DNA from: Halolamina litorea
Lineage (GTDB): Archaea; Halobacteriota; Halobacteria; Halobacteriales; Haloferacaceae
Direction: 5' to 3'
Assembly (NCBI RefSeq): GCF_026616205.1
Contig: NZ_JANHGR010000001.1
Location: 744,001 to 808,000, forward strand
Length of the DNA stretch: 64,000 bases
The first letter of the stretch is position 1. Each line of letters opens with the position of its first letter. Positions 1-64,000 of the stretch are shown one piece after another. The position numbers were made by a program, and so were the translations under genes. Under the pieces are notes generated by a model. It was not told the origin of the DNA and did no database searches. It saw nothing but the letters and a program-made list of their open reading frames with translations.

Positions 1-432
1 GTAGCGGTCGTAGGCGCGGTCCAGCAGCGGCAGGTGATCGGTCGCGTCGTAGATGGCGTCGAGGTCGTCGTCCAGTCGGAGCAGGTGGGTGAGGATCGAC
101 TCGCCGTCGACCGGTTCGGTCGGTGCCCGGGCGTCAGCGGCGCCGTCGGGGACCGCGCCGTCGGCCACGAGCGGGATGCCGCCCGCTTCCCACTCGACCG
201 TCCCGTCGTCGACGCCACCGGTCTGGCGGGCGCGGACGACCGTCGGTCGGTCGGTCAGGTCGGGCGTCGGCGGGAGCACCGTCTCGTACCACGCGTCGCC
301 GCCGTGGGCGACCGCGTCGCTGTACTCCTCGCCGTCGGTGCGCTCCCAGAGGTACGTTTGGCCGCTCTCCAGCGTCGACTGCAGGTCGAACGGCCCGGAA
401 AGGTCGGAAACGTCGATGCGGCCGGTCTCCAT
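1..432 (-). CDS. 8-oxoguanine/3-methyladenine DNA glycosylase, N-terminal part (partial)
   Basis: The reverse strand is open from an ATG at 432 through the window edge, giving 144 residues of an incomplete gene. It begins METGRIDVSDLSGPFDL and continues with LESGQTYLWER, the pattern of the OGG N-terminal domain (GQ-x-x-x-W), then LDDDLDAIYDATD and LLDRAYDRY, as in OGG1/AlkA-like base-excision glycosylases that remove oxidised or alkylated bases. The helix-hairpin-helix and catalytic Lys/Asp would lie beyond position 1 and cannot be checked. A second, 36-codon reading frame lies upstream on the same strand. Family assignment is good; the exact base specificity is not visible. Confidence 0.8.
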   Translation of the reverse strand, partial: METGRIDVSDLSGPFDLQSTLESGQTYLWERTDGEEYSDAVAHGGDAWYETVLPPTPDLTDRPTVVRARQTGGVDDGTVEWEAGGIPLVADGAVPDGAADARAPTEPVDGESILTHLLRLDDDLDAIYDATDHLPLLDRAYDRY

Positions 433-527
433 TACCCGGACCTGGACCGGCGACGGCTTCGGGGTTTCGGTAGTAGGCGTCGGCGCCTCAGCGGTTCCGG
501 CCGAGCGGGAAGTCGATCCGCTCCGGT

Positions 528-638
528 TCAGCCGCCGAACAGCTCGCGCCCCGTGCCGTCGGTGACGGCGCCTCGGGCAGTCTTCATCGTTTGGTGCATC
601 TCGGCGAACGCGGCCGTCCGGCGTGTGGAGGAATTCAT
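528..638 (-). CDS. possible 36-residue protein of unknown function
   Basis: A short frame starts at an ATG at 638 and ends in TGA at 528, upstream of the glycosylase gene on the same strand (95 bases apart). The product starts MNSSTRRTAAFAEMHQ and ends GRELFGG; codons are mostly of the G/C-ending type used by neighbours. I do not recognise it. It has no signal peptide or cysteines. It could be a real small protein, a leader, or chance; support is only position, codon use and the inverted repeat just before its start. Confidence 0.35.
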   Translation of the reverse strand: MNSSTRRTAAFAEMHQTMKTARGAVTDGTGRELFGG

Positions 639-640
639 GT

Positions 641-669
641 TACTCAACAACACACTCTACCCTTGAGTA
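641..669. promoter_or_regulatory. inverted repeat TACTCAA-N15-TTGAGTA between divergent genes
   Basis: A perfect 7-base inverted repeat lies in a locally A/T-rich patch, three bases before the leftward 36-codon frame and about 50 bases before the rightward hydrolase gene. It also contains CACT-N8-GAGTA, one mismatch from the TACT-N7/8-GAGTA site described for haloarchaeal TrmB. It may be a regulator site for the divergent genes; the regulator is unknown. Confidence 0.35.
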
Positions 670-720
670 TCTTCGGGGGGTGTCACAACGGCTATGGGCC
701 GGCCGGCCACAGCGTGGAAC

Positions 721-1575
721 ATGACCACGAGCGACTGGGGCGACTGGCTCCCGCGAGCGATCAACGCGGCCGATCCCGACGGTGTGGCGGTCTGGTACCT
801 CGGCTGTAACGGCTTCGTGTTGAAGGGCAGCGAGGGAACGACGCTGTTCGTCGATCCGTACCTCGGAACGGGCGACCCGCCCCGAACCGTCCGGATGATC
901 CCCGTCCCGTTCGACCCCGAAGACGTCGCCGCCGCCGACGCGGTGTTCGCCACCCACGAACACAGCGACCACGTCCACGGCGAGTCCCAAGCACCCATCC
1001 TCGAACGGACCGGCGCGCCGTTCGTCGCGCCCGACGCGTCGCTCGCGGCCGCACGGGAGGATCAGACGTGGGAGGACCGCTGGGACATCGACGCCGAGCA
1101 GTTCCGTGAGGTGGCCGAGGGCGACGTACTGGAGATCGGGGGGTTCACCGTCCACGTCGTCGAGGTGAACGACCCCGACGCCGAACACCCGGTGGGCTAC
1201 GTGTTCGAACACGACGCCGGCACGGTGTTCCACCCCGGTGACTCCCGACCGGCGGACTCCTTCCCCGAACTGGGCCGGGAGTTCGACATCGACCTCGGCA
1301 TCCTCGCGTTCGGGACGGCGGGGATGATCCCGGACAAGGAGACGCGGGAGCCGAAGTACACGCAGTGGTACAGCGACGAGGGGCAGGTCGCTCAGGCCGC
1401 CAACGCGCTCGGACTCGACCGACTGTTGCCGAGCCACTGGGACATGTGGAAGGGGCTGACCGCCGACCCGACCGCGCTGCACGAACACGTCGCGTCCTTC
1501 GACTACCCCCGGCACCTCGAGGTGGCCGAAATCGGTGATCGAGTCGATCTTCCCGACGAGCCGACGACGCGATAG
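721..1575 (+). CDS. metallo-beta-lactamase-fold hydrolase, UlaG-like
   Basis: 284 residues from the ATG at 721; an in-frame ATG at 694 would add nine unconvincing residues. The fold is shown by VDPYLG near residue 45 and the metal-binding signature H79-x-H81-x-D83-H84 (ATHEHSDHVHG), with HPGDSR near residue 177 and a late histidine in LPSHWDMW. The start (SDWGDWLPRAI) and overall length match the UlaG branch of the metallo-beta-lactamase superfamily, whose founder is L-ascorbate-6-phosphate lactonase. No ascorbate genes are nearby, so the substrate here is unknown; a cytosolic metal-dependent hydrolase or lactonase is the safe reading. Confidence 0.8.
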   Translation: MTTSDWGDWLPRAINAADPDGVAVWYLGCNGFVLKGSEGTTLFVDPYLGTGDPPRTVRMIPVPFDPEDVAAADAVFATHEHSDHVHGESQAPILERTGAPFVAPDASLAAAREDQTWEDRWDIDAEQFREVAEGDVLEIGGFTVHVVEVNDPDAEHPVGYVFEHDAGTVFHPGDSRPADSFPELGREFDIDLGILAFGTAGMIPDKETREPKYTQWYSDEGQVAQAANALGLDRLLPSHWDMWKGLTADPTALHEHVASFDYPRHLEVAEIGDRVDLPDEPTTR

Positions 1576-1602
1576 TGTAATTATTCCTAAATACCCGCGT
1601 TC

Positions 1603-1608
1603 TTTATA
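1603..1608 (+). promoter_or_regulatory. TATA-like box TTTATA
   Basis: The box lies 25-30 bases before the ATG at 1633 in the short A/T-rich spacer after the hydrolase gene. That spacing fits a leaderless haloarchaeal transcript starting at or next to the start codon. Confidence 0.45.
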
Positions 1609-1632
1609 GGCTTGTCATGAGTCGGTTGCTCC

Positions 1633-3702
1633 ATGACAGAGGGGTCCGAACTGACCGAGCCGGTCTACGCTGAGGAGGGTGGCGTCTCCGTCGAGAAGTC
1701 GTTCGTCGACGAGGACTTCCCGGTACCGGCGATCCAGTTCACGATCGTCGCACCGGAGGAGCAGTCGGTCGAGGCGAAGATCATCGACCGCATTCCGGAG
1801 TCGTTCCCGATGGACCGCGTCGGCTTCCATCCGGACTACGAGAGCGAGAACTGGACGGCGTACCAGGACCACCGTGTGGAGTTCGAACGCGACCTGGACG
1901 CGGGCGAGGAAGTCGAGACGGTGTACGGGATCCGGACCGACGATCCCTCGGACGTTCAGGAGTTCCTCGTCGAACCGATCGTCGAGCGCCTCGACGACGC
2001 TGCCGAAGCCGCCGAGGACGCAGTCACCGATGCCGCGGATTCCGCGGAGGAGGGCGTCGAGGAGCTGCTCGGCGAGGACTCGGCGCAGTCGGTCCGGGAC
2101 GTCGTCGGCGAGGAGGAAGCGGCCCTCGACGGGCTCGAGGAGGCAAAGCGCCAGCGTGCCGAAGCCGAAGCGGCGGTCGAAGGCAGCGACGAGCCTGAAG
2201 CCCGAGCGGCCGCGGAAGCGGCGGCGACGGAGGCCGCAGCGCAGGGCGCCGACACCGAAGCGGTCGAGGACGCCGCGAAGAAGGCCCAAACCCAAGCGGA
2301 ACACGAGGAGGAGGCAGAACGGGCCCGCGAGGACGAGGCCAAGAGCGACGAGCCCGAGACCGCCCCCGACACGGCCCGGAAGGGCGAATCCGCACAGGCT
2401 GGCGGGGCCGCGGCCGCCGCCCCCGCCGCCGAGGCGGGTGTCGGCGCCAACAGCGAGGCCGTCGAAGCCGAGCAGGCCGCCGAATCGGCCCCGGACGCGG
2501 CCGCCGACGCACACACGGCGGCCGAGACGTCTGAGGAAGCGACGGAGGACACGACAGCGGCAGCGGCGGAGGCTGCCGCTGCGGACGCAGCGGAGCCGGC
2601 GGAGGCGGGCGTCGGTGCCAACACCGCCGCCGTCGAGGCCGACGGACAAGCGTCGACCCGCCGGTGGGCCCAGCACAACCCGACCAAGGAGGCACAGGCC
2701 TCCACGAAGGAGTGGGCCAGCCAGGAGCCGACGCCGGCGACGACCACCGCACAGGAGTCGACCAAACAGTGGGCCGGTGCCGGACCGACGCCCGACCCCA
2801 ACGGCACGCAGGCCTACGAGGTCGAACTCGAACCCGACCGCGAGCCCGCCCCCGAAATCGAGGAGCGCGACGCCCAAGCCGCCGAGCCGGCGGAGGCCGG
2901 AGTCGGCGCCAACGCCGCCGCCGTCGAGAACGTCGCGCAGGACGCGGGCAGCGAAGCGGTGACCGCCGAGGCCGGCACCGGCGTCGCCGCCGACGCCGAG
3001 ATGGGCCGGGTCGCCGACAAGCTGGCCGAAGAGATCCGCGCCGGCGACGTGAGCGAGGAGAACCTCATGTTGCTGCGCGAGGAACTGGACTTCGGCGTGC
3101 CCAAGAGCGTCGACGTGCGGATGGCGCGCCTGCAGTCCCAGATCTCGAAGCTCGACGCCTACACCGACGCCCTCGAAGGGTTCATCGACGAGGAAGGGTC
3201 GGCCGCCGACGTGGTCGGCCAGTTCGAGAGCCGCGTCGCGGACCTCTCCTCGGAGGTCGAGGCGCTCGAAGGCGAACTCGCCACCGAACAGCGCGAGCGT
3301 GAGGCCGTCGAGGGCCGCGTCGACAGCGCCCACGAGGACATCGACGCCATCGAGTCCGAGATCGTCTCGCTGACCGACGAACTGGGCGACACGGAGATGA
3401 CCGTCGAGAACCTCGACGAGGAGTTCCAGTGGGTCAAAGAGGACGTGGAAGCCCACGACAAGGAACTCGAGGAGATGTCCACGGACCTCGATGACGTGGA
3501 GTCACAGCTTGCCTCCGTCTCGGGCCGCGTGAACAACGTGATGAGCCGCGTCGGCAAACTCGAGGACGGCCAGCAGAACGTCGAGGAACTCGATAAGGAG
3601 ATCGAGGCCCTCGAGTCCCACATCGAGGACGTCGAGGCCGAAATCGCGGATATCGAGGAGTTCCGCGACCGCATCAGCCAGGCGTTCGGTCCCGCTCAGT
3701 AA
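1633..3702 (+). CDS. large acidic Ala/Glu-rich coiled-coil protein, unknown function
   Basis: 689 residues in three parts. Residues 1-120 look globular and beta-rich (EKSFVDEDFPVPAIQFTI, VGFHPDYESENWTAYQDH). Residues 120-450 are low-complexity Ala/Glu/Asp sequence holding two repeat types: AEAGVGANxxAVE near residues 265, 322 and 419, and ST(R/K)xWA near residues 339, 357 and 375. Residues 450-689 are long heptad-rich coiled coil (DLSSEVEALEGELATEQ, EALESHIEDVEAEIADIEE). There is no signal peptide or transmembrane segment, so it should be cytosolic. It sits alone between genes of unrelated function. I do not recognise a characterised homologue; a structural or scaffold role is only a guess. 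Confidence 0.8.
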   Translation: MTEGSELTEPVYAEEGGVSVEKSFVDEDFPVPAIQFTIVAPEEQSVEAKIIDRIPESFPMDRVGFHPDYESENWTAYQDHRVEFERDLDAGEEVETVYGIRTDDPSDVQEFLVEPIVERLDDAAEAAEDAVTDAADSAEEGVEELLGEDSAQSVRDVVGEEEAALDGLEEAKRQRAEAEAAVEGSDEPEARAAAEAAATEAAAQGADTEAVEDAAKKAQTQAEHEEEAERAREDEAKSDEPETAPDTARKGESAQAGGAAAAAPAAEAGVGANSEAVEAEQAAESAPDAAADAHTAAETSEEATEDTTAAAAEAAAADAAEPAEAGVGANTAAVEADGQASTRRWAQHNPTKEAQASTKEWASQEPTPATTTAQESTKQWAGAGPTPDPNGTQAYEVELEPDREPAPEIEERDAQAAEPAEAGVGANAAAVENVAQDAGSEAVTAEAGTGVAADAEMGRVADKLAEEIRAGDVSEENLMLLREELDFGVPKSVDVRMARLQSQISKLDAYTDALEGFIDEEGSAADVVGQFESRVADLSSEVEALEGELATEQREREAVEGRVDSAHEDIDAIESEIVSLTDELGDTEMTVENLDEEFQWVKEDVEAHDKELEEMSTDLDDVESQLASVSGRVNNVMSRVGKLEDGQQNVEELDKEIEALESHIEDVEAEIADIEEFRDRISQAFGPAQ
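2425..2930 (+). repeat. coding repeats inside the coiled-coil gene
   Basis: The DNA encodes three copies of an AEAGVGAN(S/T/A)xAVE motif (about 2428, 2598 and 2889) and, between copies two and three, three ST(R/K)xWA motifs spaced 18-19 codons apart (about 2650, 2701 and 2758). The repeats differ at third positions, so they are protein-level repeats rather than a fresh DNA duplication. Confidence 0.6.
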
Positions 3703-3727
3703 GCCGTACCTCCGTTTTCGGCTCCGA

Positions 3728-4408
3728 TCAGTACGTCCAGCGACGCTCGACGCGTGAAGCGATTTCGGGGTAGGTCTCCCGCAGCGTCGTTGGATCGGTC
3801 TCGCCGTCGACGTTGATAACGTGGACCTCCCCGCGCTTGCCGTCGTAGGCGTTCTGAAAGTCGTAGACGACGCCGAGGACCTCCACGCTGTCGGGGACGT
3901 CCTCGCTCTCCAGAAGGAACTCGACCTGCCGGTCGACGTTGTACTCGACGAGGTGGTTGACCGCGGCCTCCCGGGTGAGTTCGTCGGGAAGTCGCTCGAC
4001 GCCGGACGCCAGCCCCGGCGCGAGCAGGTCGATGCAGTGTTCGATTCCGGGCGGCTCCGAGAGCCCGTCGGTGAGGTGGTCGTACGTCGCCGTCACCGCG
4101 CCACAGCCCGTGTGGCCGACGACGACAGCAACGTCAGTGCCGGTGTGGGCGAGCGGGTAGAGCACGTCACCGGAAACCCGCGGGCCGGCGTCCGTTCGCT
4201 GGACGACACGGTTGCCGATGTTCCCGCAGGTGAACAGCCAGCCCGGCTCGTCGTTCCCCCAGATCCCGTCCTGTAGCACCCGGGAGTCCGAACAGGAGAC
4301 CGTGACCGCCTCGGGGTGCTGTTCGTGCACGAGGCCGTCGAACCGCTCCTCGAACGCGTCGGCGTGGTCGGCGTTGCGTTCGAGCATGGTCAGGAAGGTC
4401 TCGTCCAT
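3728..4408 (-). CDS. beta-class carbonic anhydrase
   Basis: 226 residues from the ATG at 4408 (MDETFLTMLERN); the frame is open further upstream but that extension has no family character. Zinc ligands and the catalytic dyad are visible: C39-x-D41-x-R43 (CSDSR), H99 and C102 (GHTGCGAV). The enzyme interconverts CO2 and bicarbonate in the cytosol. It is transcribed towards the coiled-coil gene and divergently from a small membrane protein. Length is usual for the family. Confidence 0.92.
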   Translation of the reverse strand: MDETFLTMLERNADHADAFEERFDGLVHEQHPEAVTVSCSDSRVLQDGIWGNDEPGWLFTCGNIGNRVVQRTDAGPRVSGDVLYPLAHTGTDVAVVVGHTGCGAVTATYDHLTDGLSEPPGIEHCIDLLAPGLASGVERLPDELTREAAVNHLVEYNVDRQVEFLLESEDVPDSVEVLGVVYDFQNAYDGKRGEVHVINVDGETDPTTLRETYPEIASRVERRWTY

Positions 4409-4495
4409 CGACCTCACTGTGTCCGGTCGGCGAATAGCTCCGGCGGTTCCGGTCGCGCCGAAACAGTTAGGACGCTGACCGAACAACGGGTTGTC

Positions 4496-4981
4496 GTGTC
4501 AGGTCCCCGGCCCTCCATCCGGGCGGCAGTCGCGGTCCTCGCCGGCTCGACGGTCGTCGGTGCCGAACTCGCCGCGCTCACCCTCTCCACACGGCTCTCC
4601 GTGGCGACGCTCGAAGGAACGATACCGACGACCCTCTCGGCCCTCCCGGTCGTCGCCGTCAGCGCCGCCGCCGTGGGGCTCGTCGTCGGTGTACGTCGTC
4701 ACGAGGCCGACGGGGTGTGGTTCGTCGGTTCGGGTGTGGGGTTGATCGTCGCCGCACCCGTGACGGCGTTCGGTGGCGGCTGTGCGTTCGTCCACGAGGG
4801 GGTCGGCCTGTTCCGAAGCGGCGTCCGGATCGGTATCGCGGTCGAACAGTGTGTGACGTTCCTCAACGGCGCGCTGTTGGTGCTCGGCTACGGCCTGCTC
4901 GTCGGGGGGCTGTGGCTCGGGTCTGAGGACCTCCCGGTGCCGAGTGTGGCCACGCGCCGCTCCCCCGAACCGTCTGAGTAA
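4496..4981 (+). CDS. small integral membrane protein, unknown function
   Basis: 161 residues, probably from the GTG at 4496, which sits just after the divergent carbonic anhydrase promoter region; the frame is open upstream but overlaps that gene antisense. Four hydrophobic stretches, near residues 10-30, 43-65, 75-95 and 122-142, predict a four-helix membrane protein, with a charged C-terminus ending RRSPEPSE. No catalytic motif is seen. The gene stops at the base before the convergent methyltransferase gene ends. Not recognised as a named family. Confidence 0.65.
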   Translation: MSGPRPSIRAAVAVLAGSTVVGAELAALTLSTRLSVATLEGTIPTTLSALPVVAVSAAAVGLVVGVRRHEADGVWFVGSGVGLIVAAPVTAFGGGCAFVHEGVGLFRSGVRIGIAVEQCVTFLNGALLVLGYGLLVGGLWLGSEDLPVPSVATRRSPEPSE

Positions 4982-5602
4982 TCAGTCCCACGCGATCCGG
5001 AACAGTTCCACGTCGAGTTCCTCGCGGTCACGGTCGTGGTGGTCGTAGAGCCGCGGCACGTCGAAGGTGGCCGCGAACGCGTGGGTCACCTCGCCGCCCC
5101 GGTCGGCGACGAAGGACTCGACGAACGACTGGCTCCCGGCGTTGTGGATCGAGTACGAGACCGCACAGAGGTCGGCCGCGGCGTCGAGAAAGGCCCGGTC
5201 GGCACCTTCGTTCCCGGTTCGGGCGCCGAAGGGGGGGTTCATCACGACCGTCGAAACCGAGCCGTCGGCCAGCGGCGGCCGGGTCGCGTCCCCGCGGAGC
5301 CAGTCGACGGGCGTGACGGGAGCGACCGCGCGCTCGTTCTCGCGGGCGACTTCGAGTGCGTCGGCGTCGCGTTCGAGGCCGAGGACGCGGGCCGGCCCGC
5401 GACAGGCCGCCGCGAGTGCGAGCATCCCCGTCCCGGTGCCGAGGTCGAGCACCGTCCGACCGGCGACGTCGCCTTGTAAGTCCGCGAGGTGAAGGAGGTG
5501 TGCCGCCAGATCCGGCGGCGTCGAATACTGTTCGAACTCGATCTTCGGGTCACGAAACCCGGAGAGCCCGTGGAGTCGTTCAGCCAGCGCCCGCTTGCCC
5601 AT
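4982..5602 (-). CDS. METTL5-like RNA N6-adenine methyltransferase
   Basis: 206 residues with the SAM-binding motif LDLGTGTGMLALAA near residue 52 and the N6-adenine catalytic motif N122-P-P-F (MNPPFGARTG). The N-terminal LEQ/EFEQYSTPPDLAAHLL segment is typical of METTL5-type methyltransferases, which in eukaryotes modify an adenine of the small-subunit rRNA decoding region. Target in this organism is inferred. It follows directly, without a spacer, from the 133-residue gene upstream on the same strand, suggesting one transcript. Confidence 0.85.
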   Translation of the reverse strand: MGKRALAERLHGLSGFRDPKIEFEQYSTPPDLAAHLLHLADLQGDVAGRTVLDLGTGTGMLALAAACRGPARVLGLERDADALEVARENERAVAPVTPVDWLRGDATRPPLADGSVSTVVMNPPFGARTGNEGADRAFLDAAADLCAVSYSIHNAGSQSFVESFVADRGGEVTHAFAATFDVPRLYDHHDRDREELDVELFRIAWD

Positions 5603-6004
5603 TCAGGCCGAACCGTCGAGACCCTCGACCGAAAGGGTGACGCCTTCCCGGCGGGCCCGCTCTTCGAGCGCCGAGAGGGCGGGTCGGACCTTCCCGGCGT
5701 CGCCGACGGCGTCGACCTCGACGCGCACGACGCCGACACCGAGGAACGAACCAGCCTGGACCAGGTCACGGAGGCGGTCGGCTTCCCGCTGAGTCGCCAG
5801 CGAACAGTCCTCCGCGAAGTCGGCGGTCACGCGCAGCGCGGCGGGCTGGTAGCCCTCGGCGGCGAGTTCGGCTTTCAGCTCCCGAAGGTACTCCGGCGCG
5901 GTCGTCGACAGTGACGACGCCGTCAGCTCGACGGGCTCGACGTTCGACGGGCGACAGTCCGCGAGCGCGCTCTCGACTGACGTGGGGCTCGTGCTCATAC
6001 TCAC
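5603..6004 (-). CDS. conserved-looking 133-residue protein, unknown function
   Basis: Starts at the ATG at 6004 (an ATG two codons later is also possible) and its TGA abuts the ATG of the METTL5-like gene, so the two are very likely co-transcribed and translationally coupled. The sequence (APEYLRELKAELAAEGYQPAALRVTADFAED; READRLRDLVQAGSFLG) predicts a compact alpha/beta cytosolic protein without cysteines. It is divergent from the TFB gene. I do not recognise a family; the position suggests a link to rRNA or translation. Confidence 0.7.
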   Translation of the reverse strand: MSMSTSPTSVESALADCRPSNVEPVELTASSLSTTAPEYLRELKAELAAEGYQPAALRVTADFAEDCSLATQREADRLRDLVQAGSFLGVGVVRVEVDAVGDAGKVRPALSALEERARREGVTLSVEGLDGSA

Positions 6005-6165
6005 ACATATCTACTGGTTATGCAAAAAGGTTACTGAATGTCTGATGGTAATCTCTCGGCGGTGACTACCGGGGCGCGCGGTCGGGGACCGGTAGCGGGG
6101 CGAAAACGGGCAACCCACCGCTGTCTTGCGATTAGATTTGTGCCAATTCAAAGGACGGAAAAAGT

Positions 6166-6174
6166 CTTATCTGT
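6166..6174 (+). promoter_or_regulatory. TATA-like box GTCTTATCT
   Basis: Lies about 25-30 bases before the TFB start codon in an A-rich stretch preceded by GGAAAAA, which resembles a BRE purine run. Fits a leaderless transcript for TFB. Confidence 0.4.
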
Positions 6175-6196
6175 CGGGGTCACCAGAAACCTTTTA

Positions 6197-7153
6197 ATGG
6201 AACGTCCGAGCCGGGAGCGACAGCGGGAGTCCGAGTCCGAGTCCGAGTCGGCCGAGGAGGTGCTTACCTGTCCGGAGTGTAACTCAGACGAGGTCGTCAC
6301 CGACGACGACCAGGGCGAACTCGTCTGTGACGACTGTGGCCTCGTGCTCGACGAGCGCCAGATCGACCGCGGGCCGGAGTGGCGCGCGTTCAACCACTCC
6401 GAGCGCCAGAGTAAGTCCCGCGTCGGTGCCCCCATCACCGAGACCATGCACGACCGCGGACTGACGACGACCATCGACTGGAAGGACAAGGACGCCTACG
6501 GTCGAAGCCTCTCCTCCGAGAAGCGCAGTCAGATGCACCGTCTTCGGAAGTGGCAGGAACGCATTCGGACGAAGGACGCCGGCGAGCGGAACCTCCAGTT
6601 CGCGCTTTCGGAGGTCGACCGCATGGCCTCTGCCCTCGGCGTCCCCCGGTCGGTGCGCGAGGTGGCGTCGGTGATCTATCGGCGCGCGCTCAACGAGGAC
6701 CTGATCCGCGGGCGCTCCATCGAGGGCGTCGCCACCGCCGCACTCTATGCGGCCTGCCGACAGGAGGGGATCCCGCGGAGCCTCGACGAGGTCGCCGAAG
6801 TCTCCCGCGTCCCCCAGAAGGAGATCGGCCGCACCTACCGCTACATCTCCCAAGAACTCGGCCTCGAACTCAAGCCGGTCGACCCCAAGCAGTTCGTGCC
6901 GCGCTTCGCCTCCGAACTCGGACTCAGCGAGGAGGTACAGTCGAAGGCCACGGAGATCATCGACGTATCCGCCGAGCAGGGTTTGCTCTCGGGGAAATCC
7001 CCGACGGGATTCGCCGCCGCGGCCATCTACGCGGCGTCGCTGCTCTGTAACGAGAAGAAGACCCAGCGCGAGGTCGCCGACGTGGCCCAGGTGACCGAGG
7101 TCACCATCCGGAACCGCTATCAGGAACAGATCGAAGCGATGGGCTTCCGCTAA
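6197..7153 (+). CDS. tfb: transcription initiation factor TFB (TFIIB family)
   Basis: 318 residues from the ATG at 6197; a much longer upstream extension is open but non-conserved. The N-terminal zinc ribbon has C25-x2-C28 and C44-x2-C47 ([20 protein letters not shown]), followed by the B-finger region ([19 protein letters not shown]) and two cyclin-like repeats (about residues 125-210 and 220-310) including [15 protein letters not shown] and [16 protein letters not shown] binds TBP and the BRE and recruits RNA polymerase. Haloarchaea carry several tfb genes; which one this is cannot be told. A run of four GAGTCC-type hexamers (6227-6250) encodes an ESESESES tract before the zinc ribbon. Confidence 0.95.
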
Positions 7154-7177
7154 GTCCACTCGCCGGCACTCCCGTTC

Positions 7178-8881
7178 TCAGACGTTCACGAACACGACCA
7201 GCGTGCGGTCGGTCAGTCCCGTGTCCACCTGGTAGCGCTCGTAGCCGGTGAGCTGTCGGGTCAGGGTCCCGCGGTACTCCGGCGTCGTGACGACGACGGG
7301 TGGCGCGCTGTCGGGCACCGCATCGGGCGCGGCGACACTCGACGTCTCGGCGTCGGCGCGCTCGACGTACCACGCGAAGGGGAGGCGTCGGGCGAAGGCG
7401 TCCTGCTCGGCTTCGGGTACCGGCGGCTGGGCGAGCGTCGCCTCGTCCCCGACGGCGAGGCCCTCGCCGACGTAGAGCACGTCGGTGCCGCCGTTGGCGG
7501 TGATGGCGACGGACATGTTCTCGACGACGGCGTGCATCTCCGAGCCGGGCTGTGCGTACCCCGGCAGCGAGTCCTCGGGTGCCGGCTCGTCGTACACCTC
7601 ACCGGCGACGACCGCACCGGTGTGAACCCCGGCGGCGGAGAGCAACAGGAGCGCCGCGGCGAGTCGGGCGGCGTCGGCGGCGTCGACGGCGGCGCTCGCG
7701 TGTCGCCAGAGTGCCACGATTCCGACTGCGGCGGGGACTGCCGCCGGAACGAGCGGGTGGAGCGCGACCCACGGCTCGTTCACCTCGGTCGCCACCGGAT
7801 AGAGCAGTAGCCCGGCACCGGCCCAGTAGGTCGTGAACGCGACAACCGGTCGGCGGGTGCCGGCGTAGCGCTCCCGGAAGAAGCCGTAGACGGCGAGGCC
7901 GACGACCGGCAGCGCCGCCGCGACGAGCACCTCGGCGTTGCCGACGACGAAGGGGAGCAGCGGGTGGTCGTTCGTGTACGTCGGGGGGGAGTGTCGGCCC
8001 AACACCCGAACCGAGAGGAAGCGTTCGACGGCGCCGACGGTGCCAGCGTCGAGCGCCGTCAGCACCGTCGACGGGCGGCCGAGGTCGGTCCAGCCCCGCG
8101 GAACGTAGAAGAACATCGCGGTGGCCAGCGCGACGACGATCCCACGGAGCAGCGCGACCTGCCTGCCGACGAGCCACGAAGCCAGCCCACTTGCGCGGGC
8201 CCTGACCGTCGCGAGGTCGGTGCCGCGGAGTCGCGCCTCGTCGACGGTCAGTACGGCCGCGAGCAGCCAGCAGAGAACGGTTGCGAGGACGAACCCCGAC
8301 GTGGTGAGTGCGAGCCCGAACGCGCCGGCGGCGGCGTACACCGAACGGCGGTCACCACGGACCCGTGCCCGCAGGGCGAAGCCGACGGCGACCAAGGAGA
8401 ACGCCGCCAGCGGGAGGTCCCCGCGGAGGACGCGGGAGTAGTAGAGTAGCGGCGGGGCCACGGCGAGCAGGAGGGCGAGGGCGACCGTTTCGGCGTCGGA
8501 GAGGCCGACACGGGGCAGTCGTGCGGTGTCCACGAGGGTCTCGCCGGACTCCTCGGTCCCGTCGTCGTCGACGAGCGTCGCACGACGGAACAGGAGCGCG
8601 GCGAGGGGCAGCAGGCCACCGATCAGCGCGACGGGGACCCGGGCGGCGGCGTCGCTCGTCAGGCCGAGGCCGAACAGCCACCGGCCGACGACGTAGAGGA
8701 ACGGCCCGCCGGCCACGGGGCGGTACTCGTAGACGCCGGTATCGAGCGAGCGCAGCGTCCAGTAGCCCACGCGGGCCTCGTCCCAGTGGAACGGCCGCGT
8801 CCCGAGGCCGATGAAGCGGGCCACCACCGCGAGCGCCGCCAACGCGAGGACGGCCCGCTCGATCCGATCGAGTCGGCGCAT
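7178..8881 (-). CDS. Agl23-type membrane glycosyltransferase (flippase activity-associated)
   Basis: 567 residues from the ATG at 8881 (MRRLDRIERAV); ATGs at 8908 and 8926 are alternatives. About a dozen hydrophobic helices (for example VLALAALAVVARFIGLG, LALLLAVAPPLLYYSRV) and the N-terminal acidic motif FHWDEARVGYW near residue 35 place it in the GT-C/PMT-like superfamily, specifically the haloarchaeal group named flippase activity-associated protein Agl23. Such proteins use or move dolichyl-phosphate-linked sugars at the membrane. The C-terminal third is a soluble, probably extracellular domain. No other N-glycosylation genes are adjacent. Confidence 0.8.
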   Translation of the reverse strand: MRRLDRIERAVLALAALAVVARFIGLGTRPFHWDEARVGYWTLRSLDTGVYEYRPVAGGPFLYVVGRWLFGLGLTSDAAARVPVALIGGLLPLAALLFRRATLVDDDGTEESGETLVDTARLPRVGLSDAETVALALLLAVAPPLLYYSRVLRGDLPLAAFSLVAVGFALRARVRGDRRSVYAAAGAFGLALTTSGFVLATVLCWLLAAVLTVDEARLRGTDLATVRARASGLASWLVGRQVALLRGIVVALATAMFFYVPRGWTDLGRPSTVLTALDAGTVGAVERFLSVRVLGRHSPPTYTNDHPLLPFVVGNAEVLVAAALPVVGLAVYGFFRERYAGTRRPVVAFTTYWAGAGLLLYPVATEVNEPWVALHPLVPAAVPAAVGIVALWRHASAAVDAADAARLAAALLLLSAAGVHTGAVVAGEVYDEPAPEDSLPGYAQPGSEMHAVVENMSVAITANGGTDVLYVGEGLAVGDEATLAQPPVPEAEQDAFARRLPFAWYVERADAETSSVAAPDAVPDSAPPVVVTTPEYRGTLTRQLTGYERYQVDTGLTDRTLVVFVNV

Positions 8882-8979
8882 GCCCGTCCCTGCCGCGCGC
8901 TGTGCCATGAAGGTTCGGAAGCGCAACCGGCGCCGCGAGGGTTCGAAATCGCCTTCCCGCCGAGGGCGTATCTCCGGAC

Positions 8980-9267
8980 ATGAGCGTACTCGACTCCCTG
9001 CCGGACCGCCCGCTGACCGACGCCGAACTCGCCTCGTTCAACCGTTCGGACGCCCTCGAAGCCGCCGTCAACGTCGCCGACCTCGAACACCCCGACGGCG
9101 ACGAGATCGTGGGGCTGCTGCTCGCGACCGAGGACTGGGTCAAGGGGTTGGCCTACGAGATCGACGGCTGGCGCGTCGTCGAGACCCACCCGATCGGCGA
9201 CGACGAGAACGACCGCTTCGAGGGGATGCGTTCCTGCGAATCCGCGGTCCGGGAGGCGCTCGACTGA
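8980..9267 (+). CDS. small acidic haloarchaeal protein, unknown function
   Basis: 95 residues, MSVLDSLPDRPLTDAELASFN to SCESAVREALD, strongly acidic, no membrane segment or metal motif apart from one cysteine. It is divergent from the Agl23 gene and 50 bases upstream of a UspA gene. Codon use fits a real gene. Not recognised beyond being a typical small cytosolic haloarchaeal protein. Confidence 0.7.
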   Translation: MSVLDSLPDRPLTDAELASFNRSDALEAAVNVADLEHPDGDEIVGLLLATEDWVKGLAYEIDGWRVVETHPIGDDENDRFEGMRSCESAVREALD

Positions 9268-9317
9268 CGCTGCCGTACCGGGGTTTCTAGCCCCTGCGGT
9301 CGTTACTGTCTGCCGTG

Positions 9318-9770
9318 ATGTACGACGACATCCTCGTTCCGACCGACGGAAGCCCGGCCGCGACCGCCGCCATCGACCACGCCATCTCGCTGGCGAAGAC
9401 CTACGACGCCACGGTCCACGCGCTGTACGTCGTCGACGCGAGCGCGTTCTCCTCGATCGAGGCGGGCTCTGAACTCGTGATCGACGCCCTCGAGGAGGAG
9501 GGCCAGCACGCCGTCGAAGAGATCACCGCCGCCGCCGAAGCGGCGGGCATCGACGTCGTCACCCACGTCGTCTCGGGGACGGCCTACCGACGCATCCTCG
9601 ACTACGTCGACGACGAGGGGATCGACCTCATCGTCATGGGGACCCACGGCCGCAGCGGCGTCGAGCGGTTCCTCCTCGGAAGCGTCACCGAGCGCGTCGT
9701 CCGTACCGCCGACGTCCCCGTCCTCACGATCCGGCAGGGCGGCAAGGACGAGGGCGAGGACGGCGAGTAG
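9318..9770 (+). CDS. universal stress protein, UspA family
   Basis: 150 residues from the ATG at 9318 (a GTG directly before it is possible). It opens MYDDILVPTDGS and carries the ATP-binding signature G-T-H-G-R-S-G-V-E-R...G-S-V-T-E near residues 108-126 (GTHGRSGVERFLLGSV), then VPVLTIR. The family binds ATP and is induced by stress; the role here is unknown. It is followed by a ferredoxin gene on the same strand with its own TATA-like box, so it is probably a separate unit. Confidence 0.93.
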   Translation: MYDDILVPTDGSPAATAAIDHAISLAKTYDATVHALYVVDASAFSSIEAGSELVIDALEEEGQHAVEEITAAAEAAGIDVVTHVVSGTAYRRILDYVDDEGIDLIVMGTHGRSGVERFLLGSVTERVVRTADVPVLTIRQGGKDEGEDGE

Positions 9771-9783
9771 CCACCGACGGCAG

Positions 9784-9790
9784 CATAAAC
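9784..9790 (+). promoter_or_regulatory. TATA-like box CATAAAC
   Basis: Sits in the 50-base gap between the UspA and ferredoxin genes, about 30 bases before the ferredoxin ATG, so the ferredoxin probably has its own promoter. Confidence 0.35.
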
Positions 9791-9820
9791 CCTTTTCTCG
9801 GCTCCCCACGGAGGCGGCGT

Positions 9821-10162
9821 ATGACCGAGCACACCGTGGAGTTCGTCGGCACCGGGGAGACCATCGAAGTCCCCGAAACCCGGCCGATCCTGCAGGTCTG
9901 CATGGAGGAAGGGATCGCACAGGAGTACTCCTGTCGCGTCGGCATGTGTCTGGCTTGTTCGGCCGAGATCGTCGAGGGGGAGGTCGAACAGACCATCGTC
10001 GAGCAGCGTGCACTCACCGAGGAGGAAGCCGAGGACTACGCGCTGACCTGTATGGCCCGCCCGAAATCCGACCTCAAACTCGACCGCGGGAGCTACCCGC
10101 CGAGCATCGAGGACACCGCGGCCGATCCCGACGCCGACGCCGCCGCGGCGGACGACGACTGA
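9821..10162 (+). CDS. plant-type [2Fe-2S] ferredoxin
   Basis: 113 residues with the cluster ligands C38-x4-C43-x2-C46 and C77 (YSCRVGMCLACS and LTCMAR), the chloroplast-type arrangement. It lacks the long acidic insertion seen in the major halobacterial ferredoxin, and has an acidic Asp/Ala tail instead. It would carry single electrons in the cytosol. The next gene starts 10 bases later and encodes a ferritin-like protein, so the two may share a transcript and an electron-transfer or oxidative-stress task. Confidence 0.9.
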   Translation: MTEHTVEFVGTGETIEVPETRPILQVCMEEGIAQEYSCRVGMCLACSAEIVEGEVEQTIVEQRALTEEEAEDYALTCMARPKSDLKLDRGSYPPSIEDTAADPDADAAAADDD

Positions 10163-10172
10163 CCCGGCGACG

Positions 10173-10811
10173 ATGGAGGGCGCGACGTTCCGGGCGGCCG
10201 TCGAGGGGACGGCGGACGACGAACTGGCCCGGATCGGCGCCGACGGCCTGTTGATTGCCGTCTGTGGCGGCAAGCCGACCGAACGTGACCTCCTCGAAGC
10301 CGCGGCGACCTCCGAACACGCTGCCCACCGCACGTTCTCGGAGTGGGCGACTGACGAGCCGAACGACCGCGCCAGCGAGGCGTTCGCGGCCGTCGCCGAC
10401 CGGGAGGCGACCCACCGCGAGCGCGTGCTCGCGGCGATTGACGGCGCGTACGAACCGGTCGACGGCGGCGCGCTCCACACGTACCTCCGCGGCCGTGAGG
10501 GCGCGCTCGTTCGCGTCGCGGCGGGGATGGTCGGCCGCGGACTGGTGGTGGATCGAACTCACGGCCAGTTGGCCTCGTTTTTCGCCGACGCCGGCGACGA
10601 CACACGGGCCGCGCTGTTTCGAGAACTCCGGACCGAGACGGTCGCGGGAACGGATCGCGGCGTCGCGCTGCTGGAGACCCTGTGTGACTCCGCCGCCGAC
10701 TGGGCCGACGCACGCGGCGTCGCCGCCTACACCGTCCAGATCGCCGTCGACGACTACGCCGACGCGCTAGATCGGGCAAGCGTCGGTTCCGAGGGCGACA
10801 ACCGCTGCTGA
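10173..10811 (+). CDS. ferritin-like/rubrerythrin-family protein (haloarchaeal type)
   Basis: 212 residues, all-helical by pattern. Candidate di-metal ligands are Glu/His pairs in EHAAHRTFSEW near residue 48 and REATHRERVLA near residue 77, with a later HGQLASFF. There is no C-terminal rubredoxin domain, so electrons would come from a partner, possibly the ferredoxin 10 bases upstream. The assignment rests on the E-x-x-H spacing and helical layout, so it is moderate. Cytosolic. Confidence 0.55.
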   Translation: MEGATFRAAVEGTADDELARIGADGLLIAVCGGKPTERDLLEAAATSEHAAHRTFSEWATDEPNDRASEAFAAVADREATHRERVLAAIDGAYEPVDGGALHTYLRGREGALVRVAAGMVGRGLVVDRTHGQLASFFADAGDDTRAALFRELRTETVAGTDRGVALLETLCDSAADWADARGVAAYTVQIAVDDYADALDRASVGSEGDNRC

Positions 10812-10880
10812 GCGTCGTAGCTCCGTCGGAATCGGCCCAACGTTGAAAGGGCTCGATCCGCAACGAACGGAATAGAGGGA

Positions 10881-11066
10881 ATGAGCGTGGGACTACTGAG
10901 TTCCATCTCGGACGCGATCTCGGGCGGCGGCGACGGCGACGACGACGTGTTCACCTACCGGTGTGCGTCGTGTGGCGCCGAGTTCGACCTCCCCAAGACG
11001 CGCATGATGGGCGTGCGCTGTCCTGACTGTCGGTCGATGGACGTTCGGGACGCGGCCGAGAACTGA
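10881..11066 (+). CDS. small zinc-ribbon protein
   Basis: 61 residues. After a short N-terminal segment (MSVGLLSSISDAI) there is one zinc ribbon made of C-x2-C (YRCASCGAEF) and C-x2-C (RCPDCRS), 19 residues apart, similar to FmdB-type regulatory ribbons. Probably cytosolic and nucleic-acid or protein binding; no target is visible. Stands alone after a 70-base gap. Confidence 0.75.
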   Translation: MSVGLLSSISDAISGGGDGDDDVFTYRCASCGAEFDLPKTRMMGVRCPDCRSMDVRDAAEN

Positions 11067-11209
11067 CCGAACGTCCGTCGGCGGCCGCCGTCGACCGAGC
11101 GTCTCCCCGTATTTTCACGTCGGGAGCGGTGCCGCCGACGGCGCCGGTCCCGGTTCGTCGGGGTCGGCCCGATGGACAGCCATATGCACACCGCGCCCCA
11201 AACCGACCC

Positions 11210-12013
11210 GTGCAGTTCGTGGGCTACGATTCGGGTGACGTTGACGGGAGCCAGCGGCTCTCGTCCGCCAACCAGAACGCTTTGCGGTCTGGTGATGGCG
11301 GCCTCCTGCTCGCCGACGCCGGCGAGGTCGAGTACGTCGATCTGACGCCCGGCACCGAGATCGCCTACACGCTGGGTGAGCGCCACTGTGCCGGCGTCGT
11401 CGACGACGGCGAGCACGTTGCCTGTGACGCCGACGGCGCGCCGTACTGTGACCAGCACAGCCACGTGTGGGTCTGTGCGCGCTGTACGGGCGACTGTCTG
11501 AAAGACGAGATGGACTGCTTCGAGGACCACGCGGTCTACCTCGCGGCCTTCGCCCCGGACACGTTCAAGGTCGGCGTCACCCGCGAGTGGCGCCTCGAAA
11601 CACGCTTGCTGGAGCAGGGTGCCGACCGCGCAGCCCACATCAGGACCGTCGACGACGGCCGTGCCGCCCGGCGGATCGAGGCCGGGATCGCCGAGCGCAT
11701 CCGCGACCGGATCAGGGTGCCGACGAAGATCGACGGCCTCGGCGGCGCCGTCGACGACGACGCGTGGCGGTCGCTGCTGGCCGATTTCGACCCGATCGAG
11801 ACGTTCGAGTTCGACTACGGCCTCGACCTTGAGGGGCGACCGGTCGCCGAGACGATGGCCAGCGGCACCGTTCGCGGCGTGAAGGGACGGATCCTCCTGC
11901 TGGACCGCGGCGGTAGCACCTACGCGGTTGACCTGCGGGAGTTGGTCGGCTACGAGGTGACCGAGGGGGCGAGCGAACGCGAGATGCAGTCCAGTTTGGG
12001 CGCTTTCGGCTGA
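11210..12013 (+). CDS. DUF2797 family protein with zinc cysteines and a GIY-YIG-like segment
   Basis: 267 residues, probably from the GTG at 11210 (VQFVGYDSG); the frame is open upstream. Residues 60-115 hold a Cys/His cluster (RHCAGV, VACDADGAPYCDQH, CARCTGDCLKDEMDC) and are followed by AVYLAAFAPDTFKVGVTREWR and LLEQGADRA, the hallmark of DUF2797, which resembles the start of GIY-YIG nuclease domains. Function is not established. It precedes the SBDS gene on the same strand by 45 bases, which contain a TATA-like box. Confidence 0.75.
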   Translation: MQFVGYDSGDVDGSQRLSSANQNALRSGDGGLLLADAGEVEYVDLTPGTEIAYTLGERHCAGVVDDGEHVACDADGAPYCDQHSHVWVCARCTGDCLKDEMDCFEDHAVYLAAFAPDTFKVGVTREWRLETRLLEQGADRAAHIRTVDDGRAARRIEAGIAERIRDRIRVPTKIDGLGGAVDDDAWRSLLADFDPIETFEFDYGLDLEGRPVAETMASGTVRGVKGRILLLDRGGSTYAVDLRELVGYEVTEGASEREMQSSLGAFG

Positions 12014-12027
12014 CCGGGAGGGCGACG

Positions 12028-12034
12028 GTTTATG
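12028..12034 (+). promoter_or_regulatory. TATA-like box GTTTATG
   Basis: About 27 bases before the ATG at 12059. This supports that ATG as the SBDS start, because the in-frame ATG at 12032 lies inside the box itself. Confidence 0.4.
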
Positions 12035-12058
12035 GTCTCGGCCGTGGAACCACGAAGC

Positions 12059-12784
12059 ATGATTCCGCTTGACGAAGCCGTCACCGCCCGGCTCGAGTCC
12101 CACGGCGAGCGCTTCGAGGTGCTCATCGACCCCGACGCCGCCCTTGCGATGAAACGCGGGGAGTTCGACGGCGATTTGGAGGACGTGATCGCCGCCGAGG
12201 ACGTCTTCGAGAACGCCTCACGGGGCGACCGACCCGCCGAGGCCGACCTCGAGGAAGTGTTCGGCACGACCGACCCGATGGAGATCATTCCGGAGATCGT
12301 CGAACGCGGGGAGATCCAGATCACCGCCGAGCAGCGCAAGGAGATGGAGGAGCAGAAGCACAACGCGCTGATCAACAAGATCGCCCGGAACGCGGTCAAC
12401 CCCCAGATGGACAACGCCCCCCACCCGCCCGAGCGCATCGAGCGGGCGCTGGAGGAGGCCGGCTTCCACATCGATCCGATGGAACCCGTGGAGTCACAGG
12501 TCGACGACGCCCTCGACGCGCTCCGCCCGGTGATCCCGATCCGCTTCGACGAGATCACCGTCGCGGTCAACGTCCCGCCGGACTACGCGGGCAGCGCACA
12601 GGCGAAGATCCGCCAGTACGGCGACCTCGAACGCGAGGAGTGGCAGGCCGACGGCTCGTGGATCGGCGTCGTCACCTTCCCCGCGGGGATGCAGAACGAC
12701 TTCTACGACCTCGTCAACGAGGAGACCAGCGGCGAGGCCGAGACGAGCATCGTCAAGGAGAAAGACGACCTGAAGACCAGATAG
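12059..12784 (+). CDS. SBDS-family ribosome maturation factor
   Basis: 241 residues from the ATG at 12059. It shows the N-terminal FYSH domain ([26 protein letters not shown]), the central helical domain ([37 protein letters not shown]) and the ferredoxin-like C-terminal domain ([26 protein letters not shown]). SBDS acts with EF-2/EFL1-type GTPases in late large-subunit maturation; in archaea it is often near exosome genes, which is not the case here. Length is normal. Confidence 0.93.
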
Positions 12785-12815
12785 CCGGGACGACTGCCGG
12801 TCACCCTCACGCCAA

Positions 12816-12822
12816 TTTTTAT
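12816..12822 (+). promoter_or_regulatory. TATA-like box TTTTTAT
   Basis: A clear A/T run in an otherwise G/C-rich gap, 29 bases before the ATG of the first propeller gene, so a leaderless transcript is likely. Confidence 0.5.
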
Positions 12823-12850
12823 GCGTTTGTCAGAAGTCTGTACGGGGTAG

Positions 12851-14074
12851 ATGTGGCAAAACGGCGAGGGTGGGAACGAGCCGGAGTGGCGTACAGTCGA
12901 GACCGAGTTCAACATCAACCTCTTCGGGACGGTACAGACCGTCGAAGGGCCCTACGCGGTCGGTGAGGGTGGACATCTCGTCGCCGACCGTGGGGATGGC
13001 TGGGAGGTAATCTTCGACGACGGCCCGTCGACGCGGCAAAACCAACTGCGCGCGATGGACGTGACCGACGACGGCAAGCGGGTCTGGATGGTCGGCTCCT
13101 CGGGGGCGATGGCGTGTTACGACGTGGAGGAGCGCAAGAAGTTCGACTACTCCTACCCCAACGAGATGACCTCGACGTGGGAGGCTATCGCCGTCTGTGG
13201 CGACCGGGGTAACGAGAAGGTGCTCGCCGCGAACGGCTCCGGCGAGGTGCTGCCGTTCATCATCAGCGGCTACGACGTGAACTGGGAGCCGATGTCCAAG
13301 CCCGCCGGGAAGGGCTCGAACGTCGCCGCGCTGGCGGCGACGCCCGACGGCGTCGGCTTCGCCGTCGACACCTCCGGGAACGCGTTCAAGACGACGCCGG
13401 AGGGCTGGGAGGACATCGGCGTCGTCAACGCTCAGGTGAAGTTCTACGACGTCTACGCCGGCGAGAACGAGGAGGTGTACATCGCAGCCGGCGACGGCCG
13501 GGTCTACCGCTACGACGACTCCTACAACGACTGGACGCCCATCGGCGTCACCGACGAGACGTCGATGCGCTCCATCGACGTCTACGAGCAGGACGGCGAG
13601 CGACAGATGGTCGTGCTGGGGAACAACGGCAGCGTCTTCCAGCGCGACGACGGCGACCGGTGGGAGGAGATCCCCTCGCCCACAAGCGCCGCGCTGTTCG
13701 ACCTGAGCCTCGGTTCGCCCGACATCGCCGTCGGGAAGGCCGGCACGGTCATCGAGCGACCACGCGGCACCACCCGCGACGCCGGCAGTTCGCCCGACGG
13801 CGACGAGTTCGACGGTCGAGGCGAGAACGACGACGGTGACCAGTACGGGAGCGACGAGGACGGCTCCACGTCCGAAAACGGCACGACCGACGGGACGGCT
13901 GGCGACGACCCGACGGAAGACGACACGGCCGACGACACCACCGAGGACGAGCAGACGGCCGACGACGAGGAGTCACGCTCCGACGAGGAGATCATCGCGG
14001 AGATCGTCGACCTGCTGCAGGAACTCAGCGACGGCGACGATGACGACCTGTCGCTGTCGGACCTGTTCTCGTAA
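12851..14074 (+). CDS. cytosolic beta-propeller-like repeat protein, copy 1
   Basis: 407 residues. Residues 10-305 are a chain of roughly 45-residue beta-rich units with recurring phrases such as GPYAVGEGGHLVAD, KRVWMVGSSGAMACYD, EKVLAANGSGEVLPF, GVGFAVDTSGNAFKT, EVYIAAGDGRVYRYDD and QMVVLGNNGSVFQ, the look of a six- or seven-bladed propeller. Residues 310-375 are an acidic disordered linker and the end is a short helix plus a DDDLSLSDLFS tail. There is no signal peptide or membrane segment. A close paralogue lies 770 bases downstream beyond an antisense FUN14 gene. Function unknown; the fold suggests a protein-interaction platform. Confidence 0.8.
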   Translation: MWQNGEGGNEPEWRTVETEFNINLFGTVQTVEGPYAVGEGGHLVADRGDGWEVIFDDGPSTRQNQLRAMDVTDDGKRVWMVGSSGAMACYDVEERKKFDYSYPNEMTSTWEAIAVCGDRGNEKVLAANGSGEVLPFIISGYDVNWEPMSKPAGKGSNVAALAATPDGVGFAVDTSGNAFKTTPEGWEDIGVVNAQVKFYDVYAGENEEVYIAAGDGRVYRYDDSYNDWTPIGVTDETSMRSIDVYEQDGERQMVVLGNNGSVFQRDDGDRWEEIPSPTSAALFDLSLGSPDIAVGKAGTVIERPRGTTRDAGSSPDGDEFDGRGENDDGDQYGSDEDGSTSENGTTDGTAGDDPTEDDTADDTTEDEQTADDEESRSDEEIIAEIVDLLQELSDGDDDDLSLSDLFS

Positions 14075-14102
14075 GACGCGCGAAGCGTCGTCCGCGGTTT
14101 TT
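14075..14102 (+). terminator. hairpin plus T-run between convergent genes
   Basis: GACGC-GCGAA-GCGTC forms a 5-base-pair stem starting at the base after the propeller stop codon, followed nine bases later by TTTTT (14098-14102). It lies between the propeller and the convergent FUN14 gene and may end the propeller transcript. Confidence 0.45.
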
Positions 14103-14120
14103 CGAAAACGGGATCGTCGT

Positions 14121-14456
14121 TCAGGCGCGCCGCCAGCCGACGAAGAAGCCGCCGGTGAAGCCGGCGGAGACGGAGATCGTCGAGAGGATCGTCTCGAGCC
14201 ACGACGGCGGCGTCCCCGAGGCGGCGTCCTGTCCGGCGCCGATGATCCCCGCAGTCAGCCGGTCCCAGTCCACGGTGATGATCCCGCGGGACTCGAGGAA
14301 CTTGAACAGCGCCATCTCTAGGCCGACCAGCACGGCGATGATCTTGGCCACCTTCTTCGCAGCGAACCCGATCAGGGCGCCGACGACCGCCCCTGTACCG
14401 GCTTCGATGCCGAGCTGTTGGAAATCGAGGTCGAGCTGCAACACGACGGGATCCAT
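14121..14456 (-). CDS. FUN14-family membrane protein
   Basis: 111 residues from the ATG at 14456 (MDPVVLQLDLDFQQLG). The FUN14 pattern is clear: GAVVGALIGFAAKKVAKIIAVLVGLEMALFKFLE, a central polar stretch (GIITVDWDRL), and a final membrane segment SVSAGFTGGFFVGWRRA. Two or three transmembrane helices. Eukaryotic FUNDC proteins are mitochondrial outer membrane mitophagy receptors; the archaeal function is unknown. It is antisense between two paralogous propeller genes, convergent with the first and divergent from the second. Confidence 0.88.
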   Translation of the reverse strand: MDPVVLQLDLDFQQLGIEAGTGAVVGALIGFAAKKVAKIIAVLVGLEMALFKFLESRGIITVDWDRLTAGIIGAGQDAASGTPPSWLETILSTISVSAGFTGGFFVGWRRA

Positions 14457-14585
14457 GCCCCCTACTGGGTCGGTCGCCGTTAAGTGGTTTGTGGGCCGCA
14501 CCCATCGGGTCAGTGATTGGGAGAAGTGCCTGCCCGTCGGGAGTTCTCCTCGGAAACGTGGGGCCAGCGGCCCGGTATCCGTCCG

Positions 14586-14775
14586 GCATGGCGGACCCTC
14601 CGGGCCGATATCGACGCCGAAGACTGGTCAGGGCGGTCAACGGGAACGCCGACGCCACCGCGGAGAACGTATGCAGTTTCTCGGAGGAACCCGGAAACTG
14701 GCCGAACGGCCCGGCGACGACTCCGAGACGGTTCGTGCGGTGATTCAGTCGGCGGCACGGGACGGCGGGGACTGA
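14586..14775 (+). pseudogene. possible decayed gene fragment in the 388-base gap before the second propeller
   Basis: No single frame is convincing, but three frames in turn show haloarchaeal codon bias: AWRTLRADIDAEDW, then VRAVNGNADATAENV, then MQFLGGTRKLAERPGDDSE continuing to RDGGD and a TGA at 14775. Joined with two frameshifts they would read as one acidic protein end. This could be a pseudogene or coincidence; the last frame alone (ATG at 14671, 34 codons) might be expressed. The rest of the gap holds the FUN14 upstream region and the second propeller promoter, with nothing else I can identify. Confidence 0.3.
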
Positions 14776-14844
14776 TCGAGGGGCGTTCGATATCTGACCA
14801 TCAGCGGAGGACTTTTCACCGCGAGTACAGTACGACGGGTGACT

Positions 14845-16116
14845 ATGTGGGATACGGGTGCGGGTACGCGAGAGCCGGCGTGGGAACCGGCCGAGACCGA
14901 GTTCGAGATCGACCTGTTCGACGTGGTTCACACCGTCGAGGGGCCGTACGCGGTCGGCGCCAGCGGGACGCTGGTCGCCGACACCGGCTCGGGCTGGGAC
15001 GTCGTCTTCGACGACGGCCCCGCGACGCGGGAGGCACAGCTACAGGCCGCCGACGTGACCGCCGACGGCCGGCGGGTCTGGATGGTCGGGACCTCCGGCG
15101 TCGTCGCGTGTTACGACGTGGAACAGGCACGGAAGTTCGACTACTCCTCCCCCGACGGGATGACCTCGACGTGGGAGGGCGTCGCCGTCGCCGGCCGGAA
15201 GGGTCGGGAGAAAGTTCTCGCGGCGAACGGTTCCGGGGAGGTCCTGCCGTTCCTCGTCGACGGCTTCGAGATCGATTGGGGCCAACCCCGCAAGCCCGCG
15301 GGCAAGGGGGCGAACGTCGCTGCGCTCGCGGCCAGCCCCGACGGCGTCGGCTACGCGATCGACACCGCGGGCAACGCGTTCAAGACGACCCAGCGGGAGG
15401 GCTGGGCCGAGATCGGTATCCTCGACTCCCAACTCAAGCTTCACGACATCCACGCCGGGGCGAACGGGCGTGTCTACGTCGCCGCCGGCGACGGCAACGT
15501 CTACCGCTACGACGACTCCTACGAGAGTTGGACCCCCATCGGGGTCACCGACGGGATCGCCCTGCGGGCCATCGACGTCGCGGTGTACGAGAACGGCACC
15601 GGCGAGATGGTCGTGGTCGGCGACGACGGCTCCCTCTACGAACGGGTCGGCGACGAGCGCTGGGTCAAACAGCCCACCCCCGTCGATGCGACGCTCCACG
15701 GTCTCAGCGTGGGCGACCTCGATGTGGCGGTCGGCACGGGCGGGACCGTGCTCGAACGCCCACAGTCGACCCGCTACGACCGGAGTTCGGCAGACGGGGA
15801 CACCTACGACGGCCGCGGCGAGACCTACGACGAACCGACCGACCGTCGGCGGACGGCCGATGCCGACGACGCCGCCGACGGGAGCGACAGCGAGGACGGG
15901 GACGCGGTGGGCGACGGCGACGACGCCAGCGACCTCACGACCGGCGAAGTGCTCGTCGTGCTCGCCGACGAACTGGACATCGAGGAACTCTCCTCGGCGG
16001 CGGGCTACAACACGACCGAGATCCAGCAGCGCCTGATCGAACTGGCCGACGAGGTCGGTGTCGACCCCACGCGGGTCCGCAGTGCGCTGGCCACCGACGG
16101 CGGGAACGACTCGTAA
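14845..16116 (+). CDS. cytosolic beta-propeller-like repeat protein, copy 2
   Basis: 423 residues from the ATG at 14845, chosen because it aligns with the start of copy 1 (MWDTGAGTREPAWEP against MWQNGEGGNEPEWRT); a GTG six bases earlier is possible. Residues 10-310 align nearly without gaps to copy 1, with identical blocks such as EKVLAANGSGEVLPF and YRYDDSY. The tail differs: an acidic linker is followed by a helical segment VLVVLADELDIEELSSAAGY and TEIQQRLIELADEVGVDPTR, which resembles a small helical or winged-helix module. Shared core and divergent tails suggest duplication then specialisation. Confidence 0.8.
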   Translation: MWDTGAGTREPAWEPAETEFEIDLFDVVHTVEGPYAVGASGTLVADTGSGWDVVFDDGPATREAQLQAADVTADGRRVWMVGTSGVVACYDVEQARKFDYSSPDGMTSTWEGVAVAGRKGREKVLAANGSGEVLPFLVDGFEIDWGQPRKPAGKGANVAALAASPDGVGYAIDTAGNAFKTTQREGWAEIGILDSQLKLHDIHAGANGRVYVAAGDGNVYRYDDSYESWTPIGVTDGIALRAIDVAVYENGTGEMVVVGDDGSLYERVGDERWVKQPTPVDATLHGLSVGDLDVAVGTGGTVLERPQSTRYDRSSADGDTYDGRGETYDEPTDRRRTADADDAADGSDSEDGDAVGDGDDASDLTTGEVLVVLADELDIEELSSAAGYNTTEIQQRLIELADEVGVDPTRVRSALATDGGNDS

Positions 16117-16236
16117 CCGCGTCGAACCACGTTTCCCGGGCGGATAGGCCCCGGCAGTCGTCACCCGGAATGGTGTGGTGGCTCTTGTCACGATCGCGTC
16201 ACAAGACTCATACGCCGCGCCCATCCACCAACACGC

Positions 16237-17163
16237 ATGAAGCAGTGGGTCCGCAGCCAGCTTACCCGGGCCTATGAGCGCCTCCTCCGCCGCGAGGGCG
16301 AGGGGGGGCCCTCACACGTCGCCATCATTCAGGACGGGAACCGCCGCTACGCCCGCGAGCGCGGCGATGACGCCACCGACGGCTACGACGCCGGCGCCCG
16401 AACCACCGAGCAGGTGCTGGAGTGGTGTCAGGACATCGGAGTGAAGGAGCTCACCCTCTACGCGTTCTCGACGGAGAACTTCAAGCGCCCGCCCGAGCAG
16501 CGCGAGAAGCTCTACGACCTGTTGGAGGACAAACTCCGCGGTATCGCCGACAACGAACGCATCCACGAGAACGGGGTCGCCATCCGCGCGATCGGCGAGA
16601 CCGACCGGCTCCCCGAGCGCGTCCGCGAGGCCATCGACTACGCCGAGGGCCGAACCGCCGACTACGACTCGTTCCGGCTCAACGTCGCGCTGGCCTACGG
16701 CGGCCGGAACGAACTGCTCCGGGCCGCACGCGACGTGCTCGACGACGTGGCTGCCGGCGACCTCGATCCGGCGGGGATCGACACCGACCTCGTCGACGAA
16801 CGCCTCTACGGCCGGGAAGTCAGGGACGTGGACCTCATCATCCGCACCGGTGGCGACGAGCGCACCTCGAACTTCCTCCCGTGGCACGCCAACGGCAACG
16901 AGGCCGCGGCGTACTTCTGTGCGCCCTACTGGCCGGAGTTCTCGAAGATCGACTTCCTGCGGGGGATTCGCACCTACCAGTCACGCGAGCGCTCCTGGCA
17001 GCGCACCCGGAGCGACCGCGCGGCCGCCATCGTGCGCGCCGTCGCCGAGACCGAACTCGCCGAGGCCAGAACCGTCGCCGGCCGGCTCCGGGAGAAACTG
17101 CCCGGGGCGGCCCCGGAACTGGACGCTGAACTGGACGCCCGGGGAACCGAGTCGGCCGACTGA
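16237..17163 (+). CDS. uppS: cis-prenyltransferase (polyprenyl diphosphate synthase), catalytic-type subunit
   Basis: 308 residues. The catalytic loop D33-G-N-R-R (HVAIIQDGNRRYA), AFSTENFKRP, the NVALAYGGRNE block and RTGGDERTSNFLPWHANGNEAAAYF are all present. The enzyme condenses IPP in cis to build the long polyprenyl (dolichyl-type) lipid carrier at the membrane. Where canonical enzymes end with an R-x-G motif (RRFG) after the final YQ/FQ segment, this one reads YQSRERSWQRTRSD and continues about 50 residues with an extra helix. It is convergent, 36 bases apart, with a second cis-prenyltransferase that has the opposite motif pattern. Confidence 0.9.
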   Translation: MKQWVRSQLTRAYERLLRREGEGGPSHVAIIQDGNRRYARERGDDATDGYDAGARTTEQVLEWCQDIGVKELTLYAFSTENFKRPPEQREKLYDLLEDKLRGIADNERIHENGVAIRAIGETDRLPERVREAIDYAEGRTADYDSFRLNVALAYGGRNELLRAARDVLDDVAAGDLDPAGIDTDLVDERLYGREVRDVDLIIRTGGDERTSNFLPWHANGNEAAAYFCAPYWPEFSKIDFLRGIRTYQSRERSWQRTRSDRAAAIVRAVAETELAEARTVAGRLREKLPGAAPELDAELDARGTESAD

Positions 17164-17199
17164 CTCCGGTCGGCGACGATCGCCGATCCGGACCACTTC

Positions 17200-17808
17200 T
17201 CACTCCCCGAACCGTCGCTGCCGGTCCTCGAACTCCCGGACCGCCCGCAGGTAGTCGCGCTTGCGGAAGTCACGCCAGTTCACGTCGGTGAAGTAGAGCT
17301 CCGAGTAGGTCGACTGCCAGATGAGGAAATCCGAGAGCCGTTCGGCCCCGGTCTTGATGAGCAGGTCTGGCTCCTCCGGGAAGACGAGGTGGTCGGTGAC
17401 GGTATCCTCGTCCACGTCCTCGGGGTCGAGGTCGCCGGCGGCCACGTCCTCGGCCATCTCTCGGACCGCGCGGGCGAACTCCCCGCGACCGCCGAGGCCG
17501 ACGTTGATCCGGATGGGGGCGTCGGCGCGCTCGGCGTCGTCGGGGCCGCGGACCGCGATCTCCCGGGGGGCGTCGATGGCTCTGAGTTCGCGGATCAGCG
17601 TCGGGACGACCGCCTCGTCGAGCACCGACACCGAGACGGTGACGCGGTCGGCGCCGTAGTCGAACGCCCAGCCGAGCGTTCGCTCGAGGGTCTCGTAGGC
17701 ACCCTGTTCGAGCAGGTCGCGCTCGGTCAGCACCAGCGCGACGTGGTCGGGGCCGTCGGCGTCGGCGAGGCGGTGGCGGAGGGCGAGATAGGCGTCGTAC
17801 GCTCCCAC
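17200..17808 (-). CDS. cis-prenyltransferase homologue lacking the catalytic Asp loop (NgBR-like)
   Basis: 202 residues, probably from the GTG at 17808 (VGAYDAYLALRHRL); the frame is open far upstream over the antisense DUF92 gene, which is an artefact. The fold is that of UppS (GWAFDYGADRVTVSVSVLDE, RINVGLGGRGE, LLIKTGAERLSDFLIWQSTYSELYFTDVNWRDF), but the segment where D-G-N-R-R should be reads VALVLTERDL, so the catalytic Asp and phosphate loop are gone. It does keep the C-terminal R199-x-G201 (RRFGE). This is the pattern of the accessory subunit of heteromeric cis-prenyltransferases. Divergent from the DUF92 gene. Confidence 0.85.
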   Translation of the reverse strand: MGAYDAYLALRHRLADADGPDHVALVLTERDLLEQGAYETLERTLGWAFDYGADRVTVSVSVLDEAVVPTLIRELRAIDAPREIAVRGPDDAERADAPIRINVGLGGRGEFARAVREMAEDVAAGDLDPEDVDEDTVTDHLVFPEEPDLLIKTGAERLSDFLIWQSTYSELYFTDVNWRDFRKRDYLRAVREFEDRQRRFGE

Positions 17809-17934
17809 ACCCGCGGTAGCGCTCGCGGACTCGAAAAGGCTTCGGGGCGTCCAACGGCGGCGCCGCCGGCGGGTGATACGGCAACGTAGTGCGGTGTCGG
17901 GACCGTTAAGTACGCGTCGGGGGTAGCCGCCGAC

Positions 17935-19284
17935 GTGAACCGGACGCTCAAGCGCGACGGCGGGTTCGCGCTGGTTTCCCTGCTCGCGCTCGCCGCGCCG
18001 TTGTTCGGGGCGGCAACGGCGCTGCCGTTCCTCGCCATCGCCGGCGTCGCGGCGTTCCTCATCGACGAGGGGCCCGTCTTCGAACTGTTCGCCCGGCCGC
18101 GTGACTGGCAGGCCGGGCGGCTCTACGGCCTCGCGGCGTTCGCGCTGTCGGCGGCCGTGCTCTCCTTTCTCTCGATGCCGCCGGTCACGGCGACCTACAC
18201 CATGCCGCTGCCGTCGTTCGCCGCCAGCGTCGTCACCGTCGGCGTCGGCACGCTCGGGGCTACCTTCGCCCGCGAGTACGTCGACGAGCCGTTCCTGATC
18301 CTCTCGGCGTTCGCCGTGGTGGGGTTCTTCGCGGCGCTGCTGGCACAGCTGACGGTCGTCGCACTCGGGGCGACGCCGCTCTCCATCGTCGCCGTCGCGC
18401 CCGTCAGCCTGCCGACGCTGACGTTCCACGCCGCGCTGGCGGCGCTCGTCGGCGCGCTCACCCGATCGCTGCTCGCCGCCGACGACCGCGCCGCGGTGGC
18501 GTTCGCCGTCGGGGCGACGATGCTCGTCGTCGGCGCGCTCTCGGAGCCGGTCCACGTCCTCGACGTGGGCCTCGCACTCGGCGTCGCGCTCCTGCTCGGC
18601 GGGATCACCTACGCCACCGGCACCGCCTCGGTGGAGGGGATGCTTTCGGGCGTGTTGCTCTGTCTGGTCACCATCGTCCTCGGCGGGCCGGGCTGGTTCG
18701 CGCTCCTGCTCACCTTCTTCGGCGTCGGCACGCTCTCGACGAAGTTCCGCTACGAGCACAAAGCCGACCGCGGCGTCGCCGAGGAGAACGAGGGCGCCCG
18801 GGGGCTCGGCAACGTCCTCGGTAACGCCGGCGTGGCGCTGTTGGCCGTCGTCGGCTTCGCGGCCGCGGGCGACCTCCCGATCGGCGGAACGCTGTTCGCG
18901 GTCGCGTTCGCCGGGTCGCTGGCGACGGCGATGGGCGACACGCTGTCGAGCGAGATCGGTGGGCTGTTCGACACCCCGCGGCTGGTCACCTCCGGCAAGC
19001 GCGTCCCGCCCGGCACCGACGGCGCCGTGACGTGGCAGGGCGAACTCGCCGGCCTCGTCGGCGCCGCGGCCGTCGGTGGGCTGGCGACGCTGCTGCTCGA
19101 CGTGGGCCAGGACCCGCTGCTCGTCGTCGGCATCGTCGCCGGCGGCGGGTTCGTCGGTATGACCGCCGACAGCGCGCTCGGCGCCACCGTCGAGGGCGAC
19201 GTGGTCGAAAACGAGACCGTGAACCTCCTCGCGACGCTGACGGGCGCGCTCGCAGCCGTCGTCCTGTTCGTGCTGGTCGCGTGA
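17935..19284 (+). CDS. DUF92 family membrane protein, possible isoprenoid-phosphate kinase
   Basis: 449 residues, GTG start at 17935, with about 12 hydrophobic helices. The C-terminal half has the DUF92 signature: FFGVGTLSTKFRYEHKADRGVAEE, GARGLGNVLGNAGVA, SLATAMGDTLSSEIGGLF and a region ending GGFVGMTADSALGATVEG. DUF92 includes plant VTE6, which phosphorylates phytyl phosphate using CTP. The neighbouring cis-prenyltransferase pair makes an inferred role in polyprenyl-phosphate metabolism attractive here. The stop overlaps the GTG of the next gene by four bases, so the two are coupled. Confidence 0.85.
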   Translation: MNRTLKRDGGFALVSLLALAAPLFGAATALPFLAIAGVAAFLIDEGPVFELFARPRDWQAGRLYGLAAFALSAAVLSFLSMPPVTATYTMPLPSFAASVVTVGVGTLGATFAREYVDEPFLILSAFAVVGFFAALLAQLTVVALGATPLSIVAVAPVSLPTLTFHAALAALVGALTRSLLAADDRAAVAFAVGATMLVVGALSEPVHVLDVGLALGVALLLGGITYATGTASVEGMLSGVLLCLVTIVLGGPGWFALLLTFFGVGTLSTKFRYEHKADRGVAEENEGARGLGNVLGNAGVALLAVVGFAAAGDLPIGGTLFAVAFAGSLATAMGDTLSSEIGGLFDTPRLVTSGKRVPPGTDGAVTWQGELAGLVGAAAVGGLATLLLDVGQDPLLVVGIVAGGGFVGMTADSALGATVEGDVVENETVNLLATLTGALAAVVLFVLVA

Positions 19285-19691
19285 TCCGCGACGCCCGCCC
19301 GGGGGACCGACCCGCGGTTCGGCGCCTCCAGGCCCGACTCCCGGAACCGGCACCCGACCTCCTCGACCCCGTCGCCGGTGGGAGCCTGCTCGTCTCCACG
19401 GCCGACGGCGCCATCGTGGGCTACCTCATCTGGTTCCCCGGATCACCGGTGTACGCCGCGGAGATGGTGGTCCACCCCGACTACCGTCGGGAAGGGCGCG
19501 CCCGTGCGCTGTTTCACGAGATGTTCGACCGCCAGCCAGCCGGTACCGAGATCGAACTCCGGGTCGAAGCCGACAACGAGGCTGCACAGGACCTCTACCG
19601 TGAGTTCGGCTTCGAGCGTGTCGCCGTCGAACCCGACGCCTACGACGCCGGCGTCGGCTACCGGATGCGTGCGGTGGTCGGCGGCAACTGA
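19281..19691 (+). CDS. GNAT-family N-acetyltransferase
   Basis: 136 residues from a GTG at 19281 that overlaps the DUF92 stop codon (GTGA). The fold is shown by IRDARPGDRPAVRRLQ at the start, AEMVVHPDYRREGRARALFHEMF (acetyl-CoA pyrophosphate loop R-R-E-G-R-A) and LRVEADNEAAQDLYREFGFERV. It resembles RimI-like protein acetyltransferases. Substrate unknown; co-transcription with the DUF92 gene is likely from the overlap. Confidence 0.85.
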   Translation: MIRDARPGDRPAVRRLQARLPEPAPDLLDPVAGGSLLVSTADGAIVGYLIWFPGSPVYAAEMVVHPDYRREGRARALFHEMFDRQPAGTEIELRVEADNEAAQDLYREFGFERVAVEPDAYDAGVGYRMRAVVGGN

Positions 19692-19739
19692 CCCCCCGAT
19701 AGCACTACGGTGGTGGAGCGTTGATTGCCATGTGAAACC

Positions 19740-20213
19740 ATGCCGAAGAAGCCAGCCGACTCCCGAGCGGTCGAGTACCTCTCGGAGCACGGGCCGTCCC
19801 CGCGGGGTGAGTTGCCGGTGAAGAACCTCGCGAAGAACGTCCGTGCGCTCGTGGGGACGCTCAACATCACCGGCGGGCCGGGCGGCGGTGGCTCGACCGC
19901 CGGCGTCGCGGGCGGACTCACCGGGATCGCGTACCTCCGGGGCGAACACGACCTCCGGCAGGTACTCGAAGCGTGGCTGGCGGAGAACGAGGCGCAGATG
20001 GAACAGCTCCCGTCCGACTCCGTCAGGCGGCGCCTCCGGGCGTCGGTCCCCCACGAACAGCGCGACGTGGTCAGCGACGTGCTGACCGAAGCGGGCTACG
20101 AGGTCGACTACACCGACCGCGGCGGCAGGCAGACCGAACCGTTCGAGTGTGGGCTCTGTGGGGAGTCGGTGCCCGACATCGCCTCCCACCTGCCGGAGTG
20201 CCCCGAGCGCTGA
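19740..20213 (+). CDS. uncharacterised protein with C-terminal zinc-finger-like motif
   Basis: 157 residues from the ATG at 19740. The N-terminal part (VEYLSEHGPSPRGELPVKNL) looks like a small helix-turn-helix, followed by a glycine-rich loop ITGGPGGGGSTAGVAGG, a helical middle, and a C-terminal C-x2-C...H-x3-C motif (CGLCGESVPDIASHLPEC) that should bind zinc. It ends at the base before the convergent DnaG gene. Nucleic-acid binding is plausible but not shown; I do not recognise a named family. Confidence 0.65.
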   Translation: MPKKPADSRAVEYLSEHGPSPRGELPVKNLAKNVRALVGTLNITGGPGGGGSTAGVAGGLTGIAYLRGEHDLRQVLEAWLAENEAQMEQLPSDSVRRRLRASVPHEQRDVVSDVLTEAGYEVDYTDRGGRQTEPFECGLCGESVPDIASHLPECPER

Positions 20214-21593
20214 TCAGGGGAGGAAGCCGTCGACCGGTCGGACGTGGGGCAGTGCCGGCTGCTTGACGAACTCGCCTGTCTCGCGGGCGACAGCGTGTTC
20301 GAAGCCGCGTTCGGCCGCGGCGTCCAACGTGCGCTGGTCGAGTGTCCCGTCGAGGACGACCGCGTAGCCGCCGTCGCTCCCGTCGACGGTGTCGTAGGCG
20401 TGGCCGGCGGGCGCCTCGGCGGCCGTCTCCAACTCGGCATCGAGCAGTCGGACGGTGTCGCTGTGGCTCCCGACGACTTCACGGACGTGGTCCCCGAGCG
20501 TCGGCGCCGGCTCTTCGGCGTCCTCAGCGTCCGCTACGTCCGCCTCGCTTTCGGCGACGTCGTCGGTCAGCGACGCCGACGCGCCGTCGCCGTCAGCGGA
20601 GTCCTCGTCGCCTGCGTCGCTACCGGGTCCGTCGGTGGTCGAGGGCGATTCGGGGCTCTCGATCCGGCCGTCACGGATCGGCGGTGGAGTCTCGCCGATG
20701 GCCGGTGCCGACCCGTCGGTGCGGGCGGTCTCGCTCGTCCCGCCGGTGGCGACTTCCCGGGCCGACTCGGGGTCGGCGGCGTCGCGGGCCTCGACGTACA
20801 CTTCGTAGGGCGTCTTCTCCCGGAGCGCCGCGAGCAGTTCCCCGCGGGGGAGTTCCTCGACGGACTTCCCCTCGGGGGCGAAGGCGACGAAGTCCACGTC
20901 GCCGACCTGCCCGAGTTCGCGGAGGATCAGTTCACCGCCGCGGTCGCCGTCGAGGAACGCCGTGGTCGTACGCTCGCGGGTCAGTACCGCGACCTCCTCG
21001 GGGACGTTGGTCCCCTCGACGGCGACGGCGTTCTTGACGCCGAAGTCGAGCAGGCGGGACACGTCGGCCCGTCCTTCGACGACGACGATGGCGTCGCCGT
21101 CCGCGACGTTCGGGCCGGCGGGGTAGCCCTCGTAGTCGTCCATCCGGCCGACCCGAACCGATTCGCGGACTTCCTCGTGGAGTTCGTCGCTGGTGAGGAC
21201 GGACTCCTCGAAGGAGTCGGCGAGCAGTTCCTTCGCGCGCTGGACGACGATGCGGCGCTTGGCCGCCCGGACGTCCTCGATGTCGGTCACTTCGATGCGG
21301 GCCTGACAGGGGCCGACGCGGGAGATGGTCTCCAGCGACGCCGCGAGGATGGCCGTCTCGACCTTGTCGAGCGAGGACGCGATGGTCACGTCGCCGAAGG
21401 ACTGCCCCCCTTCGGTCTCGACGCTCACGTCGATGCGCCCGACCTTCGAGGCGTCCTGCAGGTCACGGAGGTCCATCTCGTCGCCGAGTAGGCCCTCGGT
21501 CTGGCCGAACACCGCGCCGACCACGTCGCTGCGTTCGATGACGCCGTCGGCGGAGAGTTTGGCGTGGATGAGGTATTTGGCTGTGTCTTGCAT
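20214..21593 (-). CDS. dnaG: archaeal DnaG-type primase with TOPRIM domain
   Basis: 459 residues from the ATG at 21593. The start MQDTAKYLIHAKLSADGVIERSDV and the TOPRIM domain (VVVEGRADV with E173; FLDGDRGGEL with D215 and D217; VDFVAFAPEGKSVEEL) identify the archaeal DnaG family. Residues 290-390 are a long acidic Ser/Asp-rich linker typical of haloarchaea, followed by a C-terminal domain ending VRPVDGFLP. In archaea the protein is reported both as a primase and as an exosome component. Single gene, convergent with its neighbour and with an A/T-rich upstream region. Confidence 0.93.
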   Translation of the reverse strand: MQDTAKYLIHAKLSADGVIERSDVVGAVFGQTEGLLGDEMDLRDLQDASKVGRIDVSVETEGGQSFGDVTIASSLDKVETAILAASLETISRVGPCQARIEVTDIEDVRAAKRRIVVQRAKELLADSFEESVLTSDELHEEVRESVRVGRMDDYEGYPAGPNVADGDAIVVVEGRADVSRLLDFGVKNAVAVEGTNVPEEVAVLTRERTTTAFLDGDRGGELILRELGQVGDVDFVAFAPEGKSVEELPRGELLAALREKTPYEVYVEARDAADPESAREVATGGTSETARTDGSAPAIGETPPPIRDGRIESPESPSTTDGPGSDAGDEDSADGDGASASLTDDVAESEADVADAEDAEEPAPTLGDHVREVVGSHSDTVRLLDAELETAAEAPAGHAYDTVDGSDGGYAVVLDGTLDQRTLDAAAERGFEHAVARETGEFVKQPALPHVRPVDGFLP

Positions 21594-21803
21594 GGTGAGT
21601 GCCCCGGTGGGGGCTGAATGGTGATGGAAACGGCGGCAGTGCCGCCACTCGTTAAAAGACGACAGGGCTGGATATAGCTGTCGTAGGACGGGAGGACGAG
21701 CCACACCAACAAGGGCCTGTCAGGCGCCGAAGGCGTGTCTGACGCGTTCTCGCGGGCTGATACGGGGAGAAAACGTTTAACGATCACCTGTGTCGTTCGT
21801 CGT

Positions 21804-22391
21804 ATGCGAAAGCGATCCCTCCGAACGCCAAACGCCGATCGGGGTACCCCGCAGACGCCCGTCGACGCCGGCCTCCCGGCCACACCGGACAGGGTCCGGT
21901 TGCCCACGGAGCACGGCTCTTCGGCGTCGACGGCCCTCGACAGCGGCCTCGAGCCCACCGAGTCCGTCACTCGCCGGGTCGACGCCGACCCGGTGACGGC
22001 GCTGCGCTACCAGGAGTTCGGAGCCCTCCCGCTCACCCACGTCGCCACTGTCTCGACCGGTGATGCCGGCCCGCGCGTCATCGCCACGCTCGCCAACGAC
22101 AGCGGCGAGACGTGGGCCTACCGCGTCCCGAAAGGGCCGGCACCCTTCGCTGGCGGCCGTGCGACGCTGGGCGACGCCGAAGTCAGACTCGCCCCCGACG
22201 AGGAGCCGGCCCCGCTGACCGACGGCGTGCTCCACCCGGGTGAGTCGATCCACTCCGCGGTGTCGGCCTCGGCACTCACCGGCGCCGAACCGGGGTGGCC
22301 GGAAGGCGAGTACCGGTTCCAGCAGCCACTCACGGTCTGGACCGACGAACGCGCCCACAGCTACAACTGGCGGGTCACGCTCCGGGTCTGA
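21804..22391 (+). CDS. uncharacterised protein with a possible Ig-like C-terminal domain
   Basis: 195 residues, most likely from the ATG at 21804 (MRKRSLRTPNADRG), with CGTTTAACG about 30 bases before it. The first 70 residues are polar and probably disordered. The rest is beta-rich (RVIATLANDSGETWAYRVPKGPAPF; GEYRFQQPLTVWTD; SYNWRVTLRV), resembling BsuPI/FixG-type Ig-like domains that bind partners. No clear signal peptide. Function unknown. Confidence 0.6.
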   Translation: MRKRSLRTPNADRGTPQTPVDAGLPATPDRVRLPTEHGSSASTALDSGLEPTESVTRRVDADPVTALRYQEFGALPLTHVATVSTGDAGPRVIATLANDSGETWAYRVPKGPAPFAGGRATLGDAEVRLAPDEEPAPLTDGVLHPGESIHSAVSASALTGAEPGWPEGEYRFQQPLTVWTDERAHSYNWRVTLRV

Positions 22392-22394
22392 GCG

Positions 22395-22415
22395 GACGGC
22401 CGAAGCGACCGTCCT
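22395..22415. terminator. hairpin GGACGG-N9-CCGTCC between convergent genes
   Basis: A perfect six-base-pair stem lies just after the stop of the upstream gene and before the stop of the convergent dehydrogenase-family gene. No long T-run follows, so a terminator role is only suggested. Confidence 0.3.
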
Positions 22416-22441
22416 TCGACTGTCGGGTCCGCCTGTTCAGC

Positions 22442-23440
22442 CTACTCCCCGGTGAGCGCCTGACTCGCCGGCGAGAAGTCGACCGTCTCGCCGAGGTCTG
22501 CCTCCACCGCTTTCTCGTAGAGCAGGTACGCGCCGGCGACCGTCTCGATCCCGGTGCCGCCGGAGTCGAACACCGTGATCTCCTCGTCGTCGGTCCGGCC
22601 CTCGGCCTCGCCGGCGACGACCTCGCCCAGTTCCGCGTGGACGTGGTCCTCGTCGACGACGCCCTCGTTGAGGGCGTTGATGAACGAGCCAGCATCCGTG
22701 GTCGCGCGGGCCCGGAGGTCCGGGACGTACTTCGCGCGCTCGATCGTTCTCGCGTCGAGTTCGTGTTTCTCGGCGTCGTACTGTCCCATCGCGGTGACGT
22801 GAGCACCCGGTTCGAGGTCGTCGCCGTCGAACACCGGTTCCGGGGCGGTCGTGGCGGTGATGACCACGTCCGCACCCTCGACCGCCGCGGCCGAGGAGGC
22901 GACGGCGGCGACGGCGGCGTCGAGGCGCTCGTTCATCTCGCCGGCGAACGCCTCGCGGGACTCCTTGGTCGGGGAGTAGACCCAGACCGTTTCGAGGTCC
23001 CGGACTTCCGCGGTACAGCGGAGTTGGCCCCGGGCCTGCGCCCCCGAGCCGATGACGGCGACGCTCGTGGCGTCCTCGCGGGCCAGCGCGTCGACACCGA
23101 CGGCGCCGGCGGCGCCGGTCTTGAAGGGGTTCATCGACGCGCCGTCGAGGACCGCCAGCGGCTCGCCGGACTCGGCGTCGAACAGCGGCGTGGAGAACCA
23201 CGCGTCGCGCTCGCCGAAGCCGGCGCTGTACATGTAGCCGCCCATCGCGCCCGTGTCGGGCAGGACCGCGGCGTAGGTCGTGAGCATCCCCGGCGGGTCG
23301 GCGTTGCCGAGTTTGGTTCGCGGTTCGGCGGCGGCGCCCTCGCCGCGCTGTCGATAGCCCTCGCGGACGGCGTCGACGTACTCGGCGGGGTCGGCGAGGC
23401 CGTCGAGTTCGTCGCTGCGCAGGAACAGCGTCTCGGTCAT
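22442..23440 (-). CDS. ornithine cyclodeaminase/mu-crystallin family NAD(P)-dependent enzyme
   Basis: 332 residues. Family marks are MLTTYAAVLPDTGAMGGYMYS near residue 52, the substrate-side lysine of SMNPFKTGAAGAVG, the Rossmann motif VAVIGSGAQARGQLRC near residue 128, and VDEDHVHAELGEVVAGEAEGR near the end. Members include ornithine cyclodeaminase, archaeal alanine dehydrogenase and ketimine reductases; the substrate cannot be settled from sequence. Single gene, cytosolic, normal length. Confidence 0.88.
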   Translation of the reverse strand: MTETLFLRSDELDGLADPAEYVDAVREGYRQRGEGAAAEPRTKLGNADPPGMLTTYAAVLPDTGAMGGYMYSAGFGERDAWFSTPLFDAESGEPLAVLDGASMNPFKTGAAGAVGVDALAREDATSVAVIGSGAQARGQLRCTAEVRDLETVWVYSPTKESREAFAGEMNERLDAAVAAVASSAAAVEGADVVITATTAPEPVFDGDDLEPGAHVTAMGQYDAEKHELDARTIERAKYVPDLRARATTDAGSFINALNEGVVDEDHVHAELGEVVAGEAEGRTDDEEITVFDSGGTGIETVAGAYLLYEKAVEADLGETVDFSPASQALTGE

Positions 23441-23499
23441 ACTCGCAGCGTTGGGGGCGAGCGTCTAAAGGGTACCTGCCGTCGCACGGCGGTGGCCGA

Positions 23500-23715
23500 T
23501 CAGTCGGCGTCGGTTCGGCCCGCCGGCGGATCGGTCGCCCGCTCGCCGACGGCCGGCGCGCGGACGAAGAGCGCGTGGGCGACCACGAGCGCGGCCGCCG
23601 TGCCCCCGGCGAGCACCGTCGAGGTCGGGGGGAGGCCGACGGTGGAGAGAACGGTCGTTACACCAACCAACACGCCCGGAATCAGGGCGAGAACGTAGTC
23701 GTAGTACCCGAACAT
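23500..23715 (-). CDS. small two-helix membrane protein
   Basis: 71 residues from the ATG at 23715. Two hydrophobic segments (residues 7-27, YVLALIPGVLVGVTTVLSTVG, trimmed here as seen, and 32-52) are followed by a charged tail RATDPPAGRTDAD. Probably a cytoplasmic-membrane protein. A 12-base palindrome lies seven bases before the start codon. Function unknown. Confidence 0.6.
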   Translation of the reverse strand: MFGYYDYVLALIPGVLVGVTTVLSTVGLPPTSTVLAGGTAAALVVAHALFVRAPAVGERATDPPAGRTDAD

Positions 23716-23721
23716 ATGCGG

Positions 23722-23733
23722 CGTAACGTTACG
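23722..23733. promoter_or_regulatory. 12-base palindrome CGTAACGTTACG
   Basis: A perfect palindrome immediately before the 71-residue membrane protein gene, with further GTTAC (23751) and CGTAAC (23779-23784) elements nearby in a 125-base gap that is otherwise A/T-richer than its surroundings. It may be an operator; no regulator is known. Confidence 0.35.
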
Positions 23734-23840
23734 TGGTAGCCGTCTTAATTGTTACTCGTGGGGTGGCTCGTGGTTTCTCGTAACTTATGCACGGACTGGC
23801 GACTGCCTCGGAGGGGAAAACCGGGACGAGAAGCGGCGGT

Positions 23841-24242
23841 TCAGCTGAGTTTGAACGCGACCCAACGCCAGCCACCGAGGGCCAGCGAGCCGACCGCCAG
23901 CATCACGACGAGAAAGACCGCCAGCCCGGTGCTGAAGTCGCTCTGGACCGCGCCGCGGACGACGACGCCGACCAACGCGGCCGGGATCCAAGAGCGGATC
24001 GCCAGCGGCACCGCGGCCTTCGCGGACTCGGCGGCGCCGGCCGAGTAGGCGCCGATCGGGACGCTCGCGACCGCCCAGCCCAGCAGGAACGGCGCGGCGG
24101 TCGTGGCCAGCGCCGTCGGCCCGGTCAGTGAGCCGTGACTAGTCATGCCGATCGCGATCACCGTGACGATCGCGATCACGTCGCCGACGACGAGCGGCGC
24201 CGCCGATCGGTCGACCCGCTTCGAGAGGAACGACTCGCTCAT
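23841..24242 (-). CDS. DUF3054 family membrane protein
   Basis: 133 residues from the ATG at 24242 (MSESFLSKRVDRS). The DUF3054 pattern is seen: VVGDVIAIVTVIAIGMTSHG, then PFLLGWAVASVPIGAYS and FSTGLAVFLVVMLAVGSLALGGWRW, giving four membrane helices. Cytoplasmic membrane; function of the family is unknown. Lies in a row of leftward genes with the methyltransferase upstream. Confidence 0.75.
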   Translation of the reverse strand: MSESFLSKRVDRSAAPLVVGDVIAIVTVIAIGMTSHGSLTGPTALATTAAPFLLGWAVASVPIGAYSAGAAESAKAAVPLAIRSWIPAALVGVVVRGAVQSDFSTGLAVFLVVMLAVGSLALGGWRWVAFKLS

Positions 24243-24293
24243 GCCCGGCGGTTTCACCTCCTCCGTACTGACTCCTTCGCTCCGCGGTCGTCG

Positions 24294-24911
24294 CTACTCT
24301 GCCGCCCGCCCATCGCCCACCGGCTCGCCCGGCACCTTCCCAACCGCCGTGTAAACGGTTCCACGATCGAGGACGCGCGACTGTAGCCCCGCGCGGGTCA
24401 GCTCTTGGCTGGCCGCGTCGGCGGTCACGAACTGGGAGTCCATCCCGAACAGCGCCTCGAAGACCGCGATCCCGCGCCCGGGGACCGTCGCCGGGTCGAA
24501 ATCGCGGATCACCACCACCCCGCCGGGGGCGACGACCCGCGCCGCCTCGGCGAGCGCCGACTGCCGCTCAGGGAGGTGGTGGTAGGCGTCGACGATCACC
24601 GCGGCGTCGACGGCGTCGTCGGCCAGCGGGAGACAGCCGGCGTCGGCCCGCACCGTTGCCAGCCCGCGGGCCGCCGCGCGGGCGAGCATCGGCCCCGAGA
24701 AGTCCGCGACGAGCGGGTCGTACTCCTCGGCGAGGGCGTCGGCGACGCGCCCGGTGCCGCCCGCGAGGTCGAGCACGCGCTCGATCGGTCGGTCCGCGAA
24801 CGCGAACGCTTCGACCGCCCAGTCCGTCGTGGGCGGCCACATCAGCGCGTCGTACAGTCGGGCGCCGCGGTCGAAAAAGCGCACGTCGCCGCGTCCCAGC
24901 CAGCCGGTCAT
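24294..24911 (-). CDS. class I SAM-dependent methyltransferase, UbiE-like
   Basis: 205 residues from the ATG at 24911 (MTGWLGRGDVRFFDRGARLYD). SAM-binding motif I is VLDLAGGTGRVADAL near residue 46, followed by ADFSGPML, a motif like ADAGCLPLADDAVDAAVIVDAYHH and VVAPGGVVVIRDF, the layout of UbiE/COQ5-type enzymes. That family methylates quinone precursors, but no quinone genes are adjacent and the C-terminal region is short, so the substrate is open. Confidence 0.85.
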   Translation of the reverse strand: MTGWLGRGDVRFFDRGARLYDALMWPPTTDWAVEAFAFADRPIERVLDLAGGTGRVADALAEEYDPLVADFSGPMLARAAARGLATVRADAGCLPLADDAVDAAVIVDAYHHLPERQSALAEAARVVAPGGVVVIRDFDPATVPGRGIAVFEALFGMDSQFVTADAASQELTRAGLQSRVLDRGTVYTAVGKVPGEPVGDGRAAE

Positions 24912-24988
24912 GGGGCCGAGTCGGCCGGCCGGCGACATAAACCCCGGGCGAGCGAACGCTCATTAGTGTCCAGACGTTTGCATGGGGT

Positions 24989-25639
24989 ATGGAGTTCGCG
25001 TTGCTGGGCTGGCCGGAGGCGGGCCCCACGCTGCGGCTGGACTTCCGGGAGTTCAGCTACGCGGGGAAGTTCGTCATGAGCAACACGGGGAAAGCGGTCG
25101 CTCGCGACCCCGACGGGCCCCGCGAGGCGCCCCCGCGGATCGACGCCGACATCGAGCGCCCCGACGTCGGGAGCGACGACGACCCCTTCGAGCGCGACGT
25201 GGTCGCCGCCGCGGCGTTCAACGAGGACCGCACCGACCCGGGCGTGCTGTGGATCCGCTACATCACGACGCGCCAGGACCGCCGCGGCGAGGGTATCGGC
25301 GCCCGACTCGCGGCGTTCGTCGCCCGGCGGGCCGAACGGCGGGGCTACCGCCGCTGCCGCATCGCGGTCAACAACCCCTTCGCCTACCACGCGCTCTACA
25401 AGGCCGGCTTCGTCTTCACCGGTCGCGAGACCGGCCTCGCGGAGTTGGTGCTCGAGCGCCCCGGCCAGCGCGACGCCGTCACCTACCAGTGCGGGCTGGA
25501 CACGTTCCGGACCGACGAGGACCGGGACCTGAGCGAGGACGAACGGGCGTTCCTCGCCCGCCTCGACGACGCCGACGCCCCCGACCTCGTGACGGTGCCC
25601 GAGGGCCACGACGAGGGGACCGAGCCTGCCGCCCACTGA
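24989..25639 (+). CDS. GNAT-family N-acetyltransferase
   Basis: 216 residues from the ATG at 24989. The N-terminal 40 residues ([24 protein letters not shown]) are specific to a haloarchaeal subgroup as far as I can tell; the GNAT core follows with [37 protein letters not shown] and [18 protein letters not shown]. Probably acetylates a protein or small molecule; substrate unknown. A FEN-1 gene starts 44 bases after it on the same strand. Confidence 0.82.
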
Positions 25640-25683
25640 GGGCGAACCTCCACCTTCAAGCCCGGCGGTCGGCTACCCGAGGT

Positions 25684-26664
25684 ATGGGCAATGCGGACCT
25701 ACGCGCGGTCGCACACATCGAGGACGTTCCCTTCGCGGAACTCTCCGGGAGCGTCGTCGCCGTCGACGCACACAACTGGCTCTACCGCTACCTCACGACG
25801 ACGGTGAAGTTCACCGCCGACGGGGTCTACACGACCGACGCCGGGGAGGAAGTCGCCAACCTCGTCGGCGTCGTCCAGGGGCTGCCGAAGTTCTTCGAGG
25901 CCGACGTGACCCCCGTGTTCGTCTTCGACGGCGGCGTCACCGACCTCAAGAGCGACGAGGTCGAGCGCCGCCGCGAACAGCGCGAGCAGGCCGAGGAGCG
26001 ACGCAAGGAAGCCGAGGAGGCCGGCGAGGCGGTCGAAGCCGCCCGACTCGAAGCCCGCACCCAGCGGCTGACCTCGGTGATCCACGAGACCACCCGCGGG
26101 CTGCTCGACCGACTCGACGTGCCCTACATCGAGGCGCCCGCCGAGGGGGAGGCCCAGTGTGCCCACATGGCCGCCGTCGGCGACGCCGACTACGCCGGCA
26201 GCGAGGACTACGACACCATGACCTTTGGCTCGCCGCTGACGCTCCGGCAACTCACCTCGAAGGGCGACCCCGAACTGATGGACCTGCAGAAGACCCTCGC
26301 GAAGCACGACATCACCTACGAACAGCTCGTCGACGTGGCGCTGCTCATGGGCACGGACTTCAACGAGGGCGTCTCCGGCTACGGCCCGAAGACCGCCGTG
26401 AAGGCGGTCAAGGAACACGGCGACATCTGGGGCGTGATGGAGGCCGACGACGTCTACGTCGAGAACGCAGACCGGGTGCGGGAGCTGTTCTTCGACCCGC
26501 CGGTCACCGACGACTACGAACTGGACCTCGACATCGACCCGGACCTCGACGCCGCCCGCGAGTACGTCGTCGACGAGTGGGAGGTCGACGCCGAGGAGGT
26601 CGAGCGCGGCTTCGAGCGCATCGAGGAGTCGCTCGTCCAGACCGGGCTGGACGAGTGGACCTGA
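25684..26664 (+). CDS. fen: flap endonuclease FEN-1
   Basis: 326 residues from the ATG at 25684. The XPG N domain ([15 protein letters not shown] with metal ligand D28; VFVFDGG), the XPG-I domain ([16 protein letters not shown] with the acidic pair; DYDTMTFGS) and the helix-3-turn-helix ([20 protein letters not shown]) are complete. The last eight residues, QTGLDEWT, fit a PCNA-binding PIP box (Q-x-x-L-x-x-aromatic). It removes 5-prime flaps in Okazaki fragment maturation and repair. Confidence 0.95.
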
Positions 26665-26673
26665 GCCGGCGGC

Positions 26674-27135
26674 TCAGCGCGCCGGCTCGAAACTGACCGA
26701 CAGCGCTCCGGCCGCCGAGGATGCGCCCCGTACGTAGGCGACCGGCGCGTCGATCCCCGCCGGGTCACGAACCACGTCGAAGCAGTCGATCCGGATCACG
26801 TAGCGGCCGCCGTCGACCGTCCCGCGCAGTACCGGCCCAGTACTCGTGAGCACGACGTACGGCGGCGCCGGCACGGGCCGCGCGGGCAGTCGGTCGCCGG
26901 CGGCTTCGACGGCGTCGGCGAGGACGCGCGGGAGCGACCGGAGTACGTCGCGGTCGTCGAGTTCCACGCGGAACGACTCCCGCAGCGCGTCCCGATCGGT
27001 CGTCGCCCGCCGGCCGTCGTCGAGGCGGGACCAGTCGGCCGCGACGGCGTCGGCGGCGTCGAGAACGGCGTCGATGGGTGACTCGTGGGCCGTCAGCAGG
27101 TGATCGCGCGCGGCGGCCGTGGCGTCGTCTGACAC
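26674..27135 (-). CDS. haloarchaeal protein of unknown function
   Basis: 153 residues, starting MSDDATAAARDHLLTAHES. The first 100 residues are helical; the last 50 are beta-rich (YVVLTSTGPVLRGTVDGGRYVIRIDCFDVV and ALSVSFEPAR). No metal motif, signal peptide or membrane helix. Convergent with FEN-1, ten bases apart, and divergent from the BolA gene. Not recognised. Confidence 0.65.
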   Translation of the reverse strand: MSDDATAAARDHLLTAHESPIDAVLDAADAVAADWSRLDDGRRATTDRDALRESFRVELDDRDVLRSLPRVLADAVEAAGDRLPARPVPAPPYVVLTSTGPVLRGTVDGGRYVIRIDCFDVVRDPAGIDAPVAYVRGASSAAGALSVSFEPAR

Positions 27136-27222
27136 GCCCGAGGGTGGCGGTGCCCCTCGGCTTCAGTCTACCCCTCCGCCACCACCGACTCGTTTTTCCC
27201 CGTCGCCGCCCGGGGTTCGGGT

Positions 27223-27498
27223 ATGACTCCAGACGAACTCGAAGCGGCGATCGAGGACGGTATCGAGGACGCCGACGCGACGGTGACGCTCCCGCGGGCT
27301 CACCACGACAGGGACCACCAGGACGCCCACTTCGCGGCGGTCGTCGTCTCGCCCGCCTTCGAGGGCGAGGGCCTCGTCCAGCAGCACCAGCAGGTGTACG
27401 ACGCCGTCGGCGACGCGATGACCGACACCGTCCACGCCCTGGAGATCGAGACGTACACGCCCGAGGAGTACGAGGCCAAGCAGGCTGCCGAGGAGTAG
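27223..27498 (+). CDS. BolA family protein
   Basis: 91 residues with the BolA layout: N-terminal helix (MTPDELEAAIEDGIEDA), the FAAVVVSPAFEGEGLVQQHQQVYDAVG core and the invariant HALEIETYTPEEY end. BolA proteins work with monothiol glutaredoxins in iron-sulfur cluster trafficking; here the usual RH pair of the RHR-x-V-Y loop is QH. No glutaredoxin gene is seen in the window. Short, cytosolic, probably its own unit. Confidence 0.85.
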   Translation: MTPDELEAAIEDGIEDADATVTLPRAHHDRDHQDAHFAAVVVSPAFEGEGLVQQHQQVYDAVGDAMTDTVHALEIETYTPEEYEAKQAAEE

Positions 27499-27534
27499 CG
27501 GGAACGTTTTCACGCCCGCCGCGTTTGACCGACT

Positions 27535-27900
27535 ATGGCCCTCCCGTCGGCGTGGAGCCGACGCTCGTTGACCGTGGCGAGCGTCGCGTACGCGGCCATC
27601 CTGCTCGTGACGGTCGTCGAGACGCCGCCGACGGTCCCGATGCTCGTGGGAGCAGTGTTCGTCTTCGCGCTGTCGGGGGGCGGCACGGTCCGGCTCGCCG
27701 ACGAACACGGGCTCCGACTGCCGGCGGCCGCCTTTTTCGCCACCGTTGCCCTCCTGCTCGCGGGGGCGTGGTGGCGCGGTGCCGGGGGCGTCAACGCCTT
27801 CGTCGCGATGTCGATCCACCTGCTCGGTCTGTTCGTCGTCGCGGCGGTCAGTTCGGGCGAACTGTTCCTCAAACAGCTTCTCGGCGCCCGTAGCCAGTAG
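27535..27900 (+). CDS. small integral membrane protein
   Basis: 121 residues with four hydrophobic stretches (near residues 12-28, 33-50, 62-80 and 86-107) and little between them. It follows the BolA gene by 36 bases and precedes the fumarase by 57. No family recognised; probably a four-helix cytoplasmic membrane protein. Confidence 0.6.
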   Translation: MALPSAWSRRSLTVASVAYAAILLVTVVETPPTVPMLVGAVFVFALSGGGTVRLADEHGLRLPAAAFFATVALLLAGAWWRGAGGVNAFVAMSIHLLGLFVVAAVSSGELFLKQLLGARSQ

Positions 27901-27957
27901 TCGCCCGCCGGCGACGACACCGGTGGGTTTTACGACGCGCCGCGCGACCCTGCGCGC

Positions 27958-29367
27958 ATGAGTGAGGACTTCCGAACCGAAGCGGACAGCCTCGGTGAGA
28001 TGCAGGTACCCGCGGACGCCTACTGGGGCGCCCAGACCCAGCGCGCCGTCGAGAACTTCCCCATCTCGGACATCGTGTTCGGGCGACGGTTCGTCCGCGC
28101 GCTCGGCGTGGTCAAGAAGTCCGCCGCCCGCGCGAACCGCGACCTCGGCCACGTCGACGACGACGTCGCCGAGGCCATCGTCGCTGCCGCCGACGAGGTG
28201 ATCGCCGGCGACCTCGACGAGCAGTTCCCCGTCGACGTGTTCCAGACCGGCTCGGGCACCTCCTCGAACATGAACGCCAACGAGGTCATCGCCAACCGCG
28301 CCGCCGAGATCATGGGCGCGGAGATCGGCGACCGCGTCGTCCACCCGAACGACCACGTCAACTTCGGGCAGTCCTCGAACGACGTGATCCCGACGGCGAT
28401 GCACGTCGCCGCCCTCGAGGCCGTCGAGAAGGACCTCGTGCCCGCTCTGGAGGTGCTCGAAACCGAACTCGAAGAGAAGGAAGTCGAGTTCGACGGTGTC
28501 GTCAAGACCGGCCGCACCCACCTACAGGACGCTACGCCCGTCCGACTGGGCCAGGAGTTCGGCGGCTTCCGCACGCAGGTCGAGAAGGGCCGCGAGCGCC
28601 TCGACAGCATCCGCCCGCGACTGGAGGAACTGGCTCTCGGCGGCACCGCCGTCGGTACCGGGCTCAACACCGACCCCGAGTTCCCCGAACTCGCGGCGGA
28701 GTACATCGCCGAGGAGACCGGCCTCGGCTTCCGCGAGGCCGACAACCACTTCGAGGCGCAGTCGGCCCACGACGCCATGAGCGAGGCCCACGGCGCGCTG
28801 CGCGTGATCGCTGGCAGCCTGAACAAGATCGCCAACGATCTCCGCCTGCTCGCCTCCGGGCCCCGCAACGGCCTCGGCGAGATCGAACAGCCGGAGAACC
28901 AGCCCGGCTCCTCGATCATGCCCGGCAAGATCAACCCCGTCGTCGCCGAGGCAGTCAATCAGGTCCACAAGCAGGTCGTCGGCAACGACGCCGCGGTCTC
29001 GGCGGGCGCCGCCGAGGGCCAGATCGACCTGAACCTCTACAAGCCGGTGATCGCCCACAACTTCCTCGAGTCCGCCGAACTCCTCACGAACAGCGCGACG
29101 ACGTTCGCCGAGAAGTTCGTCGCCAAACTGGAGGCCAACGAGGAACACTGTGAGGCACAGGTCGAGCGTTCGATGGCGCTGGCGACGGCGCTCAACCCCG
29201 CGGTCGGCTACGACAAGGCCTCGAAGATCGCGAAGCAAGCGCTCGCCGACGGGAAGTCCGTCAAGGAGGTCGCCGTCGACGAGGGCTACCTGACCGAGGA
29301 GGAGGCCGCTGAAGTACTCGACCCGGAGAAGATGACCCACACCGGGATCCTGGGCGACGACAACTGA
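27958..29367 (+). CDS. fumC: class II fumarate hydratase
   Basis: 469 residues, the usual size. It has TGSGTSSNMNANEVIANRA near residue 97, the catalytic TGRTHLQDATP with H188, and the signature loop GSSIMPGKINP at residues 317-327. The enzyme interconverts fumarate and malate in the citric acid cycle, works as a cytosolic homotetramer and needs no metal. A single-gene unit, followed 54 bases later by gatE. Confidence 0.96.
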   Translation: MSEDFRTEADSLGEMQVPADAYWGAQTQRAVENFPISDIVFGRRFVRALGVVKKSAARANRDLGHVDDDVAEAIVAAADEVIAGDLDEQFPVDVFQTGSGTSSNMNANEVIANRAAEIMGAEIGDRVVHPNDHVNFGQSSNDVIPTAMHVAALEAVEKDLVPALEVLETELEEKEVEFDGVVKTGRTHLQDATPVRLGQEFGGFRTQVEKGRERLDSIRPRLEELALGGTAVGTGLNTDPEFPELAAEYIAEETGLGFREADNHFEAQSAHDAMSEAHGALRVIAGSLNKIANDLRLLASGPRNGLGEIEQPENQPGSSIMPGKINPVVAEAVNQVHKQVVGNDAAVSAGAAEGQIDLNLYKPVIAHNFLESAELLTNSATTFAEKFVAKLEANEEHCEAQVERSMALATALNPAVGYDKASKIAKQALADGKSVKEVAVDEGYLTEEEAAEVLDPEKMTHTGILGDDN

Positions 29368-29421
29368 GGCGCCCGCCCGCGACTGCTACCCTTTTTACCC
29401 CCGCCGCTCCCCAAATCAGCC

Positions 29422-31296
29422 ATGAGCGACGACGCCCGCGACTACGAGGAACTCGGCCTCGTGGCCGGTCTGGAGATCCACCAACAGCTCGACACCGAGA
29501 CCAAGCTGTTCTGTGAGTCGCCGACCGAACTCCGCGAGCCCGAGGAGGCGACCCACACGATCACCCGCGAACTCCACCCGACCCGGAGCGAACTCGGCGA
29601 ACTCGACGAGGCGGCGATGGAGGAGAGCCGCGTCGACCGTACGTTCGAGTACCTCGCCTACGACACGACCTGCCTCGTCGAGGAGGACGACGAGCCGCCG
29701 GCCCGAATCGACGAGGAGGCCCTCTCCGTGGCGATGGGCATCGCCGACCTGCTCGACGCCGACGTGGTCGATCAGGGCCACGTCATGCGGAAGCTGGTCA
29801 TCGACGGCTCGAACACCTCCGGCTTCCAGCGCTCGATGCTGTTGGCCCAACACGGCGAGATCGAGACCGACGACGGCAGCGTCGGCATCGTCGACGTGAT
29901 GCTGGAGGAGGAGTCCGCTCAGCGCGTCGAGGAAACCGAGGAGGGCGTGCGCTACTCGCTGGACCGACTCGGCATCCCCCTCGTGGAAATCGGGACCGCG
30001 CCGGACATCCGAACCCCCGAACAGGCCTACGAGGCCGCCGAACACATCGGCATGCTCCTGCGCTCGACCGGCTCGGTCAAGCGCGGGCTCGGGACGATCC
30101 GGCAGGACGTGAACGTCTCCATCGAGGAGGGCGCCCGCGTCGAGATCAAGGGCGTGCAGGCGCTGGGCGACATCCGCGACATCGTCGCCGGCGAGGTCGA
30201 CCGTCAGGCCGAACTGCTCGATATCCGTGAGGAACTCGCCGCCCGCGACGCCGCCGTCGGCGAGGTCGAGGACGTGGCGCAGGTCTTCGAGGACACCGAC
30301 TCCGGCGTCATCCGCGGCGCGCTCGACTCGGGCGGCGAGGTGTTCGCCGTGCCGCTGTACGGCTTCGACGGACTGGTCGGCCGGGAACTCCAACCCGACC
30401 GCCGACTCGGGACCGAACTCTCCGACCACGCCAAGCGCGCGGGCGCCGGCGGCATCTTCCACACCGACGAACTGCCGGCCTACGGTGTCACCGCCGAGGA
30501 GGTCGAGGCCCTGAAGGCGGCCGTCGACGCTGGCGAGAACGATGCCGTGGCCCTCGTCGCCGCCGACGCCGGCGTGGCCGAGCAGGCCATCGAGGCCGCC
30601 GCCGACCGCGCCCGGACCGCCATCGAGGGCGTCCCCGAGGAGACCCGCGGGGCCAACGACGACGGCACGACGCGCTACCTCCGGCCGCTGCCCGGCGCGG
30701 CCCGGATGTACCCCGAGACCGACGTGCCGCCCGTGGAGCCGGACCCGAGTGAGGTCGAGACGCCCGAACTGCTCACGGACCGCGTCGAACGCTACGCCGC
30801 CGAGATGGGCCTCGACGAGGGACTCGCCGAGCAGGTCGCGTTCGGCCGCCGGATGGTCCTCTTCGAGGAGGCCGTCGAGGCGGGCGTCGATCCGACGTTC
30901 GCCGCCTCCACGCTGGAGTCGACGCTCACGGAACTCAGCCGCGAGGGCGTCGACGTGGACGCCATCCGCGACGACGCGCTACTGGGGACGCTCCTGCTGG
31001 TCGAGGACGGCGAACTGCCGAAGGAGGGGGTCAACCCCGTGCTGACGGCGCTCGCCGAGGACCCCGAACTGACGCCGGAGGAAGCGATGGACGAGGCGGG
31101 CGTGGGCGGCGTCAGCGAGGACGAGGTCCGCGAGGCCGTTCAGGAGGTCGTCGAGCGCAACGCCGCGCAGGTCGAGGAACAGGGAATGGGGGCGTTCTCG
31201 GCGCTCATGGGCGAGTGTATGGGCGCGCTGCGCGGGCAGGCCGGCGGCGACCTCGTGAGCGAGACGCTCCGCGAGGAGATCCAGAAGCGCGCCTGA
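29422..31296 (+). CDS. gatE: glutamyl-tRNA(Gln) amidotransferase subunit E
   Basis: 624 residues. The GatB/E catalytic core begins LGLVAGLEIHQQLDTETKLFC and includes VDRTFEYLAYDTTCLVEEDDEPP, LVEIGTAPDIRTPEQAYEAA and IRQDVNVSIEEGARVEIKGVQ. An AspRS-like GAD insertion (around residues 270-400) distinguishes archaeal GatE from GatB, and the YqeY-like tail ends the protein. With GatD, encoded elsewhere, it converts Glu-tRNA(Gln) to Gln-tRNA(Gln). Confidence 0.95.
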   Translation: MSDDARDYEELGLVAGLEIHQQLDTETKLFCESPTELREPEEATHTITRELHPTRSELGELDEAAMEESRVDRTFEYLAYDTTCLVEEDDEPPARIDEEALSVAMGIADLLDADVVDQGHVMRKLVIDGSNTSGFQRSMLLAQHGEIETDDGSVGIVDVMLEEESAQRVEETEEGVRYSLDRLGIPLVEIGTAPDIRTPEQAYEAAEHIGMLLRSTGSVKRGLGTIRQDVNVSIEEGARVEIKGVQALGDIRDIVAGEVDRQAELLDIREELAARDAAVGEVEDVAQVFEDTDSGVIRGALDSGGEVFAVPLYGFDGLVGRELQPDRRLGTELSDHAKRAGAGGIFHTDELPAYGVTAEEVEALKAAVDAGENDAVALVAADAGVAEQAIEAAADRARTAIEGVPEETRGANDDGTTRYLRPLPGAARMYPETDVPPVEPDPSEVETPELLTDRVERYAAEMGLDEGLAEQVAFGRRMVLFEEAVEAGVDPTFAASTLESTLTELSREGVDVDAIRDDALLGTLLLVEDGELPKEGVNPVLTALAEDPELTPEEAMDEAGVGGVSEDEVREAVQEVVERNAAQVEEQGMGAFSALMGECMGALRGQAGGDLVSETLREEIQKRA

Positions 31297-31325
31297 TCGG
31301 TCGCGGCGGTTCCACTGCGGTCGGA

Positions 31326-31811
31326 CTACTCTTCTGCCAGCATCTCGACCAGCGTCTCCAACGAGTAGCTCTCCAGCGGTCGCTGGCCGTCACGCAGCGA
31401 CTTGATGACGAACGTCGAGTCGGTGCGGTCGACCGACTCGATGTCCTCGAAGGCCCGGATCAAGCGCTCCACGTCGTCGCTGTCGGGGAGCCGGGCGACG
31501 ACGACGAAGTCCGTCTCGCCCATCGTGAAGTACGCCTCCGTCACGCCCTCGACGGCGAGCAGGCGTTCGCTGAGCGCCTCGTGGGAGCCGCTGTAGTCCG
31601 CGAGCACCTCGACGACGACGGTGACGCCGAGGCCAAGCGCGTCGAGGTTCAGGTCGTAGAGGTCGTTCTCGATCACGCCGTCGTCCCGGAGGTTGTTCAA
31701 CCGGTAGTGGATCGTCGAGACGGGGATGCCCGTCTCCTCGTTCAGTCGCTCGGGGCTGCCGGTGCCCAGGTCGGAGATGGCCTTGAGCAGGCGCACGTCG
31801 CGCTCGTCCAT
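31326..31811 (-). CDS. Lrp/AsnC-family transcriptional regulator
   Basis: 161 residues from the ATG at 31811. The N-terminal winged helix-turn-helix (MDERDVRLLKAISDLG, ETGIPVSTIHYRLNNLRDDGVI) is followed by the ligand-binding RAM domain (ALGLGVTVVVEVLADYSG, VTEAYFTMGETDFVVVARLP). It is divergent from an EamA exporter gene across a 151-base A/T-rich spacer, the usual arrangement for a local regulator of amino-acid transport, and probably also controls itself. Confidence 0.9.
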   Translation of the reverse strand: MDERDVRLLKAISDLGTGSPERLNEETGIPVSTIHYRLNNLRDDGVIENDLYDLNLDALGLGVTVVVEVLADYSGSHEALSERLLAVEGVTEAYFTMGETDFVVVARLPDSDDVERLIRAFEDIESVDRTDSTFVIKSLRDGQRPLESYSLETLVEMLAEE

Positions 31812-31962
31812 GACCCTCCTGTCGACCCCCGGAACCAAAGGGATTGCGCATACCTTGGCTTTCTCACTAACTGAATCGAAGTTTCCAGAATCAAAATCGA
31901 AAAACGACGGAACCGAGGGAGACAAGCATAAGTATCGATCTCGATTCGGTACAAACACGAAA
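31812..31962. promoter_or_regulatory. A/T-rich divergent promoter region, including CATAAGTAT at 31927-31935
   Basis: This spacer between the Lrp and EamA genes is strikingly A/T-rich for the window (AATCAAAATCGAAAAACGACG). CATAAGTAT lies about 30 bases before the EamA ATG and is the likely TATA box of a leaderless transcript. Lrp-family sites are degenerate A/T-rich stretches, so this is a candidate operator region. Confidence 0.5.
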
Positions 31963-32940
31963 ATGAGTGCGATTCGCTGGAGTCGCGGCCAACTTCTGGC
32001 CGCTGTGTTGTTCGTTTCCCTCGCATGGATCTGGGGCGGCGCGTTCGTCGCCATCGAGATGGGGCTGGGGTCGGTGCCGCCGCTGTGGTTCGCCGGCCTC
32101 CGCTACCTCCTCGCGGGTGCAGTGATTTCTGCGGTCGCCGCCGCGACTGGTCGCTTCCGTCCGAACGGCCGTGACGAGTGGCTCGCGGTCGGCGTCATCG
32201 CCACGTTCGTCGTCGCCGGCTACCACGGCCTGCTCTATCTGGGGACGACCCTGATCCCGGGGTCGATCTCGTCGGTGATCGTCAGCCTCTCGCCGGTGCT
32301 GACCACCGTCGCCGCCGGCCTGTTGTTAGCCGAGGAGTCGCCGGACCTCGTCGACGGCCTCGGTCTCCTGTTCGGCGTCGGCGGCGTCGTCGTCATCGCC
32401 AACCCCGGCGGGGCATCGGTCCCCCTCGCTGGCGTCGGGCTGGTGTTCGTCGGCGTCGCGCTGTTCGCCACCGGTTCGGTCGGGCTCCGCGCGCTCGACT
32501 CGGACCTGCCCCCGGCGGCGCTGCAGGGTTGGGCGATGCTGGTCGGTTCGACGGTACTCGTCGTCGGCGCCATCGCCCGGGGAGAGGCGTTCCCCACGGG
32601 TGTCGCCAGCGGCGAGTCGGCGCTGCCGTTCGTCTACCTCGTGCTCGGCGCCGGCGTCATCGGCTACCTCGCCTACTTCGAACTGCTCTCGCGGGTCGGC
32701 CCGGTCCGTGTGAACCTCGTCGCCTACCTCGAACCGGTGACGGCGGCGATGGGCGCGTGGGCGGTGCTCGGCCGCGCGCCGACGGCGACCACCGGCGCGG
32801 GGTTCCTACTCGTCTTCTGTGGGTTCGCCCTGGCGACGGCCGACGACCCGCTCGCGCGGCTCCGCCCCGACACCAGCGACGACGTGATCCGCAGCGACCT
32901 CTCCGAGGGCGGGAACGTCGAAGTCCACTACGCGGACTGA
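31963..32940 (+). CDS. EamA/DMT-family transporter
   Basis: 325 residues from the ATG at 31963, with ten hydrophobic helices in two EamA repeats. Marks are SLAWIWGGAFVAIEMGLGSVPPL in the first repeat and YLAYFELLSRVGPVRVNLVAYLEPVTAAMGAWAVLG in the second. DMT members export amino acids or other metabolites by secondary transport. The divergent Lrp regulator points to amino acids, by inference. A charged 30-residue tail follows the last helix. Confidence 0.9.
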   Translation: MSAIRWSRGQLLAAVLFVSLAWIWGGAFVAIEMGLGSVPPLWFAGLRYLLAGAVISAVAAATGRFRPNGRDEWLAVGVIATFVVAGYHGLLYLGTTLIPGSISSVIVSLSPVLTTVAAGLLLAEESPDLVDGLGLLFGVGGVVVIANPGGASVPLAGVGLVFVGVALFATGSVGLRALDSDLPPAALQGWAMLVGSTVLVVGAIARGEAFPTGVASGESALPFVYLVLGAGVIGYLAYFELLSRVGPVRVNLVAYLEPVTAAMGAWAVLGRAPTATTGAGFLLVFCGFALATADDPLARLRPDTSDDVIRSDLSEGGNVEVHYAD

Positions 32941-32982
32941 CAGCGCCGGAACAGCCAACACGACGCCGGGTGAACGGCGGCT

Positions 32983-33414
32983 GTGACCACCTACTTCGAA
33001 GACGTCTCCGTCGGCGACACCGACGAGTTCGGCACCTACGAGGTGACCGAAGCGGAGATCCTGGAGTTCGCCGGGCAGTACGACCCGCAACCGTTCCACA
33101 CCGATCCGGAAGCCGCCGCTGAGACGATTTACGGCGGCGTCATCGCCTCCGGCTGGCACACCTGCGCGATGACGATGCGACTGCTCGTCGACGGCCACTT
33201 CGCCGACAGCGCGGCGATGGGCGCACGAGGCGTCGAGGAACTGCGGTTCCCACGACCGGTTCGCCCGGGCGACTCGCTCTCGGTCCGGACGGAAGTGCTC
33301 GAGAAATCGGTCGACAGTGCGGACCGCGGGACCGTCCGGGTTCGCTCGGAGACGGTGACCGACGACGAGGTGGTGCTCTCGATGACCAGCGAAGTGATGT
33401 ACGCTCGACGGTAG
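32983..33414 (+). CDS. MaoC-family hotdog-fold dehydratase
   Basis: 143 residues from the GTG at 32983. The (R)-specific enoyl-CoA hydratase signature is visible: EFAGQYDPQPFHTDPEAA, giving the catalytic D-x-x-P-x-H-x-D, then YGGVIASGWHTCAMTMRL and ELRFPRPVRPGDSLSV. Likely hydrates an enoyl-CoA, but the acyl substrate is unknown. Follows the EamA gene by 42 bases; no clear link in function. Confidence 0.88.
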   Translation: MTTYFEDVSVGDTDEFGTYEVTEAEILEFAGQYDPQPFHTDPEAAAETIYGGVIASGWHTCAMTMRLLVDGHFADSAAMGARGVEELRFPRPVRPGDSLSVRTEVLEKSVDSADRGTVRVRSETVTDDEVVLSMTSEVMYARR

Positions 33415-33447
33415 TTTCGAACGCGGGGCCGGCGCCGTCGGTCGGAC

Positions 33448-34305
33448 TCAGCGCCGCAGTTCGTCTTCCTCGTCGAGTTCGTCGAGGAGCTTTCGTCGCT
33501 CGTCCAGTTGGTCGGTCGCGCGCCGCAGAACGCCGAGCAGCGTCGTGACCTCCCGATCGGTCGGGTTCGCCCGACCCACCAGCCGGCGGAGCATCCGCTC
33601 GGTCTTCTCGTGTTTGTGCTCGCGGTGGCCCATCGACTGCAGGAACTCGTCCCAGTAGTCGTGGAGCCGCTCGACCTCTTCGGGGTCGGCACGGTGGGCG
33701 TCGATGTCCGGTAGCTGGGTCTCGCCGTTTTCGAGCGTGAGCGTTCGGAGTTCGTACAGCGTCACCGTCGCCGCCTGCCCGAGGTTCATCACGGGGTAGT
33801 CGGGGTCGGCGGGGATCGAGGCGACCTGATCGAGCTGTTCGAGTTCCTCGTTCGAGAGCCCCTTGTCCTCGCGGCCGAACACGAGCGCGACGGGCGCATC
33901 CACACCGCGGAGTTGGTCGACGAGACTCTCCGGCGTCGCGTAGGGGAACCGGACGTGCTTGCGGCTGTCCTCGCCGGTGATGGCGGTGAAGCCGACGGTG
34001 TGGTAGTTCGCACAGACCTCCTCGAAGCTGACCTCCTCGGCCTCGGGAAGCACGTCCTGCCGGGCGTGGCCGGCGAAGCCGTAGGCCTCGCCGTCGGGCT
34101 CGATTTCGGGTGGATCGACCAACAGCAGGTCCGAGAGGCCGAAGTTCTTCATCGCGCGAGCGATGGTGCCGACGTTGCCCGGCGTCTGGGGTTCGACAAT
34201 ACAGACCGAGATGTCGGGCGCGACGCCGGCGGCGTCGGCCGCCGCATTCTTGGACCCGTCGCCGCTCGCGCCGTTCGTCGCCGGGTCGGTGTGCTCGTCG
34301 CTCAT
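33448..34305 (-). CDS. trmJ: TrmJ-like SPOUT tRNA 2-prime-O-methyltransferase
   Basis: 285 residues from the ATG at 34305. SPOUT motifs are VCIVEPQTPGNVGTIARAMKNFGLSDLLLVDPPE near residue 34, LVFGREDKGLSNEEL near 140 and VMNLGQAATVTLYEL near 170, the deep-knot SAM site. The C-terminal helical part (EKTERMLRRLVGRANPTDREVTTLLGVLRR) is typical of TrmJ, which methylates nucleotide 32 of tRNA. Its ATG overlaps the stop of the upstream gene by four bases, so the two are coupled. Confidence 0.9.
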   Translation of the reverse strand: MSDEHTDPATNGASGDGSKNAAADAAGVAPDISVCIVEPQTPGNVGTIARAMKNFGLSDLLLVDPPEIEPDGEAYGFAGHARQDVLPEAEEVSFEEVCANYHTVGFTAITGEDSRKHVRFPYATPESLVDQLRGVDAPVALVFGREDKGLSNEELEQLDQVASIPADPDYPVMNLGQAATVTLYELRTLTLENGETQLPDIDAHRADPEEVERLHDYWDEFLQSMGHREHKHEKTERMLRRLVGRANPTDREVTTLLGVLRRATDQLDERRKLLDELDEEDELRR

Positions 34306-34886
34306 CCGCTCGGGTACTCGGTGTCGAGGTCGAGCCCCTCCATGTCGAGGTCCTCCTCCTCCCCGGCGTCGCCGTCGACCTGGTCGGGGTCGCGCAGGTC
34401 GTAGCGTTTCTCCTCGTACTCCGCGGCCTCCTCGAGGCGGCGCTGTGCCTCCTCGGGGGTCGGGAGGTTCGGCAGGCTTTCGGGTGACTCCTCGATGTGC
34501 TCGTCCGGGCCGTACCCCTCGGGTGCGCGGTTGCCCGCGGCGAACCACTCGTGGAAGCTGTCGCGGAACTCCTCCTCGCCCGTGAGGTCGCTGCCGCCGG
34601 TCTCGCGGAACCAGTAGAGGAAGTCGCTCTCGTGGGACTCACACAGCAGCACTTCGTCCCCGGGTTCGCCGTAGACGATGGCTGCGGCTTTCGCCCGCTT
34701 GCGGTACTCCTCGCCGTGCTCGAGGTAGCAGGCGTCACAGGGCTGGTCGAGCAACATCCCGAGTCGCAGGATGCGGTTCCGGGTGTCGTCGCTCATCTCG
34801 TCGAGGGGGGCCCACTCCCCGTCGTCGGTGAATACCTCCTCCTCGTCGAACCGCCAGCCACGAAGGCCGACGCTCACTTTCGCCAT
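34302..34886 (-). CDS. uncharacterised acidic protein coupled to trmJ
   Basis: 194 residues from the ATG at 34886 (MAKVSVGLRGWRFDEEEVF). It has a C-x2-C (QPCDACYLEH) and a C-x2-H (LCESHESDF) that could together bind zinc, a helical middle (EEFRDSFHEWFAAGN), and a very acidic tail (GDAGEEEDLDMEGLDLDTEY). The ATGA overlap with trmJ suggests a role in tRNA modification or translation. No family recognised with certainty. Confidence 0.75.
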   Translation of the reverse strand: MAKVSVGLRGWRFDEEEVFTDDGEWAPLDEMSDDTRNRILRLGMLLDQPCDACYLEHGEEYRKRAKAAAIVYGEPGDEVLLCESHESDFLYWFRETGGSDLTGEEEFRDSFHEWFAAGNRAPEGYGPDEHIEESPESLPNLPTPEEAQRRLEEAAEYEEKRYDLRDPDQVDGDAGEEEDLDMEGLDLDTEYPSG

Positions 34887-34975
34887 TACCGGTGATTCCC
34901 GCCACGCGGGCAAAAAGGGCGCGCTCCCGGCCGGTCAGCGCACACTCTCTTTGCGGTCGGCCGCGATGGGGGCCC

Positions 34976-35416
34976 ATGCCGGACCTGCTCGATACGTACA
35001 TCGAGAACCGCGAACCCGTCCAGCCCACCGACGCCAACAGCTACGGCACCGCCCACGGCGGGAACGTCACCAAGTGGATGGACGAGGTCGGCGCGCTCTC
35101 GGCGACCCGTTTCGCCGGCGAGAGCTGTGTCACCGCCTCCATCGCACGGATGGACTTCGAGCGACCGATCCCCGTCGGCGAGACGGCGGTGATCCGGGGG
35201 TACGTCTACGACGCCGGCGAGACGAGCGTCGACGTGCGTCTGGAGGCGTTCCGCGAGAAGCCCCGCACGGGCGAGCGTGAGAAGACCACGGAGTCGTACT
35301 TCGTCTTCGTCGCCGTCGACGAGGCGGGTGATCCCCAGCCGGTGCCCGACCTCACCACCGAAACCGAGCGGGCGTCGATGCTCCAGCGGAAGGCCCGCGA
35401 CGGCCGAACCGACTGA
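34976..35416 (+). CDS. acyl-CoA thioesterase, hotdog fold (first of two)
   Basis: 146 residues from the ATG at 34976 (MPDLLDTYIENREPVQP). The YciA/BACH-type signature is NSYGTAHGGNVTKWMDEVGALSATRFAG, then VTASIARMDFERPIPVGE and a TTESYFVFVAVDE end. Hydrolyses acyl-CoA to free acid; chain length unknown. A related gene lies at 56530-57012. Divergent from the trmJ operon. Confidence 0.88.
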   Translation: MPDLLDTYIENREPVQPTDANSYGTAHGGNVTKWMDEVGALSATRFAGESCVTASIARMDFERPIPVGETAVIRGYVYDAGETSVDVRLEAFREKPRTGEREKTTESYFVFVAVDEAGDPQPVPDLTTETERASMLQRKARDGRTD

Positions 35417-35456
35417 GGGGGGAAAGCATACACCGCTGCCCCGCGAGTCGCCGACG

Positions 35457-35852
35457 ATGCCCTCCACCCGCCGCACGGTTCTCGCCGGGATCGCCACGAC
35501 GAGCGTACTCGCCGTCGCCGGGTGCACCGGCGACGCCGATTCCCCGTCGACGCCCGACCCGATCGATCTGACGCTGAACAACCACACCGACGAGCAACAC
35601 GAGGCCGACGTGCTGATCGACCTCCGTGACGAGGCGTTGTTCGATCGAACGATCACTCTCTCCCCCGGCGGCGTGATCGACGAGTACGTCGAGAGCCCCC
35701 CGGAGCCGGGCGAGGCGACGCTCTCGGTCGCGCTCGACGGCGGCGCCCCCGAGGAATGGTCGATCAGACTCGGGCCGTCGACGGGGCTGGCGGACATCGA
35801 GATCACCGTCCAGGAGGACGGCTCGGTTTCGGTCGGGGCCAGCCGGGAGTGA
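35457..35852 (+). CDS. small Tat-exported lipoprotein
   Basis: 131 residues. A twin-arginine signal (STRRTVLAGIATTSVLAVAGC) leads to a lipobox cysteine at 23, so the protein is exported folded and lipid-anchored outside the membrane. The mature part is a small beta-rich domain (IDLTLNNHTDEQHEADVLIDLRD) resembling Ig-like haloarchaeal lipoproteins. No enzyme motif. Confidence 0.75.
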   Translation: MPSTRRTVLAGIATTSVLAVAGCTGDADSPSTPDPIDLTLNNHTDEQHEADVLIDLRDEALFDRTITLSPGGVIDEYVESPPEPGEATLSVALDGGAPEEWSIRLGPSTGLADIEITVQEDGSVSVGASRE

Positions 35853-35935
35853 CCGCTCGTCCCTGACCGGTCGGTGCCGGTCGGCCACAAACCACGTCGT
35901 ACCTTTATCGGAATCGCTTGCGGTGTTGGAGGAGA

Positions 35936-36925
35936 ATGTCACAGATTTCGACATGGGTCGACCCGTCGACGTTCGACGGGCTGGTGGAGTTCCTCCCGAC
36001 GCTGCTGGGGGCGGTCGCGATTCTGGTGGTCGGGCTGGTGGTGGGACGGATCGTCGGCGGAATCGTCACGCGGCTGGCCCGGCGGGTCGGTCTCGGGCAC
36101 TACGCTGGTGGCACCGCCGTCGAGGGCGTCGAACGGAACGACGGCATCGCCCGTGGGCTGGGGCGCGTCGTCGCCTACTACGTCTACCTCGTCGCGCTGC
36201 TCGCGGCGGCGGACGTGCTGGGGATCAACGAACTGACCTCGCTGCTCTCGGACTTGGGGAGCTACACGCCGGTCGTGCTAGGTGCGCTGGCGGTGCTGAT
36301 CGTCGGGTTCGTCGCCGGCCGTATCGTCGGCGACATGGTCGCCGGCGTGGTGAGTGATTTCGGCGTCGGGCGCTACCTCCGGGAGACGCCCTTCGCCGCG
36401 GTCGGCGACGAGTACCCGTTCAGCTACCTCGTCGGGACGCTCGTCACCTACTACGTCTACCTGCTGACGCTGCTCGCGGCCGCGGACATCCTCGACATCG
36501 GCGCGCTGTCGACGCTGCTCAACGAGTTCGCGAGCTACTTGCCGGCGCTGACGGCGGGTTTGCTCGTCCTGCTCGTCGGCGTCTGGCTCGCCGAGCGCGC
36601 TGCGGAGGTCACCGAGAACACCGGCGACGGGCAGGCGACGCACGTCGCCGGCCTTGCGGTGAAGCTACTCGTCTACTACCTCACGATCACCGTCACGCTG
36701 GCGACCGTCGGCGTGGACGTGTCGGTCCTGACGAACCTCCTCTCGACGGTCGTCGTCGTCTTCTCGGGCGCGCTGGGGCTCTCGCTGGCGATCGCGTTCG
36801 GCCTCGCGTTCGGCCTCGGCGGCCGGGACTTCGTCGCCGAGAACATCGACGACTGGGCTGCCTCGATCGGCGACGTGGTCGCCGACGGCGACGGCAACGA
36901 CGAGGACGGCTTCCAGTTCGACTGA
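35936..36925 (+). CDS. membrane protein with conserved TM-helix repeats (MscS-related)
   Basis: 329 residues from the ATG at 35936, preceded by a good ribosome site (GGAGGAGA) as well as a TATA-like TTTATC. It has about eight helices in repeated units: ILVVGLVVGRIVGGIVTRLARRVGL recurs as VLIVGFVAGRIVGDMVAGVVSDFGV and VLLVGVWLAERAAEVTENTG, each followed by a YYVYLVALLAAADVLGI-like helix. These are the conserved TM helix found beside MscS-type channels, but the MscS beta domain is missing, so channel activity is uncertain. Confidence 0.82.
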   Translation: MSQISTWVDPSTFDGLVEFLPTLLGAVAILVVGLVVGRIVGGIVTRLARRVGLGHYAGGTAVEGVERNDGIARGLGRVVAYYVYLVALLAAADVLGINELTSLLSDLGSYTPVVLGALAVLIVGFVAGRIVGDMVAGVVSDFGVGRYLRETPFAAVGDEYPFSYLVGTLVTYYVYLLTLLAAADILDIGALSTLLNEFASYLPALTAGLLVLLVGVWLAERAAEVTENTGDGQATHVAGLAVKLLVYYLTITVTLATVGVDVSVLTNLLSTVVVVFSGALGLSLAIAFGLAFGLGGRDFVAENIDDWAASIGDVVADGDGNDEDGFQFD

Positions 36926-36967
36926 GCCGACGGTAGCTATATCGGCTGTTTCTCCCTATCGACGCCT

Positions 36968-37411
36968 GTGCCGATCGACTCCCTCCACCTCCTCCCGCGG
37001 GACCAACGTGAGTGGCTCCTCCCCGTCGGGTTCGTCGGGCTGATCCTCCTCACCTACCTCCTCGGTCTCGTCGTCGGGACCGTCACGAACGGCGAGCCGA
37101 CGCTCCCGCGGGTCGTCTACCGACCGATCCTCTTCCCGGGGCTGTTCACGCTCGCCCCCATCGGCGTCGGCGCGGCGAACACCTACCGAGGAGCCAGTCT
37201 CGCGAGTACGCTGGCCGCCGGCGTCGCCCCCGGAGTCGCGTTCTTCCTACTCGCCCGTGGGTCGCTCCTGCTGGGTGTCAGCGACGGCGGCGACGCCCCG
37301 GCGTGGGGGCTGGCGGTCCTGTTCGGCGGTGTCGGCGTCGCCGGCGCGCTCGCGGGCGTACTGCTCGTCGTTTTCGGCTGGGCGATACAGCAGTGGCTGG
37401 GGGACTCGTGA
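36968..37411 (+). CDS. small integral membrane protein
   Basis: 147 residues from the GTG at 36968, with four hydrophobic stretches (near residues 18-38, 56-70, 79-97 and 112-138). No recognised family. It follows the TM-helix-repeat gene by 42 bases on the same strand and may share its transcript. Confidence 0.6.
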   Translation: MPIDSLHLLPRDQREWLLPVGFVGLILLTYLLGLVVGTVTNGEPTLPRVVYRPILFPGLFTLAPIGVGAANTYRGASLASTLAAGVAPGVAFFLLARGSLLLGVSDGGDAPAWGLAVLFGGVGVAGALAGVLLVVFGWAIQQWLGDS

Positions 37412-37418
37412 TCGGACT

Positions 37419-37496
37419 GCAGAAGGGGGCCGGAAGGGATTGTGACCTACCGGAACTTCGCTCCCGTTGGTCGCTCGTTCCGTCGTTCAAATCCCT
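37419..37496. repeat. tRNA-Lys-derived repeats upstream of the intact tRNA
   Basis: Bases 37419-37441 match 37562-37584, the 3-prime end of the tRNA-Lys gene plus its flank, at 22 of 23 positions (GCAGAAG-S-GGCCGGAAGGGATT). In addition 37485-37496 (GTTCAAATCCCT) is an exact inverted copy of the T-arm sequence at 37578-37589. The 158 bases between the membrane protein gene and the tRNA hold no gene. Confidence 0.7.
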
Positions 37497-37568
37497 GCAT
37501 ATCCCGTTCTCGCGAAACGCCGTGACGCGGCGTCGACGCGCCGCTCGACGGTTTGTTTCGCGCAGAAG

Positions 37569-37642
37569 CGGGCCGGAAGGGATTTGAACCCTCGACCGAC
37601 GGATTAAGAGTCCGTCGCTCTCCCTAACTGAGCTACCGGCCC
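37569..37642 (-). tRNA. tRNA-Lys (anticodon CUU)
   Basis: Read on the reverse strand, the 74-base sequence folds as a complete cloverleaf: acceptor stem GGGCCGG/CCGGCCC, D-loop AGCTCAGTTAGGGAGAGC, anticodon stem ACGGA/TCCGT with loop CTCTTAA giving anticodon CTT, T-arm GAGGGTTCAAATCCCTT, and discriminator G. There is no intron and no encoded CCA. CTT reads AAG, the preferred lysine codon in this G/C-rich genome. Confidence 0.95.
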
Positions 37643-37741
37643 TCATAACCACATCCCGGCGGCGGGATAAAGAGGGTTTCCTTTTCGACCCGGACCGAAC
37701 GGTGGACCTTAAGTGTCGTCCGCCGGAACCCGAGCGTACAC

Positions 37742-39190
37742 ATGAGCACCGGGGTCAGTATCTCCTCGATGTCGTCGTACGCCATCCTCGGCTGCGGGAG
37801 CGTCGGCCACGCCGTCGCCGAGTCGCTCGACGCCGAGGGGAAGAACGTCCTCATCCTCGACAAGGACGAGGACCGCGTCGAGGCGCTGCGCGATCAGGAC
37901 CTCAACGCGGTCGTGCAGGACATCGCCGGCCCCGGCGTCGTCGACGCCGTCGCCGACCGGGACGTGGTGCTGATCCTCGCCTCGGACGTCGAAGCCAACA
38001 AGGCCGCCGTCGAGGCGATCCGCGAGCGTGACGAGGACCAGTTCCTCGTCGTCCGCGCCTCCGACCCCGTGAGCGGCGACGAACTCCGCGAACTCGGTGC
38101 CGACGTGGTCATCAACCCCTCCGAGGTCATCGCCGACTCCGCGCTCCGGACGCTGGAGTCCGGCGAGATGGAGTACAAGGCGGGCCAACTCGCGGAGATC
38201 CTCCGCAACGCCGACGAGAGCCTCGCCATCCTGACCCACCACAACCCCGACCCCGACTCCATCGCCAGCGCGGTCGCGCTTCGGGCCATCGCCGAGAGCT
38301 ACGACCTGGACGCCGACATCCTCTACGACGGCGACATCGGCCATCAGGAGAACCGCGCGTTCGTCAACCTGCTCGGGATCGAACTCACCGACCGCGAGGA
38401 CGCGCCGCCGCTGGAGTCCTACGGCGCCCTCGCGCTGGTCGACCACATGAAGAGCGGCGAACTCGAGATCGACGCCGCCATCGACGTGTTCATCGACCAC
38501 TACGAACCCGACGAGGAGCTCGACGCCTCGTTCGTCGACGTGCGTCCCAACGTCTCCTCCACGTCGACGATCCTGACGAAGTACATGCAGGAGTTCGACA
38601 TCTCCCCGAGCGAGGAGGTGGCGACCGCGCTGCTCTACGGCATCCGCGCCGAGACCCTCGACTTCAAACGCGACACGACGCCGGCCGACCTCACCGCCGC
38701 GGCGTACCTCTACCCGTTCGCGGACCACGAGACCCTCGAACAGGTCGAGTCGCCGTCGATGTCCCCCGAGACCCTCGACGTGCTCGCCGAGGCGATCCAG
38801 AACCGCGAGGTACAGGGGAGCCACCTCGTCTCCAACGCGGGGTTCATCCGCGACCGCGACGCGCTGACCCAAGCGGCCTCCCACCTGCTCAACCTCGAGG
38901 GGATCACCACCACGGCCGTCTTCGGTATCGCCGAGGACACCATCTACCTCTCGGCGCGTTCGAAGGACATTCGGCTCAACATCGGCAAGGTGTTGCAGGA
39001 CGCCTTCGGCGACATCGGCGAGGCTGCGGGCCACTCCACGCAGGCCAGCGTCGAGATCCCGCTGGGCGTCTTCGGCGGCATCGAGACCACCGAGGAGAAC
39101 CGCGACACGCTGCTCACCCTTGCCGAGGAGGCGGTCCGGCGAAAGCTCTTCCGCGCGATGGGCGTCGAGGGCGAGAGCAACGGCTCGTAA
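37742..39190 (+). CDS. TrkA-N/DHH phosphoesterase fusion protein
   Basis: 482 residues (an ATG at 37769 could also be the start). Residues 12-130 are a Rossmann TrkA-N domain (YAILGCGSVGHAVAESL, DKDEDRVEALRD). From residue 160 comes a DHH phosphoesterase (LAILTHHNPDPDSIASAVALR; ALVDHMKSG; VFIDHYEP) and then a DHHA1 domain (VTTAVFGIAEDTIYLSARSKDIRLNIGKVL). Such proteins hydrolyse small phosphodiesters such as cyclic dinucleotides, pApA or short oligonucleotides. Domain order is common in Halobacteria. Confidence 0.9.
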   Translation: MSTGVSISSMSSYAILGCGSVGHAVAESLDAEGKNVLILDKDEDRVEALRDQDLNAVVQDIAGPGVVDAVADRDVVLILASDVEANKAAVEAIRERDEDQFLVVRASDPVSGDELRELGADVVINPSEVIADSALRTLESGEMEYKAGQLAEILRNADESLAILTHHNPDPDSIASAVALRAIAESYDLDADILYDGDIGHQENRAFVNLLGIELTDREDAPPLESYGALALVDHMKSGELEIDAAIDVFIDHYEPDEELDASFVDVRPNVSSTSTILTKYMQEFDISPSEEVATALLYGIRAETLDFKRDTTPADLTAAAYLYPFADHETLEQVESPSMSPETLDVLAEAIQNREVQGSHLVSNAGFIRDRDALTQAASHLLNLEGITTTAVFGIAEDTIYLSARSKDIRLNIGKVLQDAFGDIGEAAGHSTQASVEIPLGVFGGIETTEENRDTLLTLAEEAVRRKLFRAMGVEGESNGS

Positions 39191-39261
39191 CCCCACCCCC
39201 CGTGCTGTGAGCTATCCCGGCTCCGACAACAGCTATCTCCTGGCGTAGCGACCTCTCAGAT

Positions 39262-40104
39262 ATGCAGACTACCCGTCGCGCAGCCCTCGGGTTCGGTATC
39301 GCTGCTCTGAGCTCGCTCGCCGGCTGTCTCGGCGCGCCACTCGACTCCTTCAGCGAAGCCAGCGAGTCGATCGACCGGGGGTTCACCCCCGCGGACGTCG
39401 ACACCGTCACGGTCGTCAACGGCGTCGGCGACGTGACGGTCCGAGCCGAGGAGACCGACGCCGTTCGCGCCCGGGTGGAGAAGCGGGTCCGCGGTGACCG
39501 TGGCGCCCTCGACGACGTGCGGGTCCGTATCGACCTGAGTGACGGCGAACTCACCGTCGAGACGAGCAGCGATCGGTCCCCGGCACTCAGGCTCCGGAGC
39601 CCCACGACGACGGTCACGATCACCGTTCCCGACGACGACAGCGCCCCCGATATCGCCGGGGTGGTGACGCAGGTCGGCGATGTCTCGTTGTCCGGGACGC
39701 GGGGGAACACGCGGGTCCAGACGGAGGTCGGCGACGTCTCGGCGACGGCGGTCGAGGGCTACCTCACGCTCGAAACCGAGGTCGGCACGGTCACCGCAAG
39801 CGACTGTACCGGGCTCGACGCGGCCACCTCGGAGGTCGGCGACGTGAAGGTGGACCTCCTCGCGCTCAGAGGGGATGTCGAGGTGGGAACCGACGTGGGT
39901 GACGTGGTCGTCGGCGTCGCCGACGATCTGGACCTCGACGTGCTCGCCGAGTCCGACGGGGGCGTCGATTCGGACCTCGAACTCGACGACAGCACGGTCT
40001 CGAACGGTCGGGTGAGCGGGCGCCTGAACGCGGGCGGCCACCGACTCCACGCCTACACCGACGTGGGCGACGTGTCGCTCCACGTGCTCGATGGGGGCGC
40101 CTGA
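39262..40104 (+). CDS. Tat lipoprotein with DUF4097-like beta-helix
   Basis: 280 residues. Signal TTRRAALGFGIAALSSLAGC gives a lipobox cysteine at 22. The mature protein is a chain of short beta repeats with recurrent (T/E)VGDV: GVGDVTVRAEE, VTQVGDVSLSG, TEVGDVSATA, SEVGDVKVDL, TDVGDVVVGV and TDVGDVSLHV, as in DUF4097/adhesin-like beta-helices. Surface-anchored; function unknown. Confidence 0.82.
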   Translation: MQTTRRAALGFGIAALSSLAGCLGAPLDSFSEASESIDRGFTPADVDTVTVVNGVGDVTVRAEETDAVRARVEKRVRGDRGALDDVRVRIDLSDGELTVETSSDRSPALRLRSPTTTVTITVPDDDSAPDIAGVVTQVGDVSLSGTRGNTRVQTEVGDVSATAVEGYLTLETEVGTVTASDCTGLDAATSEVGDVKVDLLALRGDVEVGTDVGDVVVGVADDLDLDVLAESDGGVDSDLELDDSTVSNGRVSGRLNAGGHRLHAYTDVGDVSLHVLDGGA

Positions 40105-40147
40105 ACGGGTGGAGCGCCGACAGAAGGGTTCGTGATCGAGCGCGGGC

Positions 40148-40438
40148 CTACGCCAGCGTCTCCTCGGCTTCTTCGGGGCCGCGGAGTCGCTCGATGATGT
40201 CGTTGATCAGGATCACGTCGCCGACCGCACGGACCCACCGGTAGGGGACCATGACGCCCTTGCCGGCCTCGATGTTGCCTTGGAACAGCTCGTTGTTGAG
40301 ATCCGCCAGCGCGAGCCCCGTCACCTGCTGGGCCCCGAGATCGAGGCGTACATCCTCGACTTCGCCGACGAAGACCCCGTTGTTGGAGTAGACCTCACGG
40401 CCCACGAGCGCGGTGATCTCTTGGGAATCGACGTTCAT
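40148..40438 (-). CDS. PRC-barrel domain protein
   Basis: 96 residues from the ATG at 40438. It shows the PRC-barrel pattern ITALVGREVYSNNGVFVGEVEDVRLDLG, a conserved polar middle, and VMVPYRWVRAVGDVILINDIIERL. Archaeal single-domain PRC-barrel proteins are often linked to RNA metabolism or (as CdpB) to cell division scaffolds. This one has the size of such proteins; which function applies is not shown. Divergent from the PAC2 gene. Confidence 0.88.
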   Translation of the reverse strand: MNVDSQEITALVGREVYSNNGVFVGEVEDVRLDLGAQQVTGLALADLNNELFQGNIEAGKGVMVPYRWVRAVGDVILINDIIERLRGPEEAEETLA

Positions 40439-40539
40439 ACCCCAGCCGACGACCCCGCGAACAATAATACTTCGTTGTCCCACCGGTCCGATCCGGGGGC
40501 TGCCACAACGCACTTCCACTGTCCGGCCGACCGTTCGGT

Positions 40540-41286
40540 ATGGTCGATATCCACGTCACCGACGACTCGGTTGACCCGACGGGGGCGACGCTGATCGAGG
40601 GGATGCCGGGCGTCGGACTGGTCGGCAAGATCGCGACCGACCACATCATCGACACCGAGGAGATGACCGAGTTCGCGACCGTCCGCGGCGAGGGGATCCC
40701 GCCGGTGACGGTGTTCGACGACGGCGAGCGCGGGGTGAACTCCCCGATCCGGCTCTACATCGACGACACCGAGGGGGTGATCGCCCTCCGCAGCGACGTG
40801 CCGGTGGACGTGGTCAACGCCCCGCTGTTCGCGGAGCGACTCACCGAGTGGGTGGTCGAACACGACATCCTCCCCGTCTACCTCGGGGGGCTGGCGGCTG
40901 ATCGGGGCGCCGACGAGGTCCCGAGTGTCGAGGGGATCGGGGTCGGCGACGGGCAGGACCGCCTCGACGAGGCGGCGGTCGCCCCGCCCGACGACGGCGG
41001 GATGATCTCGGGCCCCTGTGGCGCACTCCTCTCGGAGGCCGCCGACGCGGGCGTCGACGCCGTCGGCCTCATGGTCGACACCGACCCGCGGTTCCCGGAC
41101 CCGCAGGGAGCACACGCGCTCATCAAGCAGGGGATCAACCCCGTCGCCGGCACCGACGTGCCGACCGAGCGACTGGTGGACGAGGCCGAGGAGATCATGG
41201 AACAGCGCAAGGAGTTGGCAAAGCGAATGCAACAGGCCGACCGGAACGAGGCCACGCAGGTCTCCCGTACCGGGATGTTCCAGTAG
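40540..41286 (+). CDS. PAC2-family proteasome-assembly-chaperone-like protein (first of two)
   Basis: 248 residues with the PAC2 pattern TLIEGMPGVGLVGKIATDHIID, PIRLYIDDTEGVIALRSDVPV, PVYLGGLAADRG and ISGPCGALLSEAADAGVDAVGLMVDTDPRFPDPQGA. A C-terminal helix ends RTGMFQ. Archaeal PAC2 proteins (PbaA/PbaB type) help or regulate 20S proteasome assembly, often through an HbYX tail, which is not present. A paralogue lies at 52075-52812. Confidence 0.85.
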   Translation: MVDIHVTDDSVDPTGATLIEGMPGVGLVGKIATDHIIDTEEMTEFATVRGEGIPPVTVFDDGERGVNSPIRLYIDDTEGVIALRSDVPVDVVNAPLFAERLTEWVVEHDILPVYLGGLAADRGADEVPSVEGIGVGDGQDRLDEAAVAPPDDGGMISGPCGALLSEAADAGVDAVGLMVDTDPRFPDPQGAHALIKQGINPVAGTDVPTERLVDEAEEIMEQRKELAKRMQQADRNEATQVSRTGMFQ

Positions 41287-41342
41287 TCAGGGCGGCTACT
41301 TCTGTCGACGCCGTCGCCGGCGGCCGTGCTGGCTCGCCCCGG

Positions 41343-41747
41343 TTACGAACCCGCGAGCGACACGCCGCCGCTCGCGAGATCCCGGGCGAGTCGCCCCAGC
41401 CACCCGACGAGCGCGCCGACGGCGAGCGCCAGCGGGAAGACGACGAAGAGGCCGGCGATGGCTTGCGGGCCGCCGGTGATCCAGAGTGCCTGCATCGGTG
41501 AGTCGAGCCCCTGGAACGCCACGTACCGAGCGATACCGACCCCAACCATCGTCAGCGGTACAGCCACGCCTGCCGCGACCGCGCCTTCGACCGCGCCGTC
41601 GTAGCTATCGGGGGTGCTCACGACGCCGGCGAGGAACGCCCCGAGCAGCGCCGATAGGGTCGCTGCTGTCGGAAGCCCGGACAGCACGACAGCCGCTGCG
41701 ATCACGGAAGCGACAACGGACCCGAGGAGGGTAGCACGTCGGTCCAT
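41343..41747 (-). CDS. DUF5518-like membrane protein
   Basis: 134 residues from the ATG at 41747 (MDRRATLLGSVVASVIAAAVVLSG, truncated in quotation). Three to four hydrophobic stretches with a glycine-rich GAVEGAVAAGVAVPLTMVGVG segment, the look of the haloarchaeal DUF5518 group. Function unknown. A TTTTGAGAGG stretch upstream is A/T-rich and probably carries the promoter. Confidence 0.65.
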   Translation of the reverse strand: MDRRATLLGSVVASVIAAAVVLSGLPTAATLSALLGAFLAGVVSTPDSYDGAVEGAVAAGVAVPLTMVGVGIARYVAFQGLDSPMQALWITGGPQAIAGLFVVFPLALAVGALVGWLGRLARDLASGGVSLAGS

Positions 41748-41786
41748 GAACAGGTCATTTATCCGACCTCTCAAAAACGGTTACGG

Positions 41787-42905
41787 TTACTGCACTGCCT
41801 CGTAGGCCTCCTCCATGATCGCCAGCGCCTCCTTCAGTTCCTCGGTGCCCGTCGCGTAGGAGATGCGGGCGTACCCCTCGCCGGCGTCGCCGAACGCCTC
41901 CCCGGGGACGACGACGACGCCGCGGGCGATACACTCGTCGACGAACCCTTCGGGCACTTCCGGCATGACGTAGAACGCGCCCTCCGGTTCGGGCACGTCG
42001 AGGCCGATCTCCCGGAGACCGTCGACGACGAGGTCGCGCCGCCGTTCGAAGCTCTCAGCCATCTCCCCGACCACGTCCTGTGGCCCGCTCAGGGCCTCGG
42101 CGGCGGCGTACTGCGCCGGCGCCGACGCGCAGGCCTGCACGTACTGGTGGACCCGGAGCATGCGCTCGATGCGGTCGGGTGTTGCCGCGACCCAGCCAAG
42201 CCGCCAGCCGGTCATCGAGTAGGTCTTCGAGCAGGAGTCGACGACGACGGTCTGCTCGGGGGCGAACTCGGCGGGCGAGCGGTGTTCGCCGTCGAAGACG
42301 ATCCGGCCGTACACTTCATCGGAGATACAGACCAGATCGTGCGCCTCGGCGATGCGGGCGAACGCCTCCACGTCTTCCGTCGGTGAGACGGCGCCGGTAG
42401 GGTTCCCGGGGCTGTTGACGACGAACGCCGCGGTGTCCTCGGTGACCGCGGCCTCGATAGCTTCGGGGTCGATGGTGAGGTCGTCCCGGACTGGCACGGG
42501 CACCGGCTCGGCACCGGTCAGTTTCGTCAGCGCGTCGTAGGCGACGAAGCCGGGGTCGGGGATGATGACCTCGTCGCCGGGGCCGACGTGGGCCTCCAGG
42601 GCGATGTGCAGGGCCTCGCTCCCGCCTGCGGTGGCGATCACCTGTTCGGGGTCGTACTCGAGGCCGAGGTCGCGTTCGTGTTTGGCGACGATCCCCTCGC
42701 GGAGTTCGGGGATCCCCTTGTTGCCGGTGTAGGCGTCGGTCTTCCCCGCCTCGATGGCGTCGACGGCCGCCGACCGCGCGTTGTCGGGCGTGGGGAAGTC
42801 GGGCTGACCGATCCCGAGGTTGATGGCGTCCTCACCGGCGGCTTCGAACACTTCCCTGATCCCGGAGATGGCGATGCGCTCCACGCGGTCGGCGAACTGG
42901 GGCAT
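41787..42905 (-). CDS. class I/II pyridoxal-phosphate aminotransferase
   Basis: 372 residues. Fold type I marks are INLGIGQPDFPTPDN near residue 29, TAGGSEALHIALEA, FVVNSPGNPTGAVSPTEDV, CISDEVYGRIVFDG and the PLP lysine in VVVDSCSKTYSMTGWRLGW near residue 236. It resembles archaeal aspartate/aromatic aminotransferases, which move amino groups between amino acids and 2-oxoglutarate. Specificity open; single gene. Confidence 0.92.
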   Translation of the reverse strand: MPQFADRVERIAISGIREVFEAAGEDAINLGIGQPDFPTPDNARSAAVDAIEAGKTDAYTGNKGIPELREGIVAKHERDLGLEYDPEQVIATAGGSEALHIALEAHVGPGDEVIIPDPGFVAYDALTKLTGAEPVPVPVRDDLTIDPEAIEAAVTEDTAAFVVNSPGNPTGAVSPTEDVEAFARIAEAHDLVCISDEVYGRIVFDGEHRSPAEFAPEQTVVVDSCSKTYSMTGWRLGWVAATPDRIERMLRVHQYVQACASAPAQYAAAEALSGPQDVVGEMAESFERRRDLVVDGLREIGLDVPEPEGAFYVMPEVPEGFVDECIARGVVVVPGEAFGDAGEGYARISYATGTEELKEALAIMEEAYEAVQ

Positions 42906-43100
42906 ACCCGGAGGTTGGCCGGAACCGCGTTAATGGTTCGCTCTCCGGCGGCCGAAGTTCCCGGCAGTTCTTGCAGCTTCCCCGGACGGCCTGCCGTGGC
43001 GTCGACCCGAGACAACGACGCCGTCACCGCTGTTGCCGGCGTCTGCCGGCCGAACCGGGCGTCATCGACCGAACGAGGTTCTCTCCGGCGACGAGTCGTG

Positions 43101-43107
43101 GTTAAGT
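43101..43107 (+). promoter_or_regulatory. TATA-like box GTTAAGT for the ABC operon
   Basis: About 25 bases before the ATG at 43129. The 223-base gap after the aminotransferase start holds nothing else I can identify. Confidence 0.4.
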
Positions 43108-43128
43108 GGCGGAGCGTAACCGTGCACA

Positions 43129-44160
43129 ATGAGTGAGCAGAGACGTGTCTCGCGGCGTGACGCGCTGAAGGCGACGGGTGCGACGGCGACGTTCGGGCTG
43201 GCCGGCTGCCTCGGCGGCGGCGGTTCGGAGGCGCTGAACGTGGCGTACATGCCGATCTACCCCGACATGCAGTACTTCGTGATGGAGGAGGAGGGCTACT
43301 TCGGCGAGATCGATGCGACCGTCGAGGGGACGGAGTTCTCGAGCGGGCCGGACATCGTGAAGGCCTACGCCTCCGGTGACATCGACGTGGCGATGTTCGG
43401 CATCGTCCCGGCGATGATCGTCATCGACCGCGGGATCGCCGCGCAGGTCGTCGCCGCCAACATCCAGGAGCCGATGGGGATCATCGGCCACGAGGAGTTC
43501 ACGGCGATGTGGGACCCCGAGAACCCCGCGGACTCCTTCGCCCAGTGGGCCGACGAGAAGGGTCGGCCCTTCGAGTTCGGCACCTTCCCGCAGGGCTCGG
43601 TGCCGGACATCCTGCTTCGCTACTGGCTCTCCGACGAACTGGGGATCGATCCGGCCGCCAACGAGAACGTCGAGATCACCGGGCTCGGCGGCGCCAGCGC
43701 GACGTTCCAGGGGCTCGCCAACGGCGAGGTCGACGGCACGTCGATCATGGAGCCGGTGCCGACGAAGATCCAGAACGCTGGCCTCCCCTACGAGTTCGTC
43801 GCCACCTCGGGTGAGTTCATGCCCGGTCAGCCAGCGGCGGTGACGCTGATGACCGACGAGGTCCGGAACTCGGACACGGGCAGCCAGTTCGTCCAGCAGC
43901 ACCAGCGCGCGACGGAGTTCGTCAACGACAACCGCGAGACGGCCGCCGAACACGCCAGCACCGTCATCGGCGAGTCCTCGCTCGCCCCCGAGACCGCGAA
44001 ACAGGCGATGGACTCCCCGCTCTCGAACTTCATTACCGACCCGCACGCCATCGAGGGCGGCACCGAGGCGTTCGCTCAGTACGCCGCCGATCTCGGTAAG
44101 ACCGACGCCGAACTCACGACCGAGGAGATATTCGACTACTCGCTCTACGACGGGCTCTGA
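43129..44160 (+). CDS. ABC importer substrate-binding lipoprotein, NitT/TauT (SsuA-like) family
   Basis: 343 residues. A twin-arginine signal (VSRRDALKATGATATFGLAGC) places the lipid-bearing cysteine at 27. The mature protein has the NMT1/SsuA-like pattern LNVAYMPIYPDMQYFVMEEEGYFGE, SGPDIVKAYASGDIDVAMFGIVPAMI and GLANGEVDGTSIMEPVP. Members bind taurine, alkanesulfonates, nitrate, bicarbonate or thiamine precursors; the ligand cannot be read here. First gene of a three-gene operon, overlapping the permease by one base. Confidence 0.9.
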   Translation: MSEQRRVSRRDALKATGATATFGLAGCLGGGGSEALNVAYMPIYPDMQYFVMEEEGYFGEIDATVEGTEFSSGPDIVKAYASGDIDVAMFGIVPAMIVIDRGIAAQVVAANIQEPMGIIGHEEFTAMWDPENPADSFAQWADEKGRPFEFGTFPQGSVPDILLRYWLSDELGIDPAANENVEITGLGGASATFQGLANGEVDGTSIMEPVPTKIQNAGLPYEFVATSGEFMPGQPAAVTLMTDEVRNSDTGSQFVQQHQRATEFVNDNRETAAEHASTVIGESSLAPETAKQAMDSPLSNFITDPHAIEGGTEAFAQYAADLGKTDAELTTEEIFDYSLYDGL

Positions 44161-44951
44161 TGAGCGGGGGCCTCGAAACCGATCTGGGGACCGAGTTCGG
44201 CGGCGGCGAGTACGACCTGCACCGCCTCGGGCTCGGCGCCGCCGGCGTCGTCGCGTTCGTCCTCGTCTGGGAGATCGCGTCGTGGTTCAACCCCGCGTAC
44301 GTGCTCCCCTCGCCCCGGGCCGTCGCCGACGTGTTCGTCGTCGAACTCCGTTCGGGCGCGATGCTGACCGCGCTCATGGCCAGCGTCACCCACTGGCTCC
44401 CCGGCACCGTCGTCGGCACGACGCTGGGAATCGCACTGGGCGTGACGATGGCCTACAGCGACCTCGCCGACGACCTCGCGACGCCGATCGTCCGGGTCCT
44501 CCGGCCGGTGCCGCCGCTGGCGCTGATCGGGTTCGCCATCGCGTGGATCGGGCTGAACCACGCCGGCGCGGCGTTCATCATCGCCGCCGGCGCGTTCTGG
44601 ATCAACTACTACGCGGCCTACGGCGGCGTCGACGGCGTCTCGGCGGAGTTCCTCGACGTGGCCCGCTCGCTCGGCGTCGACACCGACCTCGGACTGATCC
44701 GGAAGGTCGTGCTCCCCTCGGCGCTCCCCGAAATCCTCACCGGGATCCGGACCGGGATCGGGCGGTGCTGGATGCTCATCATCGCCGCCGAACTGATGGG
44801 CGTGCCCGGCCTCGGCCGGGAGCTCTACACCGCCTCCCAGAACCTCTCTGTCGACGCCGTGCTCGCGTACATCCTGGTGATGAGTCTGGTCTATCTCGTG
44901 CTCGACACGGCTGTGGGTCTCGTTCAGAACCGGGTGTTGGCGTGGCAATGA
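44160..44951 (+). CDS. ABC importer permease, NitT/TauT family
   Basis: 263 residues, ATG overlapping the previous stop. Six membrane helices and the EAA loop YGGVDGVSAEFLDVARSLGVDTD with downstream LPEILTGIRTGIGRCWMLIIAAELMG, typical of SsuC/TauC permeases. It begins without a signal peptide. Its TGA overlaps the ATPase ATG (ATGA). Confidence 0.93.
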   Translation: MSGGLETDLGTEFGGGEYDLHRLGLGAAGVVAFVLVWEIASWFNPAYVLPSPRAVADVFVVELRSGAMLTALMASVTHWLPGTVVGTTLGIALGVTMAYSDLADDLATPIVRVLRPVPPLALIGFAIAWIGLNHAGAAFIIAAGAFWINYYAAYGGVDGVSAEFLDVARSLGVDTDLGLIRKVVLPSALPEILTGIRTGIGRCWMLIIAAELMGVPGLGRELYTASQNLSVDAVLAYILVMSLVYLVLDTAVGLVQNRVLAWQ

Positions 44952-45703
44952 GCGGTGAAAACCGCGTCGTCGTCGACGGCGTCTCGAAGGTCTACGACGA
45001 CGGCGGCGACGGTGGCGTCCGCGCGCTGGACGGCGTGGACTTCGGCGTCGAGGACGGCGAGTTCGTCTGCATCGTCGGCCCGTCGGGCTGTGGGAAGACG
45101 ACGCTGTTCCGGATCATCGGCGGGCTGGAGCCGGCGACGGTCGGCGAGGTCAGGCTCTCCGGCGACCCCGTGATCGAGCCGTCGCCCGACCTCGGGATCG
45201 TCTTCCAGGAGTACCACCTGTTCCCGTGGCGGAGCGTCCGCGGGAACGTCGCGTTCGGGCTGGAGCAGCAGGGCGTCGACGCCGACTCACGTGAGCAACG
45301 GGTCGCCGAGATGCTCGACCTCGTCGGGCTCGAAGGGTTCGCCGAGAGCTACCCGAAGGGACTCTCCGGCGGCATGAAGCAGCGAGTCGGGATCGCTCGC
45401 GCGCTCGCCGTCGACCCCGAGATCCTGCTGATGGACGAGCCCTTCGGCAGCGTCGACGCCCAGACCCGGTCGATGCTGCACGCGGAACTGCTGTCTATCT
45501 GGCGCGAGACCGGGAAGACGGTGCTGTTCGTCACCCACGACGTCGACGAGGCGGTGACGCTCGCCGATCGGATCGTCGTGATGGAACCCAGCCCGGGACA
45601 GGTGCAGGAGGTCGTCGACGTGGGCCTCGGCCGGCCCCGAGAGCGAACCGACGAGGCGTTCGCGGAGAAAGTCGAATACGTCCGCGGGCTGATCAGCGAG
45701 TAG
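44948..45703 (+). CDS. ABC importer ATPase, NitT/TauT family
   Basis: 251 residues with Walker A GPSGCGKTT near residue 43, Q-loop FQEYHLFPWRSV, signature LSGGMKQRV, Walker B ILLMDEPFGSVDAQTR and H-loop FVTHDVDEAV. The FPWR-x-V motif is common in SsuB/TauB-type ATPases. It powers the importer with the two upstream genes and ends the operon. No regulator or metabolic gene for the substrate is adjacent. Confidence 0.95.
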   Translation: MSGENRVVVDGVSKVYDDGGDGGVRALDGVDFGVEDGEFVCIVGPSGCGKTTLFRIIGGLEPATVGEVRLSGDPVIEPSPDLGIVFQEYHLFPWRSVRGNVAFGLEQQGVDADSREQRVAEMLDLVGLEGFAESYPKGLSGGMKQRVGIARALAVDPEILLMDEPFGSVDAQTRSMLHAELLSIWRETGKTVLFVTHDVDEAVTLADRIVVMEPSPGQVQEVVDVGLGRPRERTDEAFAEKVEYVRGLISE

Positions 45704-45721
45704 TCGGGTGGGTCCCGTTTT

Positions 45722-46165
45722 TCACTGTCCGGTGTCCCGGATGACGTACGTGTCGGACGCCTTGTCGAAGAGCCGCTGATTGTCGTCGTTCACCGCGATT
45801 GTGGCCATACCGACCAGCCACGTCGGCCAGCCGCCGAACAGCGCTGGGATGTTCCGCCCGAACGCTTGTCCGTAGTGAATCTCGCGCCCGTCCCGACTGA
45901 CGACGCGAACGTTCATCGCCATCTTCCCGAGGGTCTTGCCGTAGCGTCCCTCCAACAGCGTTCCGTAGCCGAGCGCGACGCCGACGAACGTGACGACGCC
46001 GAGGAACTCGGCTTCGGCAGGATCGGTGACGGGTAGGAGGCCCACGAGGGTGACGATGACGGCGACCATCAGGAAGAACATCGCCACGAGGTCGATCAGT
46101 TGGGCGACGATCCGCGCGCCGAGCACGTTCACGTCGCCGGGGTACGAACCGGACCGGGAGGGCAT
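45722..46165 (-). CDS. RDD family membrane protein
   Basis: 147 residues with the RDD arrangement: VLGARIVAQLIDLVAMFFLM (R and the D of the first helix), a second helix, and YGTLLEGRYGKTLGKMAMNVRVVSRDG. Two to three transmembrane helices. The family has been linked to Na+/H+ antiport in some cases, otherwise unknown. Convergent with the ABC operon, 18 bases apart. Confidence 0.85.
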   Translation of the reverse strand: MPSRSGSYPGDVNVLGARIVAQLIDLVAMFFLMVAVIVTLVGLLPVTDPAEAEFLGVVTFVGVALGYGTLLEGRYGKTLGKMAMNVRVVSRDGREIHYGQAFGRNIPALFGGWPTWLVGMATIAVNDDNQRLFDKASDTYVIRDTGQ

Positions 46166-46196
46166 GGGTAGCCCACCGGCCCACGACGCGAAAAGA

Positions 46197-46346
46197 CTAC
46201 TCCTCGATTTCGTCCCGCAGCGTCTCGATGCGGGTTTCCAGCTGTGAGAGCGCCACGTCGGCGTTCATGTAGCCCTGATCGTACTCGCTATACACCTTGT
46301 CGGCGGCGTCGAGGAACGCCGAGACGGCGTCGCTGTCGTCGCTCAT
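46197..46346 (-). CDS. small acidic helical protein, 49 residues
   Basis: From the ATG at 46346: MSDDSDAVSAFLDAADKVYSE continuing to LSQLETRIETLRDEIEE. Heptad spacing of Leu/Ile in the second half suggests a short coiled coil and thus a dimer. Codon use is that of a real gene. It is divergent from the XPB helicase gene and 31 bases upstream of the RDD gene on the same strand. Function unknown. Confidence 0.65.
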   Translation of the reverse strand: MSDDSDAVSAFLDAADKVYSEYDQGYMNADVALSQLETRIETLRDEIEE

Positions 46347-46428
46347 GGCTCTCGATACCGGCCCCGTCGTGGTAAGCCGTTCGGCACGACCCCGAAATCC
46401 ACAAGCGCCGGGGCGGTCAAGCCGGGGT

Positions 46429-47802
46429 ATGACGCTCACGCTCCGCTTCGAGGACGGGACGGTTCGGGCCGTGAGCAGCGGCGAGGGCGACGACGCGGCG
46501 TCAACGCTCGGCGAACTCGACGACGAACACGACTACCTCCACGGCGACGACCGCAGCGGCGGCTACCGGACGCCGGCGTACCGCTACAGCGACCTCAAGG
46601 ACGCCCTCGACGAGCGGGGTGTCGACTATGTGGATCAGGTACTCGACACCGAACGGCTCGATCTCTCGACGCGCTATCAACTCAGAGAGTACCAGCAGGA
46701 GGCCCTCGATGCGTGGCGCGACGCCGGCGACCGCGGCGTGGTGGAACTCCCGACCGGCGCGGGGAAGACGGTGCTCGCCATCGCCGCGATGGCGGCGCTC
46801 GGCGTGCCGACGCTGGTGGTCGTGCCGACCGTCGACCTGCTCGATCAGTGGCGCCGCGAACTGGAAGCCGAGTTCGACGTACCGATCGGGCAGTTCGGCG
46901 GCGGCGAACAGCGACGGGAGCCGATCACCGTCTCAACGTACGACTCGGCGTACCTGAAAGCCCACGACGTGGGCGGGTCGTTCGGCTTCGTCGTCTTCGA
47001 CGAGGTCCACCACCTCGGCGGCGAGGGCTACCGCGAGATCGCGCGGCTGCTCGCGGCGCCCGCGCGGCTGGGCCTGACGGCGACGTTCGAGCGCCCCGAC
47101 GGCGCTCACGAGCAGATCGTCGACCTCGTCGGCCCGCGGGTGTACGCGCTCGACGCGGACGACCTCGCCGGCGAACACCTCGCCGACTACGAGATCCGGC
47201 GGATCGAAGTCGATCTGACCGCGGCGGAGCGCGAGGCCTACGACGAGGCTCAGGGCACGTTCGTCGACTACCTCAAGCGCTCGGGCATCTCGATGAACCG
47301 CGGGAGCGACTATCAGGAGTTGGTGAAACGCTCCGGCCGCGATCCGCAGGCTCGTGCGGCGCTGTTGGCCAAGCAGCGCGCCCGGCGGATCGTCCGCGAA
47401 GCGGACCGGAAGGTCGCGGAGTTGGGAACGCTGCTGGACCGCCACCGCGAGGATCGGGTGATCGTCTTCACCGCGAGCACGGACTTGGTCTACCGGCTCT
47501 CCGAGCGCTACCTCTTGCCGGCGATCACCAACGAGACCGGCGCGCCCGAGCGTCGAGAGATCCTCGATCGCTTCCGCTCGGGGGAGTACTCGCGGGTCGT
47601 GACCGCGAACGTCCTCGACGAGGGCGTCGACGTGCCGGACGCGAACGTCGCCGTCCTGCTCGCCGGGTCGGGGAGCGAGCGGGAGTTCACCCAGCGGCTG
47701 GGACGGATCCTGCGTCCCAACGCCGACGGCTCGCAGGCGCTGCTCTACGAGGTGGTGAGCGAGGAGACCGCCGAGGAGCGTGTCGCCGAGCGCCGCCGCT
47801 AG
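46429..47802 (+). CDS. XPB-like (Rad25) DNA helicase
   Basis: 457 residues from the ATG at 46429. After a damage-recognition-like N-terminal domain come Walker A (LPTGAGKT near residue 108), DEVHH, motif III-like LTATFERPDG, a thumb-like insertion (LKRSGISMNRGSDYQELVKRSG), and helicase C motifs (VIVFTASTDLVYRL, VTANVLDEGVDVPDANVAVLL, EFTQRLGRILRP). Archaeal XPB opens DNA with the nuclease Bax1, encoded 0.65 kb downstream. The RED motif of archaeal XPB reads R-P-D here. Its stop overlaps the convergent lipoprotein stop in the shared CTAG. Confidence 0.92.
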   Translation: MTLTLRFEDGTVRAVSSGEGDDAASTLGELDDEHDYLHGDDRSGGYRTPAYRYSDLKDALDERGVDYVDQVLDTERLDLSTRYQLREYQQEALDAWRDAGDRGVVELPTGAGKTVLAIAAMAALGVPTLVVVPTVDLLDQWRRELEAEFDVPIGQFGGGEQRREPITVSTYDSAYLKAHDVGGSFGFVVFDEVHHLGGEGYREIARLLAAPARLGLTATFERPDGAHEQIVDLVGPRVYALDADDLAGEHLADYEIRRIEVDLTAAEREAYDEAQGTFVDYLKRSGISMNRGSDYQELVKRSGRDPQARAALLAKQRARRIVREADRKVAELGTLLDRHREDRVIVFTASTDLVYRLSERYLLPAITNETGAPERREILDRFRSGEYSRVVTANVLDEGVDVPDANVAVLLAGSGSEREFTQRLGRILRPNADGSQALLYEVVSEETAEERVAERRR

Positions 47803-48221
47803 ATCTCGCCCTCCCAGCCGTAGGAGAGGCTCCCCTGCCCGGCCCACTCCTCGTAGGGCACGTCGAAGACGAGTTCGAACTCGGCCTCGGCGTCGCCGTC
47901 GAGTGAGACCTCCCGGCGGGCCTCGTACTCGGTCTCGCCCGAGTCGGCGTTCACGGTCGCACGACCGACGAGCACGTCGCTCCGGGTGGCCCCGACGGTG
48001 TTCTCGACGGTGATCACGAACACGAGCGAGCCGTCGTCTCCCTCTCGTGGGACCGCGTCGACGATCCGGAGGTCCCGGCCGCCGCCACCGCCGCCGGCGG
48101 GTTCGCCGCCCTCCGGCGTCGTCGGGGGGTTTCGGGGGCCGGAGCCGTCGCTGGGCCCTACACAGCCAGCGAGCGCGACCGCGGCCAACGGAAGGAACTG
48201 TCGTCGCTGCACGGTGGCCAC
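47799..48221 (-). CDS. small Tat-exported lipoprotein between XPB and Bax1 genes
   Basis: 140 residues, GTG start at 48221 (or the in-frame GTG at 48212). The signal VQRRQFLPLAAVALAGC ends in a lipobox cysteine at 20; a Gly/Pro linker follows, then a beta-sandwich-like domain (DGSLVFVITVENTVGATRSDVLVGR and DAEAEFELVFDVPYEEW) typical of extracellular FxLYD/Ig-like modules. It is antisense to the two repair genes around it and probably unrelated to them. Confidence 0.72.
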   Translation of the reverse strand: MATVQRRQFLPLAAVALAGCVGPSDGSGPRNPPTTPEGGEPAGGGGGGRDLRIVDAVPREGDDGSLVFVITVENTVGATRSDVLVGRATVNADSGETEYEARREVSLDGDAEAEFELVFDVPYEEWAGQGSLSYGWEGEI

Positions 48222-48447
48222 TGTGCGGGGTGGACAATCAGCGTTCCCCTTACCGACGCCTCGCTGGCGGCCAGCGACGGTTATGCGAACAGGCGGCGCG
48301 CGTCGCTCCGCGGGGGGTGCGCCACACGCCCGTCTCGGCCGCCCCGCGGCGTCGGTCAGCGAATCACGGGGAGTGGTCCCGCCATCGTACTTGAGTTCTC
48401 GGGCCCCGCTCCGGCGGCGTTTTACCGGCCCCCCGCCAACGCCGGGT

Positions 48448-49992
48448 GTGCTGCGGAAGGAACACCTCCGGGTGTCGCGGGCCGGCGGCGGCTACCACCC
48501 ACAGTTCACCGACGAGGGCGACCGCGCGCTGGCGGCGAGCCTGCTGGGGACGTTTCAGGGCCACGTCGGCGAGCGTCGGGCGACGCTCCGGGAGGCACTC
48601 GACGACGCCGAACGCGGGGCCGACTCGTTCAAACTGGTCCGCGGGCTGGCGGCGCTGTTGGAGCGCGAAGCGACGTTCGAGACCCGGGCGGCGGTGCCAC
48701 CGCAGCGGACCCGGCGGGTCGTCTTCGAGAGTGCCGAGTCCGTCGGCGTCGCGAGCGAGGACGAGCGCACGGAGGCGCTCTCGCTCGCCGCCGATCGCCT
48801 CGGCGTCGACGCCGACACAGTCGAGCGGTCACTCTACGCCGACCGCGACGAGAACCAACTCCTCGCGGCGTTCGAGCCGCGCTGGAGCCCCGAAACGCTG
48901 TTGGAGCAGTACGACCTTTCGCTGGCCCAGACCGCGCTGTTCGACGCCACCGAGGTCCGCGTCCGCTCCTCGGAGCCGGCCGACCTCGTGAGCGCCGTGA
49001 AGCGGTTGGGGCTGATGTACGAGGTCCGGCATACCGACGACGGCCGGGAACTGGTCGTTACCGGGCCGGACTCGCTGTTCCGGGCGACCCGGCGCTACGG
49101 CACCTCGTTCGCGCGGCTGCTGCGCTCGGTGGCCAAGACCGACGACTGGCGGCTCTCGGCGACCATCGACGACCGCGGGCGCGAGCGGACGATGACGCTC
49201 ACCGACGCCGACGTGTCCGTGCCGGGCGTCGAACCGATCTCGGAGCCGACCTACGACTCCGCGGTCGAGTCGGAGTTCGCGGCGGCCTTCGCGAGCCTCG
49301 ACACCGACTGGGAGCTCGTCCGCGAGCCCGAACCTTTGGAGACCGGCACCCGCGTGATGATTCCGGACTTCGCGTTCGACTACGCACCGGCCGGCGCCGA
49401 CGTGGGCACCGTGGCCGAGCGTTTCCGCGTCTACTTCGAGATCATGGGGTTCTGGACGCCCGAGTACGTCGAGAAGAAGCTCTCGCAGTTGGAGACTGTC
49501 GAGGACGTGGAACTCCTCGTCGCCGTTGACGAGTCCCTGGCCGCGAGCGAGGCGATCGAGGCTCGGGACCACCGCGCGATCCCCTACGCCGGCTCGGTGC
49601 GCGTGAAGGACGTACTCGACGCGCTGCGGGCGTTCGAGGCCGGCCTCGTCGCCGACGCGGCCGCCGACCTCCCCGACCAGATCGTCCCCGAGGCCGACGC
49701 GATCGGGCTGGAGGAACTGGCCGCCGAGTACGGCGTAAGCGTCGACGCCGTCGAGGGCAAGTCGTTCCCCGAACACCGCCTCGTCGGGCGAACGCTCGTC
49801 CGACCCACGGTTCTCGATGCGGCCGGCGAGGGAATCGAGGCCGGCATGTCCCTCGCCGACGCCGAGGAGCGACTGGCCGAGCACGGTATCACCGACGCCT
49901 CCGCGGCGCTCTCGGCGCTCGGCTATCGGGTCGAGTGGGAGGGGCTCAGCGGCGGGACCGTTCGGGAGAAGGCGGAGTCGACGGCGGAGTAG
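48448..49992 (+). CDS. Bax1 nuclease (DUF790), XPB partner
   Basis: 514 residues from the GTG at 48448 (VLRKEHLRVSRAGGGYHP). The C-terminal PD-(D/E)xK-like core is visible: IPDFAFDY with D307, FRVYFEIMGFWTPEYVEKK with E331 and K343. DUF790 is the family of Bax1, which forms a complex with XPB and cuts 3-prime of damage bubbles in archaeal excision repair. In many archaea the two genes are adjacent; here a lipoprotein gene is inserted antisense between them. Length is normal. Confidence 0.9.
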   Translation: MLRKEHLRVSRAGGGYHPQFTDEGDRALAASLLGTFQGHVGERRATLREALDDAERGADSFKLVRGLAALLEREATFETRAAVPPQRTRRVVFESAESVGVASEDERTEALSLAADRLGVDADTVERSLYADRDENQLLAAFEPRWSPETLLEQYDLSLAQTALFDATEVRVRSSEPADLVSAVKRLGLMYEVRHTDDGRELVVTGPDSLFRATRRYGTSFARLLRSVAKTDDWRLSATIDDRGRERTMTLTDADVSVPGVEPISEPTYDSAVESEFAAAFASLDTDWELVREPEPLETGTRVMIPDFAFDYAPAGADVGTVAERFRVYFEIMGFWTPEYVEKKLSQLETVEDVELLVAVDESLAASEAIEARDHRAIPYAGSVRVKDVLDALRAFEAGLVADAAADLPDQIVPEADAIGLEELAAEYGVSVDAVEGKSFPEHRLVGRTLVRPTVLDAAGEGIEAGMSLADAEERLAEHGITDASAALSALGYRVEWEGLSGGTVREKAESTAE

Positions 49993-50511
49993 TCAGTCCA
50001 GCACGGCCAGGTCTTCCTGATACCCCTTGGGAACCCGCGAGCGGAGTTCGCCGTGGAGGTAGAGCCCCACCCCAATCGGCTCGCGCTCGCCGGCGAGCTC
50101 GTGGGCGGCGATCAGGTAGCCCCAGTCGCCGTCCCAGCGGTCGAGCTGCTGGTCGTGGCCGGCGGCGAACGCCGACGCCTCACCGGGTTCGAGTTCGATC
50201 ACGTTCTTCGTCGCGTCGCGGGCGAAGCGCTTGACGCCGGTTGTGGTGGGTTTCCAGTGCTCCTGTCGGGTCCGGAGGACGGTCATCCCCAGCCCCTCGA
50301 CGCGGATCGGCGACGGGAGGTCGGCGCTGAACGCCCAGATCTTCCCCGATCCCTTCTCCCAGAAGGTGACGTCCTCGAACGTCTCGGGGTCGACGCCGAA
50401 GCGCTCTTCCCACCAGTCGACGACCTCCTCGCGGGAGGCCCGTCCCTCGACCTCGCGGTCGGCGGGCGTCGCCGGCAGTCGATCGAAACGCTGGCCGTCG
50501 TTCTCGCTCAT
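49993..50511 (-). CDS. PUA-like protein resembling the RsmF C-terminal domain
   Basis: 172 residues from the ATG at 50511, overlapping the stop of the upstream methyltransferase by four bases. The sequence (FWEKGSGKIWAFS, PIRVEGLGMTVLRTRQEHWKPTT, WGYLIAAHELAGE and GVGLYLHGELRSRVPKGYQ) follows the pattern of the methyltransferase-associated PUA domain at the C-terminus of bacterial RsmF. It most likely provides RNA binding for the overlapping enzyme. Confidence 0.8.
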   Translation of the reverse strand: MSENDGQRFDRLPATPADREVEGRASREEVVDWWEERFGVDPETFEDVTFWEKGSGKIWAFSADLPSPIRVEGLGMTVLRTRQEHWKPTTTGVKRFARDATKNVIELEPGEASAFAAGHDQQLDRWDGDWGYLIAAHELAGEREPIGVGLYLHGELRSRVPKGYQEDLAVLD

Positions 50512-51446
50512 GCTTCCACCTCCTCGTCGCCGGCGTCGGCGCCACCGACGCGCAGTTTGGCGACGAAGAATCCACCCGTGTCGTTCTGGTGGGGGTAGAC
50601 CCGATGGGCCTTCGTCAGTGACTCGTCGAACTGCTGGTCCTCCCACTCGGTGACGCCGGGCGCGGTTTCGAGCGGGGCGTCCCACTCCATCATCTCGGCG
50701 TCGGTCGTTTCGAGGGCGTGGTCGACGACGGCCTCGTTCTCCTCGGGGGCGAACGTGCATGTCGAGTAGACCACCTCGCCGCCGGGGCGGGTCAACGAGA
50801 TGGCGCGACTGAGGATCCCCTTCTGGACGCCGACGAGCCCCTCGACGTGGTTCATCGTCCACTTCTCCAGCACGTCGGGGTTCTTCCGGCAGGTCCCCTC
50901 ACACGAGCAGGGAACGTCCGCGACCGCCCCGTCGAGGGCGTCGATACCGATCTGGTCGAGCGAGAAGTTCCGGGCGTCCTTGTTGGTGACAACGAGGTTG
51001 CTTACGCCGAGCCGTTCGGCGTTGTGTCGCAGCGCCGAGAGCCGGCCGAGGTTGTTGTCGTTGCCGATCAGTACGCCCGAGTCATCCATCAGGTCCGCGA
51101 GGTGGCAGGTCTTGCTCCCGGGGGCCGCACAGGCGTCCCAGACCCGGTCGCCCGGGTTGGGGTCGAGTGCGAGCGCGGGGAGCGCGGAAACCTCCTCCTG
51201 TCCGTGAAGCCAGCCGTGGACGTATGGCCACGAGGTACCGGGCGAGCCCTCGGGTAGACGCAGTAGGCGGTCGTTCCACTCCACGCGCTCGTACTCGACG
51301 CCCTCCTCGTCGAGGGCGCGGCGGGCACGCTCGGGCGTGACCCGCTGTTCGTTGACCCGGACGACGGAGGGGAGCGGCCGGTCGCAGGCGTCGCGGAACG
51401 CCTCGGCGTCGTCGACGAGGCGCTCGTAGCGGTCGAGGGGGTTCAT
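50508..51446 (-). CDS. NOL1/NOP2/Sun (RsmB/RsmF) m5C RNA methyltransferase
   Basis: 312 residues. SAM binding is shown by VWDACAAPGSKTCHLADLM near residue 103 and NDNNLGRL; the catalytic cysteines are in VADVPCSCEGTCRKN (motif IV) and VYSTCTFAPEENEAVV (motif VI). The N-terminal segment LPSVVRVNEQRVTPERARRAL fits the family RNA-recognition part. The rRNA or tRNA cytosine target is unknown. The usual C-terminal PUA domain is missing and instead encoded by the overlapping downstream gene. Confidence 0.93.
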   Translation of the reverse strand: MNPLDRYERLVDDAEAFRDACDRPLPSVVRVNEQRVTPERARRALDEEGVEYERVEWNDRLLRLPEGSPGTSWPYVHGWLHGQEEVSALPALALDPNPGDRVWDACAAPGSKTCHLADLMDDSGVLIGNDNNLGRLSALRHNAERLGVSNLVVTNKDARNFSLDQIGIDALDGAVADVPCSCEGTCRKNPDVLEKWTMNHVEGLVGVQKGILSRAISLTRPGGEVVYSTCTFAPEENEAVVDHALETTDAEMMEWDAPLETAPGVTEWEDQQFDESLTKAHRVYPHQNDTGGFFVAKLRVGGADAGDEEVEA

Positions 51447-51494
51447 ACCCGGAATGGCCGCCCGCGGCGTTTGTCGGTTTCGGAGCGGCGCGGC

Positions 51495-51986
51495 TCAGTC
51501 CCCCCCCCCGAGGAGCGGCTCTCCGAGGGCGAGACGGACCAGCGCCGTCGCCGCCCCGAGGACGACGGTGACGGCGATGCCGACGGCCGTCCCGACGGCC
51601 GCCCCCAGCCACGAGAACGCGTACGTGCCGGAGACGAGTCGGGGGAGCGAGTCGGGGAGTATCCACCCGAGCACCGTCAGCAGCACCACCGCGACGGCGA
51701 ACGCCGCGGTCAGCACCGCGGCTCGGACCGCCGCGGGACGGTCAGCGAGCGGGCCGAACCGGAACCGGCCGGTGCCGGGCGGGAGCGCGTAGCCGGACTG
51801 GAGGAGCAGCGCGCCGCCAGCGTGGTCGAGAAGGACGAACGCCACCGCGAACCCCACGGGGACGCCGTCTGTATCCGGTGGCGGTTCCGGGATCGTCGCA
51901 CCGACGTAGACGCCCCAACAGAGCACGACGGTCCCGGACAGGAGGAGGGCGCCCCGGACGAGACCGAGGTAGCGTTTCAGGGACAC
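51495..51986 (-). CDS. four-helix membrane protein, unknown function
   Basis: 163 residues with hydrophobic segments near 10-30, 44-66, 86-110 and 122-150, separated by short polar loops, beginning MSLKRYLGLVRGALLL. It lies upstream of the RNA methyltransferase on the same strand (48 bases apart) and divergent from a PAC2 gene. No family recognised with certainty. Confidence 0.62.
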   Translation of the reverse strand: MSLKRYLGLVRGALLLSGTVVLCWGVYVGATIPEPPPDTDGVPVGFAVAFVLLDHAGGALLLQSGYALPPGTGRFRFGPLADRPAAVRAAVLTAAFAVAVVLLTVLGWILPDSLPRLVSGTYAFSWLGAAVGTAVGIAVTVVLGAATALVRLALGEPLLGGGD

Positions 51987-52074
51987 GCCACCCCGGTTGG
52001 TCGAACGGGGTATATGCTTTCGGTGGACGGGGGCGCCCCCCGCTCTTTAGGCGATCCCTTGCGACGGGACGGGC

Positions 52075-52812
52075 ATGGCACGAATACGGGTCGTCGACGA
52101 GGGGGTCGATCTCCACAACCCCACGCTCGTCGAGGGGTTCCCGGGGGCGGGGCTAGTGGGGAAGATCGTCGCCGACCACATGGTCGACGCGATGGACCTG
52201 ACACACTACGCCAACGTCCACTCCGACAGCTTCGATCAGGTCGCGGTGTACGACCGCGGTACCCCGGAACTCGCCAGTCCCGTCAGGCTGTACGCCGACG
52301 ACCGTGGCGAGGTGCTGGTCCTGCAGAGCGATATCCCCGTCGAGGCCGACGCCGCCGAGGAGTTCGCTGCGGCGTTCGCGCCGTGGCTGGAGGACAACGC
52401 GACGCCGGTGTTCATCGCCGGCCTCCCGACCAAGCAGCGCTCCTCGACGCCGGAGCTGTTCGGCGTCGGCTCCGGGGCGGGCGTCGATACCGTCGGCGAC
52501 GCCGGGCTCGCACGACCTCCCGAGCGCGGCGTCGTCTCCGGACCCGCCGGCTCGTTGTTGGGCCACGCCGTCGAGAACGGGCTGGACGCCGTCGGCCTCA
52601 TCGTCGAGTGCGACCCGCGCTTCCCGGACCCCGTGGCGGCGAAGACGCTGCTCGAACGCGGCATCGAACCGATCATCGGCCGCGACGTGTCCGTGGGGAT
52701 GCTCGAGTCCCAGGCCGAGAAGATCCAGCAGGCGAAAGAACGACTCGCCCGCCGGATGCAGGACGGCGGCGACGCCAGTTCGGAGGCGACGCCGCTGCGG
52801 ATGTTCCAGTAG
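52075..52812 (+). CDS. PAC2-family protein (second of two)
   Basis: 245 residues aligning throughout with the protein at 40540-41286: TLVEGFPGAGLVGKIVADHMVD, PVRLYADDRGEVLVLQSDIPV, PVFIAGLPTKQRS and VSGPAGSLLGHAVENGLDAVGLIVECDPRFPDPVAAKTLL. It ends PLRMFQ, the same MFQ as its paralogue. PAC2 proteins in archaea form homo- or hetero-oligomers that chaperone the proteasome; the pair could act together. Confidence 0.85.
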   Translation: MARIRVVDEGVDLHNPTLVEGFPGAGLVGKIVADHMVDAMDLTHYANVHSDSFDQVAVYDRGTPELASPVRLYADDRGEVLVLQSDIPVEADAAEEFAAAFAPWLEDNATPVFIAGLPTKQRSSTPELFGVGSGAGVDTVGDAGLARPPERGVVSGPAGSLLGHAVENGLDAVGLIVECDPRFPDPVAAKTLLERGIEPIIGRDVSVGMLESQAEKIQQAKERLARRMQDGGDASSEATPLRMFQ

Positions 52813-52821
52813 TAGGTCGGA

Positions 52822-53400
52822 TCAGCTCCCGGTGTCGTACTTGTAGGTCGCCTCCTCGGCGTCGATACCGAAGTCCTCGGCGGACTCCTCGGGTTCGTCC
52901 GGTTCGTCGGCGCCCTTCTCGGCCCGTTTGAAGCGTTCACGTAGCTCCGCGGGCATCTCGAACCCGGCGGTGTCGATGGCGACGACGACCACGTCCTCGC
53001 CGACAGTCTCGCGTTTCTGTTCGAGGCGGCGCTCGATCACCGGCGGTACCTCTTCGGGGTCGTCGAAGCCGAACTGCCGGAGGTAGTCGTCGCTGTCGGT
53101 GATCGAGTACACCGTCTCGAACCCCTCGTCGGCGGCGAGGTCGATCAGGCGCTCGATGACGTGGGCGCCGACGCCCTGCCCTCGCCAGCCGTCGACGACG
53201 CCGATCCCGGTCAGTTCACAGCGTTCGCCCTCGTCGGTCTTGTGGATCCGGTAGCGGCCGAAGCCCGCCCGGTCGTTCGAGCGTTCGTCGACCGCGATCA
53301 CGTAGTCGCGCGAGCGGAAGGCGACGCTGTCGAGCCCCATCTCCTCGATCCGGTCGAGCAACCACGCCTCGTCCCGGTTTCGTGCGTCGCGGACGTACAT
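52822..53400 (-). CDS. GNAT-family N-acetyltransferase
   Basis: 192 residues from the ATG at 53400 (MYVRDARNRDEAWLLDRIEEMGL, shortened). The core has YVIAVDERSNDRAGFGRYRI, LTGIGVVDGWRGQGVGAHVIERLIDLA (acetyl-CoA loop R-G-Q-G-V-G) and TVYSITDSDDYLRQFGFDD. A 50-residue acidic extension follows the fold. Substrate unknown. Convergent with the PAC2 gene. Confidence 0.87.
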   Translation of the reverse strand: MYVRDARNRDEAWLLDRIEEMGLDSVAFRSRDYVIAVDERSNDRAGFGRYRIHKTDEGERCELTGIGVVDGWRGQGVGAHVIERLIDLAADEGFETVYSITDSDDYLRQFGFDDPEEVPPVIERRLEQKRETVGEDVVVVAIDTAGFEMPAELRERFKRAEKGADEPDEPEESAEDFGIDAEEATYKYDTGS

Positions 53401-53446
53401 GATCCGGTGTAGGGACCGGGTGGGGAAATGACTGTCGCGCGGAGGG

Positions 53447-53875
53447 TCACTCCCGGTCGGCGTCGGGGTCGATACCGAGCATCCCCGGCGTGATCGTGTC
53501 GGGGATGAGTTCGCCCAGCGTGTACTCGACGTACTCGCCGTCGCCGGTGTCACAGTAGACGGGCACGTCCTCGTCGCCGAACTCCGCGAGAGTCTGGCGG
53601 CACATCCCACAGGGGGTCAGCCCCTCGCTCTCCGTCGAGGTGACGGCGACCGCGGCGATAGCGCGGTGGCCCGCCCGGACCGCGCTTCCCACCGCGACCT
53701 CCTCGGCGTGGAGGGCGTTGCTGTAGTTGGCGTTCTCGATGTTACAGCCCGTGAACACCTCGCCGTCGGCGGTCAGCACCGCGGCACCGACAGGGTACTC
53801 GGAGTAGGGAACGTACGCGGCGTCGAGGGCCTCGCCGGCGCGCTCGATCAGCGCCTGCGGGTCGGGGTTCTCCAT
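53447..53875 (-). CDS. cdd: cytidine deaminase
   Basis: 142 residues from the ATG at 53875. Zinc and catalytic residues are in CNIENANYSNALHAEEVAVGSAV (H-A-E; here HAEE) and TPCGMCRQTLAEF (P-C-x-x-C), with PYSEYPVGAAVLT near the start. It deaminates cytidine and deoxycytidine for pyrimidine salvage. Homotetrameric type by length. Standalone gene. Confidence 0.95.
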   Translation of the reverse strand: MENPDPQALIERAGEALDAAYVPYSEYPVGAAVLTADGEVFTGCNIENANYSNALHAEEVAVGSAVRAGHRAIAAVAVTSTESEGLTPCGMCRQTLAEFGDEDVPVYCDTGDGEYVEYTLGELIPDTITPGMLGIDPDADRE

Positions 53876-53937
53876 ACCGACAGAACCCGGCCGTCCGACT
53901 TGAAACGACTGGAACCGGCCGGTCCCACGGCGGCCCG

Positions 53938-53953
53938 TGCGGGTCAACCCGCA
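53938..53953. promoter_or_regulatory. inverted repeat TGCGGGT-CA-ACCCGCA
   Basis: A perfect 7-base inverted repeat about 65 bases upstream of the cytidine deaminase start, in a 255-base gap before the UPF0058 gene. It could be a DNA operator or an RNA hairpin of the leftward leader. The rest of the gap holds a TGTTAACA palindrome near 54073 and the UPF0058 promoter. Confidence 0.3.
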
Positions 53954-54096
53954 GGAGGGCGGCGTCCCGTCCGTCGGCGGGCGCTGAAGAGCGCTCGGTG
54001 GCCCCAAGTGTTATGTCGGCGGATGGGTCTATTCCGTCGATTTCGGGAGGAATGAACTCTCTGACGGCCGGCCGTGTTAACATGGCTCAAAGTAAT

Positions 54097-54103
54097 CCTA
54101 TAA
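54097..54103 (+). promoter_or_regulatory. TATA-like box CCTATAA
   Basis: Lies about 28 bases before the ATG at 54131 in an A/T-rich patch (CAAAGTAATCCTATAACC), fitting a strong leaderless promoter. Confidence 0.5.
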
Positions 54104-54130
54104 CCCTCCGGCCGGTACAACGCGATGGGT

Positions 54131-54358
54131 ATGAAGAAGCAGGAACTCATCCACCTTCACGGCCTTCTCTCCGAGGTACGAGCCGAGTACGAGGAGTCCG
54201 AGGAGACACTCGACCTCGAGGGGTACGAGGCGTACGGCGTCCAGCCGACGTCCATCCACCGCTCGAAGACCGACCACAAGCACGCGGTCTTCGAACTGGT
54301 CAACGGTCTGACCGAATCGCTCTCCGAACAGGAGACAGTCACTCCTACAGCCGACTGA
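54131..54358 (+). CDS. UPF0058 family protein
   Basis: 75 residues from the ATG at 54131 (an ATG two codons earlier is possible). The start MKKQELIHLHGLLSEVRAEYE and the middle YEAYGVQPTSIHRSKTDHKHAV, followed by FELVNGLTESL, match UPF0058, a small archaeal helical family of unknown function. Divergent from cytidine deaminase, with a clear promoter. Confidence 0.85.
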   Translation: MKKQELIHLHGLLSEVRAEYEESEETLDLEGYEAYGVQPTSIHRSKTDHKHAVFELVNGLTESLSEQETVTPTAD

Positions 54359-54408
54359 GTCGCGGCCGGCCGTCCTCCACGACCACTACGCTCCGAGTGG
54401 CGACGCCG

Positions 54409-54849
54409 TCACTCGGTGTTGCGCTCGACCATCTCCTCGAACTCGGGCAAGAGCGAGCCGTCGCTGTCCGACTCGGGGTCGCTCGTCTCGGCCGTCTCCT
54501 CGTCGGCCGGTTCGTCCTCGACGGGACCGACCGAGACCCGTTCGAGCGAGATTCCGTCCAGCCGGCTACCGATCTCCGATCGGGCGATCCGGATCGCGTG
54601 TTCGTCGCTGGCCACGTCGTAGACGACCATCTCCAGTTCCAGCGCGACCAGCGCCTCGCCGGCCGCGACCGTCGCCGGCGGGATATCGTCGCCACGGGGT
54701 GACCGACGACGCCGCGGCTCGATGTTCACGTACGAGAGGTCGGGGTTGAGCGACTTCCCGACCTTCGAGATCGCGGCGCCGACGGCCGCGTCCGGCGTCG
54801 CTACGTCGAAAACCGGCACCGCTGCCTCCAGCACGACTCGTCGGTCCAT
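54409..54849 (-). CDS. DUF555 (UPF0212) family protein without the zinc cysteines
   Basis: 146 residues. The family outline is plain: VVLEAAVPVFDVATPDAAVGAAISKVGKSLNPDLSYVNIE, then TVAAGEALVALELEMVVYDVASDEHAIRIARSEIGSRL and LERVSVGPVE. In typical members a C-P-x-C-G pair sits between the two halves; here that stretch reads EPRRRRSPRGDDIPPAT and has no cysteine. A Ser/Asp/Glu tail is added. Function of the family is unknown. Confidence 0.8.
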   Translation of the reverse strand: MDRRVVLEAAVPVFDVATPDAAVGAAISKVGKSLNPDLSYVNIEPRRRRSPRGDDIPPATVAAGEALVALELEMVVYDVASDEHAIRIARSEIGSRLDGISLERVSVGPVEDEPADEETAETSDPESDSDGSLLPEFEEMVERNTE

Positions 54850-54930
54850 TCAGCCGAAGCTTGGTCATCGAAGGCTATCAACGTTCGGCCCCGCGACAGC
54901 TATTTGCCGTTTCGTGGGTATCGTTCCCAT

Positions 54931-55383
54931 ATGTCTCACGTCGCCGAACTCACGGGCATCGCCACGGGCGACACGCCGTCCGGAAAGGAGGTCCCCGCGG
55001 CCGTGTTGGCGGCTCGCGGGGAGTTCCTCCCGATCTTCGTCACCGACGATCAGGCCGACGCCATCCGGCGCGGCATGGCGGGTGACCCCTTCGACCGACC
55101 CCTGACCCACGACCTGTTCGTGGAGATGGTCGCGGAACTCGGCGGCGCCTTCGACCGCGTTCGCATCGACGACCTCCGGGAAGGGACGTTCTACGCCAAG
55201 ATCGACGCCCAGCGCTACGAGGCCGGCGAGCCCGAACCCCTCACGTTCGACGCCCGCCCCAGCGACGCCGTCGCCATCGCCATCCGGGCCGACTGCCCCA
55301 TCGAGGTGAGCGACGCCGTGCTCGACGCCGCCGGCCGCACCGCCGAGGAACTCGGCGTCGACGGCGTCGACCGCGACGAGTAG
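54931..55383 (+). CDS. bifunctional nuclease (BFN/DUF151) domain protein
   Basis: 150 residues from the ATG at 54931. The BFN pattern is FLPIFVTDDQADAIRRGMAGDPFDRPLTHDLFVEMV, followed by VRIDDLREGTFYAKIDAQ and DARPSDAVAIAIRADCPIEVSD. A plant member has DNase/RNase activity; archaeal roles are unknown. Stops at the base before the convergent deacylase gene ends. Confidence 0.88.
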   Translation: MSHVAELTGIATGDTPSGKEVPAAVLAARGEFLPIFVTDDQADAIRRGMAGDPFDRPLTHDLFVEMVAELGGAFDRVRIDDLREGTFYAKIDAQRYEAGEPEPLTFDARPSDAVAIAIRADCPIEVSDAVLDAAGRTAEELGVDGVDRDE

Positions 55384-56406
55384 TCAGTCCGCGGCCGCCG
55401 GCACCCGCTGGGCCTCGATCCGCTCGCGGGTCTCCGGCGACAGTTCGACGAGGTGGCAGATCGGGTTCCCCGGCGAGACGACCGGGTTCTCCAACGTCCC
55501 GACCAGCAGCCCCGTGAACGGCGCGGTCATCTCCACGGACTCGGTCTTGAACGGGTTCGAGATCTCACAGACCGTCTCGCCCTCGTGGACCACGTCGCCG
55601 GGCTCGAAGCGGGCCTCGACGATCCCGCCGGCGTCGGCCCTGATCCACGTCTTCTCCGCCCAACCGTCGACGACGGTTCGCCACTCGGGCCGGGCGGGCG
55701 TCGCGTTCGGCTCGATGTCGTAGGCGCCGAAGACGCTGTGGACGCCCGCCAGCGCCTGGTCGATGAACTCCCGCTGGAAGCGGTGGGCCTCGCCCATCTC
55801 GACGGTGATCGTCGGGATTCCTCGGTCGGTCGCCTCCGTGCGGAGCATCCCCGACTGCCCCTCGCCGTCGAAGACGATGTTGGCCCCGAACGCCTCGACG
55901 AGGTCGGCGACGCCGTGGTCGGTCAGGTCAGCCCGGACGTGGAACGCGTTGGTCCGCCCGCGGGTGGAGGTGTGGAAGTCGATCCCGAAGTCACACGGTT
56001 CGACGAAGTTCCGCCACACGTCGTAGGCGATCCGTCGGGAGCTGGTGGAGTCGGGGTGCCCCGGGAACGAGCGGTTGAGGTCCCGGTCGTACACCGGGAG
56101 GTAGCGCTCCTGGGCGACGAACCCCGGGACGTTCACGACGGGGAGACAGACCACCGTGCCGGCGATGTCGGTGTGGTCCCACTCGTGGGCGACCTCCCGG
56201 ACCGCGGCGACGCCGTTGAGTTCGTCGCCGTGGATCGCCGCCGAGAGGAAGCAGGTCGGCCCGTCCTCGACGCCGTTGATGATCGTGACGGGCATCCGAA
56301 CCGGCTCGCCCAGATACGTCTCGCTCACGGTGTAGCGGATGTGGGCCGTCTCGCCGGGGTGAACCCGACCGCCGTCGTAGGAGAACGCGGCGGTGTCTGC
56401 GGACAT
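55384..56406 (-). CDS. succinylglutamate desuccinylase/aspartoacylase-family zinc hydrolase
   Basis: 340 residues. Zinc ligands are H59 and E62 (AAIHGDELNG) and H145 (GIDFHTST), with the catalytic Glu in TVEMGEAHRF near 203-206 and the DLNRSFPG arginine loop near 109. A C-terminal biotinyl/lipoyl-like barrel (VVHEGETVCEISNPFKTESVEM) is appended. It cleaves an N-acyl amino acid or similar amide; no arginine-degradation genes are adjacent, so the substrate is open. Confidence 0.9.
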   Translation of the reverse strand: MSADTAAFSYDGGRVHPGETAHIRYTVSETYLGEPVRMPVTIINGVEDGPTCFLSAAIHGDELNGVAAVREVAHEWDHTDIAGTVVCLPVVNVPGFVAQERYLPVYDRDLNRSFPGHPDSTSSRRIAYDVWRNFVEPCDFGIDFHTSTRGRTNAFHVRADLTDHGVADLVEAFGANIVFDGEGQSGMLRTEATDRGIPTITVEMGEAHRFQREFIDQALAGVHSVFGAYDIEPNATPARPEWRTVVDGWAEKTWIRADAGGIVEARFEPGDVVHEGETVCEISNPFKTESVEMTAPFTGLLVGTLENPVVSPGNPICHLVELSPETRERIEAQRVPAAAD

Positions 56407-56529
56407 ACTCCTGTTTCACGGGGGAGCGCCTTATGAGTCACCGTCGGCGCGAGCGACGGGCGGCCACGTCCGCGCGCTGCCGAACCGCCGACCGGCGGCT
56501 TTGAGTGGGCACCGCGTCCACTCCCGGGT

Positions 56530-57012
56530 ATGACCGAAACGGCGACGCTCGCGGAGTCCTACACCGAGATGACCGAACTGCTGCTGCCCAACGACACCAA
56601 CAACCTCGGCCGGGCGCTCGGGGGGGCGGTGCTGCACTGGATGGACATCTGTGGCGCCATCGCGGGGATGCGCTTTGCGAACAAGCAGGTCGTGACGGCG
56701 TCGATGGACCACGTCGACTTCATCTCGCCTATCGACCTCGGCGAGGTCGCGGTGGTCCAAGCGTACGTGTTCAACACCGGCCGCACGAGCATCGACGTGA
56801 AAGTCGACGTGCGCGCCGAGGACCCACGGGAAAACGAGGAGCGAAAGACCACCGCCTCCTACTTCACCTTCGTCGCGCTCGACGACGACGGCCGGCCGAC
56901 GGAAGTGCCCGACCTCGACTGTCCCAGCGACGAGGAGGAGGCGCTCAGGCGGGAGGCCGTCGACGGCCGGCGCGAACAGTTCGAGGACCTCATCGACCGG
57001 ATGGAGGACTGA
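56530..57012 (+). CDS. acyl-CoA thioesterase, hotdog fold (second of two)
   Basis: 160 residues. The signature LLLPNDTNNLGRALGGAVLHWMDICGAIAGMRFANK, then VTASMDHVDFISPIDLGEVA and TTASYFTFVALDDDGRP is that of BACH/YciA-type acyl-CoA hydrolases. It shares layout with the protein at 34976-35416 but has L-G-G instead of H-G-G at the active-site helix and a longer helical tail. Confidence 0.9.
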   Translation: MTETATLAESYTEMTELLLPNDTNNLGRALGGAVLHWMDICGAIAGMRFANKQVVTASMDHVDFISPIDLGEVAVVQAYVFNTGRTSIDVKVDVRAEDPRENEERKTTASYFTFVALDDDGRPTEVPDLDCPSDEEEALRREAVDGRREQFEDLIDRMED

Positions 57013-57038
57013 GGCCGACCCCGACCCGGCTCCGTCGC

Positions 57039-58091
57039 TCAGCGCGGGTCGGGACGGGTGCCGAGTGTCACGTCGAGCGTCCGTTCCTCGCCGTCGCGGA
57101 TCACCGTCACGGAGATGGTGTCGCCCGGACTGGTCTCGAGGGCGAGGTAGGTGCCGAGTTGGCCGGTCGTGGCGATGGGCGTATCGTCGAGGGCGACGAT
57201 CACGTCGCCGCCGGTCGGCTGGGGCGACCCTTCGACGATGACGGTCTCGGCCCCGCCACGCAACGTGCCGTCGGCGGGACTCCCGGCGGGCACCGCCGCG
57301 AGGTAGACCCCGCGGGCGGCCTCGAGGTCGTTCGCCTCCGCCAGCAGCGGCGTGACCGGGAGGATCCGGACGCCGAGGTAGGAGTGTTCGTACTGGCCGT
57401 TCTCGATCAGTTCCGGGATGACCCGTTCGGTCAGGGCGGCGCTGACTGCGAAGCCGATGTTCTCGCCGCCGGCCTGCGTGATCACGCCCGCCACGTCGCC
57501 GCCGAGCGTGAGCAGCGGGCCGCCGCTGTTGCCGGGGTTGACGGCGGCGTCGGTCTGGACCGCCCCGGAGATGGTGAAGTTCCGGACCGAGGATATCGTT
57601 CGGTTCTGCCCGGAGACGACGCCGGTGGTGAGCGACCCCTCCAGCCCCAGCGGCGCGCCGACGGCGGCGACGCGGGTGCCGACTGGCGGCTGTTCTGCCA
57701 GCAGCGGCAGCGGCTCCGCCTCGACCGGCGGGTCGACCGAGAGCGCCGCGAGGTCGCTGTACGGGTCGGTGCCGAGCAGTTCGGCGGTCACCCACTCCCC
57801 GTTAGCGAACTGTGCGCGGACCGTGTCCGCGAGGTCGACGACGTGGTCGTTCGTGACCAACACGTCGTCGTCGTAGAGCCAGCCCGACCCCTCGCCACGG
57901 ACGCCGCCGGCGTCGTACACCCGGAGCCGGACGACGGAGGGCGAGACCGCCTCGTAGAGCCTCGCGAACGGCTGGTCCTCCGGGTTGTCGAGCCCGGCCA
58001 CGCTCGGTTCCCCCTCCGGCGCCGTACAGCCCGCGAGACCGGCGAGACCGACACCCGCAGCGGCGAGAAACTGGCGTCGTGACGCGTTCAT
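57039..58091 (-). CDS. HtrA/DegP-like serine protease lipoprotein with PDZ domain
   Basis: 350 residues from the ATG at 58091. A Tat signal (SRRQFLAAAGVGLAGLAGC) puts the lipid anchor on C22, so it acts outside the cytoplasmic membrane. The catalytic triad is H83 (VTNDHVVDL), D113 (PYSDLAAL) and S189 (VNPGNSGGPL). One PDZ domain follows (LGVRILPVTPLLAEAND to GDTISVTVIRDGEERTLDV). Likely degrades or refolds damaged exported proteins. Single gene. Confidence 0.93.
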   Translation of the reverse strand: MNASRRQFLAAAGVGLAGLAGCTAPEGEPSVAGLDNPEDQPFARLYEAVSPSVVRLRVYDAGGVRGEGSGWLYDDDVLVTNDHVVDLADTVRAQFANGEWVTAELLGTDPYSDLAALSVDPPVEAEPLPLLAEQPPVGTRVAAVGAPLGLEGSLTTGVVSGQNRTISSVRNFTISGAVQTDAAVNPGNSGGPLLTLGGDVAGVITQAGGENIGFAVSAALTERVIPELIENGQYEHSYLGVRILPVTPLLAEANDLEAARGVYLAAVPAGSPADGTLRGGAETVIVEGSPQPTGGDVIVALDDTPIATTGQLGTYLALETSPGDTISVTVIRDGEERTLDVTLGTRPDPR

Positions 58092-58305
58092 GCGTCGGCG
58101 TTCGAGAGTCGTGTGAATAAACGTCAGGGTCCCGGCCTCCGTCAGGAGGCGATGTGTTAAGCTTGTGGCGTGCTTACACGTGTTGGGGAGATGGCTCCGG
58201 CAGGAAGGAGACGGACCGGTATCACGTGACGGCCGTCGCCGGAGGAAGGGCCCCTGCCCCGTCGGTCGGTCGGAGGGGACTGACCGACGGGCAGCCGTGT
58301 CCCCG

Positions 58306-58689
58306 TTACTCGTCGCCGAGCACGCCGCTCGCAGCCCACGGGAGGAAGCGGCCCTCGCCGGCGTCGATGCACTCGCGGTGGTAGGCCTCCCGCCTGCCGA
58401 GGTCCGGATCGGCGACCCACTCGAACCCCCCGAGCGGCAGGCCATCGGCGTCGAGCGCTTCGGCCGCGGCTACCTCCCGACGACAGAACCGACAGGTGAA
58501 CGTCGATTCGGGCGCCGACTCGGTGTCCCCGGCGTCGACGCCCCTCGCGGCGTCACCGGTCGCCGCGGCGAACTCGACGGCGCCGGCGAGCGTTTCGTCG
58601 ACGTCGGCGGGGTCGGCCGCCCGGAGTTCGTCGGCCCAGCCGCTCAGCTCCGCCGAGCGATGCCCGAGTTCGTCGCCCCCCCGATGCAT
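58306..58689 (-). CDS. small protein with zinc-finger-like C-x2-C/H-x3-C motif
   Basis: 127 residues from the ATG at 58689 (MHRGGDELGHRSAELSGW); an upstream ATG at 58716 is possible. The N-terminal half is helical, the C-terminal half has FTCRFCRREV and AYHRECIDAGEGRF, a likely single zinc site. Divergent from dph2. Not recognised. The 214-base gap on its downstream side, before the HtrA gene start, holds only a weak inverted pair (58153-58179) and no gene. Confidence 0.65.
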   Translation of the reverse strand: MHRGGDELGHRSAELSGWADELRAADPADVDETLAGAVEFAAATGDAARGVDAGDTESAPESTFTCRFCRREVAAAEALDADGLPLGGFEWVADPDLGRREAYHRECIDAGEGRFLPWAASGVLGDE

Positions 58690-58790
58690 AGGGATACTGT
58701 CGATTCCGACCGGCAAGAAAGCGTGGGGGGCGGGAGCACGGGACTGACGGAAGCGCGGGGATTATCCGTCCACACCCGGTAGCACCGCTA

Positions 58791-59837
58791 ATGAGTCAGG
58801 ACGCCGCGGGCGACGCAACGACCGAAGGGGACCTCCGGAACACGGGGATGTCCCTCAAACACGACCGGGAGTGGGACTACGAACTCGAACGCATCATCGA
58901 GGAGATCGAGGAGAAGGACGCCAAGAAGGTCGGCCTGCAGTTCCCCGAAGGGCTCAAGCGCCGCGGCCCCGCCGTCGCCGACGACCTGCGGGAGCTCGCC
59001 CCCGACGACGTGACGTTCATGCTGTCGGGCCAGCCCTGTTACGGCGCCTGCGACCTCGACACGTTCCTGATGCGCCGCACCGACGTGTTCGTGCACTTCG
59101 GCCACTCGCCGATGAAGAACTCGGACAAGATCATCTACGTGCCGCTCTTCTCGAACGTCGACGTGTTCCCGATGATGGAGGACGCGCTGGAGGAACTCCC
59201 CGAGGACGACGTGGGGCTGGTCACGACGGCCCAGCACATGAACCTCTTCCCGGAGATGAAGGAGTGGCTGCAGGAGAAGGGGTACGAGGTCCACACCCGG
59301 AAGGGCGACGACCGCCTGACCCACGAGGGCCAAGTCCTGGGCTGCAACTACGCCTCCGCGGACATCGACGCCGATCAGGTGCTCTACGTCGGCGGCGGGA
59401 AGTTCCACCCGCTCGGGCTGGCGATGGAACACCCCGACAAGAAGGTCGTCATCGCCGACCCCGTGAACAACGTCGTCACCGTCGCCGACACGGAGAAGTT
59501 CATGAAGCAGCGCTACGGCGCCGTCCACCGCGCGATGGACGCCGAGAAGTGGGGCGTCATCTTCTGTACGAAGATCGGGCAGGGCCGCTGGGAGATGGCC
59601 GAGAAGATCGTCGAGGAGAACGAGAACGCCTACCTCATCACGATGGACGAGGTCACGCCGGACCGCCTGCGGAACTTCGACATGGACGCGTTCGTCAACA
59701 CCGGCTGTCCCCGGATCACCACCGACGACGGCCCGCAGTTCCACAAGCCGATGCTGACCCCCGGCGAGTACGAGATCGCGGTCGGCCACGAGCCCCTCGA
59801 CTCGCTGGAGTTCGACACGTTCCACGGCACCTGGTAA
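58791..59837 (+). CDS. dph2: diphthamide biosynthesis enzyme Dph2
   Basis: 348 residues. The three cluster cysteines are in LSGQPCYGACDLDTF, QVLGCNYASAD and VNTGCPRITTDD, one per domain, the hallmark of archaeal Dph2. The enzyme uses a [4Fe-4S] cluster and SAM in an unusual radical reaction to transfer aminocarboxypropyl to a histidine of elongation factor aEF-2. LQFPEGLKRRGP near residue 50 is also typical. Single gene. Confidence 0.95.
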   Translation: MSQDAAGDATTEGDLRNTGMSLKHDREWDYELERIIEEIEEKDAKKVGLQFPEGLKRRGPAVADDLRELAPDDVTFMLSGQPCYGACDLDTFLMRRTDVFVHFGHSPMKNSDKIIYVPLFSNVDVFPMMEDALEELPEDDVGLVTTAQHMNLFPEMKEWLQEKGYEVHTRKGDDRLTHEGQVLGCNYASADIDADQVLYVGGGKFHPLGLAMEHPDKKVVIADPVNNVVTVADTEKFMKQRYGAVHRAMDAEKWGVIFCTKIGQGRWEMAEKIVEENENAYLITMDEVTPDRLRNFDMDAFVNTGCPRITTDDGPQFHKPMLTPGEYEIAVGHEPLDSLEFDTFHGTW

Positions 59838-59888
59838 GCGACCAACCGCCGTCCCCACCCGTGGCGTCACCTCGTCGGGCGACGCGCC

Positions 59889-60128
59889 TCAGGCGGGGCC
59901 TTTCCCGTACGTGTCGAGCCCGATAACCGAGTTGAGCGGACACTTCTGGGTCGCGGCGGTGACGGTCAAGACCGCACCGACCAAGACCGACACGGCTGCG
60001 AGCACCAGGACGGTGGTGCCCAATGCGGGCGTGAAGAGCCCGGCGAACGCGGCGAGCCCCACGATGATCAGTAGCGGTCCGACGATGAACCGGGCGATAC
60101 GGTCGAGTCCTCCGACGTTTTTCTCCAT
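59889..60128 (-). CDS. DUF2892 (YgaP-like) small membrane protein
   Basis: 79 residues from the ATG at 60128. The start MEKNVGGLDRIARFIVGPLLIIVG and the end ATQKCPLNSVIGLDTYG are the family signature, with two membrane helices between. A conserved C-P follows the second helix. In other organisms such domains are fused to rhodanese (sulfurtransferase). The 246-base gap upstream, before the peptidase gene, shows nothing identifiable. Confidence 0.9.
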   Translation of the reverse strand: MEKNVGGLDRIARFIVGPLLIIVGLAAFAGLFTPALGTTVLVLAAVSVLVGAVLTVTAATQKCPLNSVIGLDTYGKGPA

Positions 60129-60374
60129 AGTCGCGTCACCTCTGTACAAGACTGTTGGTCCCCTGATGACTTAAGCACACGCTAGATTCCCGCGGCTTGA
60201 ACACTCTCGTACCGAACCCACACTCGACACCGCCGTGGTCCCGGGTGTCGCATACCCGGCCGGCGGCGTCGCTCGGTGACGTACCTCTCCTGCCCGCCCC
60301 GTGGTCGCCGCTGGACCGGGGCGGAACCGACCGCGACGGCAACGCCTTTGCCTCCGCCGGCCGCGGTTCGGAGC

Positions 60375-61544
60375 ATGGACATCGACACCAGTGCCCTCGA
60401 CGCCTACCTCGACGAGCAGGGCCTCGACGGCTACGCGGTCTACGCCGCCGGCGACGACTCCACGCAGCGCTACCTCTCGGGCTTCGACGCGCCAGACCCC
60501 TTCTTCACGGTCTACACGCCCGAGGAGACCGCCCTCCTCGCCTCGGGACTGGAGTACGGCCGCGCCTCGAAGGAAGCCCGGGGCGTCGTCGACCGTACCT
60601 CCGACTACGACTACCAGTCGCTCCGCGAGGAGTACGAACCCGGAACCGCTCGGGCGAAGCTACAGGCCGCGTTCCTCGACGCCCACGGCGTCGACTCCGT
60701 CGCCGTCCCCGAGAGCTTCCCCGTCGGCGCCGCCGACGGCCTGCGCGAGGAGGGGATCGCACTGGCGGTGGACTCGGCGGGCGTCGTCGACGACATCCGC
60801 GCGGTGAAGACCGACGAGGAGATCGAGTACGTCCGCGACGCCACGCTCGCGAACGAGGCGTCGATGCAGGCCTGTGAGGACCTGCTGGACGCCGCGAGCG
60901 TCGAGAACGGCGTCCTCTACTACGAGGGCGAACCGCTGACCAGCGAGCGCGTGGCGACCGAGATCGAGGTCACGCTGCTCCAGCACGGCTGTGCGCTGGA
61001 CGAGACCATCGTCGCCTGCGGCGTCGACGCTGCCGACCCCCACGACCGCGGGAGCGGCCCGCTGGAGGCCGGCCAGCCGATCATCGTCGACATCTTCCCC
61101 CGGGACAAGGAGAACGGCTACCACTCCGACATGACCCGCACCTTCGTCAAGGGCGAGGCCAGCGACACCATCTCCGAGTGGTACGCCCTCACGCAGGAGG
61201 CCAAGGAGGCCGCCTTCGACGCGCTGGCGCCCGGCGCGACCGGCGCCGAGGTCCACGCCGCCGTCTGTGAGGTGTACGAGAACGCCGGCTACCCCACGCT
61301 CCGGGCGGACCCCGCGACGGAGACGGGGTTCATCCACAGTACCGGCCACGGGATCGGCCTCGACGTGCACGAGGCGCCGTCGCTCTCCCCCCGCGGCGAC
61401 GAACTGAAGCCGGGCCACGTCGTCACGATCGAACCGGGGCTCTACGACCCCGCACACGGCGGCGTCCGGATCGAGGACATCGCCGTCGTCACCGAGGACG
61501 GCTACGAGAACTTCACCGACTACCCCGAACGGCTCGAACTGTAG
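60375..61544 (+). CDS. M24-family metallopeptidase (Xaa-Pro aminopeptidase-like)
   Basis: 389 residues from the ATG at 60375. The N-terminal creatinase-like domain (residues 1-145) is followed by the pita-bread catalytic domain with metal ligands in IIVDIFPRDKENGYHSDMTRTF (two Asp), STGHGIGLDVHEAP (His), VVTIEPGLYDP (Glu) and GVRIEDIAVV (Glu). It removes an N-terminal residue before proline or a related bond, in the cytosol. Confidence 0.93.
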   Translation: MDIDTSALDAYLDEQGLDGYAVYAAGDDSTQRYLSGFDAPDPFFTVYTPEETALLASGLEYGRASKEARGVVDRTSDYDYQSLREEYEPGTARAKLQAAFLDAHGVDSVAVPESFPVGAADGLREEGIALAVDSAGVVDDIRAVKTDEEIEYVRDATLANEASMQACEDLLDAASVENGVLYYEGEPLTSERVATEIEVTLLQHGCALDETIVACGVDAADPHDRGSGPLEAGQPIIVDIFPRDKENGYHSDMTRTFVKGEASDTISEWYALTQEAKEAAFDALAPGATGAEVHAAVCEVYENAGYPTLRADPATETGFIHSTGHGIGLDVHEAPSLSPRGDELKPGHVVTIEPGLYDPAHGGVRIEDIAVVTEDGYENFTDYPERLEL

Positions 61545-61584
61545 AACCGACCGCTTTTCACCCGACGACACCCTCCGTCCGGTA

Positions 61585-62382
61585 ATGACGCTCTGTATCG
61601 TCGGCGCCGGTGCGATGGGCCGCTGGCTGGCCGCGACCGTTGACGCGGCGCCGGCGCTCGACACCGATCTCGCCTTCGCCGACACCGACGCCGACGCCGC
61701 CGCGGACGCGGCAGCGGCGTTCGCCGACGCCGAGACGGTACCGCTCGACGGCGGGACGCCCGCCGCCGACCGCTCGTTCGAAACCGTCTGTCTGGCGGTT
61801 CCGATCCCGGCCGTGGAGGCCGCCGTCGCGAACTGGGCGCCCCACGCCGAGTCGGCCATGCTCGACCTCTCTGGCGTGATGGTCGGTCCCGTCGACGCCA
61901 TGCGCGAGCACCTGCCCGGCCGCGAGCGCGCGAGCCTCCACCCGCTGTTCGCCCCGCAGCGAGCACCGGGCAACGTCGCGCTGGTCGCCGACTCGGTCGG
62001 CACGACGCTCTCGCCGCTCCTCGATGCGCTCCGGGAGGCCGGCAACGACCTCTTTGAGACCACCCCCGAGGAACACGACGACGCCATGACCACGGTCCAA
62101 GCAAAGAGCCACGCCGCCGTGCTCGCGTGGGCGCTGGCCGGCGACGACGTGCGCGAGGAGTTCCACACGCCAGTCTCGGCGGGCCTCTCGGACCTCGCAG
62201 GGACCGTTACCGAGGGCGAAGCGCGGGTCTACGCCGACGTGCAGGAGGCCTTCGGCGGCGCCGACGCCGTCGCCGAGGCGGCCCGGGAACTCGCCGACGC
62301 CGACCACGAGGCGTTCGCCGCCCTGTACGAACGGGCCGCCGAGCGCGCCGGGTCGACGCCGACGACGGAGGGTGAGCGATGA
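61585..62382 (+). CDS. tyrA: prephenate dehydrogenase
   Basis: 265 residues. The Rossmann start MTLCIVGAGAMGRWLAATV is followed by VCLAVPIPAVEAAV, MLDLSGVMVGPVDAMRE, SLHPLFAPQRAPGNVALVAD (conserved H-P-x-F) and a helical dimerisation part with HAAVLAWALAGDD. It converts prephenate to 4-hydroxyphenylpyruvate for tyrosine synthesis. Its stop overlaps the start of the Rsm22-family gene (ATGA), so they are translated together. Confidence 0.88.
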   Translation: MTLCIVGAGAMGRWLAATVDAAPALDTDLAFADTDADAAADAAAAFADAETVPLDGGTPAADRSFETVCLAVPIPAVEAAVANWAPHAESAMLDLSGVMVGPVDAMREHLPGRERASLHPLFAPQRAPGNVALVADSVGTTLSPLLDALREAGNDLFETTPEEHDDAMTTVQAKSHAAVLAWALAGDDVREEFHTPVSAGLSDLAGTVTEGEARVYADVQEAFGGADAVAEAARELADADHEAFAALYERAAERAGSTPTTEGER

Positions 62383-63863
62383 GCGTCGACCGCTCGCGGC
62401 TCCGGGACACCGTCAACTACCTCCGGGAGGTCAGACCGATCGACCCCGCCGAGATACAGGAGTACTTCGACGAGGCACCCCACCCCGCGGTCGTCAAGCA
62501 GGCGCTCCGGGACGAGGCGTTCGACCTCGACCTGATCGAGCGCGAGGACGGGACCTTCGTCCCCGCGAGCGACGCCCCCGTCTCACCGCCGGGCTGGGAG
62601 CCCGAGGGACTGCCGAGCGAGTACGAGCGCGTCGTCGTCGACCGACTCGTCGACCGTTTCGGCCTTGACTGGGCGGACGGCCAGTCCGGCGACGACCTCC
62701 GCGAGGCGGTGCGTCGGCTGAAGGCGGACTACTTCCACGGCAACCCCGTCGAGTACGACGAGACCGCGGCGCTGGGGTACGCGGTCTACCACCTGCCGGA
62801 CTACTACGCCGCGATGGGCTACGTCCTCGACGACCTCGCGGAGAACAGCGACCTCCCGCGGAAACTTCGCGTGCTCGACGTGGGTGCCGGGACCGGTGGC
62901 CCCGCGCTGGCGCTCTGTGACTACCTCGCCCGCGGCGCCGAGGGCGACGATGAGGGGCCGCCGCTGGTGGAGTACCACGCGATCGAACCCTCGCCCGCGG
63001 CGGATCTCTTGGAAGACCTCCTCGACGAGACCCCGCGAAACGTCCACACGACGATCCACCGGGAGACCGCGGAGGCGTTCGACCCCGAATCGCTCGGCGA
63101 GATCGACCTCCTCTCGTTTTGTAACGTCCTCTCCGAACTCAACGACCCCGAAGCGACCGCCGAGCGCTACCTCGACGCCGTCGCCGACGACGGCACGCTG
63201 CTCGGGATCGCGCCGGCGGACTTGGAGACGGCGACTGGCCTGCGCGGGGTCGAACGCGCGCTCGCCAAACCGGACTCCGGGCCGTCGGTCTACTCGCCGA
63301 CGCTCCGACTGTGGCCCGGCGAGGCGCCGTCGGACCGTGGCTGGTCCTTCGACGTGCGCCCCGAGGTCGAGGCGCCGCGGATGCAGCGGCAGTTGGACGA
63401 GGGCGAGCGTGGCGAGCGCGGCAGCGAACGGGACGACCCGGGGACGTTCACCAAGACGACGGTGCAGTTCGCCTACACCCTCCTGCGGCCCGACGGGAAG
63501 CGCCGAACCCCCGTGGTCGCCTCGGCGGAGCGCCACGCGAAGGCCGCCGAGAGCGAGCGCCACGTCAGCAACCGGATCGACCTGCTGACGGTGAAGCTCA
63601 GTCCCGACCTGAGCCGGCAGGGCGAACGCCAACGCGAGTACGGCGCCGACCCGAACCCGCTGTTCAAGATCGGCGACGGGAGCGAGCAGGTCGAACACTA
63701 CGCCGTGCTCACCCAGCACACCGAACTGAACCGCGCGCTCGGTGAGGCGGCGTACGGCGCGGTGCTCTCCATCGAGAACGCGCTGGCGCTGTGGAACGAC
63801 GACGAGGAAGCGTACAACCTCGTCGTCGACGGCGAGACGGTCGTGGACCTCGTTGTTCCCTGA
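62379..63863 (+). CDS. Rsm22-family (METTL17-like) ribosomal small-subunit protein
   Basis: 494 residues. It carries the SAM-fold motif LRVLDVGAGTGGPALALCDYL near residue 165, PSPAADLLEDLL, IDLLSFCNVLSELND and the C-terminal KLSPDLSRQGERQREYGADPNPLF, the layout of Rsm22/METTL17 proteins that help assemble the small subunit. Typical members have a conserved cysteine cluster after the SAM domain; the corresponding region (SVYSPTLRLWPGEAP) has none. ATG overlaps the tyrA stop by four bases. Confidence 0.82.
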   Translation: MSVDRSRLRDTVNYLREVRPIDPAEIQEYFDEAPHPAVVKQALRDEAFDLDLIEREDGTFVPASDAPVSPPGWEPEGLPSEYERVVVDRLVDRFGLDWADGQSGDDLREAVRRLKADYFHGNPVEYDETAALGYAVYHLPDYYAAMGYVLDDLAENSDLPRKLRVLDVGAGTGGPALALCDYLARGAEGDDEGPPLVEYHAIEPSPAADLLEDLLDETPRNVHTTIHRETAEAFDPESLGEIDLLSFCNVLSELNDPEATAERYLDAVADDGTLLGIAPADLETATGLRGVERALAKPDSGPSVYSPTLRLWPGEAPSDRGWSFDVRPEVEAPRMQRQLDEGERGERGSERDDPGTFTKTTVQFAYTLLRPDGKRRTPVVASAERHAKAAESERHVSNRIDLLTVKLSPDLSRQGERQREYGADPNPLFKIGDGSEQVEHYAVLTQHTELNRALGEAAYGAVLSIENALALWNDDEEAYNLVVDGETVVDLVVP

Positions 63864-63967
63864 GACCGGTGGATGGGCCGCCATCCGAGAACGGCGGCCC
63901 ACACGCTGGGCTCGTGTGAACCCTGATTCACAGAACGGTTAATGAACAGCCTGCCCACCGCTCTCCC

Positions 63968-64000
63968 GTGAACACGACGCTCGTCGGGTCGCAGTTCGGT
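63968..64000 (+). CDS. possible start of a gene running off the window
   Basis: A GTG at 63968 opens a frame MNTTLVGSQFG to the last base. GGTTAATG about 30 bases earlier could be its TATA box. Only 11 codons are visible, so no function can be given. Confidence 0.35.
   Translation, partial: MNTTLVGSQFG

Follow-up and report, generated by a model that had tools for sequence, protein, structure and literature searches.

Why does a haloarchaeon carry two cis-prenyltransferase genes next to each other, each coding for a protein that lacks a part of the active site which its neighbour keeps? The question is raised by a locus in the window analysed here, which is the whole stretch of 64,000 nucleotides from Halolamina litorea. 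The gene for the catalytic-type subunit, P1 (308 amino acids), is located at 16237..17163 on the plus strand and was defined by its open reading frame and translation and by its matches to PF01255 (9.6e-69) and TIGR00055 (1e-69). The gene for the non-catalytic, cis-prenyltransferase-like subunit, P2 (202 amino acids; 17200..17808, minus strand), was defined by its open reading frame, by PF01255 and by a P2 profile, A1; it runs from a GTG at 17808 to the stop codon at 17200-17202. This frame is open far upstream of 17808, to beyond 19000 on the minus strand, in DNA of high G+C content, and the placement of the GTG start therefore rests on conservation only. The genes are convergent, tail to tail, with 36 bp between the stop codons, and thus do not form one transcript. 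A hairpin in the gap (17165..17192) is a possible two-way terminator and is weakly better than shuffled sequences (z -1.9).

P1 and P2 are the only PF01255 proteins encoded by the whole genome, and both score above the curated Pfam cut-off of 27 bits. P1 scores 231.7 bits over positions 1-217 of the 219 in the profile, the match stopping there since the last positions, the RxG motif, are missing. P2 scores 94.2 bits (1.1e-26) over positions 115-219; its strongly diverged first half gives no score, and the RxG end is kept. To follow these motifs we used 94 P1 and 76 P2 sequences drawn from across the phylum Halobacteriota; it should be noted that the sequences are related, and that the motif counts given in the following are not independent events.

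The first-pass annotation stated that P1 keeps D33-G-N-R-R and has RSWQ in place of RRFG, and the translation agrees. The DGNRR loop for Mg2+ and allylic diphosphate (D33-R37; 16333..16347, plus strand) is kept in all 94 P1 sequences and equals D34, R37 and R38 of human DHDDS (PMC7573591). RSWQ is found at 16990..17001 (plus strand), in a C-terminal region which reads ...YQSRERSWQRTRSD... where homodimeric enzymes have RRFG, and none of the 94 sequences contains R[RK][FYW]G. Ten of eleven catalytic or substrate-binding sites are invariant in the 94 sequences (D33, G34, N35, R36, R37, N81, R84, R203, R209 and S211), and the eleventh, E80, is found in 93. The counterparts of the conserved residues in human DHDDS bind substrates or Mg2+ or contact the tail of NgBR (PMC7573591).

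A second change in P1 concerns the linker which joins the SNF motif to the strand that follows (F213-F227, FLPWHANGNEAAAYF; 16873..16917, plus strand). It exceeds the linker of homodimeric enzymes by two residues and has GNEAA for YSEL. In 91 of the 94 P1 sequences its length is 15 residues, with GNE or a similar sequence, against 13 residues in 74 of 76 P2 and in 25 of 25 Thermoproteota sequences; the 13-residue form with YSEL is the one found in P2, in Thermoproteota and in most others. The linker of P2 (F161-F173, FLIWQSTYSELYF; 17290..17328, minus strand) is of this ancestral type, with Y168 and E170 each kept in 75 of 76. Three early-branching P1 proteins have the old linker length, with YSEL and RxG already gone. 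In human DHDDS the strand-to-strand linker which apparently corresponds is part of the subunit interface (PMC7573591), and the change in P1 may for this reason disfavour P1 homodimers. P1 ends with an extension (residues 256-308; 17002..17160, plus strand) which is predicted to be helical, with low confidence (pLDDT < 50).

P2 had been described as having VALVLTERDL for DGNRR and a terminal RRFGE, 36 bases from P1, which is confirmed: residues 23-32 read VALVLTERDL. DGN is absent from all 76 P2 sequences. The part of this stretch at the loop position is TERDLL (T28-L33; 17710..17727, minus strand), and in 39 haloarchaeal P2 sequences E29, D31, L32 and L33 are invariant, T28 and R30 nearly so. 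We considered TERDLL as a new catalytic loop and rejected it, since the motif is not kept in the other families of the phylum; a lineage-specific structural role seems likelier. The terminal R199-F-G201-E202 (17203..17214, minus strand) is of another kind. The glycine is found in 76 of 76 sequences and the arginine in 75, the remaining one ending in KFG, and in 75 of the 76 exactly one residue follows RxG. In the structure of NgBR, the C-terminal carboxylate of the residue following this glycine contacts catalytic arginines of DHDDS (PMC7573591), and a fixed tail length is therefore what a tail acting in trans predicts. In the most reduced P2 proteins, of which we noted four examples, the C-terminal half and the RxG end are nearly all that can still be recognised.

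The complementary pattern is not one of chance or of local decay, because it recurs in the 94 P1 and 76 P2 sequences across the phylum. P2 could be thought of as a decaying pseudogene copy beside a working gene; it evolves fast, is short and sits on long branches in the trees. Yet the frame stays open throughout a phylum and the terminal motif is invariant. In a decaying gene one motif would not survive in 76 sequences, and conservation already refutes this reading, to which we give virtually no probability. Hardly better is the idea that the two proteins are enzymes independent of each other, with products of different chain lengths. They share fold and family, but the catalytic loop is absent from every P2 sequence and the first half of P2 falls below the Pfam profile.

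The reading which we prefer, with a probability of about 0.9, is that the locus encodes a heteromeric cis-prenyltransferase with P1 as its catalytic and P2 as its accessory subunit; the enzyme would supply the polyprenyl diphosphate from which archaea form their glycan carrier, dolichyl phosphate. We infer that the two proteins form a physical complex in which P1 would bind allylic diphosphate, Mg2+ and isopentenyl diphosphate through D33, R36, R37, R84, R203, R209 and S211. P1 would have no tail to close the site of a partner, and P2 would have no working site of its own. The C terminus of P2, R199-x-G201 plus one residue, would cross the dimer interface and complete the site of P1, as that of NgBR does for DHDDS. 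The genome encodes an oligosaccharyltransferase of the STT3/AglB type, for which a dolichyl phosphate carrier would be expected.

If the two proteins depend on each other they should be found together, and the first-pass annotation had proposed to look for co-occurrence across Halobacteria and for genomes in which one partner persists with the same motif loss. PF01255 genes are present in all 292 Halobacteria: exactly two in 281 genomes, three in eight, four in two and one in a single genome. Profile A1 matches 292 of 292, a count to be read with the reservation that the profile also picks up P1-type proteins and that sequence checks of the exact partner cover only the fetched loci. The genome with a single copy, G072, retains P2, and the P1 flanks of a genus mate map to the ends of two of its contigs (C75 and C22), from which it follows that the orphan is due to an assembly gap over P1; with this explained, both genes are found throughout Halobacteria. 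Extra copies can occur as a second P1/P2 pair. Four matches are found in G194, within two loci, and in G225, within three; those of G194 make up two P1/P2 pairs, one of which is tandem and not tail to tail, and in G225 three of the four copies are of the P1 type.

Outside the haloarchaea, 116 of 124 genomes of Halobacteriota have two or more copies, two have one and six have none. The two single-copy genomes are incomplete drafts. Five of the six genomes without either gene belong to one family, from which both are thus absent together, and P1 or P2 persisting alone with its motif loss was not found in any well-assembled Halobacteriota genome examined. The five genomes of that family have no recognisable cis-prenyltransferase of either type; a different lipid carrier, a strongly diverged enzyme or a partner organism may serve them instead. 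The prediction of a haloarchaeal two-subunit synthase is in this way supported by motifs and co-occurrence, and it can be widened: the split pair extends through nearly all of the phylum Halobacteriota and is special neither to this locus nor to Halobacteria. In Thermoproteota one copy is the rule (116 of 121 genomes), and each of the 25 sequences examined, mostly from Thermoproteota, has both the catalytic loop and RxG. Collecting homologues by sequence pattern gave mostly DPANN, Thermoproteota and Clostridia.

Among 52 fetched loci with both genes, 51 have them tail to tail and one in the same orientation, and the distance between the stop codons varies from an overlap of 186 bp to a gap of 2.8 kb. 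In three loci the convergent frames run into each other at the 3' end, and L142 has the longest overlap, 186 bp. The tail-to-tail arrangement is probably old, because it is found in haloarchaea as well as in other families. In haloarchaea, roughly one in three of the P1 loci fetched has no P2 within about 3.5 kb. A more constant neighbour of P2 than P1 is a divergent gene for a DUF92 membrane protein of 449 amino acids (17935..19284, plus strand; PF01940, 3.8e-54), which adjoins P2 in nearly every haloarchaeal locus fetched. A link between this type of protein, arCOG02245, and uppS has already been published, with a kinase step proposed (PMC5898192), and the DUF92 protein, as a proposed isoprenoid kinase, is a candidate polyprenyl phosphate enzyme. 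On the other side of P1 the window contains two adjacent, clearly similar proteins (12851-14074 and 14839-16116), probably a tandem duplicate; the second has a weak Tachylectin-like match below the cut-off.

The constancy of the DUF92 neighbour bears on another explanation, in which P1 is active alone as a homodimer and P2 has a separate role, e.g. as regulator of isoprenoid flux or as partner of the DUF92 protein. There is a precedent in MM_0014 of Methanosarcina mazei, an active homodimer which ends in TLGG and has no RxG (PMC8131916). Yeast Nus1 also lacks the canonical RxG motif (PMC7573591), and RxG is thus not indispensable in every cis-prenyltransferase. However, MM_0014 has a terminal glycine and the linker tyrosine, and P1 has neither; an RxG end plus one residue, the best-kept feature of P2, would not be required in a free regulator. 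No well-assembled genome has P1 alone, and the corresponding Methanosarcina pair is reported as heteromeric (PMC8131916). We regard a self-sufficient P1 as very unlikely and continue with the heteromeric enzyme.

Structural comparison was made with single-chain AlphaFold models. That of P1 is of modest confidence (pLDDT 64.0); that of P2 is better (79.6), with a poorly predicted tail (about 51 in the last block), and neither shows where the tail goes. The P1 model matches solved members of the family with Z 22-26, human DHDDS being the top match (Z 26.1, rmsd 6.2, 282 residues aligned) with homodimeric enzymes within one Z unit. The P2 model gives Z 13-14.6, about equal for homodimeric types (14.6) and NgBR (13.7, rmsd 4.2, 178 residues aligned). 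As far as such models go, the matches confirm the cis-prenyltransferase fold and do not speak to the complex. Both Foldseek and sequence searches placed bacterial UppS above NgBR for P2, so the likeness to NgBR is one of function more than of close kinship.

In the trees P1 forms one clade (support 92/88) and P2 another (100/100), which fits an old duplication with complementary loss. The simplest account would be that an archaeal enzyme with both motifs was duplicated once, no later than the base of Halobacteriota, and that each copy then lost the half which the other kept. P1 and P2 together as one clade are neither rejected nor supported (AU p 0.35). With P1 and DHDDS as one clade the log likelihood is 2.1 lower (AU p 0.395), a test which contains one eukaryotic sequence only. 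If the splits in Halobacteriota and in eukaryotic DHDDS/NgBR went back to a single event in an ancestral archaeon, humans would have inherited their disease-linked enzyme as a heteromer from archaea, and it would not be a separate invention; we consider such a common origin unlikely. A further group, MM_0014-type enzymes with ITLGG ends, was seen in seven loci; these enzymes are common to some Halobacteriota and Clostridia, form one clade and were likely transferred between domains.

Judging from the distribution, cis-prenyltransferases of two subunits are the rule in a whole archaeal phylum and not a eukaryotic speciality with one methanogen as exception. The duplicates would have lost complementary halves of an active site to which both sides of a dimer interface contribute, which would make them a clear example of a function partitioned after duplication. 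Annotation of both genes as undecaprenyl diphosphate synthase would mislead for P2, which is predicted from its motifs to be inactive alone. Haloarchaea are easy to grow and to modify genetically, and the pair has no membrane-anchored partner; the tail-donor mechanism and its effect on chain length can therefore be tested there. We found no paper on the haloarchaeal pair in the literature searched, which covered few subscription journals. This kind of enzyme has already been shown in one methanogen and in humans, and the haloarchaeal pair is a well-supported further case of it.

The closest known system is that of M. mazei, in the same phylum as H. litorea, from which Emi et al. reportedly described the heteromeric cis-prenyltransferase MM_0618/MM_1083 in 2019. 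M. mazei has three cis-prenyltransferase paralogues, and PMC8131916, citing its ref. 13, reports MM_0618/MM_1083 as a heteromer making C45-50 products, thought to supply the glycosyl carrier. The Methanosarcina members fall inside our clades, one in P1 and one in P2. One Methanosarcina genome (G397) has a near-identical orthologue of MM_0014 (3e-138) together with one P1 and one P2, and by elimination MM_0618 and MM_1083 are then of the P1 and P2 types; at the level of sequence they appear to correspond to P1 and P2 as orthologues, the match of the locus tags being by elimination. The Methanosarcina genes lie far apart, about 865 kb in another genome of the genus (G408), whereas they are tail to tail here.

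The proposed likeness to DHDDS/NgBR and to archaeal heteromers is supported both by these orthologues and by the complementary motifs: in the human pair, too, one subunit has the loop without RxG and the other RxG plus one residue without the loop. The activity of the human complex exceeds that of DHDDS alone about 400-fold (PMC7573591). P1 aligns with DHDDS over 4-289, and the helical C-terminal extension of DHDDS, a helix-turn-helix (PMC7573591), parallels the one predicted for P1; DHDDS does not have the two-residue linker insertion of P1. P2 starts directly at the cis-prenyltransferase domain, which leaves no room for the N-terminal transmembrane part of NgBR. Yeast Rer2/Nus1 is grouped with DHDDS/NgBR as a comparable split. 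The homodimeric UppS of bacteria and Thermoproteota is of the same family and fold, has catalytic loop and RxG in each chain, and would be the ancestral type which supplied the motif sets of both P1 and P2. The MM_0014-type enzymes, finally, resemble P1 in belonging to PF01255 and in missing RxG, but they form a separate clade (100% support), are homodimeric and have no P2-like partner of their own.
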